A stretch of 64,000 bases of DNA from Mesodorylaimus sp. YZB2_4 (lineage: Eukaryota > Nematoda > Enoplea > Dorylaimida > Dorylaimidae). The notes under the pieces are model-generated. The model was not told where the DNA came from, searched no databases, and saw nothing but the letters and a program-made list of their open reading frames with translations. Below are positions 1 to 64,000 of this stretch, in pieces. The stretch is from contig JASANH010000138.1 of the NCBI GenBank assembly GCA_030248295.1, positions 1 to 64,000 on the forward strand, read 5' to 3'. Every line of letters starts with the position of its first letter. Positions within the stretch are counted from its first letter, which is position 1. The translations under genes and the position numbers were made by a program.

Positions 1-116
1 CAGACGCCCATTGTCCATCTTGGCTAATCGTCACGAAACGTTAGCCAGGAAAACTCATTTGATTAAAACAAAAGGGTTTCGATTCGTCCCAATATTATTG
101 CAAATAACCTTACCTT

Positions 117-554
117 ATGTCGAGAGAAATGGTATTAGTGCCCGTGGCAGAATGGAGGCGACTGAAAGATCAACAACAGATGCCCCCTATGAATCAGTCA
201 CCAACTCCTCAACCCCCGCCAGTCATATCGGAAGTAGCAGAAGCTCTACCAAAAGAAAAACCAAGTGAAGCTGGTGACTTGATCAGCCTTTTACCAAAAG
301 CTTATCGAACCAGGGCTGCTATCATCATGCATTATATTGCGTCTTCTATAAATCCTGCTAAACGTGTGGTCTTTACTGATGGTGTAGTTGGTGCGCATGT
401 CATTGATTATTTACGATACGTTTTGAATTCGATTCCCACACACGCACCAATGTACATTGACAAATTTATGACCATGTTGCAATCTGCTGGTGTACCTGAA
501 AGTGTTTATCATCGGCATGTCATGCCAGTCTCTATAAAATGGCTGACATTTTGA
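117..554 (+). CDS. Polinton-type small protein ('protein X'-like)
   Basis: A single-exon ORF of 145 aa from the ATG at 117. It opens with MSREMVLVPVAEWRRLKD, the M-x-LVP-x-x-x-W/Y-x-x-L opening common in small proteins of invertebrate Polintons. A Pro/Gln-rich linker follows (about residues 22-48). The C-terminal half has LLPKAYRTRAA, then GAHVIDYLRYVLN (about residues 94-106), which matches the 'LP-x-x-x-R-x-x-A ... G-x-x-I-x-D-L-V/R-x' plan of that family. The function is unknown. I infer family membership from remembered patterns. Homology to an unrelated host protein cannot be excluded. Confidence 0.5.
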   Translation: MSREMVLVPVAEWRRLKDQQQMPPMNQSPTPQPPPVISEVAEALPKEKPSEAGDLISLLPKAYRTRAAIIMHYIASSINPAKRVVFTDGVVGAHVIDYLRYVLNSIPTHAPMYIDKFMTMLQSAGVPESVYHRHVMPVSIKWLTF

Positions 555-655
555 ATAAAAGTAGAAAATATTTTGTGTCTCCTCAAGTACTCACAAAAAG
601 GAACCAACCAAACGCATATAAGGCCTTTAACTTAACACAAATACATTTTCGAAAA

Positions 656-1454
656 ATGATTATCTTGCTCAGCATTTTTATTGGTACGGCTTCGGGTGCC
701 TGTCACTGTGGCAAAACAGAAATTCAATGTCGTGGAAGTATCTCTTACGCTGCTGTCCAGAAAGAAACTTGCTTCAGTACTATTCAAAGCATCATCCTCG
801 ACCATGGATCGTCCGTGACGGACTGCTCAGCCTGGGCTAACGAGAGAAGACCCATTAGAGTGATGGATCAGGGACTGTGTGCGTGCCTTCCTATGGCCAT
901 AGACTGTTCGGGCACAACAAACACCTTGCCGCCTACTACTTCCGATATTATTTTGTCGACCACAGTAGAAAATAACAGCACCTCACAAATAGAGACCAAA
1001 CACAGGTAAGTTTAATTTGTTTGATTTTTATTTAGGTCAACAAGTTTTTATTTCAGAACCGCAATTATTGCCGGATCAGTAATTGGTGTTCAAGCACTAG
1101 TGGGCATTGGTATCTTGGCTTTTATCATCATAAAAAGAAAGTAAGTGAAACTTGGTTTGCCTAAATTCACTTTTTCTACTTCAATCATCGACACCAAGTT
1201 TCATCCACCTACTCAAAATGATGGCGGAGCACCCATGGTAATCATCAATCCTAGCTTTCGACTGAGCGAATCTGAAGATGACAGTACGCCTTGAGTCTGT
1301 ACATTTTAACATATTTTAAAAATTCTACATCTTTTCAGCTCCATTGGTAAACCGCCTCAGCACAACTTCCACTTACACAACTGCAGGTCAAGAAGACAGA
1401 AACACCCGCCGCAGCACTCGTTCAAAAAAGCCCACTGGTTTTTATGGTCATTGA
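656..1454 (+). CDS. Small single-pass membrane protein with Cys-rich ectodomain
   Basis: The ATG at 656 starts a signal peptide (MIILLSIFIGTASG), then a Cys-rich ectodomain (ACHCGKTEIQC..., eight or more Cys) and a Thr/Ser-rich stalk ending at 1005. Intron 1006-1056 has good GT/AG ends. The next exon (1057-1140) encodes a transmembrane helix (AIIAGSVIGVQALVGIGILA) and a basic stop-transfer. Further open sequence (1195-1275, 1339-1454) looks like a cytoplasmic tail ending KKPTGFYGH at a stop at 1454. The junction after 1140 has no AG that keeps the tail frame, so exon 3 is uncertain or the gene is damaged. The layout resembles a glycoprotein-like type I membrane protein, but I recognise no family. 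Its position between Polinton-like pieces suggests it belongs to that element. Confidence 0.4.
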
Positions 1455-1542
1455 GCTTTTGTTATGTTCTTGCTCTTACGTCAGACAGACAAAGTCAACT
1501 AATAGTTTTTCTTCCAATCAACAAACACTTTACACAAACACT

Positions 1543-2081
1543 TTACAACAACAACGGTTCCGTGCTACCATCGGGGCCACAAATTCTCTTCACATACAAA
1601 TTAGTCAATCCTTGCTTGAACTGTACATAAGTACGAACATCATTTTTCACCGGCCTAATTCCAACATTCACGGCTTCATACGTGGCTCCCGGTACATCAA
1701 ATAACACTTTGTAAAAATTTTTAAAATTCATAATATCCTGATTCCTGGTCTGTACCCCCTTCATCTTCACACTTTCATCACATACGTAGCATTTGGAACA
1801 TAAACCAATAAACCTATCTGCCGTCTTCTCCACTTTCAACAGACCAGGCACCCTCTTCTGCTCAGCTCATCGAAAATGGTCGTTGGTGCTTCATAGCAGC
1901 CACCAGGATACTGATAATCAATATTACCTTGCCCACAATGTCCATTTTGATGTTGTTGCAATAATTCTTTGCATTGGAACAATTTGCCACAATCACCACA
2001 AACAAATTTCGTTGCCGCAGTACCGATATCATCAAGATCACCGAAATGGGCTTCCACAAAAAGAGCTTTCCGTTTAGGCAT
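1543..2081 (-). pseudogene. Fragment like the N-terminus of Polinton DNA polymerase B, frameshifted
   Basis: Read from the ATG at 2081 (MPKRKALF...), the product has a C2H2-like finger (CGDCGKLFQCKELLQQHQNGHC) followed by GGCYEAPTTIFDELSRRG. This resembles the 'zinc finger, then G-x-Y-x-x-P-x-T-x-F-x-x-L-x-x-x-G' run that precedes the exonuclease domain of protein-primed polymerases in Polintons. The frame breaks near 1840-1855 and continues in another frame to a stop at 1543. No polymerase motifs follow, so only the N-terminal part is present. The identification is tentative because these motifs are short. Confidence 0.35.
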
Positions 2082-2289
2082 TTTGATTTTTAGAGTTTGA
2101 TGCAAATTAAGCAGAACACAGAACTGAACGAAGACGACTTTCCACCAGCTGGACTGGAGAGAACACTGACCAGTCGGCCGAAATGGGCTCCTTTTATAGA
2201 TTTCTGTAAGGGGGTGATCTCGTTGGGGTGTACTGATCAGAGGCGCTAGATGACACATGGGTGTACACTCTTCATTCTGATTGGTCAAG

Positions 2290-2640
2290 GTGTACTTGAT
2301 AGGCGATCTCAGGGCTGACTTTAGGAGTGACTCACGGGTGCGCCTGATAGCCGATGTTGGTACACATACTCAATTCTGATTGGCTGAGGTGTACTTAAAT
2401 GGGTGACTTTAGGGTGACCTTGGGTGGGTGACTTTTTGGATGAGTCATAGGTGCGCTTGATAGTCGATGGGTGTACATGCTCGCTTCTAATGGGTGACTT
2501 TAGGGGTGACGTTTGGTGGGTGACTTTTTGGATGAGTCATAGGTGCGCTTGATAGTCGATGGGTGTACATGCTCGCTTCTAATTGGTCAGGGTGAACTTA
2601 TGGGTGTACTTTGGCTTTAAACACGACCAATCTCCGCTGT
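2290..2640. repeat. Tandem repeat, 91-bp period
   Basis: Positions 2401-2491 and 2492-2582 are near-identical 91-bp units. Each contains 'gggtgacttt', 'tttttggatgagtcataggt' and 'gatagtcgatgggtgtacat'. A third, more diverged unit is visible at about 2290-2400. The repeat lies just outside the polymerase fragment, where a terminal repeat of the element would be expected, but no matching inverted copy is in the window. Confidence 0.75.
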
Positions 2641-3019
2641 CTGCTCTCAGTGTTCATTCTGCAGTCGTCGTGAATGGTGGCTAGCGGAAGAGCTCCAGCG
2701 GTCAGTGTTCAATTCTGGAGTGGTCACCAGCAGTGGTAAAGGAAAAGATAAACATTTACTCTGTTTTGTGATACTATCGTTTAGCATTTGTTATTGTGTG
2801 ACATTATGTGGGTTTATGAAAGTCATGTGACGTAAACTTACACTTGTCATTGACCTTGTTATTTTATCCACTTTACACTATCCAAAAAAGATTGTAAAGT
2901 TACCATCAAGCGATCTACTTATTTATTGCAAGACTAGCTTACTGTAAGTACAGTGCTGCTTCACACTTTATACTTCTTACTATACTTTACATAAGCAAAA
3001 ATTAACCCCAGGCTCTGAG

Positions 3020-3180
3020 GATTACTGTAACTTTACACTGAATACAGTACACTCTCTGTGCGGCACCTGAAAATGTGCTGCTTCACACTCCACACAGTAG
3101 TTAACATCACTGAAATCAGCTGCAGGATGTGCGTTGGTTACTGTAACTTTGCACTCAGTACAGTACGCTGTCTGTCTCTG
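3020..3180. repeat. Short dispersed repeat, two copies about 113 bp apart
   Basis: A stretch of about 38 bp beginning 'ttactgtaactttacact' (about 3023) recurs as 'ttactgtaactttgcact' (about 3136), both continuing with a 'cagtacrctstctgt' core. A second motif, 'catgtctctgtcctttgacg', occurs at about 3429 and again at 3601. The whole 2.65-3.78 kb stretch is AT-rich and repetitive, with no coding signal. Confidence 0.5.
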
Positions 3181-3784
3181 TACACATATGGATTTCCTAG
3201 GTTGCACTCTGTAGCCTGCGATAATTTCAAAACTTTACACTTATGCCCAACTTTTCAACATAATGTCTGAAGTAAATAAACCAGGATGTCACTAGATAGT
3301 ACAATTATTGCACGAAAAAATTCACAAAAAATTTTTCTGTGAGAGCACAAATTTGAAAAACTCAAAAATTAAAAACAGAATGCCCCGAGATCAAATAACA
3401 ATGCACAATAAATGCCGATAAAAAAAAGCATGTCTCTGTCCTTTGACGATATTATAGTTTGTCAGAAAAACAAAACATAAAAAAATTCCTTCGATAAAAC
3501 AAAAAATAATATTTTTAACTTTGCTAGTCACATCACTGGTTTGTGAGAAAAATTGGAAAACTCAACTCGTCAGTCCTTCGCTGCTAAAAATTTAAAAAAC
3601 CATGTCTCTGTCCTTTGACGATTTTAGGATTACTGTAACTACTCCAGGCCTACTGTAGGTAGTTCCATACATGACGGTAACGCGCTTCGCGCGCTACTTC
3701 ACACTGCCCATGCTTAACCATTGTGGCTCAAAAGGTACCAGCTCAGGGGGGTACGCTATTACTACTAGCTTCCCTCCATTTTAG

Positions 3785-6700
3785 ATCCGAGCCGACCCGA
3801 AGAAAAAGAAAGCCGACGACCTGATCGCCGCCGAAGCCAAGGGCAAGCAGTTGACTCCGCAGCAGCTGCTCGAGATCTTCGAGAACCTGGCCAAGGGAAT
3901 GAGGCTGACGCCCGAGATGCTGCGAGCCATCTTCGAAGTAAGGCCCTATCGGCCCTCTGAAAGTCTCTCTCTCGCTCTCCTGGATTAGCCTGATGGCTCC
4001 CTGGATCTGCCGGCATGCTTTTCCATGGGATCCCCAGAGCGGTGTGCTCCCTCCGTTCTCGTTGGACGCGTGGGGTCACGCTTTTCTGGCGATGGGAGGA
4101 ATGTAATAGGTGCCTTCAGTGGTTATCCTATTTGCATAAGACATCTAGTGTGCACACGAGGCACAGACTATTTGTCTCCCTCCTCCCTGGTCAGGGCCGA
4201 GCGAGGCCAAGAGGCCGAGCTGACTGGTTTTCCCAACATGCGAGGGATTGATAGGACTAGTTCCTGGATCCCGAGCACCGCCTATATAAAGGCTCTGCTC
4301 CTGGCCTGGCGAGATCAGTTCAGTTCGATCAGTAAGACTCCTCGGCGACCTGACGATTGTAGCCGGCTCTTCCGATCCTGCGTGAGTCCCCCTAGTCCGG
4401 CGTAGTGGACACGTGTAATAAACTACATCGGTACTTGGGCTGCGTGGCTTGATTCGAACCTCTACACCATAGCGCAGTTGGTTTAGTGTACACGCACGAG
4501 AACCCGACTGTTTCATGGGCTAGTGACTGCACAACTTATTCTGACGTTAACTCACGTAAAAAGCGTGTGACTGATTTGAAGTTATGTTTCAATTGCCTTG
4601 GAAATCGCCATCGTGTTGACGAGTGCAAAAGCAGCCGAAGCTGTCCAACCTGCAAACAGCGTCACCATCGATCAATCTGCCCTGGCTATGGACAGAAACC
4701 AGGTTCTCAGTCTGTCCCCGCTACAACGATGATCACGGAAAATTCTTCAAAGGCTTCGTTTATGCTCTCAGCCAAGGTGTCCGTTTCTTGTGGCTCCTCT
4801 CCAGCCTCCTTTGAAGGAAATGCGGTACTCGATTCCGCTAGTCAGCGTTCATACGTCTCCTCAGAGTTCGCTAAGAAAATCAATGCTCGTACTGTTCAAA
4901 CTGAAAAGATTTTGGTTTCTGCTTTCCGAGGTTTGCAAAGTACCTTTAAGGCTCGCATGGTATCATTCCATATTCGCACAAAATCTGGTTTTTCGATTTA
5001 TGTTTACGCCTATGTAGTGCCCACTATCACTGACTCAACGAGTCGACCATTTATCCGTCTCTCCCCTGAAGGCACGCAATTCTTGGAGCAACACGACCTC
5101 GCAGATTCGATTCCCAGCTCTCCCGAAAATCGCTCTATCGATCTTCTGATCGGCGCTGAATATTGGAATCAAATCTTCTCGGAATCCTGCGTCCCAGTAC
5201 CAGGCCACCCCTCTCTTTCGCTCATTTTTTCTCGTCTCGGGTGGGTGCTGACTGGAGCAGGTGAATCTCTTGTTGATACTAGTGCATCCACGAATATCGT
5301 CTCTCACTTCACGACTCTCTTCACATTGGCATCGTCTCAGGATCAGAACGATCAGCATCAATCTCTAGAGATGGATCCTTGCGCCTGCGCCGCAAATGAT
5401 CCCTCTGTATTCTGGGATCTCGAACAAATTGGCATCAAGGATGCGGCTACAGATCGCAATGATGAACTCGTCCTTCGGAATTTTGAAGAAACCATTCAGT
5501 TTTCCAACAATCGCTATTACGTGAAATGGCCTTGGATTTATTCAGACTATGACCTTCCAAAAAACTATCAACCGTCTCTTCACCGAATTAACTCGATGCT
5601 GAAGCGTCATGGCTCTTCTCCAGAGGTTTTCGGTCAGTATCAAGCAGTAATCGATTATCAGCTCGAGAAAGGAATTATCGAGAAGGTCCCAGAATCTGCA
5701 TGTGCGGCAAAGGAGCACTATATTCCTCACCACGCCGTCATCACCCCGGGCCGCTCCACAAAACTTCGCGTCGTCTACGATGGCTCAGCCAAGACTAGCA
5801 AGTCCGATCTTAGCCTAAACGAATGCCTACATCGCGGACCAGTCATACTCGACAACATTGTCCATCTTCTCATTCGCTTTCAACTTCACCCTATTGGAAT
5901 CGTAGCAGATATTGAGAAGGCCTTTCTGCAAGTCGGCCTGCAAGAGGAAGATCGAGATGTTACTAGGTTCCTCTGGCTCAAGAACCCGTCAAAGTTAACT
6001 ACAGAAAACAATCTACAAATCTTCCGATTCGCTCGAGTACCCTTCGGAATCATCACCTCTCCATTTCTCTTGGCAGCTACTGTTGCGCATCACCTCAAGA
6101 AATATAATACGACTCTGTCCCAGCGCATGCTGGAGGATATTTATGTCGATAACGTTATCTCTGGTGCCGACTCTGAAGACGAAGCGTATCAATTCTATCA
6201 CGAGGGAAAACAAATATTTCACGACGCATCGATGAATCTTCGCGAATGGGCAACCTCATCCTCTGATCTCAGGAAGGCTTTGCTTGGACCCGACCGCGTC
6301 ATTAACTCCGAAGTTAAGGTCCTTGGTCTTGTTTGGAACACTGAAACTGATGAGCTTCGTATCAAGGGTTTTTGCTCGCGCTCTCATTCAGCCACGAAGC
6401 GCACTGTTCTCCAGACGATTGCCTGCATCTTCGACCCTCTCGGATATACCTCCCCCATAGTCGTCCCTGCCAAGATTTTTCTTCAGTCCTTATGGAAAGC
6501 CAAGAACGACTGGGATAGCCATCTACCAGAAAATGCTGTTCGTGAATGGAATGAACACCTTGATTATCTTCAACTTATTGAAAAGGCTTCGTGGCCCCGT
6601 TCCTTTCTTCCTTCCACCCCCGCTCAAGTCAAATTTCAAATTCACTGCTTCTCAGATGCTTCGAAAGCTGCTTACGGCTGTTGTGTGTACCTTCGCTGCG

Positions 6701-9324
6701 AATCATCCGGCGATTTTTCGTCTCGTCTCATCTTTGCAAAGTCACGTATCTCGCCACTAAAGCACCAGCAGTCGATTCCCCGGCTAGAATTGATCGCAGC
6801 CGATATTGGCAGCCGCTGCATTTCCCTTGCAATTAAAGCGCTGCAACCTCTGAAGCTTGAGATCGAAGGAAGCTTCCTGTGGACTGATTCCCAACGCGTA
6901 TTTCACTGGCTTCACAATCCTCGCCCTGACACCCCCTTCATCCGCAACAGAGTCAGCAAGATTCGTGAAGTTCAAGATACTCGATACAGATTCGGTCCTG
7001 GAAAACTCAATCCAGCTGACATCATCTCTCGAGGAATGAAGGCTGAAAGTTTTTCCGCCAACAAAGCCTGGTGGCACGGACCCGAATTCCTACGAAGCAA
7101 GGAATCTGATTGGCCACAATCACCATCGAGTGCTACAGCCGATCCTTACCCATCGCATCCTATCCTGGTAACCTGGACCCAGGAGGAAGAGAGACACCTC
7201 TATTGCGGCGGTATTCAACTTTGACTCAGCTCCTGCGTATCATCGCCTTCATGTTACGATTTATCGCTCGCTGCCGCCGGCTAGCTTTGACATCAAATAG
7301 CTCGAAGCTCTCTTCATCGGGAATTTCAGGGGCACGACTCTTCCTAATCCGATATGTGCAGCGCGTGCACTTTCCTGATGGACCATCCTCTACTGCACCA
7401 ATCCGCACCTACACTGATGGGGGAGGAATTCTTCGATGTCAGACACGTTTGGAGAACTCTGACATACCTCAAAATCCGATCCTCTTGCCAAAAGAAAGCA
7501 GTCTCACTCGTCTCATTATTATGGACACACATATCCGATCGAGTCACGTCGGGGTCTCTCATACACTCTCTTTGTTACGAGAAAAATCCGTTTTGCGAAA
7601 ATGCCTTATCTGCAAACGTACCGATGGCGGACCATACAAGGCCCCTCTTTTCCCGCAACTACCTGCATCCAGAGTAGCAAGATCACTGCCATTTGAGAGC
7701 ACGGGGCTCGACTACCTTGGCCCACTCCTGGTCAAAACGAAATATGGATTAGTCAAGAACTGGATCTGCCTCTTTACATGCCTCGTCACCCGCGCTATCC
7801 ACCTAGAAGTAGTGGAATCTCTCTCGTCTTCGGGATTTTTGCTCTGCCTCTCGCGATTCATCTCTCGCCGTGGGAAGCCATCACTGATCATATCTGATAA
7901 CGCGAAGCAGTTCAAGCAAGTCGATTCATTTATTTCATCGTACTGCAACGATCACGAAATTAACTGGCATTTCATCACTGAGAATGCTCCCTGGGAAGGC
8001 GGATTCTACGAACGCCTGATCGGAATGGTCAAGCAATGCCTTCGGAAATCAATCGATCATGCCACTCTAACTTCCTCTCAGCTGCAAACCATCGCGTGCG
8101 AAATCGAAGCGATCTTGAACTCTCGCCCTCTCGTCTATGTCGGCTCCGATCTCGATGACGGAAGGGATCTGACCCCGCAATTATTCCTTTCGACTCGGAC
8201 ATCCGCTTCCATCGATGGTCTTGCTTCAACCAAGAACAAATTCCGGAACACTGATCTCGTCGCTTTGTGGAAAAAGAGCCAAAATTATCTCGATATGTTT
8301 TGGCAATGCTGGCGTCGTCAATACCTGACATCTTTAATGGAAAGGTCTGGATGGACGCATCGACAGCCACGAATTCGATCATCTATGCCCCCTCGTGTTG
8401 GTGAAATCGTCCTTGTAAAGTTCCCCACGCCACGAATGCAATGGCCTCTCGGAAAAATCATCGAGCTGTACATGGGAAAGGACGGATTTGTCCGAAAAGC
8501 ATTGGTCAAACTGCCTTCCGGACGTACCATACGACGTCCTATTCAAAACTTGGTCCCACTCGAATGCACAACAAACTCTGCTACAGCCTTAGCATGTGTA
8601 AAGGACACGCAGAAGTACACGCACTATGCATGCATCTGAAATACATAAAGATTCGCTTAAAGTATTATCTAAAACGTATCTAAACGATTTCCGTCTAAGT
8701 TTATTTTTCCCGCTTATTTGAAATTCGAGGTCTGTTTATGAGTTCTCGTTCTAACACCGTTTCCTCTCAACTAACTCGTGAGTGCGCTTTTCCCTTTCTC
8801 GGGTTTCCTTTTATACGCTATTGAATGTGGTAAATGGGCATCTGCTGAGTTATTCGGGTCTACTGAAATCTATGACCTCCCAATCCCCTGGGTTTGGGAG
8901 CTCTCGCCCTCCGGAGTGTCGCGAAATGCGCGATTGATACGAGGAAGCAGCGCCTCGCCTACTGCACAATGCCCGAGAATGGAACACTTTACACCTCTAA
9001 ATGATATGTGATTTGGGATCGTTCATGCGATGTGTGCGTTTCCTCTGTTGACCTGAACGGTCTGTTCCTTGTGTTTCTCTTGATTACTTAAAGCACCAGA
9101 CTCGAAGCATTGTCGCCTCTCTCCATATTTATATCTCGCGACAGCTGTCGACTCTGTACATCGACCGTTCCAAGCTGCGAACGGTGCTGCACCAGATGGT
9201 CAACGATCGTCTGCTGACCAACGATGAGGCCAAGGACGTGGAACGACGTTGCGAGTCGCACATGGTCGCCGGCGGAGGCAGGATGAAACTGAGCGACCTG
9301 CAGGCCATGCTCAAGAAGCGCTGA
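3785..9324 (+). CDS. Unrecognised gene, two C-terminal exons around a retrotransposon
   Basis: Exon 3785-3937 (51 codons, after a 'tccattttag' acceptor, before 'gtaagg') and exon 9145-9324 (60 codons, after 'atatctcgcgacag', ending TGA at 9322) are both phase 0. Joined, they give a charged helical segment: a Lys-rich start (RADPKKKKADD), two 'LTP' repeats (KQLTPQQLLEIFE, MRLTPEMLRAIFE), then LSTLYIDRSKLRTVL and a C-terminus SDLQAMLKKR. The paired LTP-x-x-L-x-x-IF repeats suggest a small helical repeat. I recognise no family. Upstream exons are not visible and may lie left of the window, beyond the Polinton-like insertion. The 5.2-kb intron is occupied by a BEL/Pao element. Exon edges are convincing; the function is unknown. 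Confidence 0.6.
4486..7224 (+). pseudogene. BEL/Pao gag C-terminus, protease, reverse transcriptase and RNase H
   Basis: About 912 codons are open. In order they hold: gag zinc knuckles (CFNCLGNRHRVDEC and CPTCKQRHHRSIC, residues about 33-66); an aspartic-protease-like segment with ALDSASQRSY-type context (VLDSASQRSY, about residue 113); a reverse transcriptase with DIEKAFLQV (about 490) and the catalytic box IYVDNVISG (about 550); and an RNase H region with CFSDASKAAYG, RLELIAAD and LWTDSQRVFHWL. The YVDN box instead of YVDD is common in this clade. The frame ends at 7224 while homology continues in a second frame, so the polyprotein is broken. The upstream start is artificial because gag is truncated. 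Confidence 0.85.
7110..8639 (+). pseudogene. BEL/Pao integrase segment, second frame
   Basis: This frame continues the polyprotein after a frameshift at about 7190. It shows the linker LRIIAFMLRFIAR, an HHCC-type zinc site (HIRSSHVGVSHTLSLLR ... KCLICKR) and the integrase core with its three acidic residues in context (STGLDYLGPL, IISDNAKQF, GGFYERLIG). A C-terminal chromo/SH3-like tail follows (PRVGEIVLVKF). Between the His pair and the Cys pair about eight residues, usually including a Phe-Trp-Ile motif, are missing, suggesting a small in-frame deletion. The core triad looks intact, but the frameshift and deletion make a functional product unlikely. Confidence 0.8.
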
Positions 9325-11533
9325 TGGAAGAAGACGAACGATGTGACTGGTGATGTGATGCTCGCTGCTGTCATGGGTGCTCATGCGATCAAGGAAATGA
9401 TGCTAGCCCAATGAACGCGCTTGGAACACTTGTAAATCCATGACCGTCAGAACAGCCAGAAGTTTGAGTGCAAGATATGCTATCGCAGTGATATGAGGAC
9501 ACGTTCGAACACTCCATCGCAGGGTTAGTTGTGTCGATCGGTATGGTGAGAATTAAGAAAGCTATGGAGAAAGTATGACATGACATGAAATGACCGTCCA
9601 CCTTTGACTGGGTCTTCTGTTATACTGCCCTGCATATGAACTACCCAAACCCTTCATAACATGTTATGTACAGCATATGTGGCCATGAATGATGACAGTT
9701 ATGCCCGAACGATATAGCTGCGTCAGATATCAGAGATGGCAGCAGCACGTGTCCAAAATTAGTCATGATTTGGTGGGTTTGTGAGGAGTTTGCTCTAGTC
9801 TAATGGCTGCTGCTGCTGTCCTGATGGCGAAGAATTCTCGGTACTTATGTAGTTTACGGGGCACGCACAGAAAAACTTTCGAAGTCCGAAAGGTGGAAAA
9901 TTTTCTAGGTCCCGTCAGGACTTGGGAAATTTCCCGCGCCTTCCGACTCAGAAAATTTTTCGGCCCAAGCGGCTGTTCCCAATCCAACTTGTGGATTTTA
10001 CAGACGCTCAAGCTGGCGCAGGGACAGCTGGGTGAACAATAGAACGTTTCCACGAATATCTATGCCCATGCACTCGCTCCACCACCCACCAGGGCCGTGA
10101 GGCTATAGGGAGCTCATCGCTAGGTAGTCTAATTGGCCTGAAACTCCACCTTGACGGGTTCGAGAAGATAGTGGTTCTACTTCTATCGATTGGGGTGGCG
10201 TGGCTGGGTAGACTACAACACTTGCTGTATAATCGCCTACATGGATTTCGTCACTATCAATTGTTGGGCGTCCCATTTGACGTTAACAAAATGTGCTGTG
10301 ATAATGCGTCCACTCAGCTTCGATGCTCGCTGCTGTCATGGGTGCTCATGCGATCAAGGAAATGATGCCTCGCTCAATGAACGCGCTTGAATTACTTCTC
10401 TATGGACGTCGATTGCAGAGTAGGAGTGTTACAGTAAAGGAGAAGAAGCTTTGGATAAGCAAAACTGACGTTATGCTCCTGATGGTGATGGGAGGACTTG
10501 TGCGGCGCGCCTAATCAGTTTCGAAAGCTGACCCTAACGAAGCCATGTTTGACTCCTTTCGCTTGCGCTGTCCTTGATGTTCACTATGTCATTTCTAAAT
10601 TCGCACTATTGGCAGCCAACTTGCTCAGAATAGTGCGGGCATTTCGCCAAGTTGGGCAGCGACGCCCGCCTCTCAATCCTGACATCTGGCAGAATACAGC
10701 TTAATACGAAGTGTATATCACCCCATGAAATGTTCAATATATGGCAACGCAGGGGGCATTGTAGGTGTGGAGCTCTCAGCTCATGGCACCCACAGATTCT
10801 TTTGCTGTGCCCTTGTACCTGTGACGCTTATCGTTAGATTTGCTAACACAATTTTCAATCCCCCCCCCCCCCCAAACGATCTGAAACACAACGCGAACTA
10901 GAGGTTTGGTAGTGCGTTTTAAGGCGGCTGTGGTACGAGTATGTGTGCTGAAATTGGTGGTGCATAATACAGCATGGCGTGCGGACCATGGAGAATAAAT
11001 CTCGAGAACTAAAACCCTCAATTGCGACACTCGAATGTGGTGAATACTCGACTAAATATGCCAATTTATGTATATTCTCCGAGTCCTTGTGCAGGTCCTT
11101 TGACAGAAGACGTATCGTTATATTACAAGCGTCATGCATATTGGCTCAGACGCCTTCCCAAGATCAGAGCACACCCGCATCAGGCCTTCATCCTAGTAAC
11201 ATTCTTGTCCTCGCGCATTACTGGGTTTCAAAAACCAAGGCAGTTTTTTGATCACAATTTCCTTTCAAAACAGCCCCTAACATACAATTATGTGGATGTG
11301 AAGCAGCAGTTTTTACAAGACTGCTTGAAAATTGATGCTTCGGCGCAGCTGCTCCGTTGCGTTTTCGCCTAACCATAAATCTGAATGGCTAACTCGAATG
11401 CAGGTTCTAAGCTAGGCTCTAGGAGCTGGGACACAAGCCGAAACTTCTGACGCAAGACTGAACGACGATTGCGTTCTACCTACGAATTCGCACCAGTCAG
11501 TTTCTTCAGGTGATTGCTATTGGGACGAGGAAG
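9325..11533. other. Intergenic stretch, no gene seen
   Basis: No ORF here has coding character or supported splice sites. A 68-70 bp segment just downstream of the preceding stop codon (9358-9425, beginning 'atgctcgctgctgtcatg') is repeated almost exactly at 10322-10391. A run of 14 C lies at 10860-10873. Confidence 0.5.
9358..10391 (+). repeat. Direct duplication of about 68 bp (9358-9425 and 10322-10391)
   Basis: Both copies share 'gctgctgtcatgggtgctca' and 'gcgatcaaggaaatgatg', followed by 'caatgaacgcgctt'. They differ by a few substitutions and a small indel. The first copy is in the 3' flank of the gene ending at 9324. The second may mark a segmental duplication or a small repeat unit. 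Confidence 0.7.
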
Positions 11534-14316
11534 ATGGTCGCGGTAAGAAGATAACAGGATGAGAAAATTGAGTATGGAAACAGTGCAATTGTAGGAACCG
11601 TACTTGTCTCAATTGGATCATACCTTGGAACCTGGAGGCCAAATCCTGGTCCGAGGAGGCCTAGTGGGCGATAGGTAAGTGTGCAAAGCTGCGATGTCGC
11701 GGGCACGCACAAATCAAGTCTGCCTTGCCGAACGTGATCTCTATCTCCGTTCACTCAGCTTCGACATCAACCTCTCCGCGGGACCAGACATGGTCTACAG
11801 GAAAAACACAGGTGACGATGTGGCATTGCATATCACGTACAGCCGGGGTTCCAAGACAATTATCTTAAACTCGTTCGAGAAAGGTGCTTGGCAGCGCGAA
11901 GAACAATACAACGGAAGTCTGATTCGGGAGCAAACACTGTTCGAAATCCGAGTCATTGTGCAACCAGATAGATTCGAGGTGAGGTGCAGATGCCTGATTT
12001 TCGGAAGGAAATGTGGAAGCCCTATTTCAGATTTTTGTGGATAATGTCAAATTAGCCGATTTCCGCCACCGCCTTCCATGGCAAATTGTGCGTTGTGTGT
12101 ACATCGTAGGCGATCTGAGCTTGCAGCTGGTAGACGTGGGAAACCGATCAGCGAGACAGACACGAGACACCGTATGCTGATCAAATGGTTCGCGCATTGT
12201 GCATCAGCACCAAACACAGACGTACATTTCAGAGTGGCGCCCACGCCTTGGAGCAAATCGATCCATCAGTCTTAACTCCTGGAAATGCTATTGTAGTTCG
12301 AGGATCGCCTACAGGAGCAAAGTAAGGATTAGCAATGGCAATACTGCCGGCCATTGCAAAAGTCCTTGTGATTACGGCTGCGTTAGGTTTGATATCAACC
12401 TCGCCTATGGACCCGACATGCTTTGGCAGAAGTCGACTGGCGATAATGTGGCTTTACATGTCAGTTACAGCGGTGGCTCGAGGCGAATAATTTTAAACTC
12501 ATTCGAGAATGGACATTGGGGACCCGAAGAGCAATACGATGCCTCGTCCATCCGCGAAGGTGCAACTTTCGAGATTCGCATTGTCTTTGATCAAGGCCGC
12601 TTTGGAGTAAAGGAGATTTCTGTTCGATTGCTATCCCTTATGAAAAGCAATCAGTTGTGATTTAGATCTTCCTGGATGGACAAAAATTGGCAGATTTCAA
12701 CAACCGCTTACCAGTGGAACGAGTGCAATACGTTTATGTGCTGGGTGACATCAACTTGCAGCATCTGGATGTGGGTGGCAGATCAGGAAGACAAGCACGG
12801 GACACTGGAGTAAGTGAGCATGGCCTAGTGCGGAAGTGCAGCGGTGCTTTGGGGGAACATTTTGTTCGTTGTAGAAAGTCCACGTCTTGGAAAAACTGGA
12901 CCCGTCTTTGCTGGTGCCTGGCCATGCTATTGTTGTGCGAGGATCACCGACGGGGGCAAAGTGTGTCATGTTATCTTTACTAGGTTTTTGCCATGTCTAA
13001 AGCTTTCTCTGTCCATATCAGATTCGATATCAATCTCTCCTATGGCCCAGACTTAATATACCTGAAACCAACCGGCGATAATGTGGCTTTGCACGTGAGC
13101 TATAGCGGTGGTTCGAGAAGGATCATACTAAATTCATTCGAAAATGGTCACTGGGGGCTCGAAGAGCAATACGATGCTCCTTCCATTGGCGACGGCGCCG
13201 TTTTTGAGATCCGCATTGTGGTCGATCAAGGGCGGTTCGGGGTACGTTTAAGATGATGGCGGCTCGCCCAAATGGATAATCTAAGTCAAGGGACAATTAT
13301 GCAGGCTAGCTCGTAAGACCATGTCACTGAAGGCCAACCAAAGGCCATCATTTCCCAAGGACGCACAACCGTTTAAATAACTATTGTACGCTCACAGGCT
13401 CTACCATCCTTTACCATAGGCGCATCATACAGTAAGCAAACAAGTTTGCCTTCCATGGCTAGGAGGCTTACTGGCATTCTATTGCACATAGTGGGACAAA
13501 ACTTCACACGAGACATCACAGATGCAGATGATTGCGCCTCTAAAAAATAGCTTCTTTCAGATAATCCTTGACGGTCAGAAACTGGCCGACTTCAGCTATC
13601 GTCTTCCTCTGAACCAAGTGCAATACATCTATGTCGTGGGAGATATAAACTTACAGTCGCTAAATACTGGAGCGGCTGGTGGGCAACAGCAACAGGATCA
13701 AACTCACGTCACACCTGGCCCAGCTCCGCATCCGGGCTCTTTGGTAAGGCCTATCCAAAGTAGCATTTACCAAAATATTCTGTGCGTCTTCTTTAGCCAG
13801 TCCCCTACAGGCTGAAACTGCCTCATACCTTTACATCTGGCCGTAAGCTAACGATTGTTGGTACGCCAAAGCAGGACGCTGCTCGGTTCCACGTTAACCT
13901 GTACGCGGGCCATTTGAATGCCTTTCATAATTTGGTCAACTTCCAAGAACAGGTTATTGCATGAAGCAGTTCAGTGAACACTACTAAACAGGCGAAATGC
14001 TCTTCGGCTTAGGCAGTATATCGCGACAGCCGGTCAAAGGGTGAAGAGTGGGATAAAAAGCCTGAGACAGATAGCAAGTCCGGATTCCCATACGCGCCTG
14101 GAAAGCAGTTCCAGCTGGTCTATGCAGCCGAAGAGGACGCGTTCCAAGTAGGATTTTAGAGCTGTTCGTTTCCTATCGATCGTGCATTTGAAATCTGTGC
14201 AGGTGTACGTGGATGGAGTCCATCATTTCACGTTTAAACATCGACTTCCCTTAAATAATATCAATGCACTGGGAATTGAAGGAAATGTGCAGCTGCACGA
14301 CGTCAAATTTGAATAA
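11534..14316 (+). CDS. Four-domain (tandem-repeat) galectin
   Basis: Thirteen exons give one open frame of 598 aa. They are 11534-11542 (Met-Val-Ala only), 11595-11674, 11759-11978, 12031-12171, 12233-12321, 12387-12606, 12666-12809, 12875-12960, 13022-13241, 13561-13743, 13797-13952, 14013-14147 and 14203-14316. There is no signal peptide, as expected for galectins, which fold in the cytosol and leave by a non-classical route to bind beta-galactosides. Carbohydrate domains 1-3 each contain a core exon of exactly 220 nt with the pattern FDINL-GPD ... VALHVSYSGGSRRIILNSF and WG-x-EEQ. The fourth (FHVNLYAG ...) is divergent. The usual sugar-binding set (H-N-R, N, W-E-R) is only partly kept in domains 1-3: His, Asn, Trp and Glu remain, the second Asn/Arg of the H-x-N-x-R box are Ser/Gly-type, and the last Arg is Gln. 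The repeats probably arose by internal duplication. Confidence 0.9.
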
Positions 14317-14761
14317 TCGTCTTGCTTGAACAGAAAGATAGTCGTAGATTCTGCAGTTGGTACTAGAGCAAAGCCGCTGTTACTAAACAGCATAGTAGCA
14401 CCCATATTACAGTACGTTACTGTAGTTTGGTTTCTGTTAGTAGATGCCAAGGTCTGCCTGTCAGTCGTGCGCTGCATGTGATCGCGCATTTTCTCCTGGT
14501 ACATGAAAGCATTCAATATCGATTTCACGTGTTATTTTATCCAAGAAATAGGGCGGAATTGGAAGACTTTCTTTTCATTATGCACAAATCAGATCATTGC
14601 GCTCTGATATCGACTTCTCCAGCTGCAGCCTACTGTCAGAGACTGTACACTCCGCGGCAGCATGACCAGCACGATCTTCAGTTGTGTGTGCAGATAATTG
14701 GCGTGCGGTTGTGTGCCCTCATTCCCCGTTTCTCGAACGATACCTTTGGGACACCGCAAAT

Positions 14762-15909
14762 ATGGCAGACAACAGTGACGGAGGCTGCGGCTGTTGCGGT
14801 GCTGGTGGCGGCGGCAGCGCAGGAAAGAAGAGCGGTAATTAATATTTTGACTAAATTTATGTTTTTTCAACGCATTGCTTTTCAGGTAAGCAGCAGCAGC
14901 CGCCGCCACCGCCGCCGCGTAAGGACCGTTTGAGCGACTCTGCTGAAAGCGTCTCGGCCGGAAGCGTAGGAGGAAGCACTGCAAGCGGTCAACGGCCTGG
15001 TTACGATCCGACTATGCACATGGCTGCGCAGCAATTGACGGGACTTTCGGAGAAGGAGAAGGAGCAAGTAGCCACGGCTCTCGAAGCCGAGATGGAACGT
15101 CGTCGTCGGTGGAAGAGGCTGATGACTTCCAAGGGGCTTAGAACGGGTGGCCAGGTGAGTCATACATTTCCTTCATCCATTTGTGCACGTAGCTTTTGTT
15201 CAGTCAAAACCGGAGGGAGCTCAAAAAGGAGGGTTCTCCATCGAAGATGCCCTGGGAGGCGGCATTCTGGATGCCGACTCGGCGAGCTTCCGAGCCAGAG
15301 AAGGACATGCAGACTTGAATCTCGAGGAGAAACGACAAGAGTGGATTCGGAAGATGCAAGGCAAAGCTGCGGCTTCGAAAGAAAACAAGAAGACACCAGA
15401 AAAGGGTCAACCGGTCGAAGATCAACCGGATTCGCTGACCCTTGACGCTGAGCAAGCCAAGGAGCTTGGCTCGCACAATTTGGTCAGGATGCTTGAAAAG
15501 ATTTTGGTGAGAGCTTATGATTCTTGTCCATAAGAATAGTGCACCAAGTACAGAATTCCAGCTGAAGTCTAAACTGGAACAGTCCAAGGAAGCCAAGGAA
15601 ACGAAGCTGCCGTCGGAGATGACGCCAGAGGAGCTGATTAAGTTTCGTCAAGAGAATCCTCGGGGCTGGGACGAGCTGACCACAGCTAATGCGATCGCTT
15701 CCTTCGGCTTGGCCAAGCCAACCTCTGCTGATCAGGAAACGGCTAAGAAGATACAGGAACAGAAGACGAAAGAAGGGAAGCGGGTTCATTTCGACGAAAA
15801 AGTGGTGGTAGCCTCGACTCCTGTTGGCGGCGACTTCGAGCCCAATGAGAAACTTCAAATGAGTAGCGGACGCCTGTCCTTGCAGCAGGATGCCTCGAAG
15901 AAGCAGTGA
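14762..15909 (+). CDS. Unrecognised charged, low-complexity protein
   Basis: Exons 14762-14834, 14886-15154, 15204-15506 (or to 15482) and 15535-15909 form a protein of about 330 aa. The N-terminus is Gly/Cys-rich (DGGCGCCGAGGGGSAGKK), followed by a Gln/Pro run (QQQPPPPPPR), a Ser/Gly-rich stretch, and a helical, highly charged part (LTGLSEKEKEQVATALEAE, MERRRRWKRL). The C-terminal exon contains LPSEMTPEELIKFRQENPRG, EGKRVHFDEKVVV and a Ser/Gln-rich tail. There is no signal peptide or TM segment. The Cys at residues 9, 11 and 12 could be acylated, but this is not demonstrable. The last intron is odd: frame is kept only with the acceptor at 15534, leaving 28 nt, or 52 nt if the donor is at 15483. 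I recognise no family. Confidence 0.65.
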
Positions 15910-16613
15910 TCGTGATACTGGTGATGAGTTTCTTTGTGATTTAAGATGAGCTGATTAGAAGTACTGAGCTGCAGTGTACTAACACGGATGGCATGACCTT
16001 TGTTTCGGTGAAGTACACTATCAGTTTCACTATCAGTCCTGTTGGCGAGAAACGGCTGTGGAGGAGCCATTCTTCAACGAGCACAGTCGCTTCTCAGCTG
16101 GGGAGCGCGGAAAAGATAGCTTACAGTATGAGAGTCACATGCTCTGTTGTCTGTACAAGGCTCCCATATATACTGTACATAAGTAGGTGCATACTGCTGC
16201 AAGTTGACAGTGCAAGGTGTGATCGAGTTAGAGGACTATTGCGCGATGTGTTGACGAGCTCTCTGTTGGTATCCCAAATTTATGCCTGTTGAAAGGTTGG
16301 CGCAGTTGCGTGGATAATTTTGACTCGTGGCAGTCTTACCGTAATCATTCTCATGCAGAGCATTGACAGTTGTAAACGAAGCATCAGCTGGAACAATTTG
16401 GGGAACCTGATTACGCCTGTTCACGGTGTCGTAGGTGTACAAGGACAATAGATAACTCAGACTACACCCTCTTTGGCATTGTCGTTTGACTTGTTCAGAA
16501 CTGGTTGCTTTGACGTGGGCGCGGTATATTATGTATTCGCCCCATCAAGCCCGTCTCCACTTAATGCCCGCCTCGTCGACTTTTTCTCCTGTTTGGCAAG
16601 GAAAGTCGGCAGG
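15910..16613. other. Intergenic stretch, no gene seen
   Basis: This is the 3' flank of the preceding gene and the 5' flank of the astacin gene. No convincing ORF, repeat or RNA gene is seen. Confidence 0.5.
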
Positions 16614-19600
16614 ATGCTACACATATTGATTATTCTTGTGGTCAGAAGTGGATTTGGTGCCCCAGCCCAGAGCAAGCTGGAGCAAGAATTGGATCAGTAC
16701 TCAAGTTATCATCGAAGCAGCAATCATTATAGCCAAGTAAAGGGGATCCTGGATCAGCTGAGACGCAGTTCAGCCAGTGGCGCTCCAGAGGCCATGCAGA
16801 AAGTATGATGTGAAGTGGGATCACAAACCAGCATTTGATGTGCCCCCTTTCCACACAGGGTGCTCTCATTGCTTTCGACGAAATAGATCTCGAGGACGAG
16901 ACGGAGTTGTCTAAAAACAGAGACGTTAGCAGCGATTTGTTCGAAGGGGACATGGTGCTGACAGTGGAACAAGCCGAGGAGATTCTGGAAACTGTAAAAG
17001 CTGAGAATGCCGGGAGGCCTCCTCAACGTCGACGGCGAAAAGTGATCAGAAACAAAAACGAAATGTGGCCGAATAATGTTCTATACTACAACTTCGAACA
17101 GTCAGTAGGTAGGGGTTGGATGCGGTCAGGTTAGGCTTGTAGGGAACTGAATGCTTTGGCTGTCTGTTCAGGCCGTACTAGAAGGTCGGTCATTCAATCA
17201 GCGATCAAGGTTTGGGAGGATAACACATGTTTACGCTTCCGAGAAGGCACTGGACGAGGTGATTATGTAACATTCATGGTTGGAAGTGGGTAAGTTTGGA
17301 TTGTGAGTGCAGCAAGAAGCAAACACCACAATCTACTATACACCAGAAAGACAGGGCAGTCCCGTTCAGGCATGCATTGTCGACTCGACATACAGTAGAC
17401 AAAGGGCGGCTAATTGTCAGTTGATGAGGCATTTCGATGTGTCATTCACCGATAGTCTCCTTTTCCAGATGCTATTCTCACGTTGGGCGAAGTGGTGGCC
17501 AGCAAGTCATCTCAATTGGAAATGGGTGCGAAGCTGTGAGCCACTCGCTGCTTTTAGAAAATCCTTCACCTGACCAATCACCACACGCCTGTTTAGGTTG
17601 GTATAGCTGCTCACGAAATCGCACACGCCTTGGGGTTCTGGCATGAGCAAAATCGATTCGACAGGAACAACTATATCAAAGTAGAAACCCAAAATATTTA
17701 CAGCATGGCCATGATGAACTTCATGCGCATATCGACACGGATGATGAATGATTATGGAACCCCCTATGATCTCGGCTCAGTAATGCATTATGGAGGCAAG
17801 GTGTGCAGAAAGTATGGGATATTGAGGCGTTCCAATTTGTCCTGTGCCTGTCTATCAGTTCCATACTGGCTGAATGATACTCACACATTTCAAACTAGAT
17901 AATTATATATATCTCGTGATAATAATGTTATAAGGAGCCACTAAGGTCTGAAGATTCATGTAGGCAGGTCGATGATACGATGCATTCGCTTAGCGAGGTT
18001 TTTCAGGCGTTCAGCAGTAGTCGTAATTTGGTCAGCATTCGGACACTGGACCCTGATTACCAGAATACTATTGGACAACGACAAAGACTGTCCTTTATCG
18101 ACATCAAGCAAATGAACTTGGCTTACTGTAGCGGTAGGCGCTTGCCAATGCTTGCAGGATTTACCAGAACAACTTGGACCTTGTCTCAGGTGTATGTCAA
18201 AACCAACTGCGGTGTCAACATGATGGCTATCCAGATCCATCTGGCAACGGCGCCAATTGTAATCGTTGCCGATGTCCACTCGGGTTTGGAGGCACACTAT
18301 GCGAAGGTGTGGACGAGTCTGACTGTAAGTTGATCGGAAGATCCAGGAGTGTCTGCCCTAGGATTTTCGTTGGGTGCTTTCTTTGCAGCGGGGTGTGGCG
18401 GTGTCCTATCAGCCACAAGAACATGGCAGACAATTCGTGTCGCTTTGCCCAAACGACGCTGCAGTTGGCTGTTGCAGGTGTGAGCTTTCTTTCCAAGTCT
18501 TCCACACAGTCCCACGCTAAAGGACTTTCAGGCCCGTGGAGGTCGTGTCGTCTTGGAAGTGACGAGGCTAAATTTACGTTGTCGTGAAGTGTGTTCAAGT
18601 TTTCTCGAAGTGAAGAAGGGATCATCATTTGATCAGACGGGGGCCAGGTAGGATGTGAAAGTCACAAAAAGCTGGACGAGGCCGAGGTGGTTTATTATGT
18701 TTTAGGTTCTGCTGTCCTGCTGGTGGCTGGAACAAGGCAATAACATCTGGCGGGTCAGAGATGTCGCTGATTTATAGAGCAGAATCGTCCACTGGCGAGA
18801 ACTGGGGTGTCGAATTCCGGTTCCGTACAGGTACTGTGTGGTGAACGGCTTGTAATCATAAGCAGGAGTGGGTTGGAATCGACCAGGCCGGATGTACATC
18901 ATCTCAAGCTATAATCCAGTTCCCAAATCGTTCTCACAGATGCCCCTCCACCACCATCCAACGGGCGCAGATGCACAGATGTGCGCAGATACACTCGTTC
19001 TCACAGATGCACAGATGCGCAGATGCACTCGTTCTCACAGATGCACCTCCGCCTCCATCCAACGGGCGCAGACCAACGTCTTCCATGTCCGATGGCATGT
19101 GGTCTGACTGGAGCGCATGGTCTCAATGCAGGTAAGCTCTACAACCATGGCCTTTTCGTACAGAAACTACGTATATCATCGCTCTTCAGCGCAACGTGCG
19201 GGGGCTGTGGACTCAAATCACGACGTCGCAACTGTCGAGGCGACTCCTGCGGGTAATCGATCCCATGCCCTCCTACCCATCCATCTCTATCCCCCTTACC
19301 TTCAGCAATGGCCTGACCTCCCAACAACGCTCGTGCGGAGAAGCTGTCTGCTCCTCGGGAGTATCCGTGATCATCGACTCTTGGTGCCGCTACGATTCCA
19401 CCTTGCCATGCCCCGACGAGATGCGACACAGGGATCAACAGACGCGAACTCGCAGACAGGACGCCACTTTACAGCCGACCAATTGCGGCACCAGGTAACC
19501 CTTCTTACCCCTCTTCTTCCCCCACCACAACCTCATTTCAGAACCACCCTCTACATGTGCGCCCGAAGCAACCCTTATTTTGTTCGAGCTATGACTCCAG

Positions 19601-19722
19601 AAGAGAAGAAAAAACGAATCCTGTCCAGCGACTGGAACCAACCGCGGCACAGCGCCACTGGCCCCTGCTGCGAGGCGTTCGAACAACAAGGCGACATCTG
19701 CACTCGCCGAAGGAGTGATTAG
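16614..19722 (+). CDS. Astacin metalloprotease with EGF, CUB and TSP1 domains (NAS type)
   Basis: A secreted zinc endopeptidase. The start at 16614 gives a signal peptide (MLHILIILVVRSGFG). The propeptide carries FEGDM, matching the F-x-G-D aspartate switch, and ends in a basic processing site (RRRRKVIR) before NKNEMWP, the mature start. The catalytic exon has the zinc site HEIAHALGFWHEQNRFDR and the Met-turn SVMHYGG. An EGF-like module follows (18163-18324, CRCPLGFGGTLCE), then a CUB domain in three exons (18392-18829), then a TSP type-1 repeat (WSDWSAWSQC, TCGGCGLKSRRR). The Cys-rich C-terminus ends in a stop at 19722. This order matches C. elegans NAS subgroup V, whose characterised members act in moulting and hatching; a cuticle role here is inference. 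The acceptor of the exon before TSP1 lies in a small tandem duplication with three acceptor-like sites; only the third (19040) keeps frame. Confidence 0.9.
18930..19075 (+). repeat. Tandem duplication over an intron-exon boundary
   Basis: The string 'cgttctcacagatgc' occurs at about 18929, 18996 and 19030. The exon-like sequence after the first copy (codons for Asp-Ala-Pro-Pro-Pro-Pro-Ser-Asn-Gly-Arg) recurs after the third. It is a duplicated splice acceptor with its first exon bases, plus short 'cagatgcacagatgcgcag' repeats between. Splicing at 18939 or 19006 would shift the TSP1 frame; 19040 does not. Confidence 0.75.
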
Positions 19723-20073
19723 TAACTGATCCCTCACCCACTACCCTCATCTTTGATCACTTTACACAGCAAAATTCTTTAATCCATGGAATCTCACGCC
19801 TTCAAAACACAGTACCCGACAGAACAAATCATGCAAAAACCAAGAACTTTTATCTCCCTCGTCACTTCTCCGAATAATTGAACCTTATCTTCAAAGAAGA
19901 GGGTAAATTACGAAAAAACTGAAAACACTTCTTTAAAAGAAAAAATTAACACGGAAAACTGAAATGGCTTTTGCTGAATTCCGAAACACCCTAGTAGGTC
20001 ACTACAACAAACCCACACAGTCTTCTTTCCATCTTGTCATCGTACTACTGGTCCGCTTCACCTTTCTCCACAT
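19723..20073. other. Intergenic stretch between convergent genes
   Basis: This is the short 3'-to-3' space between the astacin gene (plus) and PRMT5 (minus). Nothing beyond AT-rich 3' flanking sequence is seen. Confidence 0.5.
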
Positions 20074-23000
20074 TCAAATCAAACGAATGGCATAAGAACG
20101 TCCATTCGGATTCATAATCGGTGTCACGACTGGTTCAGCCACCTGCCACTCGTACCACACTTGGCGTTCATTAGCGCAACGCCAAAACCGTACCCGAATT
20201 TGTTGACCCTTCTTGACGAAAACCGGATCCTAAATATCGAGAGCAGAATTTGTAACAGCACTCTCACACAGACAAGGCCAAAGCAGTTGTCCAAAAATGG
20301 TCTAATCAACCGCGCGAGATATCCGTTCCTAGAGCAGCAGGTCCTAGCACTACGCTATCCCAGGTTCACTACGGGGTTCATACCGGGAGCTGCAAATAAT
20401 TTTCCCCGATTCTTTCCAGGCAAAAATTTAGTTTTTCTTCTGCTTATTTTTGAATGACCCCAGCACGACTGAATCAATCTCAATTGATTTCCTGATTTCC
20501 AGCACGATCAAGAAATAAACAGAAAAGGCGCCCGATGAAAAAATTTGGGGCCTCAAAAAGCAGTCTCTCTCAGTTTACTCTGATTTTGGCTCTAAAATTC
20601 CGATTTTCCCAAGTTTTCCAGGCACTTTTAGGACCCCTGGCTTTCAGGTTTTCCAACCTTGTATAAACCTTTCAATGTGCCAAAAAGCTCATCAGTCCGC
20701 TGAAATTACCAGATAAATTAATGATTTGCGAAAGCCACACCACTCCCAGATATGGAAAGCTTACCCTAAACTGTTGAACATTTTCATTTGCGGCCATCTT
20801 ACCTTTAGTGAGAACATAATCGGGAACCAACTGCATAGGCGAGAAGTCTCGTATCTGGGAACAGTGCTAAGCGAAATATTACCGAATAACGTAGCGTAAA
20901 AGTATCCAACCAAGCCCATCATTTCGGAGGATTCGCGGGCAATAAAAATCAATTCCTTATAACGTTCATTCGATGTAAGTTTCCAATTTGGATGATCAAA
21001 CCGAAACAATTCTTGCGCCGGAGCGATCTCGAATTGATTAAATACGCGCACTACGTATGGACTTTCGAAGGCTACCTAAAAGCCTGGCACATCTTCGAAA
21101 AAGAAAATACAAAAAACTACAAATTCCTAAAACCAAATTCTCATTCCCACATTCCCAATTCACCCATTGGTCTCTATAATCATGGAGTGCAATACCTACC
21201 ATTGGATTATGCTCTCGCTCGGACGCGCTGCGAACCTCGTTCAACAACTTCGGCGAATGAACCGGTCCAATAAAAGAGCGATAAGAAGACGGAATACTGA
21301 CGCAATCCGCTAAAATTACGAATATATAAAATAAACTCCTTCAAGCAGCAGTCAGTGTGTCCTTACGTTTCATCAAATGCAAAGCTCCATCCAAACATTC
21401 AGGCGACAATTCATTATCTCCAAACGATCCCAACAGTTCGCTAATTACCACATCAGCTTTATCTTTTGGTTTGAAATTGCGCATATCCGAGAACACCACT
21501 TCTACTTCGTTGTTCCATTCCTCGACTTGTTTCGCCCTGAGCCTAAAAAAGAGCCAGGCTTTGCATTATCCCCCATCGTTAGCCCGCTGTCCAGACGCCG
21601 TCTCTGAACTCATTACTTACGTCACAAGAGCGCAAGGATTTTTCTCCACCGCATACAATTTGAAATTGGTTTTGTGCTTCTTCAGTACCTCATAAGCTGC
21701 CGTCACCAGCGGACCACGCCCGGCTCCCAAAACCATAACCACCCTGCAATGAGGTTAATTACAGTAGAACCTGAACCAAACAAATCAATGGCTGAAAGAA
21801 CCGAAGCTTGTCCAAGGAAGAACTCAACAGCCTCACAAAACAAATTCAAAACCATCCGTACAATTCTTTGACATGTCCATTTCGCCAATAGTGGCTGATA
21901 ACCTCTGATTCGAAAGCGCACTTGTATCGTGCATATTTGCATAAATCCCTTTCAAAGCAAGCATACGTCGACGAGGGTAAAGTTTGAATCAGCGGATGCA
22001 TCGGATCGTACAGTTGGTCTTCATATCCAGACGCTGTCCGTAGCAAGTAAGGCAACTTTCCGCGCGTCTGGTATTAAAAAAGACAAAAACCGATAAAAGA
22101 ACCTTCACCAGCACCTATCCGGGCGTCAGGCTACTTTGCTCCCCTACGGACAAGCTTGGTTATCCCCCACCACCAGCGCTGCGTTAGCTAGCTTACAAAG
22201 TTTGATTTGGCGACCAGTTTTCAAGTTTCAATGAAACGGCCTCTTCGAAGGCACGGCGATATTCTTCATACTTAATCGGGTCTCGTTCAAATGTTTCGTA
22301 AACCTCGGATTCTAAATGATCGCCTAGCGGTTGCAATGGTAGCTGTAGGAAATCTTCGTAGCCTGACACCCATTCGGCCAATTGATCGCCACTTTGACTG
22401 TTCTACGCATCAAGTGTTAATATTAGAATTGAGCGCTGCAGTCCCGCCCGTTGCTCGACACTCCTACATTATTTATGCTCAGCTATAAGCGAAGGCCCAA
22501 CGTCCACTCACCTTCCACAAATTATTCATATAGGCGTAATACAGGCACGTCTGGTCCACAGGTTCCACTTCGTCGCTGCCACGACGCTGCTGCGATCGAC
22601 GAAAATGCAAAACGTCTCCTTCCAGTAAGAATTGAACGTTCATCAGAAAGAATTCCTTGGCCACACTTTGGTGCACCTTCGACAAAACAGGAAATCCAGA
22701 CTTGTTTGTCAGGAACGTATGAGTATCCAATTTTATAGCCGCCAACGGTTCGCCTTTCCAACGAGCAATTTCGCTTTGCGACTCGGGCAAATCGGCGGTC
22801 AATTCCAAGAGCAGCAAAATTCTGCGATGACTATTGCAAGCGCGACGGAATTCGTAAAACCAATGCCACGTGTCTTTCGTTTGATTCTGATTATCGCCCT
22901 GAGACTCCTTACCAAAATTAGACTCGGCAGTTGTATCCGCGTTATTGGAAGAAGCTTGCGCACTAGCCGAAGCTGAGCTGACATGGCCGTCCCCGTTGTG

Positions 23001-25987
23001 CAATTCCATCGAAGTTGGAGCAGTTATAGGCACTTCTATCCATAACTAAAACGGAGACCAATTAAGACAGCCACCAGGTCAGTAGCGTTAGGTCTATCCT
23101 TCCTAGACTATGCGCGTCATCACCATGTCACGTGGGCAAGATCTCGTGCCGTTGCATGCGTCCTCCATCTCAACTTTACCCTGTCAATTGAAATAACTCA
23201 GACACCGTGAACAGCAACAAAACAATCTTGCGCGGCGCACCTCCTCATTGTGTCTGTCCGAATACATATCCCAATACCACGCATTACCTCATTCAAAGCG
23301 TATGTGCATAACACAACAAATAATAATAGCACGCCCCATTTCCTCGTTCCATTCCAACGGTCGACGACCAGACTGGCCATGGACAGAACCCTTCTTTGAT
23401 GAACTATGGAGTCTCATTTCATCAATTTTCCCCTGGCGCGAATAAGGCGACAATGAACTTGTTACATTACTCCCGGCCGCAGCACTATGCTTCCTCCTAC
23501 CGTCACCTGACCAGCAGCAACAAGGTGCAGCATTCTACCCACCAACGCCACTGGTCGACAAAGAATTTATTGCCATAACTATTGTGAACAAGAATGCTAA
23601 ACGAAAAACCTGGACAAACTGGCGACCATTTCTTTGATAGCCCTGGCCGTTCCGACATGCTCCAATTCTTTTTCCATTCCTCGATGTTTCCCTAGCCGAC
23701 AAAAAGTAGACTCGCTGTCGATATAGTCCAAGACAGCGTCGGATAGGATAACCTGGTCTTCCGCTATTTTGCCTCCTTCTGGGTCGCCTTATTCAGCATT
23801 TCATAAACGCATCAAAAAAGATCTTCAAGAGTGGAGTTCTACTTTTGGCCTCTTTCACATAGGAAGCGTTTATGGTTGACCGGAAAATAACAATGATTCT
23901 TTCACGGTCCACCAGCCGTAAAACCATTTGTCACTAATCGACATATGGCGTCACCATTGCCGCGGACAGACCATTGGTCAACTACCTCGAGCCAAGGATA
24001 TACTCGTACGAGGCACATTCTATTTACAGATGGCGCTAGACCCTATTTTAACAAGCCGTGTTTATCAAGGCAACAAATGACAGACTCTGTCAACCCACCA
24101 GAGTGCCCCAAAACGAACCCGCTCGATAGCGTTCATTGACCAATTGCTCTTTCCAACGGATAGCCGCTGCGTATTATATCCCAGAGATCACCGGCACCGA
24201 AACATTATTTCCTGCACGAACGATGCAGAAATTTGTCATTACTGGCGCGGGGAAATGCCCACCAAAACTAAAACACAAACTGCGACATGGAATTCGCAAA
24301 GATGGCGGATCTCACGTTCTGAATATTGCTGTTGCTAAACAATCTCTACGACGGCTATCGATTGAGGAAAAAACAAAGAAATCAGATCCTACTTCCAGCA
24401 CCGCACTGCAAGAACCGTGCCCTTCCTCTTCGGGTATCAACGGAAACAATGCAAAGAGTCCCGACGGGATTATCATTCCAAAAACGACGAATCATCAACA
24501 TGGTAGCGGCACATCGGGAGAAAAAGTGGTCAAAGCGATGTTCTTCGATAGCGAAGAATACAAAGCCACAAAACGCGCCCTGGACTACGATGAAGACGCG
24601 ATCGCATCGGAGTTGCGTCGAAGTTATAACTGTGATCAAAGAAAAAGACCACTTTCTTCAATTTCATTGGGTCAATCCGAAATCCGTACAATCGACCCGA
24701 ATAATCACATAAATAAGAGACTGGAACGAGATTATACTGACACAGCTGATTATTATGAAGCACCCCCCGACGACTGGTCAGACAACCGCAAGGAGACACA
24801 CGCTAAAGATGGCCAGTTACCCACTCGAATACCAGTCGAACAGCAGCCAACTGAAACGTTGATTGGACGTCGGCATAAAAGAGTCAGTACAAACGGGACG
24901 ATAAGGAGATTATCAATCGATTCGATTCAGCAATTTTGCCTAATCAAAACCCGACCATCGAAATCAGCGAGGGTTCACCGACGAAGACACTCATTCGTGA
25001 ATACAGGCGAAAATCGAGAGCCGAAAAGGAGATATAAGAAGACCAAATTTGTTGATCCGCCTAATGGTTTCTTAGATCAACCGAAGGATTTGGCAACACA
25101 AAACGGTAAGTTCCATGAGGTCCGATTTGAAGGGTACAAACGATCGAGTTTGCCAGTTTATGACAGCAGACACAATAAATTGGCAATGACCGAACCAATT
25201 GTCTTCGACTATGATGATCAGTTGACTAGAGACTTTGCATGGCATAGGTACCTATGCATCGGTGTCTTCTTTGCATTTATTATGTGGGCTGCCATATTCT
25301 TTCCTACTATATATATCCTTCGCCAGGGCACTACAGAATGAATAAAGTAACCTTACTTACAGCGTAAGTGGAACTTTGACCAGCCACCAAGACTTGTTGG
25401 ACTATGCGGGCTAGATTTGGATTTTCCGCCCTGCGTAGTCGAATCACGACAGCAGGAACAGACAAATAACCGAAATACGACAATTCTTCTTTCAAAGCCT
25501 GCAAAAAACGCGTAGTGATAGGAGTAGGACTAGAATGGTTCGATCTACCGCATGTACCTTTTCCGATAAACGGCGAATATATGGATCGTCAGAATCCGGA
25601 TCGATCCATGGAGACGGTCTACCAACAACCAGCCGGGACCAATCGTGGCTGCTAAGAGAAATGTCCGCGATGACAAGAGGAGGCAAACATTGATCGACGA
25701 TTGCATTCGGTAGCAAATCATTATATTCATTGCCGCTCAATTCGCGCATTTTTTCCGTTACCTCTTTCAGATCGAGACAACATCGTGGATGCGATATATT
25801 GATGACCACAAAGTCGTAACTGGAACAAGACAGTTTTTCTAGCTATTTAGAAATGGAACAGAGTAGGACTATGTATGACTTAAATATCTTACCCTTCGTT
25901 CCCTTTGTCCGTAATCATCTGTTTCATACTGTTTACGTTACAGACATCGACGAATCGACCGGATGATAAATTTTCTCGACCTGGCAT
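20074..25987 (-). CDS. prmt-5: Protein arginine methyltransferase 5, with duplicated exon
   Basis: A type II arginine methyltransferase: it transfers methyl groups from S-adenosylmethionine to arginine, giving symmetric dimethylarginine on histones and Sm proteins. Ten exons (25893-25987, 25558-25819, 25361-25498, 22512-23045, 22197-22402, 21621-21743, 21367-21542, 21200-21309, 20803-21075, 20074-20229) give 690 aa in one frame; human PRMT5 is 637. The N-terminal TIM-barrel has [15 protein letters not shown] and [16 protein letters not shown]. The catalytic part has motif [25 protein letters not shown] and the double-E loop [15 protein letters not shown]. The C-terminal barrel ends GRSYAIRLI. 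All key catalytic residues look intact. A second version of exon 5 (21862-22067) lies in the following intron. Intron 3 (2.3 kb) contains an opposite-strand gene. Confidence 0.95.
21862..22067 (-). other. PRMT5 exon 5b (alternative, duplicated version)
   Basis: Also exactly 206 nt, phase 0 in and phase 2 out, with an acceptor 'cttttttaataccag' and a donor 'gtacgg'. It aligns to exon 5a with no gaps (about 23 of 68 residues identical): [20 protein letters not shown], then [11 protein letters not shown]. The Tyr, Phe, Lys and Tyr equivalent to human 324, 327, 333 and 334 are kept, while PLQPL, DPIKY and the following helix change. Using both exons together would shift the frame (206 is not a multiple of 3), so they can only be used alternatively. 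Expression cannot be seen from sequence. Confidence 0.8.
22197..22402 (-). other. PRMT5 exon 5a (conserved version)
   Basis: A 206-nt exon, phase 0 in and phase 2 out, after a 'tgatgcgtag' acceptor and before 'gtaagc'. It encodes [20 protein letters not shown], then [11 protein letters not shown], close to human PRMT5. Residues equivalent to human Tyr324, Phe327, Lys333 and Tyr334 (cofactor/active site) are present. This is the default exon by conservation. Confidence 0.9.
24136..25341 (+). CDS. Unknown tail-anchored basic protein nested in a PRMT5 intron
   Basis: An uninterrupted ORF of 401 codons on the strand opposite PRMT5, wholly inside its intron 3. The stop (25341) lies 20 bp from PRMT5 exon 3. 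Initiation may be at 24136 or, more plausibly, at the inner Met at 24223 ([20 protein letters not shown]). The body is hydrophilic with basic clusters ([41 protein letters not shown]) that resemble kinase target sites (R-R-x-S). A hydrophobic segment near the C-terminus ([20 protein letters not shown]) is followed by only about 12 residues, which predicts a tail-anchored cytosol-facing protein. I recognise no family. The long open frame and clean membrane anchor make chance unlikely. Confidence 0.7.
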   Translation: MTNCSFQRIAAAYYIPEITGTETLFPARTMQKFVITGAGKCPPKLKHKLRHGIRKDGGSHVLNIAVAKQSLRRLSIEEKTKKSDPTSSTALQEPCPSSSGINGNNAKSPDGIIIPKTTNHQHGSGTSGEKVVKAMFFDSEEYKATKRALDYDEDAIASELRRSYNCDQRKRPLSSISLGQSEIRTIDPNNHINKRLERDYTDTADYYEAPPDDWSDNRKETHAKDGQLPTRIPVEQQPTETLIGRRHKRVSTNGTIRRLSIDSIQQFCLIKTRPSKSARVHRRRHSFVNTGENREPKRRYKKTKFVDPPNGFLDQPKDLATQNGKFHEVRFEGYKRSSLPVYDSRHNKLAMTEPIVFDYDDQLTRDFAWHRYLCIGVFFAFIMWAAIFFPTIYILRQGTTE

Positions 25988-26677
25988 CTTCAAAACTTTA
26001 AGATTAAACAGTAACTAGATGGTTACGATTCGAATACACTTCCAAACATGCAGCTTTTTCAAAAGAAATCAAATTAAAACACGGGGCGCAGCGCTACCGC
26101 AAGACACCGCGCACACTTTGGTCTGCAGGTTCCTGAAGAGAAAAAGGTCTTGCCTCAAACTGCCGGGAATTTAAATTACAGTTCAAAAACCCTGTCGACA
26201 TAGCCCCTCCAACATAGCAAATTAAGGGTCCAGTTTATATGAGGAGCTGATAAATTGCGTCCGATATTCGGATGAGGGATGGTGATCTCGGAGTCACGAG
26301 GTGCAAAAACGTTTGTGTGGGATCCGAGTTAGCACATCAACTCTGATGCTGGCCTTCTTGGTATAGGACGGTCACACTTTCATCACATTTGTCAGTCTCC
26401 GTCCATCAGCAGATATCTGCCCTTAACTGATCCATCTTTCGTCCCGGATGCAGTCAGAGGATTGGTTTAATACTGCGTACAGACTGGACTCTGCTCCTCA
26501 TTCACAAAACGGAATGCTATCATCAATCAGTTCTGTCTCATTTTCCACTAAACTTTGCTCTATCATGCCCGAGGCGATATACAGTACAGTACAAAGAAGA
26601 TTTATGTGACCACCTAAACAGTGCTAGGCACGCCTCAGTGCGACATCGTCAGCGGACGAAGGATAAACGTTTTTGAG
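25988..26677. promoter_or_regulatory. Divergent intergenic region between PRMT5 and the sugar transporter
   Basis: This 690-bp space lies between two start codons facing away from each other, so it must hold both promoters. I see no clear TATA box or known motif. No coding signal is present. Confidence 0.45.
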
Positions 26678-29600
26678 ATGACAAAAGTCAGGCGACCTGA
26701 TCAACGTCAGTCATGGACCTTACCCCTGGCTTTTGCCTTGTGGACTACAACCTTTGGGTCATCTTTCGTGTTCGGCTACCAAGTTGGATGCATGAATGCG
26801 CCTGCTCACGTAAGATGCAACAGCTTCCCCAGATTGAGGGATCGAGACGGAAGAAAACTTGTGTTCTTTTACTGTAGTTGATCAAAACGTGGATTCGAAA
26901 TGAATCGTACCCCAGCGTACATGGCGAGCAAATAAGCGACACTTTGCTCACTGAACTGTGGTCTTGGATGGTGGCCGGATGTACCTTGGCCAGTGCCATT
27001 GGCGGACTGATGTGTGGATATTTCGCGGATAAACTCGGAAGGTAGGTGAAGCACAGACGTGTGCTCTGAGCCCCTATCTGGGGGAGTCTACTCAATTGCA
27101 GCAGGGGTACATAACGCTGTAGTCTTGGACGAGTCCTCTCTGTAGGACAAGAAACCCGGATGCGGTCTAACTTTTCCCTAATGCACGAACTAGCGGGCGT
27201 AGTTTGACTTCTTCAATTCAAATTTTGGGAAGAAAATCTGTCGAGTTCTTTTCGCCGGACTCGTGAAGTTTTTTAAATTCAGTGTTCAACGGGAACAAAC
27301 CAAGTCGACAGCTACTGAAAAGTGCTCCATACTTCGGGTCGCGACTTTAGTTTGTAACCTTATAAACCTTATTGTACCTTATGGGGGACCAGCACTCACA
27401 GCAGCGTCCCTCTGCGTCTCTCCTATGAGCACCTCCGCACGAGGGCATCCTGGACAAGATATTGTACTGGCTTCCTCGGACGATGGCGGATGGGCCGTGA
27501 ACCCAGTCGGTGTTCGACAGCCGAGACTGTCTCCTCGTTTGGCTTCCGTCTCTCCACTCGGAGCATCTCGACAGTACCGGGTGAGTCACCCACGGCCTGG
27601 CGTGCAAGATAAGCGAGGGTTTATGGTTCGCAAACCGACCTCAGTAACCGGGGATCGAACCCGGGACGAGTCCAGCCACTCGACCACCGCGGTCGCTTTA
27701 GGACAACTAATTGATAGCGTGTCGTCAGAACGTATAGTATCACAAGCTCAGACGCGGCATTATGTAGCAGACTGTGAGAGCTTTGATGGCGAGTGTACCA
27801 GCATCCCTAGCGGTGGGGAGTAATCGATACGCTCCCCACCGCTAGGGATGCTGGTTACATGAGTTTCTTTGAAAAGGATCTTTTGCTCGCGAACAGTGGC
27901 GTGGTTCATGGAGGCGCATGGAGATACGACGTCCTAACATGCCAGTAAGTCCTTACACTCCGACCCCAGTGACATCCCACTATGATACTCCTGACCGACT
28001 CAATGGAAAATCTGGTCTGTCTTTCCTTACTGCGTCCCTTACAATTGATATTGAATTTAAAATGATATGGATTATTTTAGATGAGTTATAGTTTTATCGC
28101 TTTTCTCCACTGAAAAACTCCTGATTGACATGTCACTGTGTCAACGAGACTCCGACCTTATTGGCACCCCTCACACAATACAAGAGACAGTTTTCATGCA
28201 ACTACGAAAAGCAAAGTTCCGCTGGTTCGTCGGCTCAACTAGACGCGCATGCGAGTTCATTCGAAATTTCTTTAAAAGTGTAACACGCGCCCACCACCTA
28301 CGTCCTGCCTGGTGTCGCCTCCTGAGTCTAGACGCCTGACTCTCGTCGGACGAATCCTTGGGGCGCGTAGGTGGTGCCGCGGGGAGCTTACGCACTCCGT
28401 ATAAATGAACTCAGAGCTTCAGTGTCCGACCTCTAGTAGTCTAAGACTGGTGAAACATCAACCCGAGAGGTTGACAACGTTCCACTTGTGCCAATCGATG
28501 GGCACACTGCCGGCTCCAGTCACATGTTACAAAAGCATGCTGATGCAAGTTCTCACAAGTACTCACTGAACAAGTATAGTACCATACAACTGTAAATGAG
28601 TCCAACTTTTTATGCAACATTCTTGATTTCCAACCCCTGGCGTCGTTCGCTTTTCGTGTGCATCCTATTCTCAAAGCCATATTCTGGTTGTATGTCGATC
28701 AGGACTCAAGGCTTGTTGAAGTTTTACGGGATCCCCACACAGTTAACATCGAGGTCAAGCACGAGCAAGCATCAGGCACATCCATGGGACTTATCACGAT
28801 CGAGGTCACTCGTTGTACTCGAGGGCCATGTTCTTGCGGCGGACGATGGAGTCCCCTGTGAACCACTCGCGGTTGTACTTCTTGGGAGCGCTGGCCGAGG
28901 CGTCGGTCCGTTCGATGGTCATGCGATCGACGACGTGTCGACACCGGGAAGTTCTCGACATCCTGTAGTTCTCTTTTCACTGAATGACTGCTCTGTCCTG
29001 ACTTTTACGCAACGGGCCGGTGGCTCAACGTGTGTTTCGTTATCCTGTACGCAATATAGTGAAACACATCTGTATCCTTTGCTACTGGCACCAATAGGGT
29101 TTCCTCTGTTGAATAATGGAACGGAACCTGGGCCTGCCCACCATACATACGTACTTGAAGATCATGCTTGTTTTAGGAAACGAGCGATGCTGGTCAATGA
29201 TGTCGTCTCGATCATTGGTGCCACTCTGATGGGCATCAGCAGAGTAACCAATCTGTATTATTTGCTCTTGATCGGTCGCTTGATTATTGGTGTCAGTTGT
29301 GGTAAGGAACCTAAGCCTGACATGCGTTGCTCCTCTCTTCTTCATCCTCTCTTGTATACCTCTCTTTCACGTCAGGAATCACGAGCGGAGTAGCCCCTAT
29401 CTACTTGACTGAAATCGCCCCCTTGCGCCTTCGAGGCATGCTGGGAAATGCCAACACATTGGCTTTTATCGCAGGCATCTTCATTTCCCAAGTTCTAGCC
29501 ATGCCACAGATATTTGGAACAGAGGAATATTGGCCACTGGTATTAGGTATGACGCGAGGGTTCATAATATATAGGCATGGTCAGAGGAGTCTTTATGCTA

Positions 29601-30867
29601 TTACAGCTGCTACCGCTGTTCCTGCAGCGTTCCAACTAATTGCCTTGCCGTTTTGTCCCGAAAGTCCAAAGTATCTTCTGATTGCGAGAAGGAGACGATC
29701 AGAGGCCAGTGAAGGTAAAGGTATAAGAATGCTTTTGCGCTTGAATGACATACTGGCATGTTTCGCATGCTGTACATACTTGGAAGGATGACCCTTCAGA
29801 AGCCAGTCTGCCTGCCAACTACTGTAGGATTTTCAAGCCCATTTCCATTTCAGCTTTGATCCGCTTACGTAGAATGAGTCATGTCAGTGCCGAGATAACC
29901 CTAATGCTTGATGAGGCAGGAAAATCAACAGCTATTACGGACTCGACAAGTACGTCTTCAAGTCGTCCTTTCTGGTGGCCTATGAGTATTTGTATCGTCA
30001 ATCACATCGCCCAGCAGTTCTCCGGTTCGCCTTCGGTAAGTCAGAATTAGTTTCTTGCTAAGGAAAATGTTGGGCAACCAAGTTTTGGTTTTAGCTTCTT
30101 TACTTTTCCGCCACCATCTTTCGGGAACAAGGGCGAATGAAAGACGATCAGTCGGTGAATGCCACATTAGGAATGGGAGCCACACTATTTACTTCGTGCC
30201 TGATCTCGACCTTGATCATTGACCGTGTCGGTCGTCGTGTGCTAATGTTGGCTGGCATGGCAGGAGCGTGTATTTTTGACATCATGATTTTCTTAACGCT
30301 GCATCTGTTGGTAAGTTATCTGGTCCAAATGACTCGACCAAGTCACGACAGCAACTAGTTTAGGCGATCGATGACCAAAAATACAATGCGGCTTCTTATT
30401 GTGCCGTGATATTTGTGTACCTGTATTACGTGGCTGTTGCCCTCGGCCCATGTAAGTAATGCGAGTATCTGCCTCCCCCCTTAAGTAATAATAACACGAC
30501 CTGCTCATCCTCTCGCTTCATAGTATCCATCCCTTGGTTCTACGTGAGCGAGCTATTCGATCAATCCAGTCGAGGCAAAGCGAACATGATTGCTGCCACT
30601 ACCAACCGTATGAGTGCCTTTATTGTGGGGTACACATTCTTACCACTTAAGGTATACTTCAGTATTCCTGCCCTGGTATTAATGAGTATGACTTATAGCC
30701 GATGGTTTCAGGCTATCATGAGCGAATATGTCTTTCTGCTCTACGCTGGGATATCAGCCTCGTGCCTCGTATTCCTCTTCTTCTCAGCGCCGGAAACGAA
30801 AGGAAGGCAAGTGAATGAAATCGCGAAGGAATTAGAAGTGAGAACGCCGGTTTGCTGCCGGAAGTAG
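26678..30867 (+). CDS. GLUT-type facilitative sugar transporter (MFS), divergent
   Basis: A twelve-helix plasma-membrane transporter of the SLC2 family, in about ten exons. The start at 26678 gives MTKVRRPDQRQ and helix 1 (FGSSFVFGYQVGCMNAP). Family signatures appear in order: GLMCGYFADKLGRKRAML across the 2.1-kb intron, GRLIIGVSCG, PIYLTEIAPLRLRGMLGN, PESPKYL, QQFSGS, DRVGRRVL, SIPWFYVSELF and PETKGRQV; the stop is at 30867. Several sugar-contact positions of GLUT1 differ: the G-I-N segment after QQ-x-S-G is Gly-Ser-Pro, the helix-8 Asn is Leu, and the helix-10 Trp is Arg-Met. The Q-Q pair and the helix-10 Glu are kept. The substrate may therefore not be glucose. The intron between the second and third coding exons (27042-29176) carries repeats. 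Confidence 0.9.
27345..27696 (-). mobile_element. tRNA-derived SINE
   Basis: On the minus strand the unit starts with a tRNA-like head: box A 'tggtcgagtggct' and box B 'gggttcgatcccc' about 30 bp apart. It continues into an unrelated body and ends near 27345 in short 'ataaggtt' repeats, a typical SINE tail. It lies in the sugar-transporter intron. A plus-strand ORF across it (27263-27823) is fortuitous. Confidence 0.65.
27797..27855. repeat. Perfect 24-bp inverted repeat, 11-nt loop
   Basis: Arm 27797-27820 (begins 'accagcatccctagcggtgg') is the exact reverse complement of 27832-27855, with loop 'taatcgatacg'. In RNA it would form a stable hairpin inside the sugar-transporter intron. It may be a foldback transposon relic or a processed small-RNA precursor. 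Nothing else supports either. Confidence 0.9.
28640..28960 (-). pseudogene. Major sperm protein relic (C-terminus and 3' flank)
   Basis: On the minus strand, from about 28930, the reading DRMTIERTDASASAPKKYN followed by REWFTGDSIVRRKNMALEYN and a stop matches the C-terminus of nematode major sperm proteins (their usual form is an RITVEWTN ... REWFQGDGMVRRKN ... IEYNP type). The N-terminal two thirds are absent. About 170 bp after the stop are about 90% identical to the flank of the MSP pseudogene at 53.5-54.05 kb. The relic lies antisense in the sugar-transporter intron. Confidence 0.75.
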
Positions 30868-32106
30868 TGGTAGATACGTGAGACTGTACGGTGTCGTCTT
30901 CGAGGCGTGGAATCGACCTGGTGTTTGTCTAGCACTTCGTCGCACCGTGATTCTAGATTTCTATTGAATAAGTAAACAGCCTGACGCAACTTGCAATCAG
31001 TCGAACTCAGTAACCTTGATAGGTTTCAAACTCGGTCATATGGGAAGGAGAAAAGCAGAATACACAGCGGAAAGAAGTCTGAGAAACCATTCATAGTAAC
31101 CGTTAGCTTACTCGTACAAGCTAGTCACAAGGCAGGAACTAACCTCCCCAAGTTGAACAACTTATATTACATCCTGCAAGCAGACCTCATCTTATTAACG
31201 CACCGATAAGATCAAGGGCATTTGCGGTAACTTTGTTTCCTACCTGATATTTCTAGCACCCGGCCTCGATAATTTTCGAAGATTGCAGAGCTGGGGGGGG
31301 GGGGGAGGATTCTAAACCTGTCTGGTTTTCCAATAAAGTCCTGTTCGAAAGGCCCCCGTAATTACTCAAGTAGCCAACTTTTTGCAATTCGAACCAGTGC
31401 TAATGCGTTTGCATTCGAAATACCACCATCGGTTTGTCGTCGGGCTCAAATAGGGTCCAAGCAGATAGCTAATAAGCAACGCAATCCCATTTTTGCCCTT
31501 CTAGTTCTTTGACACAGGTAGCCTCGGTTTCCATAAGTAGAGGCGAGCGGGCTATGTACGTGTCGATCAGTGGGTGGCTTCCTAGCAACCGAGGACGCGA
31601 AGCTTGGCCGATGATTGGTGCAAAGGAAGCGGCCTTTATCGACCGCAGTTCGTCTTTCTTCTTCTTTCGTTGTGCTAGCTCGACTGGATTAGGTGAGTGT
31701 TCCAAATGCTGCGTCCAAATGGGCATGGATCATTTTCTCTATGTTCTGACCCCGTTCTGAGCGAATGCTTGTCCTAGCTAGACTGGGAGGTCCAGATTAA
31801 GACATCATTTTCGGGTATGGCCCGATAAAGTAGGTCCTTCATGTTGACACCAGCCAGCTGCCTGACGTAAGAGTTCGGTGGGAGGCAGACTTTTTGACGT
31901 CAAGCAAGGGGCGCAATTTATAGCCGGACTGGTGTGCCGACACAAAACGACCTAAGTCTACCACAACTCTTGTCTTGCAGAATATTGCTACAGAGTGATT
32001 GAAAGAGATTCGATCTGTTCCTCAAATGGCTCGTTCATTCCAGAAATTTAACGCGATTTGTTGAACCACTGTCTTCTCAACTTCTTGTCCTCCCGAGAGT
32101 GCGATT
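30868..32106. other. Intergenic stretch, no gene seen
   Basis: It contains a run of 13 G at 31293-31305. An ORF at 31509-31760 lacks coding character. The downstream part presumably holds the promoter of the palmitoyltransferase gene, but no definite element is seen. Confidence 0.45.
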
Positions 32107-35100
32107 ATGGTTCGAACGTACAGTCGATTGAACGGGTGGATGCCTCCGCCCCATCCCTTACAGGTACGGGTTCAAGAAATATACTGTAGAAGAATCTGCA
32201 AGGCATTTCAACAATCATTTCAGGTCATGGCCTGGATCATGGTGCTATGTTTGACCACATCAACATTCGGCCTTTTATCATCCGCTTTTGCTTCACTTAC
32301 GATTAGGATATCCATACATGTGGTAAGTTGTGACGACTTCAAAAGGAAAAAAATAATTTTTATAGTCCCATCCCTTGTTCCCAGCTTCTATGGAGGCCTC
32401 CGCACTTCAGTACCCTATGCCTTAAAGGTTTCACTTTCGCCGGACAATACGATAAGATCCGAACCCGCTTAAGGAGCACACACTTGCAGGACATCCAGCT
32501 AGCACGGTTCTGTCCAAGCGACGCTCTTTGAGCCATGTCTAGTATCCCGTGAATTCTATTTAGTCATGGCATATATCCTCCGTAGTCGAATGAGTGGTGG
32601 GAAGATGTCATGTAGGAACAAGCAAGAATGGGTACAGGTGATATACAGTGTTTGAAGAGAAGTCAATACTGTTTAAATTCGGATTATAAATTGGACGTGC
32701 CCACGGACCTGAGAAATGAGGCAGCGGTGCTGACGAGGCCATGCACCAAAATCGTGTGTATACCCAGGTCCCTGTAAGTAGTATCCCGTATCCCCCGGGT
32801 GATATAGGAGAAGTTACCGTATTCGGGATAGTGCCTGAGACCATCAACTTGATTGACGTTACGCTTTCTTTGATCGTCAGTCAAGCGATTCTGATCATAA
32901 GCCCCAATTATGTTGATGCTTGTACTTTTGAGCCGGTCACATTCCTCAGCATGGAAGGAAAGGGGTTCAATAGGTGAATTTGTTCGTTGTGCGTCAATAG
33001 GTGTTCTAGGCCAGGCTCGTAAAAAATATAATGACACCCTGAACGGCTGTGACTTCTCGTTTCTAGGTGATGGCTGTCATGATTTTCATCAACATTCTAT
33101 CCAACATCATCGTCACTACAATCGATCCAGCCGACGATGCAGTGAAGAAGAAGATACGTAGCAATCCCAGGCCTGGCTTCGATCGAGAAAAACACAGGCA
33201 CGTGATCGACGAGAACTTCTTCTGCAATATATGCGAAACTATTATGTAAGCTGATCATAAGAAGTTAGATCTTTCAGTATCACACAGATAATTCTATTTA
33301 GACATCCCACATCAAAACACTGTCGACAGTGCAACAAATGCGTGCTTGATTTTGACCACCATTGTAAATGGCTCAACAACTGTATTGGGGCCAAGAACTA
33401 TAGGTAGGAGTGGGAAGCTTACAGGCGTCGTATTTGTGGCGCGTGACAGAAAACGCCTTTGCACCCGCTGAGAAGCCGACAATGCATCATTAGTAGACTT
33501 ATTAGCAAGCAAAACACAGAGTCGGAAATATCCGAGGCATCAATTCTTTATGGCTAATAAGAAATACAGAAAAGGTCGCTTCTAACTGGAAGTTTCTAGA
33601 CTTGACCGACTCGCCTATTGAGAACTACACAAATGACGCAGTGGTTTTTACTTTCCAGGTGGTTTCTCTTTTACGTCGTCTCCGCTGTGCTCACATCGCT
33701 CTCTATCTTCGCTCTAAGCGTAGCAGTGTTTATTCTTCAATTTATCCACAGGGATATTCTTTATCAAATCGACGGTAAGGAATGTTCTAGGACTATGCTT
33801 CTTTAAATAGCATAAGCCACACTTTACAGGAGCGTTGACCATATTTGGAATCAGGACAAAGGACGCTCTGTGGCTCACCCTGGTCGCTCTGACCATGACG
33901 CTGGCTGCCGTAGCAGCGTTGCTCTTGCTGCATTTGTTGATCTTCCATCTGAGAATCAGTAAGACAGAGAAATACCATCCCCCCCACTGGGCATTCAGTA
34001 GTCCTTCGTTTAGTAAAAAAAGGCATGACTACCTACAATTACATAATGGAGCAACGAAGGAAAGATGAGGAAAAACAGAAACAAAAGGCCGATGAAGAAG
34101 CCAAAGCATCATTCAGGGCTGCTGCTAGCACATTGCCATCAGGTGTCAGACTGTTCAGTCAAACCAAGAAGAGCCCGATGGCTGATGCAATTCTCTCTAA
34201 TGAGCGCAAGACAAAAGGCGGACAAACAAAGGCGACCAATGAGAATAAGAAAAGACTGAACAGGTTGAAAAACTTTCTGAGATGGAGAATTGAACAGAGA
34301 CAAGTGAGCTTTACTTGACACTCCTTCTGATATTGTGCTTAAAACTACGCCACTTTTAGCAATCTGGTCAGGCAGGTGGAAGTTTGGCTCTGAATGCGGT
34401 ACCTCAGCAGAAGAATGGCTTTCTTGCTCAAGGTGGGAGTATATTGGCCCAATGGAAAGAACCTAATAAAGAGGAGCTTGTTATGATGGATCCGAGTAGC
34501 GATGGTATTAAGCCCAACGAGAAGAAAGACGAAAAAGCACAAGGGTCATCCAACCCGAAAAATACCGCCCAGCGATCGATAACTCCATTGCCACCTATCG
34601 CTAATGCACCCAACAAGACAACTACGTCTCGAATATCACCTGCTATTTCCAGCTTCATTCAAACACCGACAATGGGAAATGGCAATTTAGAGTCAAGTGC
34701 CAGAAGAAAGAAACGGGCCGGCGCTACGTCAGTCCAGTCTCCTGTGCCATATGAAATCATGGAAGATAAGGAGAATCGGATAAGCGTTAGCCACATCGCA
34801 GCCACATTGCAACCAGATGACGCAGCTAAAACCCAAGGTGGGGCACGTGTCAATTCGGGAGCTCTCACTGCGTTTAGCAGACATGCGGACGTGCCTCGTT
34901 TGCCTCCTCTGCCATCAGCATCAAGTGCCGCCCAAACTACAAGGTCAACAGTTATTATAACAGGTAGTCATGACCACGTCCTTCGCTTGCGCATGCACAT
35001 GAATCATGATTTATTCTAGGCGTCAACCAACCCGCAGTCGAATCAGCGCCACCGCGCAATATCATATCCGCGGATGATCTTGCCGCATCATTTGCTTCAA

Positions 35101-35570
35101 ATAAGTCCAGTGATCGCAAAGAGGACGAAACACTAAGGGAGATTCCTCTCACATCATTTCCTCAACGGCGAGGAGCCTCGGCCATGTCGGCTGTTCTCAC
35201 TACGTCCTCCGCCAACAATCAACTTACAACCAGCCAAAGAACTCCCTCCGGCTCGTCATCCGGTTCATCGGGCAGTATTCTGGCACCATTGCAAGTGGCC
35301 GTCCTGTCCAGAAATGTATCAAGAGTGGATCCAACCAGTGGATCGATAATCAGTACCTACGTGACTGGTGGTAGGTACTACAATCAGCCATCACAGGGAC
35401 AACGAATGCGGCCCTTGCCTCCTCTCCTGTCTGGCCGCCATCACGAATCCCTAATCGCGATGGGCAATGACTATGATTCAAGACTGTCTCAGTTCAGTGA
35501 CAGTGGGAGTCAATCAAGTGGAAGTAAGCGTGTCCGATTCAGTGGCAGCCCGAAAGTGAGAAGAAAATGA
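32107..35570 (+). CDS. DHHC palmitoyltransferase, ZDHHC1/ZDHHC11-like
   Basis: An integral-membrane S-acyltransferase that attaches palmitate to cytosolic cysteines. The start at 32107 gives [19 protein letters not shown]. Two TM helices follow ([38 protein letters not shown]) across a 745-nt intron, then the loop TTIDPAD typical of ZDHHC1/11. The Cys-rich domain (FCNICETI ... [10 protein letters not shown]) contains the catalytic [14 protein letters not shown]. Two more TM helices follow at 33660-33960, then [13 protein letters not shown]. The long C-terminal tail (about 370 aa, to 35570) is Ser/Thr/Pro-rich and probably disordered, with a polybasic stretch (RRKKRAG) and an end [15 protein letters not shown]. 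The catalytic Cys and zinc ligands look intact. Confidence 0.9.
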
Positions 35571-35702
35571 TCTCGCACACTTTTCGTGTTTGTGCTGATA
35601 CACTTATAATAAGCCAGAGTGACTTATACTTGCATATTCACGTATTTTGTGTACAGTAAATAGAGAGTGCAAACATGATCTCTGCCAGAGCAGTGCAAGA
35701 CA

Positions 35703-36203
35703 TTACTTGGCACGGAGGCCACCAGGGCACGATTTCGCTTGCTGCGGCACTGGGTACTTGCCAATGCACTCTGCGAATACGCGATCGCATTCACACACTT
35801 TCTTCCCACACTCGTTCTGTGAGCCGCGGCATTCTGGAGTTCCAGGTTCACGCCTTGAATTGGACACTGCGAGAGAGTTATTCTTGACACAAACGTGATC
35901 GTAGTAGACCACGTATAACTTGCCGTGCGGGCAATATTGTTCAGCCTTTGCATAACAGCCGTCGTGCTCGAAACAACAGCGATCGATGGGGTCCACAGGG
36001 GTCGCTGTCGTCGTCGCGGTAAACGGCCCGCAGTAACAACCGTACCCGTTGTAGACCTCGAACACTGCCCCGCCGCCATCCAAGCCAGTCGCGCACGCCA
36101 TCATGTTTCCCAAACTAGCAATGGATCGGCGGTGACGATGGAGGGAAGAGTGGCTGGGCAAAACGAAGAGCAGCAAGACGGCCAGGAAGTCACGCGCAGC
36201 CAT
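35703..36203 (-). CDS. Secreted phospholipase A2-like protein, altered calcium loop
   Basis: An intronless gene. The Met at 36203 (MAARDFLAVLLLFVLPSHSS) starts a signal peptide, followed by a dibasic RHRRSIASLGNM mature start. Family hallmarks: YGCYCG, the active-site motif RCCFEHDGCY with the His-Asp dyad, and numerous paired Cys. Secreted PLA2 hydrolyses the sn-2 ester of phospholipids with bound Ca2+. Here the glycines that normally follow YGCYCG are replaced by Pro-Phe-Thr-Ala-Thr-Thr-Thr-Ala, making the loop about three residues longer and Gly-free. The DNA under this loop is a run of 'gtcgctgtcgtcgtcg', so a triplet expansion is a likely cause. Ca2+ binding, hence activity, is doubtful; the disulphide fold should remain. 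Confidence 0.85.
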   Translation of the reverse strand: MAARDFLAVLLLFVLPSHSSLHRHRRSIASLGNMMACATGLDGGGAVFEVYNGYGCYCGPFTATTTATPVDPIDRCCFEHDGCYAKAEQYCPHGKLYVVYYDHVCVKNNSLAVSNSRREPGTPECRGSQNECGKKVCECDRVFAECIGKYPVPQQAKSCPGGLRAK

Positions 36204-36992
36204 CCGACTGACCAGTCTCGGTGAAGTATGAATTGGCGAGGAGCTCACAGCCCCTTGATCAGAATTACAACTGACTTCTGGCACGCTTTTAAAACCACAT
36301 TTTTAACGTGTGCTCCTGCAGCCACTAATGCAATGCAATCAATCGCGGCTCCCTGCGAATATACATGAGAATGCTGCTCTCTAAAAGAAAAAGTTCGCTT
36401 TTACTCCGCCAAGTCAGTCATCCTAGAGTGTGAGCTACTAGCTAACAAATGAAGGATCCCTGAGCTGTCAACGAGCCTTTCTGAATTCAATCCACAGTGG
36501 CCTCTGTCAGATCCATGCGAGACCAGAGTGGCACTGTACTTGTAAACTATCCGTCATCGTCAACTGCAAGACTAAAGGAGGTACTGTCCCCAAGAGGCAA
36601 CCTGCAAGTTTCGGCGAGCCCGCAACTTTCGCACCCACCTCCACTCTTGCACTGCGACAGTTGCATACTCGGTGTGCGCTTCTCAACAGGCTAGTTCTAC
36701 AGGAGTTCCGATCCCTGGACACAGGCTTTCATCCTAGAGCCGCTTCTACTCAATACAGCTGGTAGAAAGAGTTCAAATGACGAACCACAAAATACGGTCT
36801 CCAGCGTTTCGTCATAAAAATTTATCCTGGACGCACCGGATTCCAGAGACCAATTGATTTCAATGACCTCAGAATCATAAGGACCCACAACACACACAAA
36901 TCAACAAGAATAAAAACAGCTCAAACCTTCAACATCCAACAAATTTCAACACAGGCCCTCTTTCAAATTGGGCAGCAACACTCTTTTCCGCC
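36204..36992. other. Intergenic stretch, no gene seen
   Basis: It lies between the phospholipase start and the 3' end of the ICE2-like gene. Short ORFs on both strands (for example 36697-36897 minus) have no recognised motif or splice support. Confidence 0.4.
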
Positions 36993-39900
36993 TCACTCAT
37001 CTCCGCCCGTCGACTCGTCTTCGCTTTCCTGAGATTCGTCCACATGCGATGGTCGTGCCTTCCTGGCTTGGCGCTTCATTCTTTTGGCCCGATTCTTCTT
37101 GCGGCTCTTCCCGTCGTCCAACTTGGCGAGCTCCCCTTCTAAAACAAAGTCGTCAAATGTGGGACATCAGACGAGGAGACATACCCTACCCTTGCGTGGA
37201 ACAAAAGTAGCCGGTATTCTCTTTTTGATTCGATGCCATTGCAAGACCGCTTCGCAATCAATTTCCCGCCAACATTCGTCAAACGATGCAACGTTCGGCA
37301 GGCGAGCCCAGTGGCAGCCTTCGTACAACTTTCCAAGGTCGAGGACGTGCGTGGACGGCGTTTCCAAGGCTTCATCACTGGCGTCCAAATTCGGCTGCAC
37401 CGATTGGAAAATCGTAAAACGATCGGGCTCAGTGGCCTTGAATTGCAAAATGTATCGACCCGGGTCCAGCCTGAAACAAAAAACAAGATCGTCAGGTGCA
37501 AGAGCGAGCAGACCCATTGACGTGTGCTCACTTTTTTAAATCCGTCAAAACGACATGGAGGCGACGAAACCCGCGGCTGATCCTAAAACGTCCTGCTTAA
37601 TGCAACCATTCCAAACCTAGGCCGGCAGTCTGCTCACAGTTGCAAAGGACCAATGTCCAGCATCGACTTTCGATCATTGGCATTGTTGCTTATTACGTCC
37701 ACACTCAACAAGTCGTAGTCCCGCTCGAACTTCACCCGGCCTGAAACAGAATAGTTCGTGTATAACAGGGGTTCCAGACTCGCCTCAGGCACTGCTCACC
37801 TCGATAATGGACATCGCTGTTCTTCAAGAACCCCGTCAGCCACTCGTCAGCAATCTCCTCGGCCGTTTGTTTTTCGGCCCCGTACAACGGCTGATACTCG
37901 ACCTTCGCCGACACGCTTCCGCGGCTGGCTTCGCCACGGCCTTTCTTCATTTCTTCGCTCGCTGCAAGACCATCCACGTTCGAGCGAATCAGCAGCTGCA
38001 AATTCTTCAGCGCGAACAGAAGATATTGCCGCATCGATTTGGTCTTCTCGGGGGCCTGATAGTCGGCAGCATCTTCGATCGCTGCGGACTCTGAAATGAG
38101 TGAGTCGAAGACAACCTCTCTTTGGAAAAGGGGGCCACAACTCACCTCCTCGGCTGCTGCAGTGAGGCTGCACTTGGAATCCGACCGCCTTCCTCGCTGG
38201 CACCGTGGCGTCCATTCGGGACATGATTCCGCCCACAACATCGCCACCGTACTGCGCACTCACCGACGACCGCCGCGGCGAGGTGTGTGATCGAAGATGC
38301 GATGGAGGCAGACCAGACGGCCTGACTGATCGACGTCGAGAAGCAGCACCAGTCGGAGACGCATCCGCCACTTCCTCAGAATCAGTCACCCTGAAAAACG
38401 AGTCGAGCCTCGCCTCTGCATCAGGTCCAGCGCATAGTTTCACGACTCACGCGCCTCCCCGACGAGGACCACGAAGAGAGTGACGATCGAAATTGCCTCT
38501 GCTCAGCTCAGAGTCCGTCATTGCATTCGCCTCGCTCTCATCCCCCGAACTCGGGTCGCTGTCGTTCACTGCTGACGCATATCCGTCGCCCACACCTGAT
38601 AATAAACAAAATACTGAAGTGGCAAGGAATGCAGCCGAACCTACTTGCATCGCTTCTCATGGCCGAATCGAGATCCATCTGAAACGAGTCGTGCCTCGGC
38701 GTCGACGGAGTAAAGCTTTCGGCTTCGGCGGGGTTGTAAGTCTCAAAGTCCATCGGCTCAGCATCGAACACAGAGCTCGGACCACCCCGTCCAGCGCCGG
38801 CCGACGAGTAGGCCCTGGCCTTATCGAGATCGAAATTCTGCCCAATGAGAGTCGTCTTCACGGCGTACTTGGCCATTCGAGTCAGCATCTGACGCTTGGA
38901 CAACTGACGCGGCGGCAATGGCTTCTCGATGTAAATGACCGAAACGCGCCTTCCTGCAATGAGTAATCCGTCAGTCGAGTCGAGTTTAGTCACCCCAGCC
39001 TCCTCACCTTCAGTGTAGGCTGCGTGCACGTGAATCGGCAGCTCGCACTCGCCCGAAATCATGGGTCCGTGCCACAGCGTCAGACAACGCATTGCGCTCG
39101 TGCACGAGACAACGTCGGCGTGGTACTTCCTCAACAGCGTCTCCAAGTTGGCATCCGAGTGCAAGTCCTAGAAACAGAGCACAGTTCTTTGAGATGATTG
39201 ACAAAAATTACGCAGAAATACCTGGAGCGCTTTTTGAGACGACGGAAATTTGGACTCGATGCGTGAAAAGTCGTCCATCGGAACCGTCGCTTTCCGAGTC
39301 AGATTCGGCTTCGAAATTCGAGGCGTTGCACCCTACAGCGAGTCTGACGTGAGCCTGAATACAAGCAGAGGCGCAGAACAAGAGAAACTCACCACATCGA
39401 GCAGATGTTTGAAGAATTCCAAATCGGGCGGGTCCTGCATCGGCAAGCTCACATAACTGATGCCCTTGGGCAAGTAACGACCCGGCAGACGCGCGACCGC
39501 CTCCTTCTTCTTCACCAGGCATTGCTAAAGGAAGAACTGAATTCCAGTCCCTCTGCAGATGGACAATCAGCTGGTACATTGCACAAGGTTATTAGTTTCT
39601 TGATCTCCACCCTCGTATTTGCGACCATGTTTCGGACTATTCCAGGTTTCACGCAGGTCTGCCCCTGGAACTTACCGTGATGTAGGCCCTGGCTGTCCTC
39701 GGCAACGAGTTGTTGGCGTGAACGAGACTCCTCTTAGATTTTTCCGCGACAAATTTGTTGAACTTTTCGCTTTCTTTTTTCAGTTGCTCTCCCATTTTCT
39801 GAAAAAAACCCGCTTTACATTCGGTATTTGTAAAAAAAAACCTCCTACTTTAAACACGGCCGCATTGCCCGAGAAGCGAAATTTCCCAACGCTCTGATAA

Positions 39901-40564
39901 TTGCATAGCATGGCCACGTATTTGTTATGCTCACTGGCCGTGAACAGAGATCGACGACTTCCAAACTGGTCGGCCGAAGGTGGCGGAATCCAAGCGAGCT
40001 CTTCGCGCGGTCGCTTTGGGCCCCTCGGACGTTGCGACGCTTCTTCGGCAGTTTCTGCGATGGGGACCTCGTCGTCGTCATCATCCATCGAGTGCTGACT
40101 GGGTTGGGGGACATCCTTCGATCGGCCTTCCATTGGCTTCTTCGATCGTGTCTGCGATTGCGAGTCGAATCTAAAGATCAGGAAATCAAATCGTTCACAA
40201 TTGAGGACAGACGTGCTGGCGCTTTAAAATGTCACCTTTTCCTCTGCTTTTTGTTTTCTTTTGTCGATTTCCTGTTTTCCGCCGTCTCCATCGTGGTTTC
40301 TTTTTCCTTGACTGCTCCTTCGACTGGCTCCGAAGTTTCAGCGCTTTGAGAAACCGTCGACGTCTGGCTCGGTCCGTACAGGTCTTCCCAGTTCAGCCCG
40401 TTCGCTTGGAAGTACCGTTCGTCGGCCTTTTTGACCCTCTCCATGTACTTGGCGATATCATTCTCCGAGTGGAAGTTGCCCGGCATCGGAAAATATTTGC
40501 GCATTACTTGGTCGAACCACTGGCCGTCCGTCTCCTCCGATGACGTTTCGTCGTCGCTCGACAT
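36993..40564 (-). CDS. ICE2: Little elongation complex subunit 2 (ICE2/NARG2) homologue
   Basis: A nuclear subunit of the little elongation complex, which supports RNA polymerase II transcription of snRNA genes. About eleven exons start at the ATG at 40564 (MSSDDETSSEETDGQWFDQV). An acidic N-terminal part has DDDDDEVPIAETAEE, then FTASEHNKYVAMLCNY (cf. the Q-R-x-Y-V-x-L-L box of NARG2). The exon at 39015-39164 has LLRKYHADVVSC ... GECELPIHVHAAYTE, and the next has RRVSVIYIEKPLPPRQLSKR, matching NARG2 'VKVIYINSPLPQ'. The C-terminal domain has MRQYLLFALKNLQLLIRS, SAKVEYQPLYGAEKQTAEE, LDPGRYILQF and QWHRIKKRIPATFVPRKG, matching the NARG2 C-terminal domain. A Lys/Arg-rich plus acidic tail ends at 36993. 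Some mid-gene exon borders (38200-38450) are uncertain. Confidence 0.8.
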
Positions 40565-41193
40565 TTCAGCTTTTAATCGAAATATTTAATAATTGCACTG
40601 AACCTTCTTTAGAATTTATTTATCTATATCGATAGATTTAGAAATCTGAAATTTGAGAGAATCTGATTGAGAATTTGAAAAACGAATCTCAGCGCTTACA
40701 GTAGACTGCTAGCTGTAAAATTAAGTTTCAGATAGAAATATTGTGTTGTATTCGGTCACTGGCGATTTTGAAATCGATTTTTTTCAATAGCTACTGGACA
40801 GGTTTCCAATACCATTGTCGAGGTTCGTCGCAAACTATTTCCGAGTTCATTCCCCTATTAGCGGTAAAAGTACGCAAGTTTCAGGCATAAGCTGCGGACA
40901 ACATACAACAGTACTTCGCGGTTCATCGAGGCATATTTAGCCTGTAAAAATCGGTATATGTATAAGTAAGTAAGTATGTAAGTATATGCAGTAATTGGCT
41001 TTTTGCTTGGAAAGTATTTTCCATTCCTCCTAGCCGATCCAAGCCTATCCTAAGAAAGCAATGAGTGGTTCAAAGTTTTTCTGCTGAATCTAGCAGAAAG
41101 CCCTTAAAACAACTATTAAAACAATGAACGACTGATGGCTTGATGAATCATAGTTCAGTCGTCCTTGTAAAAGACTTGCCGTCTTAATAGCTA
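40565..41193. promoter_or_regulatory. Intergenic region upstream of ICE2-like and Ulp1-type genes
   Basis: An AT-rich 630-bp stretch between two divergently oriented genes, including a small 'taagtaagtatg' microsatellite near 40970. No definite promoter motif is recognised. Confidence 0.4.
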
Positions 41194-41262
41194 GTGCAGA
41201 GTTCAAATCTGGACGAACCTTTTCGACGACTATTGCCGCGGCCACAGAGGCCTTTCAAGAAC

Positions 41263-43135
41263 ATGAACCGCGACGAGTTGGCCGATTTTCTACAAGAAGT
41301 TCAGTTTCTCATCCGACGATGCAGGCAGGTGGAGTACAAAGGCCAACTGAAACCAGACTACTGGCCATCTGATATCGATTTTGCATCTCCAAAATCGTGG
41401 AAAGATTTTCCTAATACGGATCAAAGGAAATATCGTAAGTAGACAGTTGAAAGTTGCACATCGAATTGTTTGCCAAGTTTGTGCTTCTAGCCCGCATGAG
41501 CGACTTGCTGCGGCACGTTATTCGTCATATATATTGGAAATTCGAGTGTTATGAGAAACTGGGCGATGGCGCTCCTCCAAATTTCGAAATTGGTATGTTT
41601 CAACATCTCATGGTTATCAGTTCATTCTTATTGTTATCTGTCTAGGTAACAATGCTGCTGGTAATCCAGCATCGATCGACCCGGGCGTGAGGCTGGCTGG
41701 TAATACGCCCAATGAGATCTGCACGGCTAATAGCAACAAAAAGTAAGCCATTTCTGCCCTTTTGGGGCCAATTTTATTTCTGTTTATCTATCTAGCTCAC
41801 AAGCCCCCTTATGCCGACGTTGTCAACACGAAATTGTGGAAACAGAGCTGCCAAATCAGGTGTCCAGATCACCAGTTCTCGTCATGTCGGGAGAGAGGAA
41901 TCTATCAGGTGGGGCTTCCTGCGATCAGCTGGATATTGCATCCAACATCTGTAACAGTGACGACCGCGGTGAGCAGTTTAACGGACATGAAGCCCCAGAT
42001 GGTAAGACAGCTTGCTCATTGCGGTTTTTCGATTCAGGCCAAATGCTGTAGTTTTAGGTTTATGGGACAGGGGACAAAGGCAGCAGGCGCACAATTGGAG
42101 CGACAGCTGCTGTTCCACCTCATCAGAGTCAAGTTCCGCGATGGATCAGCGTTGTCATGACACCGATTTGAGCTCACCGCCTCCCTGTCTTACTTTGTTC
42201 GACGCCGACGGTAAGCGCAGCACTTTTCGTTAAGAAACATTGGATGCTTATCACTTTCAGCGTTTCTAGTTCTTCAATCCCTTGAAAACTCGAGCACAGC
42301 ACAGAAATGTATGCCGCTTGCTTCGTCGTTCGTTACCCCGTTGCAGACAAAAGTGAGCCGCTTGAGATGTGTTCGTGTTGTAGCCCTTGTCACATTGCTT
42401 TTGTTTATAGATGAAAATGTTCATCAGGCTTCCTTGGTAAATCGATTTCTAGTGGTCAGGGAAGGTGGAGATGAGGTTCCAGACGATATCATGCAGCTCT
42501 TTGGTTCCTTGACCATGAAACAGTTTCCTCAGTTCGCCAAGATGCAGACCCCACACGAGTTGTCTGTCGAGGGGTTCACCCCTGCTGCAAGCAACAAAGT
42601 CGTACAAATTCACTTCGTGGCTGGGCATTGGATGGTTAGTGCGCACCTTGGAGATGGATTGGTTCACATTTATGATTCATTATCGACTCGAAAATCTAGA
42701 ATCTGTAATCGAATAGAACTGAGGCAGCAACTGATCAAGCTGTACGGACAATGGGCAGAGCGGGATGGCAGCCTTAAACTCGTCATCCACGCGCTTCCGA
42801 CCCAAGCTGGAAACACCGACTGCGGCTTTTTTGCGATGGCGTACGCAACTGATTTATTCTGGGGAAAATCGCCTGAAAGAAAGAAATATTTTCAGAATGA
42901 AATGCGCAATCATTCTGTTCAGGTTTTTCTTGAGAAAAAGCTGGTTCCATTTCCTGGTATGAGCATTAGAAAGGTTACTGCCGAAACAGTTTATTTGAGC
43001 GTTCACTGTTGTCTGCTTCATCTAACTGCCCGTATGTTCCAGTGTGATGGTTGCGATAGATGGTTCCATGCCAAATGTTTGCCACGTGGAACAAATGTTA
43101 ATTCCAAAACTGTGTTTTGCATTTTATGCAAGTGA
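41263..43135 (+). CDS. Ulp1-type (C48) cysteine protease with C-terminal zinc-finger tail
   Basis: Exons 41263-41434 (an upstream start in frame from 41194 is possible), 41491-41592, 41646-41742, 41796-42001, 42058-42210 and 42261-43135 join in one frame of 534 aa. The N-terminal part (RDELADFLQEVQFLIRRCRQ ... LKPDYWPSDIDFASP) is unrecognised, and the middle is Ser-rich. The C-terminal half is a SUMO-protease fold with the catalytic His (FVAGHWMVSAHL), Asp (HIYDSLS), and Gln/Cys (LPTQAGNTDCGFFA) in the right order. It ends in a PHD-like half finger (FQCDGCDRWFHAKC ... VFCILC). Such proteases are encoded by several eukaryotic DNA transposons, including KDZ/Zisupton types. The gene faces the KDZ transposase gene tail to tail, 178 bp apart, so I infer they are partners in one element. 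Confidence 0.75.
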
Positions 43136-43312
43136 TAATTTGTTTTCAGATTTTTTAAGTTTGTCCTTCATGTTTGCCTTATTTTTTTGTCGTGTGTAGC
43201 TCTAAGCCGACCAAAGATCTTGACTATTTTTGGACCAAAGACTAAACTGCCATGAATAGACTAATTGACTGTTTTTTGTGACATCAAAATTATCAACCAA
43301 AAAATACAGCAG

Positions 43313-46300
43313 TTAACGATGTTTCGCAATCGAAGGCTTGTTACGCAAATATAAAAACAATTTCAAGGAGCGCACGAACTTATTATACGTCATATACGAC
43401 AAAGATGGGCGCAGTTTCACCAAACACGAATTTAGTTGCTCGTTGACCTGCGAATTCACGCTTCTTACCACATCATCAGTCACGTATCGTTTGAGACAAT
43501 ATCCTATCGAACACGCAACATGGTTTTTCCAGTGCAACCGATCAACAAAAAATCGACTCTTGCGGAAACGCAAGGGTTCTCTCTTCAAACAGTAAACATG
43601 CAGCTTGCACGCATTGTCATATATAATGTTAGGCGGAACATATCTTGAGCAAAATGTTTCAAATGCCATGCGGGGGCTTTCAAAGCTTTCCATAACAGAG
43701 AACCCATAAGTAATACCATGTGGACATAAGTAAAGCATGAGTCCCGGCCCCAGAACTTTGTGGCCATGGCTTAGTTTGGTACATGTGTCTGATTCATCTT
43801 TGGACAAGCGCTCATCCGCATACTTACCACTACCACGACAAACAGGCCATGAAGGAAAGAAACTGAGAGGTGAGTCCTCTTTGGGGCCATAATCCTGATC
43901 AGATCCTCCAATAATTCCCAAAAACTGATTAGTATACTTGGTAAGAAGCATGCCGACAACACCACGGACGTCTTCAGGCAACTCGCCATGTAACTTCCGA
44001 ATGGGGACCAAACACTCGATAATGCTTGGACAATAGCGCCGCAATCGATCAACGAAACCAGATTGTCCAGGGTCGGCAATATCGCACTCGCCTGATGACA
44101 CTGCTCGTAGATCTCGCACAGCGTCGTCTGCATGCCGACCAAATTGGAAAAGACCGCTAAGCGGAGTGTTCTTGGTGAGCTCGACCAGGAAAAGCGCATA
44201 CGAATCTTCTGCTTTGCATCGACCAGCTGCTGTTAGACGAATCAAGAGAGCATGAAGCGCAGAATTCGCAAACTCCCGTCCAACCCGATCCAGTAACCTG
44301 TTGACATCCTCAGCAGTCATGACCGTTTTATTTCCATTGCACTTTCCGGTAGCAAAAAAGTGAAGCAGTTTCCTGTAACATTAACAGATGAATGACGTTA
44401 GCAGCCCACGTCTCACATTCACATTGGTACCTGGTCTTTTGCTCTGGAATAAAAACTCGCCGATCGTGTGTAATCCCGCGTAACGTTGGAAGAACAGTAC
44501 CATCTGGCCGAGAACCAGATGCCCTCTGCAGTTCGCGGATCAAATCCATTCGGCAGCTGATAGCCACTCCGTCCAAGACTATTACTTGTGGAAACCTAAG
44601 AGTGGCATGTTTTAAAAATTTAAATATATATGGCAAAAATCTGATTTACGTGCCGCACATGGGACACTCGAAGCCCAAACTTTCGTCGACCTGGATGAGA
44701 TCCACGAAACCAGTCCAGGCCCGGTACATGATCTCATACGGTATGGTCGCGAGGCCTTGATCTCTAGAACGCAAGTACTTCATCAGTCAAAACGTTCATT
44801 TTAAAAAATTGGTGGTTAAAGCAGGAACTTGGAACACGATTTAACGGTCTTTGCATCTCGTACCTGTTTAAAGACTCCTGAATATCGCAGAAGGCAATTA
44901 ATGGCGTTGCGTCCCGCTCGAAATGCCGCATGTAGTTAAACAATAAGCGATATTCAACTAAATGCTTATTGTTCACGTTAATAACACCTTCTTCGCGGCC
45001 ATCGTAGTAGATCTTACATCCACAAGATGCCGCTTCCCTGAAAACAGATTCCATAGCAAATCCTCGCGAACGTGAGGGAGTATCTACATACAGTACTCAC
45101 CTGTAGGTAATGGGACCACTGACATATGGGTTTCCGTTGATGTCATACACAGTGCAAGTTTTCAATTCTTTCTCTCCAAGCCATCGAGATCCATGATCGC
45201 AAAAATCACAGGTAGTAGCTGGTCGGAAAGGACCTGCAGAGAGAATGTAAAGCCAGATGAAAGTTTTTTATAAGCAACATGATACCTTTCAGAGGGCAAG
45301 GAAGGTTGACAAGCATTCCATCAATTAGTTCTATGCCTCGCGAGGAAAATATGGCTGCTCGTTCTTGCGGTGGTAGTACGGGAGGAAGCTCGATATCGAA
45401 CTCCTTATAATTGCTCTTGAATATGGATGCATGTTGGCAGCTGTAAAAAATATGAAGAACACAGTAGCAGTAATAATGAATCTAGAAAAAGAATTACTAG
45501 TTTTTTCCAGAGCACGTTAGGCACTTTAGGTGACCTTTCTTCGATCGTTTCACCATTCCAAAGCTGACGCCTGGAGCTTTGACTGACCAAAGTAAATTGG
45601 GATCGTTGGCATGCTGTTCGATTCCAACATCGTCCACGATCTCGCCCATGGAGCCACGTAATTGAATTTTCAATTCCTCAACAACTGAACAATGAATGCA
45701 ATACGCCGCTTTAACGTCTAAAATTTTTCCTGGTGGTAGAGCTTTGGTGCAATCCCATCCTCGAAGCTCAATACGAAGTGAGGAACCATCACAGCATGTG
45801 CACTCCAAAAGAATGGTCTGATTGAAGTCATAATCAAAGAAAACCAGCGGCGAGACAACGGGAAATTCGTCCATACGAAGTTTATGCAAACTTCGATTCC
45901 ACCCAGCGATTGCGACCGCATCCGAGTTGCCAATTACAAAAACTTGCTCCGAACATTGAAGGGCCGTATAATATTGAACTTCTAGACTTAAGCCACGTGT
46001 TTCAGGCTGGCTTTCCTGAATGGACAGAGCTCCTACCGAATCCGCTAGTTCTTCTTCACCAGTGCGACGATTTGTATCCAATAGTCTGACCGATTCTTGC
46101 ATCGACGGAGATAATGGAATCCTTGTCGGAAGGGCTGACACTGAAGGCAATTTTGATTTCTTGGTTTTCCCGCGGGAAGACATTGCACAAGGAATCTTTG
46201 ACAAAGACGACAAAGGCAATTCAGGTCGAGTCTGAAGTTCTTTCCCAGGGCTGGTAACTTTGACTGTAGACCAGGGATCATTCAAATCCTCCATCGTTAC

Positions 46301-46342
46301 AGGAACAGTCCCAAGTCTGGAAGATTTCTTTGAACGTGGCAT
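43313..46342 (-). CDS. KDZ (Kyakuja-Dileera-Zisupton) superfamily transposase, intact
   Basis: Seven exons (45498-46342, 45286-45440, 45101-45233, 44864-45037, 44650-44763, 44431-44595, 43313-44372) join into 881 codons without a break. The N-terminus is basic and Ser-rich. Zinc-binding pairs follow (CTCCDG, CIHC, CLTC), then CDFCDHGSRW, CTVYDINGNPYVSGP and CPMCG. The catalytic core has the first Asp in QVIVLDGVAISCRMD, the second in IIYDNACKLHVYC followed by the family signature FFVDRLHWKNHVACSIGY, and a Glu in VNSQVNEQLNS. This is the KDZ pattern also found in domesticated HMGXB3. Intact frames across six introns suggest a recently active element or a domesticated gene. Terminal inverted repeats were not identified. 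Confidence 0.8.
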
Positions 46343-46720
46343 GGCCTGACACCAGCGTAAACTTCAGCTGCAAACAAGAAAGAGTCGAACACAGTCGAGT
46401 CCGTTTAATGTCACCAGCTCTAGACAAGAAGAACTAGACGCGTTTTTTCCCGCGAAATCCTAGTTTTTGACCATTTTGCACTTTTTTCAGACTACAAAGA
46501 GGGCAAATGTGACGCTTTTTCTAATGCTTAATCCCACTTGACCAAGAAATTTATGTGACAGTAAGCAAACCAAATTCAGTGTGATAATAGGCGAACTCAA
46601 AGTACAGACAAAGTATAGAGAAAAAAATTTGGGACTTTGAAAACCTGTGACAATATCGGGAGTGAGACGTTATATGGTCTGACTATAAGTGGATTCGACT
46701 GTAACCAGGAATGGCATGGC

Positions 46721-48928
46721 TTATAACTAGCTTCTTCAAATTACAATGGTTCCTACCGCATTCAGGCTTACCTTCTTTTATTTTCGTCACTTTCGTTGTG
46801 TTTTCGTCTCTCTCGTATCATCGTCGTATCTATTTCTCGTCTCTCTGTACAAATCAGACCGGATCGAAATTTGTCGGACAGAGGTTTTTTAACCCAACCC
46901 CGCCCAGCAGCAGACTACATGGGGTATTTGGGATAGAGCGAGCGTCGCTCTACCCGACATACGGCTGGCGATGCGGTGCCGCCTGGCCATAGACCAGTCG
47001 CGCTGGGCGACCCCCGCCCAGCCATGCATTTACATGGCATCATATACCTGGTTCATCGCACTGGGTCTGCGACTGTCGCGAATCGGTAGCCGTTGACGGA
47101 CGCGTGCCTTGTTGGCGGCGTATGCGTTAGGACACTAGCGTTTATATAAATAGAGTTCTTTCAAACCGACCGTACACTATGACAGTAAAGCGAAAAACCT
47201 CGTTCTTACGTCCTAACATGATAACCGGCCTAGCGGGTGTAAAGTGTCATCTATCGTCCTTCTTTAAATCACTCGCGGTTGCTCTCCAACCCGCGACAGC
47301 GACTCGCGTATCTTTGCGTACCTGGCCTTTGTTCGTACGCCGTTTTCCAAGCTGGGAGTAAGAGAAGACCAGGCAGGACAGAATAATATTCTTGTAAGGC
47401 TATCGAAGTGGTGTCCGCAACTCGGCCTCTGGCAACGAGACGCCATTAAAGTGTGCTTTTGAAACCGCGCAGTGAGATATAGAACCTATGTGCAGTATAT
47501 GTGGCCCGTCACGCGGGTGACTACTCGAGCTTGATGTTGCTCTAAAACATGAAACATGAGCAAAGGGAAATCTACTCATTAATAAGAGGTAAATCGACAG
47601 GAAATGTAGCCATCCTCGATTTCTTCAATGGTACTCAGTGGCACTGTTTTTCTCTGCAGCTGGCGTAGACCTAACTTCAGCTGTCCTCTCCTGGCATGAA
47701 ATAGCTTTGTTCATATCTCAAGATGGAAATGATGTTATGCAAGGACGCTGCGAATGACCACTGGGCACGATGCGGAAATATGTTGACCTGAGGGACAAAT
47801 CGGACTGCCATCTGTCAAACTCTGTAGTTGTAGTCGAGCAAATTGAAACTTACGAGTTAGATTCATTGTCTGGCCTGTGTGCGAGTACTGTATTTAGGTG
47901 GGGCTGCGATGATTCAAAGGCTTACTGCTGGTGGCACCATGCACAGGCTGCATTGTCTCCAATCTATGCAACGCCCGTGGCAGTTCATTTTATGCTGTAC
48001 CTCATCACCAAACGCTGTGCACTGAGGGTGAAGGACACATTACTCGGGTAAAATCATTTCGTCAACGGCAGTGTGCCTTATTCTCTGGCAGGCATGATAG
48101 CGTGAATGCAGCTGCGCACCAAGTTACGAAGCCGAATGCTCTCACGAAGTTCCTTCGCTCCTGAGTGACTTCTGATTTCTGTCTTCAACCATACCTCATC
48201 GTCAGGGCGAATTTCTGAGTCAAACCACGTGTGTTTAAGAGTCACGAAGAAAGGCAGAAGACCATACATAGCATGGACGGACACAGCTAATCCAGTATGT
48301 CTAGGCAGTGGATATGATCAATGACATATCCAATTGTTCGCCACAACATCCGTCTCGTCTTTAGTCGACATTCGAACACCTGCTTTCAACACCGACGTGT
48401 GTCAGTGTACGTCTATACATCATCGTCTTGACTTCTAAGCCAGCGAGGCTATCCAAATTTTTATGTTTTCTGTTCACTTTTTGACTGGCTACCTACTTCT
48501 TCATAGAATGCAGACCGCACTAGAAATGGTTTTTCACCAGTGCTTAGCTTTCGTTCGGGAAACAGGTTAAGACCATGTTAGCTCTTTTATCATCCGCCAG
48601 GCAGTTGGTGGCGCGGACGGTTCCAACGTGTCGACCAATTAGACGTTTGATTTGAGACGTCAGTTGTGGAGAGTCAGGATTTACAGCTACCCATTCGTGT
48701 AAAAGAAGACGTGTTCGCTGACTCGGCGCCCGCTTCTATAGTCGTCTGAGAGACATTGGCAGTCACAGAATTCACAGTGGCAGCAGTCTATATGCCAGAG
48801 TTTGGCATTTTCAAGCTTTACATTTATGAAAGCACTTTAGTCAAAGCCCGTTTTTACCCGCTCTCTCCATTTCTTACTCCTCTCGCCGTCACCTCCAATA
48901 TCTACTTTCCGAACAGAGCGATACGCCA
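46721..48928. other. Intergenic stretch, no gene seen
   Basis: No supported gene. The GC-rich part near 46910-47110 has no recognised RNA gene. At about 48016-48070 a sequence ('gcactgagggtgaaggacac' ... 'aaaatcatttcg') matches the body of the SINE copies at 55.1 and 58.5 kb. A minus-strand reading at 48078-48284 (FFVTLKHTWFDSEIRPDDEV) has some coding look but no splice partners. Confidence 0.4.
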
Positions 48929-51900
48929 ATGGATAAAAACAGTAATCTCGAGGAAGATAGATCTACAAAAACAGAAAGTACCAAATCGTCCAATCTAAAT
49001 TGCGCGCATGTAAAACGACGTAAAATATGTATTTGGCTCGGGTTAGCTTTACTCTCGATTTTAATTATTTTGGCCATCAGTCTTCCTTTAATATTTTTTT
49101 ATAACACAAAGACAGTCCTGTCGGACAGCGCGTCTCGTAGTCAATCGTCATCACGACTAGATCGATGGCTAGTACCCATAAAGTATGATCTACATTTAAA
49201 GACTTACATTCCATCCGATGCTACTCTGGGAAAAGTGAACCAACCATCCTATGCCAGTGAACTAAACTTTACTTTCGATGGCAATGTGAGCATTTACGTG
49301 GAATGTCGGAAATCGATCGATTCAATTTTATTGAACGCTAAGAAATTGAACACAAGCATTGAGCGTATACGAGTTCGTGAGATGGACACGAATGAGCGAC
49401 CGGTAAGGAATGTCCATGTTGCAAATTTGCAGCTGCTGCCAGAACAAGAACAGTTGCGGATTTTGTTGCAAGAATCATTAGAAGAAGGCAAGATATATCA
49501 AGTGTCGATTCTGTACCGAGGCGAACACGGAACCGATTTATTCGGGTTCTATCGCAGTTCATATGTCGAGAAGGGTGTGACTAGGTGAGGAAATGGTGAG
49601 GCGATGATAAGGGGATGATAGTTTGGCATGCTTTAGATGGATGGTGGTCACTCAGTTCCAACCGACAGCGGCGAGAAAAGCATTGCCTTGCTTCGATGAA
49701 CCTGATATGAAAGCAGTATTCGTGGTCAAGCTGACCCACCCCACTAACATGATTGCACTGTCGAATATGATGGAGGAAAGAAGAGAAACTGAGGAGTAAG
49801 TTCTTTGGGCGGAGAGTGCATAAAATTCTCACGCTAAAGAGGACCACAGCTGACACCCGCTACCAGTGCTGGGATCACAGACGAGTCGTTGCTACATTGC
49901 AACACTTCTCTGGTTGGCTATTTCAGAGATAACTGGGCCACCACCCACTTCCGACCGTCTCCCAAGATGTCCACTTACGTCCTGGCCTTGTTCGTATCCG
50001 AGTTTGAATACCGCTCGAGTCGGACTTCGAAGGGAGTTCTGGTAAGTCTTCTCAATCTGACTGTAGGTTCTTAGAGTCAAAAGCATCTGTGCTATACAGT
50101 TTCGAGTTTGGGCGAGACCATCTCAAATACAGTTTGCGGAATACGCGTCGCAGATAGGTCCTCGAATCTTGGAATACTTTGAAGGCTATTTCCAAATACC
50201 GTTTCCTTTGGAGAAGCAAGGTAATAAACTCACAATCAGTAAGGTGACCTGAGATCATGAAACAGTTTTTTTAGACATGGTGTCTTTGCCCGACTTTGAT
50301 GCGGGTGCAATGGAGAACTGGGGCTTGATAACTTACAGGGAGATCTATTTGCTGTGGAGTCCTCGCTCGTCGATGGGTGCTTATCGACAACGTATCGCCG
50401 AGATCATTGCGCACGAACTTGCTCACCAGTGGTTCGGCAACCTGGTCACTATGAAGTGGTGGGATGACATCTGGCTAAACGAGGGTTTCGCCACTTACAT
50501 GCAGTATTTGGGCGCTGACTTTTCATCTGATGGAGGCTACCACATGGTGAGTGAGAGCTTTTAGACTAAGGTAAGCAGTGATTTTGGATGTACAGAGTTC
50601 AGAAATGAGCGTGGTTCGAACGAAAAATCAAACAGTAGGCATACTATCCAACCACTCATTGTGCGTGCTTTCTGCAACTACATGGCTTTAGCCTTTTTTT
50701 ACTCATCCGCGCAGAACGATCAGTTTGTTCCCAGTGCCATCCAAGCATCGATGGAAATGGACCAGCTTGGTTCATCTCACCCGCTTCATGTCGGTGTGAC
50801 AAATCCCGCCGAAATTTTTCAAATTTTTGATCGGATTTCCTACGAAAAAGTACAGCAGCACTCAAAAGCTGACTTGTCGAAAATTTTAAGTTCTTCTCTG
50901 CAGGGTGCCTCTGTTCTGCGGATGCTGCAAAGTCTTGTCGGAGAGGCGACATTTCAGAACGCTTTGACTCAATATTTGAATCGATACCAGTACGGCAACG
51001 CTGACCATAAGGATATGTGGAAATCTTTGACAGAGGTTAGAATGCCGTGAGTGTCGTCAAGAGATGTCGTCAAGACCACTTTTAATGCAGGCAGTACAAA
51101 AAGAGGGTACAGCAATTGACTGGAATGGACACCCATTGAATGTGACGGAATTTATGGAACACTGGACAGAGCAAATGGCATTTCCTTTGATCACTGTCGA
51201 AAACCGACCAGAATCTAACCAAGTTCAGTTCCGTCAATCGCGATTCAAACTTTATGATAACCCTGACAATCCACGGTTCGCCAATCCTAAGCATGGATAC
51301 AAGTGGAATGTACCAGTCTGGTATCAGGTGGGACCGGATGGCGAACTGCGACAGACGTGGGTTAAGGCAACCAATTTAAGTATGGGTACCAACCCTGGAG
51401 ACGGGGCCTGAAGTGCGCGTTGTCTACATTCGCCCCTCATATTAGGTTCAGAGACAGTGGTCGAGATCAGCGCTGGTGAATCTCATCAATGGCTACTGGT
51501 CAATCCCGGAGTCAGGGGTTTCTATCGAGTCAGCTACGACGAGGACAACTGGTCGCAGCTGATCGCGCAGTTGAAGGGTGGCGATTATGAGGTGATACGG
51601 CATTAACCCTGACATGGCCGCTGAAGAACTTTGGTCTTTATAGAAAATCGAAGTCGGTAGCCGTGCGCAGCTTTTGGACGATGCATTCACGCTGGCAAAG
51701 GCTGGCTTGCTGTCTTATAAAGTGCCGTTGGAGTTGACGAAGTATCTGCCCGATGAGAATGCAGTAGTGCCTTGGACAACCGCGACATACAATTTTGAAT
51801 TTTTGAAAGAGATGTTACAACATACTGAAAATGGAACATCCTTGAAGGTGAGTTCCATGTTCCCTTATGATATCTGCCTCAGCCTCGACAGTGGGCACTT

Positions 51901-52990
51901 GACAAATAACACAGGTTTTTTCAGAAATACGCAGCTAAGCTAGTCGAACCAGTTTATCATCGAGTTGGGATTGAGAGACACGGATTCGGCGAAGAGGATG
52001 TCGTGAAGAGGTACAGCCACAGCCTTACATAATGACCTTTTAGTCGCTCTATTCCACTTCAGTAAGCTCCGCTTCCTGGCTTGGAGTTTGGCCTGCGATA
52101 TGGACTTGCCTCATTGCAAAGATTCAATGAAGATCTTGTTCGACCATTTCAAAGCCGCTTGTCCCCATCAGCCGGCCAGTTCGGAGTGCAATCCGTAAGC
52201 ATATGCGTATTTGCGCATCCGAGTAGCTGAACGACATCGCGCGCGTTTAGGATAGCTCCGACGCTGAGGCAGCTAATGTACTGCGAAGGTATCGTGCAAG
52301 GTGATACGAATGACTGGAACTATCTTTGGGACAAGTACGTACAAGAAGATGTGTCGTGGGAAAAATCAAATCTAATGGTCGGCTTAAGCTGCTCAAAGGA
52401 TCTCGATATTCTAGAAAAGTGCGTGTGTGCTGATCCAATTGTGACACGGTCACTCAGGTGTGTCGAGACAGTGCCTCTCAAAATGATACTCTGTATCTGC
52501 GCAGGATACTGGACAAAGCTATTGCCGGAGATGAAATTCGCATGTCCGAGGTCGGGGTGGTCTTTGTCAATGTGGCGAGGAATCCGGTTGGGATCAAAGT
52601 CCTGTGGAAGTATGTCAGCCATAACTGGCCACTGCTGAAAGCCAGGTAAAACCATGCTCTTGTACTTTATATGATCCTAACCTGCACCTCTCGCCAGATA
52701 TGATGGCACGTCTACTCTGGGCGCACTAGTCAAAGCAGCGACTCATGGTTTCAATACTGATCAGCAATTGCAAATGGTATGTGTGTGGCACATACAACTA
52801 CACTGATTGAACTTCTGGCTGCTACCATCCATTTCAGCTAAAAGATTTTATGAAATCGCAAGATGGTGATTTCGGCACGAGTGAAACAATCTTCGAACAG
52901 CAACTTGAACAGACAAAAACCAATATCGAATGGATGAAAAGAAATGAGCACGATGCCATGTCATGGTTCGATGAACAATTGGTCAGATGA
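48929..52990 (+). CDS. M1-family membrane aminopeptidase (ERAP/APN/APA-like)
   Basis: A zinc ectopeptidase that removes N-terminal residues from peptides, here type II membrane-anchored. The short cytosolic N-terminus ([17 protein letters not shown]) is followed by a TM anchor ([20 protein letters not shown]). About fifteen exons follow. Signatures in order: [18 protein letters not shown], the substrate-recognition motif GAMEN ([10 protein letters not shown]), the zinc/catalytic site [10 protein letters not shown] with the third ligand in [24 protein letters not shown] across an intron, and the ERAP1-like C-terminal domain with a [18 protein letters not shown] segment. It ends in [19 protein letters not shown] at 52988. 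All catalytic elements are present. It cannot be assigned to one subfamily by eye. Confidence 0.92.
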
Positions 52991-53479
52991 GTAGGAAATG
53001 TTAACAAGCTTGGACACTGTCTCAGGTGATATACCGAATCATGTGAAAACGTGCTCGTATCGAATGGCCTAGAGCTTGAGATGCCCCAGAGGTGATGAAT
53101 TTTTCCGCTCTTTTGACAATGACCACATGAGAATTCAATGCCTTAAAAGCACAGCGAAAAAGCTCAGGGGCAAACAGGCAATAACAAAAAGGAATGTGGT
53201 GGGTATTGGAACCATGCAATAAAGCAGACCCGCAAACAGAGATTTCTTCTTTATATCTGGTGCCTTGATCGTGTGCACAGATGGAAGAGAATTGTAGATC
53301 AACTGCCCCGTGTTGCCTATACGTAATCTTGTTCGCGCCAAGTCGGGTGACGCTGTAATGTGGCTGAACTCCTTCCATTTTTGGTAGGGCCTACGCATAT
53401 ACGTACTAGCTGGCTTCTTTGGGAACGGCCATTCTTCGCTCCGTGCGACCAGCAGTCCAGCCGGTCTTCTTTGAGCTCT

Positions 53480-54060
53480 CGTCTTCGTTCAAGGCCAGTC
53501 GATCCGAACAAGAATATCGATCCCGGCGATATCAAGACCGAACCGGTTGATCAATTGTGATACAATGCCCCGTTCGACGAGTTCTTCAAAGTGCGAATCC
53601 GTCGGACAAATGGCAACGTGCGACGCATTAGCTTCCATCTCAAGAGCACCATCAGATCAGAACGCATCGAATGAGCCCCACTGGTGCTTGGACGCCAGCA
53701 AGACGGCCACGTTGTGGGTCAAGCCCTTCTCTGGTTTCTACACGCAGTCCGATCAAGTGACCATCGAATGGACCACGCCCCGGCCAGCACCCCAAGAAGT
53801 ACAGACGCGACCGGTTCACAGTCGACTCCGTCGTCCGCCGCAAGAACATGGCCCTCAAGTACAACGAGTGACCTCGATCGCGATAAGTCCCATGGACGTG
53901 CCTGATGCTTGCTCAAGCTTGACCTCGATGCTAACTGTGTCCGGAACCCGTAAAAGTTCAACAAGCCTTGAGTCCTGATCGACAGACAAACAGAATATGG
54001 CTTTGAGAATAGGATGCACACGAAAAGCAAGCGATCCCAGGAAGTTCTTCTGGATGACTC
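53480..54060 (+). pseudogene. Major sperm protein pseudogene with 3' flank
   Basis: MSP-like segments appear in order but in different frames: NIDPGDIKTEPVDQL (cf. the MSP opening PPGDIQTQP), a stop, then YNAPFDEFFKVRI (cf. FNAPYDD), RRISFHLKSTIRSERI, WCLDASKTATLWVK, SDQVTIEWT (cf. the MSP DRITVEWT), and DRFTVDSVVRRKNMALKYNE with a stop at about 53870. At least one in-frame stop and two frameshifts break it. MSPs are the motile cytoskeletal proteins of nematode sperm. The C-terminus and following DNA resemble the copy at 28.64-28.96 kb, in opposite orientation. It sits between the aminopeptidase and DUOX 3' ends. Confidence 0.8.
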
Positions 54061-54356
54061 GCAACAGGCCTGTATCAGTCGAGTAATTGTATTTGCCTTA
54101 TCGTTTAAAGTTGAAGCATCCACGCACATTGCAGCTCATAAAAAGTCGTCTCTTGCCTGCTCTTGAGTTTTTCCTGCAAAATTTTAAATTCTAAGCTATT
54201 ACGTTTTAGTCAACCGTAATTAGATAATGATTAGAAATTCCAAAAAAGAAACGGAAAAATCTAAAATTTAAGCAAAGAAGTGGAATACAAGCAATAATCG
54301 CGATCACGCTCAAGGATGCGCGCATAGATCGGCTGGCTCAATCTCCTGATAGAGGT

Positions 54357-57300
54357 TCAAAACACTTCGTGGTGGGCGATAATTCGAGGTCCTTCCGGAT
54401 ACAGCTGGTTCAGTTGATTGCATGCACTATCCACGCTGCGCACGATGGTTTTCGGGCCGCATGTAAACACGCCGATTTTGTTTGCCTAAAATACATAATC
54501 ATGTGAATATTCTGGTCAGAGTTCAGGTCTGCAGTAAGAAAATGGCTCAACTCACCAAGGCATGTCGAGTTTTAATACTGAACAGGTACTGATTGAAATT
54601 TGGTCGACCAAAGTGCGTTTTGGCGCTCAAACCCGTAAAGAGGCTGGTGTTAGAGAGACGTTGAAACTGGTGTTCGCAGATGTACTGAAAGTGAATGAGA
54701 GCTCTGACTGAGATAAGCGGAGAATGACAGGCTGTTCCTTAAAACTACCAGCATCATTGTCCGGAGATCAAAATCTTTCATCAGCTGAGTGACAAAGATA
54801 TCGGTCCTTGCCAAATTCAAGTCATCTTGCTTTTCAACTTCTCTCAAAATGTCAATGAACCATTCGAACTGCGTGTGCGTTCTGGCCACCCAGGCGAAGT
54901 AGACCTAGAACGGAGGAGAGCATGAGACACACGTAAAAATAGCACAACCTCACTGATCTGTTTGCATCGAGTCTGGTACACGTACGTCTAGCCAAAGAAA
55001 GGATCCACGCATGACTCCCACTGCAGAATGCAGCACCCTAATCGCAAGTTCATAGTCATGTTCATGTTACCACACCACCTAACGCTTTTGCGCACTCGAG
55101 GGTGAAGGGACGCATAAACGAAATGATTTAACCGGCTGCGAGTGAAACACCAGTAACTGCGCACCTGGCTTGAGGCAGACACCTAAACCACCCAGCCACG
55201 TGTAATAGGCGTAGATCCCTTATCCACCTATCAATGCACTGGTTCAGGTAGCGGGTCTGCCTCTCTTAGGTCAGGGCCGAACACGAGACTGAGAGCGAGA
55301 CCGAGGCTGAGTGACTGTTTGGTCTGCAGGCATCGTGCAGTGACTGGTATCGAGTTCCACTCTATGTAAATCTCGAGACTGGTCTGAATTGCACTCTAGG
55401 CAATTTGGGCATGGGACCATCAGAACCTCCTTCGGGGCCGGCACGTGCGGCCGCTCTCCGAATTGTGAGCCTGAAAGGCGCATTTATAGTCGACAAAATT
55501 TCTACATCTACCCCTCGGGTAGGAGTAATAGCATACGCTTAAGTATATGGCCATTACACCTACCCTAGGGGTAGGAGTAGAAATTTTGTCGGCTATAAAT
55601 GCGCCTGAACGGCCCTTACGTGTGGTTGGAGTAATAAGCGATACACGAAGTGTCGTGGGCTAAATGGGCTCGTTCCTGTGGCTAAGGCCATCCATTGGCT
55701 TGTCCTAGTACTTCCTAAAATAGGCCTTTGACGCGGGCCAGGTACCACCAGGGATAGGCCTGACAGCACAGCTCTGGACAGATACATATGTGCTTACCCG
55801 ACTATGACACGTACCTGGCGACAGGTGATATCGGAGCGGGCGTGGTAGACTTTGTGCACCAGATCTTTCAAGACGGATGCGTGCGGAGTCACTCCGATTC
55901 CAGCTCCAACAAGGACCACAACCTCGAACTTGTACCAGTCCTGATGACTGCTTCCGTATGGACCGTCCAAGTAGATCTACAGCAAAAGGTGCAAAGATCT
56001 GGGCCAATAAGCTCATATATGTGTAACTATAGGCCCTGTACCCTAAAAATCAAGTTTTTTGGCCTATGTCGGTTCAACAGCTCTTCATGCGCACCTATGT
56101 TTGATTGTAAGTCAGTGACACGCGCTCACTTTTGGGTATTTGGAACAGGTTTCATCGCTAGATGCGTCGATCTCCTTGAACAACCCCAGCAATCGACGAG
56201 TCCACGGACCGACAGCACGAATATGCACGGACATGTGCTTTTCGTGCGGGGCTGTGGTGATGGTGAAGGGATGGAATTCGCGCTCATTGATCTCGGCGCA
56301 AGCAATTCGAATATACTGACCCGAATGATAATTATAACGAGCATTGGTCCTCGGCTTGAAGCGCAGGTGGATGACATCTAAGAGGCACTGTTCTCGCGCA
56401 GACTCATCACTGCTGACCATTGTCCACACTCACCAGAAGGCAGCACCTCCGCCTTGAGAATTCTGGCTGAGACACACTGTGTCTGAAGACTGATGATATA
56501 ATCCATGATGTACAAACAGATCGGACCACTCACAAATAAGTAGAAACTTGGTTCCTGTAAGGCACAGTGTCTAAGTAAGATCAGACACGAAACAAATGCG
56601 CTTACCTGCAAGAGGTTAGTCGATCCGTGAATTAGTGTCAGTACGTAAGCGGGAACGAACAAACGATGTGTGAAGTAGAAAGCGTGGTAGATGTGCTGCC
56701 GCGCCAGACCATTAGCGAAAACGTAGATGATTGATAAACAGACGACCAGAAGGACGCCTGTCAGGCCTGAAAATGAGCGGAAGTCAGATCGAGCTTAGCT
56801 TAGCTGCGCTACATTAAGTGTATGTTCTGCATGGCGGTCACAACCCGGCCAATAATTAGAGCTACCACCCAAAAAGGGCGGGTTCAACCATTTCAAACAG
56901 TGCAATGGCTCGATCACAAGATCCTGCACCCATGCGATAGGATTAACCTAATCCTTCACAAATTCTAATCTAACCAAATACCCAAACACTCCTCACCAGC
57001 AAGCTCAACGCATCATTTATCACAAACCTGCTGTGGTTCCGTAAAACCAGTATGCGAATGTTGGTTGAAAATCAGGGGCGAAGTAGACCGACGGGAACAG
57101 ACATTTGAGGACGATTGGCGGCTGGGTAGATATCTCGTAGAAATTGAGCCCGTGCCCAACCACGTGCACGATACAGTAAAACAAGGCGGTGTACGCCACG
57201 TAGCGATGAAACGTTACGGCGTCGTCGAATGGTATGACTCGTGCCAACCAAGTGGTCCTCAATATGGTCATCAGGTTGCGACACACAGCCAAGAGAAGCA

Positions 57301-60300
57301 GTGCGAAACAGAAGGATACAACGACAGCGGCCCCACGACTCACGCAAACGCCCAAACCAGTAATTTGACGAGCCCCTGTGTGCTCCTTTTGATAGTAGTA
57401 CTCTGAAATGAGAAACGCTGTCTGTCAGACACGCTGACTTTCACAGTCAGCCCCGTTCGTCCTACCTGACGCTTTTTGAAAGAACATCAGAACGGTCAAG
57501 CATAGGAACAAAGTCAGTATGAAGACCTTGCTCCAATTGTTTTCGAGATAGTAGCTCCAGTGGTTCCAATATCTTACAAATGCCGCGCCTTCGTCCTGCT
57601 TCTCGATTACCGGCGATGGTGAGTCGCTCAATCTAAACAAATCACAATTGCCCGAGATATGATTCCTAGCGAACTTACTAACTTTTTGTGCTTATTCATA
57701 TCTTGCTCGCATTTCGTAAATCCAAACCCGCGATTATGCAGTTCGTCTGCTAATTGGGATTGATGCCTTTTTATGAGCATAAGAAAATCTTCGAATTCCA
57801 GCAGCTCTTTAGATTGAAGTCCAGATTGGGCTATCATTCCATTCACTAATCGATCCAGCTGATTATCATCCAAGCGATCACCAGCTATTTCTAATAGCGA
57901 TCGAATCATGATCTTTAACTCGGTATGGTCCAAACCGTTGCTGCCATCCAAGTCGTACATGTCAAATAGCATTCGCATTTTGGATTCCAAGGTTCCTAAA
58001 AGTGAGAGATCGAAGCTAACGATAAGAGTCGTATGATTGGTCACTTAGGTTACCCTCAGATAATAAGGCCAATATGTCGATGAATTCGGGATAGCTGATG
58101 TAGCCGTTCTGATCTTTGTCAGCCATCGAGAACATTTGCTTGACAAACAAGGAGTCTGGTTTCAGTTGGAAGGCTTCGGCGAATTCTTGCTTGTTGAGCT
58201 CAGTTGTCAGCAAGGCTCTCTTGCGCTTATCTTTGGTGGACGGAGATTGCGTCGAGATTCGAAGGGAACCACCGAAGTGTGGCAATAGAGCTTTAGGTGA
58301 AGCTCGGCTAAATCGTTTTGGCGTATGCCCATTAGCAGCTCTGTGGCCACCTGAACCACTGTGGCTATGGCTTTCTCGTCGTCGATCATGTCTGACATGG
58401 AGTACCTAGGGGGCAACGTGAATCCGGATGTAATAGACAGTACATAAGCACTCAACCATTGCCTTTCATCGACAGCACACGTGCACGTCATGTCATGTAA
58501 TGTCATACGTTATCCATAGTCAAGCACTATACTGCGCACTCGAGGGAAAAGGATACACAATTGACAATCATTTTTTACCGAGGCGGGAGTCGAACCCTCC
58601 CCTGTAAGTGCGTGCCCAGCGCGAGAGGTAGACGCCTTGAGCCGCTAGCAGGGGCGTAGCCAGCAGGGGCTGCGGGGCTGGCAGGCAGCCCCTGGCAAGA
58701 ATTTTCGTGTACAGGCACTTTTTGGTGCTCTGTTCAGCACTGACCACCAACAAAGAATGGGGAGAATTTCAAGAGTCCTACGAGTGCTGCTTATAGTTAT
58801 CAAGCACGATGGGTCCTCATTTAACAGTAGCCGGGTACTGTAAGGTGTCGCACTGCTGGTCGGCGGCGTCCATATTTGTTGACCAACTAGGGGAAGACGG
58901 GGCGAAGTGAAATTGTGGATCACGATCCTTGGCGCTGCTGTGCAATTTTGTCCCCCGTAGTTTTCAGTTAGCCGCTTTTGTTGAACAGCAGTCAGTTTGT
59001 TTTTTAAATGAATTTAAAGCGTCCTTTCCTCGAGGGGCTTCGGGTTTATGTGGAGCCTGGTGAATTCGATATCACTGATCAATCTTTCTTGCATGAGTTC
59101 CGGCGATGGAGAGACAGATGGGTCAGGAAACTAGCAAAAGGTCCGCCTAACATTGCGTCTTAGGCTTCGTCCGCTTACTTAAAAAATGGATAAAAATGGT
59201 TTCTGATGAATTCTAATTTTCAAGTGATTTCTGATGATTTTTAAATTGCTTTAAGCGAGCGACGCTGTTGATGATACCGTGATTATAAATTTCGCGACAT
59301 ATAATCAGAGGCTGAAGTTGAAATGATACAGTAGTTTGTGGTCTTTTTTTATTTGCGCTACCTCACTGACCAGTGCCATTGACTTTCTCTTTCCCTCTGG
59401 CAGCCCCAAAAAAAATCCTGGCTATGCCACTGCGCTAGGCCACGACCCTGGTACACCGTTGGAGGAGAGGGCAACCTGTTAAGCTCACAATCAGTCATAG
59501 CTGTCACAGCCGACTTGTCGACACGCCACACGATTGCTAATCTTAGGAACCCACATACCCGATACCAGCAACCTACCTACTTTTTGTCAACCAGACATTC
59601 GCATCTCTGACCAGACGCGCGATGCTATCCTCATTCCAAATGGCACAGGAATCTTATGGATAGATACTCGTTTCGACATAAAGTAGCAGGGGAGTTTCTC
59701 ACCTGATCAAATGCAGTATGGAAGAACTGCTCTAGCAGCTCCTTTCTTTGGCTAAATGTCGTAGCATAATCCAGCATAGTATCCATAGGCACATCGACCT
59801 CGATCGCATATCTCTTCACACGCCCGCTTTCCAAAAATTTTTGAAAATTTTCCAAAAATTTTGCCCTGATTTCAATCGTTTCAAACGATAGTACCTAAAT
59901 CGGATATCTACTTTTAGTCCTATTTCAACACAGTTTGCAAAAGAACGTGAAAACAATTCCATACCAAATCATATTCCTTGGGGATGTGCACAACCAAAGC
60001 ACAGTTCCTTTCCACATCGCACGACATTCGGACCATTATTTTGACTGGCATCGAATGGAAATCAATTATTCGTAACAATTTGGCTTCCCGAGTGTAAGTT
60101 CGCAGATGCATACTTGACTGGTCTAAGGTAATCTGGATTTTTCGAACAGTTTTATAACCAGTGCATTCTTCAGCTAAAACAACAAAAATTTCGAACAAAG
60201 CAGTCGAAGATAACAGGGCACATACCGAAGAAGGCGTTCTCCAACTGAGTGCTGGTCATGCGTCTAATTGACATTCGTTTGATTGATTTGGATTGCTGGC

Positions 60301-62999
60301 TCGATCCTACCGATTTCGTGCGTTTGCAACGAGCCAAGCAGAAGGCAGTCAAACAGCAGACTGAAAAAGTGCCACTTTGACCAGCTATACCCAAGGGATA
60401 CAAGGCAGCCATGTTCATGGGAGCATGGAACAAATCTAGCCTTGCCGTCATGCTGTACACACTTACCCAAGGGGATCGCTATCAGTACGCACACAGATGT
60501 GATAAAACAGCCTTCATTTCCAGCGAAGTAGTCACGGTATTGCATTGCAACACAAATACTATCGATATCCATCCCAGTCGCGTTCAGCTGGTACGGCTGT
60601 CGGCATGGCGCATCCGTGTCATAAAATACATCGCTCTGGATCTCGTCAGGGTCAATATCAGTCGTTTCGATGATCACTTGGTACAGAGTCACCTTTTTGA
60701 TAGCAGCTATTTCGCTCTGATTAAACAATCCATTGTCCGTGTTCTCGAACCAAAAGCGATCGCCATCCCGAAGTCGTAAAAACTGGTCCTCAATGATCGC
60801 ACCAAATGTTTCGCCAACGATCGACTCCAACTCATTGATTTCCAATAAGCCTCCGACGTACAAGTCCAGAAAAGACAGGTCGCGATGGTAAAGCTGTTTG
60901 AGACGAGCGAATAGCTCGGGATTCTCCGATGCTAGTCTCGAGTTAATCTCCTCGAAAGAGAACTGTGGTCGGACCCTGTATGCTTTTCTGACAGCCTTGT
61001 AGCTCGCCAGCCCAACATCCCTACCCCTCATAATGTTCAAGGCGGCCAAATCGGATTGTGACACAGGTTGATTGATGCCACCGACCAAATGGTTCTGAAC
61101 AAAGTCCGAGAAGAAAGCATCCGACTGTTCCATACGCTGCGAGGCCAAACCACGGATTACATCTTCGATCGATATGTTCAGTTTATGGAAAAGATGTGAA
61201 TCGGCACAGAGCGGAATAGGTTTGAAAAGCCGGGAGTCGCAAGCGTCGCCATTCGAATTACGCCTGAGGAAGAATCCAGACGGAACGAAGGAATGGCCGA
61301 CACGAAACGCAGCGGCTTGAAACTCGACGCTGATGGATGGATCGACGTGCGCTTGATATCCGTGATAAGCAGGCAACGACCGACCGAGTAAAGCTGGCAA
61401 GTATTCGTAAAAAATGATGTTTTGAAGCGCGGCAATCACGTTTCGACGTGCCGTTTGATACAGTCGTTCATCGGACCAATCGGTGTGACGCCCACGTAGC
61501 TTTTCTACTTGTACATTGTGGTATCGCAAGAAGAGAGAGATGAACGCCATGAGGGGTGGTTGATGACCGCTTTGGGTATGGCCACTTCCTAAAACAAACG
61601 GGAGTTTCAACCTGAATACTGCATGAATCAAAGAGAGCTAAATATGCTTTTTAACTTGCCCAAGCCCCTGTCGGGTTACTCTGAGACAGACGAGGCTGCC
61701 CAAGCAGACCATCGCAATTGTCTTATCTCATTGCTTTCCAAGCTTTCGAACTGGTAGGTTCACAGTGACGACTAGTGTGCTCGACTAATGATCAGTTTTC
61801 TCTACTCAGAGGGCAGAAGTCAGGTCCCCGAGGTTCGAACCTAGGCCCTCCCGATCGGCAGACTGACGCCTTGACAACTGGTCGTGGAGCCCCGCCTAAA
61901 CTAGCCAAGAAAAAAAAAAAGAATGATAAACTAACCAAAAAAGAGTGCCTGTGATTGGATGTCGGATGAGCCCGTTTCGTAATCAGTGCCTCCATAGTTG
62001 AAGTAATCATTAGGTAATGCCTTCAACTTTCCTTTTTCGAATTCCCGAATTTGGTCTGACCAAACTTGCGACACACCATAGATGGCACTGCCGTCAATCC
62101 AGCTTGTCACGAAATTGATCTGTAAGTGCAGAAGACTATGTTCCTGAGGCATTATAGGATATCAGTTAAAAAAACTATCTCTTACTGGTTGCCTCGGCCG
62201 ATTGACAAAATGCCCAGTGCTATGATCATACGCTGATCGGAAAAATAAGGCATCGCGTGTCGAAATGTTATCACATTGTTGGGAGTCTTCGGGCGAGTGA
62301 CAATGACCGAAATGGCCTACTTTTAGAACAGATCGTTCTGGTGGACAGGCGATTTCGCCGGAGGAAACCGTCGACACTATTTCAGCTGCCACGAACTGAC
62401 CTAAAAAACGACACAGGGTTTCGCTGTGTCAAGAAATGCCTAGATCAGAATAAACGTTATGTACCAAAAAAGGCGAATAGGGCGGTCAGGTTGGTCCCCG
62501 TTGGCATTCCATCTGGACCACGTAGTATTTGGTCACTCACCAAACCAGGAAGGGGACGATGGTGACTGGGCATTTCGCACACGCCGTCCGCGTAGCCCAC
62601 ACCGGCGTGGTGGATGAGGGTTGCTGAAAGGAAAAGAAAGATTGAATCAGTAGCCACGCAGGATAGTGTGGGACCGAAATTCAGGGTCCCTCCAATCTTC
62701 CTGTCAATATCCTCTCCCTGCAGATTGAACTCCATCAAAGCTGCAGAGAGCCTATAGTTTGTACACAAGGCACTATGGCAGGCCACAAGTCAGCCAGCAG
62801 GTCATGTACAATCACATTCCCCCCCCCCCCCACTTCTATCCTTACATTCAGCAGCTCCATACGAAGGATGATGTCTGTTGTTGTACCACCCATCGTACCG
62901 TTGAAATTCGAACTTCTCTTCCTCCGTCATTATCGATTGATCGATCAGGGTACACACGCAAATAAGCATTATCAAATCCCTCATCTTCATTACAGCCAT
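54357..62999 (-). CDS. DUOX: Dual oxidase (peroxidase-EF hand-NADPH oxidase)
   Basis: A membrane enzyme that makes H2O2 from NADPH and O2 and can use it in its peroxidase domain; the C. elegans homologue BLI-3 cross-links cuticle tyrosines. Signal peptide [15 protein letters not shown], then [10 protein letters not shown], the usual DUOX opening. The peroxidase domain includes [53 protein letters not shown] and [14 protein letters not shown] helix follows ([11 protein letters not shown] ...), then two good EF-hands ([26 protein letters not shown]) and a degenerate third. The ferric-reductase helices carry haem histidines ([34 protein letters not shown]), FAD site [20 protein letters not shown] site [13 protein letters not shown], and C-terminus [11 protein letters not shown] ... 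HHEVF. The stop is at 54357. More than fifteen exons; introns hold SINEs, a MITE and a hAT-like element. The domain set is complete. Confidence 0.93.
55086..55205 (-). mobile_element. tRNA-derived SINE copy in a DUOX intron
   Basis: On the minus strand a tRNA-like head (gtggctgggtggtttaggtg ... ggtgtttcactcg) is followed by a body containing 'ccctcgagtgcgca'. Head plan and body match the SINE at 58.5-59.5 kb in the same orientation, with substantial divergence. Confidence 0.55.
55476..55606. mobile_element. Foldback MITE, 131 bp, about 54-bp terminal inverted repeats
   Basis: The left arm begins 'aggcgcatttatagtcgaca' and the right arm ends with its near-complement '...ggctataaatgcgcct'. The arms pair over about 54 bp with a handful of mismatches and leave a spacer of about 20 bp. 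A short 'tgaa' flanks both ends and may be the target duplication. It lies in a DUOX intron. Confidence 0.8.
58525..59475 (-). mobile_element. tRNA-derived SINE, split by a hAT-like element
   Basis: Minus-strand head: 'gtcgtggcctagcg' (59433-59455) plus, across the insertion, 'ctcaaggcgtctacc' and box B 'gggttcgactcccgc' near 58570-58590. Joined, box A reads like a leucine-type tRNA. The body 'ccctcgagtgcgca' ends near 58525. The copy is related to 55.1 kb and the fragment at 48.0 kb. Confidence 0.65.
58649..59432. mobile_element. hAT-like element inserted in a SINE
   Basis: The left end CAGGGGCGTAGCCAG and right end CTGGCTATGCCACTG are inverted repeats of the classical hAT form (CAG-x-GGC-x-TAGCCAG). 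The six bases CGCTAG flank both sides (58643-58648, 59433-59438) as a target duplication; hAT usually makes 8. Inside, a short ORF from 59008 to 59163 ([17 protein letters not shown]) may be a transposase relic. At 784 bp it cannot encode its own transposase. Confidence 0.75.
61800..61920 (-). mobile_element. tRNA-derived SINE (second type) in a DUOX intron
   Basis: On the minus strand there is a tRNA-like stretch, with a head 'cagttgtcaaggcgtcag' and box B 'taggttcgaacctcg' about 30 bp later, next to an A/T-rich run ('aaaaaaaaaaaaga' at about 61909-61922). It resembles a tRNA pseudogene or SINE head distinct from the 58.6-kb type. No functional tRNA fold was established. Confidence 0.5.
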
Positions 63000-64000
63000 T
63001 GCCTCGAATAGTTATCTCGCATCAGACGATCAACGTGGGCGCGAATAGGAGCACCGCACGGACGTAGACAAAGCTACTGAAAAAAATGATGACGAAAAGA
63101 CTGGTAGCTCATTGAGAATAAATACCAGATCCCACGGGCCTGTAGTTCTGAAGGAGAGAGGGCCGACACCAATTGCACCTAACCACTAGTACTGATGTCG
63201 AGCCTTTTAGACGAAATTCGAGTCCGTTCAAGTTAGAAGAACATAGGCTAACTTGGCCTCTAGCATTCAGTATTTATTTATTTTCTCCAGCACCCATTTT
63301 CACTTTTTCACTATGTCCACGAGAAGCCGAAAACACGAGCCAAAATGAAACATTCCAAGTGGCTATTGAAAAAATTTATCTAACCTCCACATACACATTC
63401 AATGTGCCTTTCTTGCAGTCTTACCGCCTGAAACGAGGACACCTGTTTACACGGAATCAAGTTTTTGCATTTCTCAACCATTGCACACGAACAATTTCGG
63501 CTCTGTTCTTCAGGTATCAGTGCCTTGTGCGCAAGGGGGTGGTCTAGTTCTCTGAACCAGATCACTTCGTCTTCGTCCTCTTTCTGGCAATTTCAGAATT
63601 CATTGCTCATTCTTTCAAGAAGTCTTGGTTTCACGGATATGTGGGTGGGAAAACATGAGTACAAATGTTAGCAAGCCACATTCACCGAACGCACTAATCG
63701 CTTTGGAAAATCTCGTCCCCAGATAGCAAAACATCCTACTTCTTAAAAACTTGTTGCGCAGCCTGTGTGTCAAGCTAGCGCCCATTTTAATAAAGGTCCC
63801 GTCATACGCAGGTCAAGTTACGATAACTTCAGGATTAGCAGCTTAGCAATTTTTATTGCTGTACTGTGTACGTGAGATTTTATTTGCTATCTAACTCCCA
63901 CACTGTACTTACTGCTTCAAGATCACTCGACACTCGTACTCGCACGACTGTGGAATTAAAAAGTGATATTTTAGGCTATGAGAAAGGGCATCAAGCATGA
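63000..64000. promoter_or_regulatory. Upstream region of DUOX, no gene seen
   Basis: The kilobase beyond the DUOX start codon, in minus-strand sense its promoter side, has no recognised gene or repeat. The ORF at 63173-63547 has no domain or splice support. Confidence 0.4.

Follow-up and report, generated by a model that had tools for sequence, protein, structure and literature searches.

Several systems are known in which one of two similar exons is chosen during splicing. In coq-2 of C. elegans and helminths, exons 6a and 6e, of 134 nt each, are mutually exclusive, as described in the cited part of PMC7434440. In insects, loop-out and competing RNA structures are established in Dscam, srp, 14-3-3, Mhc and MRP, according to the sections of PMC6071210 used here. 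In the case of the type II arginine methyltransferase PRMT5, cryo-EM indicated that the loop 292–329 is ordered on cofactor binding, and the loop consists of the tunnel (295–313), the lid (314–319) and a short helix (320–329). The helix stabilises the nucleoside via Tyr324, and Phe327 faces Trp579 (both from the passages cited of PMC9530242). The carboxy end of SAM is normally contacted by Lys333 (PMC11056935, part cited), and inhibitors in the arginine pocket contact Tyr304, Leu312, Val326 and Phe327 (PMC12107103, part cited). In the portion of the open-licence literature that was searched, no report of a PRMT5 with an alternative lid exon was found. The main text of PMC5740500 does not contain 'PRMT', and in PMC1949830 human PRMT5 is among the genes listed, but the term 'mutually exclusive' is absent.

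Here we describe a PRMT5 gene of the nematode Mesodorylaimus sp. YZB2_4 with two versions (5a and 5b) of the exon that encodes this loop, and a second PRMT5 gene with the same arrangement. From the sequences, we consider it probable that the two exons are an ancient mutually exclusive pair kept by both genes, that the choice is controlled by a loop-out stem in the introns, and that the lid of PRMT5 is swapped in this way.

The exon pair in two PRMT5 genes

The window analysed is the stretch of 64,000 nt at the start of contig JASANH010000138.1 (C6), and the whole assembly (145 Mb, 1067 contigs) was searched. The model of the PRMT5 gene in the window was put together manually, guided by open frames, splice signals and homology. 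It is a chain of ten exons on the minus strand (Table 1) with GT/AG borders at every intron, and 690 aa are encoded with 5a or with 5b. The Pfam scan detected PF17285, PF05185 and PF17286 in this order, all above the cut-off, in both isoforms; the PF05185 score is 213 bits with 5a versus 190 bits with 5b. With 5b, residues 79–688 of the query match human PRMT5 (E 5.7e-145).

Table 1. Features of the PRMT5 gene in the window, and exons 5a, 5b and 6 of the second gene on contig C107.
Feature	Position	Strand	Basis or remark
Exon 1, includes start codon	25893..25987	-	gene model
Exon 2, TIM barrel	25558..25819	-	gene model and domain scan
Exon 3, TIM barrel	25361..25498	-	gene model and domain scan
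Exon 4, constitutive, upstream partner for 5a/5b	22512..23045	-	gene model and domain scan
Exon 5a, canonical form of the lid/tunnel exon, equivalent to residues 290–358 of human PRMT5	22197..22402	-	model, alignment, PF05185 E 6.6e-13
Stem 5' arm, AACCAAGCTTGTCCG	22147..22161	-	core 39 nt after 5a donor; same 10-mer at 40 nt in C107
Exon 5b, alternative lid/tunnel exon, length and phases as 5a	21862..22067	-	model, alignment, PF05185 E 3.4e-6, C107 counterpart
Stem 3' arm, TGGACAAGCTT plus CGGTT	21799..21814	-	core ends 60 nt before exon 6; same 10-mer at 61 nt in C107
Exon 6, GAGRG cofactor motif, constitutive, downstream partner	21621..21743	-	gene model and domain scan
Exon 7, double-Glu catalytic loop	21367..21542	-	gene model, human match, domain scan
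Exon 8	21200..21309	-	gene model and domain scan
Exon 9, SWFP = human Trp579	20803..21075	-	gene model, human match
Exon 10, includes stop codon	20074..20229	-	gene model and domain scan
C107 exon 5a	183057-182855		203 nt
C107 exon 5b	182691-182474		218 nt; open, AG/GT borders, phase 0-to-2; between 5a and exon 6
C107 exon 6	182123-181992		

The preliminary description had proposed that an active-site exon of PRMT5 exists in two versions that are mutually exclusive, and the exon pair that it observed is confirmed. At the positions in Table 1, exons 5a and 5b have 206 nt each, AG/GT borders and phase 0 to 2. According to the gene model, either exon joins exons 4 and 6 in frame to give the 690 aa, and the two together break the frame, with a stop after 437 aa; if both are skipped, the stop comes after 360 aa. 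The two exons are about one third identical without gaps (24/68), and 26/67 residues are identical if one gap is allowed. The alignment score is 89.5 (z 11.6, 2000 residue shuffles), and PF05185 picks up 5b by itself in the genome search. Both have the counterparts of human Tyr324, Phe327, Lys333 and Tyr334 (4gqb-chain numbering).

PRMT5 family matches were detected at seven places in the genome, four on C6 and three on contig C107. The C107 gene is in frame from exon 2 through the stop; its exon 1 was looked for and not located. The double-Glu loop (Glu435 and Glu444) is present in exon 7 of both genes. When the genome was searched with the protein sequence of 5b and a limit of E 10, three matches were obtained (both C6 exons and C107-5a). 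C107-5b was missed, and was found by reading the intron frames. A scan of viral contigs with exon 5b gave 13 pattern matches, and a relative was confirmed in none of them. Within the 731-nt stretch from 5a to exon 6 of C107, this exon has a score of 53 with C6-5b and of 49 with either 5a, whereas the best score in 300 dinucleotide shuffles of the stretch was 15.5; an open AG..GT candidate occurred in 77 of the shuffles. C107-5b is identical to C6-5b at 19/68 residues (z 7.0), to C6-5a at 20/66 (z 6.5) and to C107-5a at 21/64 (z 6.7). As these values are nearly equal, global similarity alone does not tell its nearest relative. PF05185 was matched in the domain scan of C107, which covered a 179-aa part of the 5b isoform.

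The exon-5 lengths are equal in C6 (206/206) and unequal in C107 (203/218), and inclusion of both exons shifts the frame in C107 as well as in C6. Thus adjacent homologous exons with equal phases, only one of which is usable in frame at once, are found in both genes; the exon pair is real. Four of the eight exon-5 splice sites score below all the constitutive sites of both genes (15 donors and 16 acceptors): the C6 5a acceptor (-2.3) and the donors of C6 5a (2.2), C6 5b (3.3) and C107 5b (-2.7).

Some other features of the genome were observed. On the plus strand at 24130-25338, a 403-codon stop-to-stop frame lies antisense inside PRMT5 intron 3, with a hydrophobic stretch near its end as seen by eye; the Pfam scan, over 24214-25338, gave no match. 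A tRNA-like stretch with GGTTCGATCCC was noticed by eye on the minus strand at about 27630-27690 of the window. ARAGORN found no tRNA gene over 26500-28500, so this stretch is at most a tRNA-derived repeat. In the 5.4-kb intron between exons 6 and 7 of the C107 gene, frames of 432 and 226 codons at 180754-178809 look transposase-like to us. The C6 exon 9–10 intron (20230-20802) and the C107 5b–6 intron (182246-182446) have two short matches (35 nt, E 0.001; 73 nt, E 0.044), and may share a weak interspersed element. The cuticle-collagen N-terminal domain PF01484, a family typical of nematodes, has 133 matches in the genome at E up to 0.001. The COX1 family has 15 matches, three on contig C73 (251445-254668) and 12 on other contigs. 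Read with table 5 (TGA = Trp), the best C73 match has an open frame of 523 codons, and there are inverted fragments close to it; the C73 copies may be either nuclear copies or a mitochondrial piece assembled in.

The lid and tunnel encoded by exon 5

Human residue numbers were counted on the alignment with the PDB 4gqb chain. Exon 5 corresponds to human residues 290–358 and two bases of the codon matching 359. Compared with the loop 292–329, the exon thus carries the entire mobile element and about 30 residues further. In C6-5b, the human tunnel residues 307, 309, 310, 312 and 313 are replaced by Q, Y, D, M and H, the lid residues 316–318 by I, Q and T, and the helix residues 320, 322, 325 and 326 by P, S, A and C. 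Tyr304, Pro314, Leu315, Leu319, Tyr324, Phe327, Lys333 and Tyr334 are retained. Both 5a exons also depart from the human sequence, at 307, 310, 316 and 326. In C107-5b, Tyr304, Leu312 and Tyr324 are replaced by Arg, Cys and Cys, and Phe327, Lys333 and Tyr334 are retained. Eight residues (Pro314, Leu315, Leu319, Phe327, Glu328, Lys333, Tyr334 and Tyr337) are identical in all four exon versions, human and Xenopus. Phe327, present in each of the four exon-5 versions, is typical for PRMT5.

The protein with 5b would keep the TIM barrel, the cofactor-binding core, the double-Glu loop and the oligomerisation domain, and would differ in the cofactor-induced lid and the substrate tunnel. We favour a 5b protein with an altered lid and with cofactor binding retained. 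It is plausible that the lid switch alters substrate handling, as the exon carries the tunnel (human 295–313) and tunnel positions change. More specifically, we suggest tentatively, from the sequences, that each of the two genes has two lids picked by a stem in the pre-mRNA, and that the 5b lid changes the target arginines or the number of methyl groups. PRMT5 acts on splicing factors, so a feedback on its own exon choice could occur.

The main competing explanation also takes 5b to be used. It holds that the resulting protein is a weak or non-catalytic PRMT5, which dampens or redirects the oligomer without a new substrate, and we regard this as a possibility to be taken seriously, though with some doubt. 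The tunnel residues are altered in 5b, Tyr324, Tyr304 and Leu312 are missing from C107-5b, and the TIM barrel and the oligomerisation domains are unaltered, all of which fit such a protein. The eight residues shared by all four versions, human and Xenopus speak against it, and Tyr304 and Tyr324 are also kept in C6-5b. As C107-5b lacks Tyr324 and Tyr304, PRMT5 with 5b could have weak activity or a regulatory role; for C107-5b, a weakened or non-catalytic form and altered substrate handling appear equally possible.

The intron stem around exon 5b

Complementary words, AAGCTTGTCC and GGACAAGCTT, bracket 5b in the introns of both genes. In C6, the predicted helix is formed by AAGCTTGTCCG/TGGACAAGCTT; that of C107, AGAAGCTTGTCCAGAA/TTCTGGACAAGCTTCT, is perfect over 16 bp. 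The core arms lie 334 nt apart in one gene and 610 nt apart in the other. The joint word in both genes is 10 nt, versus a maximum of 7 nt in 3000 joint shuffles; the stem scan was exploratory, and this and the following shuffle counts are read accordingly. The nearly equal spacing of the arms from the 5a donor and from exon 6 (Table 1) was outside the search criteria. The conservation of the arms is a comparison between two paralogs of one genome.

In the duplex scan, the introns flanking 5b gave z -3.4 (C6) and -3.2 (C107), and 0 and 1 of 200 dinucleotide shuffles were as low. Intron 4 with the 5a–5b intron gave z 0.0 and -0.5, and five control intron pairs gave z -1.1 to -0.1. One control pair has a 15-nt helix if G-U is allowed, so the helix length by itself is not telling. 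When homologous introns were compared for the longest word in common, only the two that flank 5b stood out: 12 and 2 of 500 shuffles had a word of that length. The seven other homologous introns were equalled in 186 or more of 500 shuffles, or in 39/40. In a plain search of the C6 5b–6 intron against 26.8 kb of C107 DNA, the 12-nt match has E 0.35. Single stem words are thus unremarkable, and the case for the stem rests on the joint pattern. The 10-mer is confined to the two arms in the window, and likewise in the 26.8 kb of C107, so the stem is not seen as part of a local repeat in these stretches. In the 145-Mb genome, the C6 arrangement (two 9-mers with 320-350 nt between them) has a single occurrence.

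In the predicted folds that begin at the end of 5a and reach exon 6, the stem has a pair probability of 1.00 in both genes, and the predicted C107 fold from exon 4 on also gives 1.00. When the end of exon 4 and intron 4 are added to the C6 fold, the pair probability is 0.02, and the fold with the stem enforced is 1.0 kcal/mol higher. The pairing of intron 4 with the 5' arm is -14.6 and -14.3 kcal/mol, values equalled by 156 and 48 of 500 shuffles. The pairing of intron 4 with the 5b–6 intron is at chance level (21 and 183 of 200 shuffles). The pairing expected of an intron 4 selector that competes for the stem is thus not above chance in either gene. No second pairing that selects 5b was found beyond chance in the introns scanned.

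According to the mechanism proposed here, the stem would join the intron after 5a to the intron before exon 6, and 5b would be looped out. The 5a donor and the exon 6 acceptor are separated by 453 nt in C6 and 731 nt in C107. The stem would cut this path to about 120 nt, with 5b in the loop, so the 5a form should be favoured: the 5a donor would be placed near the exon 6 acceptor, and the canonical enzyme would be produced. When the stem is unformed, splicing could place 5b between exons 4 and 6. The frame would be lost in transcripts that contain both exons or neither.

Age of the pair and comparison with known systems

Between C6 and C107, the eight constitutive exons compared are 39-78% identical, 5a is 60% identical and 5b is 28% identical. 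The identity of 5a at third codon positions is 0.39, which is near saturation. Judged by the identity of the constitutive exons and by these third positions, the two PRMT5 genes are old duplicates. We suppose that an ancestral exon 5 was duplicated in tandem, that the whole gene was duplicated later, and that both genes retained the pair as mutually exclusive exons. In the best tree, the two 5b exons form a clade with a bootstrap value of 87; alternative trees are not rejected (AU p 0.09-0.28). A PxxLR motif near the start (seen by eye), Pro320 and Ala325 are common to both 5b exons and absent in both 5a exons.

It is unlikely that 5b is a decaying relic which the stem keeps out of the message. 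Such a relic would explain that 5b diverges fast and that the C107 5b donor is poor, and the codon usage of 5b resembles that of stop-free intron. The scores of the 5b frames (0.095 and 0.088) cannot be distinguished from those of stop-free windows in introns (936 windows, which overlap; median 0.002, 90th percentile 0.269), and those of 5a are 0.311 and 0.324. Codon usage was set aside as uninformative support for 5b, though the coding frame is the best of six in all four exon-5 versions. Against a relic, the same core residues are retained in both 5b exons. Moreover, an open frame, the phase and the AG/GT borders would have to persist in each of two relics at near-saturation divergence. In an unconstrained model, the probability of this for the two copies is 0.003 if each lineage has 0.25 substitutions per site and no indels; the model is crude, the values being squares of single-copy frequencies from 4000 runs, and the true distance is not known. 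At 0.5 substitutions and above, it is about 5e-5 or less, a small value that comes from few runs.

We give little credence to an on/off switch, in which joining of 5a to 5b shifts the frame and leads to message decay, perhaps for autoregulation of PRMT5. The frame shift on double inclusion in both genes is in its favour. So are the 5a–5b introns, which have 129 and 163 nt versus 51-78 nt for several others of both genes. A decay switch, however, requires no conserved active-site residues in 5b, and the stem should promote joining of 5a to exon 6, which gives a sound message. As the 5a–5b introns exceed several others, a steric block is not expected; exclusion by a short 5a–5b intron is unlikely, both genes having shorter introns. 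Independent duplication of exon 5 in the two genes is highly improbable: such trees are not rejected (AU p 0.11) and C107-5b is about equally close to the 5a exons and to C6-5b, but the exon, the order, the intron arms and the spacing all match between the genes, and the 5b exons are joined in the best tree.

The sequence evidence thus supports the mutually exclusive active-site exons of the preliminary description, since the pair recurs in the second gene, where 5b is again flanked by the conserved arms of the intron stem. As the exchanged part is almost exactly the mobile lid and the tunnel, such a pair would be a natural experiment on the function of the mobile element. If the proposed switch is true, the pocket of many PRMT5 inhibitors comes under splicing control, and the conserved stem renders the exon switch directly testable.

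Like coq-2 (PMC7434440, part cited), PRMT5 of this species would be a nematode enzyme gene in which exclusive exons, of equal length in C6, swap part of the core around the substrate tunnel. In coq-2 the splice forms and the metabolic effect were shown experimentally, whereas the PRMT5 pair is described here from its sequence; an intron stem, as found at PRMT5 5b, is not mentioned in the cited part of that paper. The PRMT5 genes resemble the insect systems, as described in the sections used of PMC6071210, in having tandem duplicate exons and complementary intron elements that would loop exons out. They differ from them in the nematode setting and in one strong stem at the downstream exon, competing pairing being not beyond chance. 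In comparison with PRMT5 of human and Xenopus (PDB 4gqb and 4g56) and C. elegans (3ua3), the full three-domain architecture is the same, whereas here four versions of the lid are distributed across two genes.
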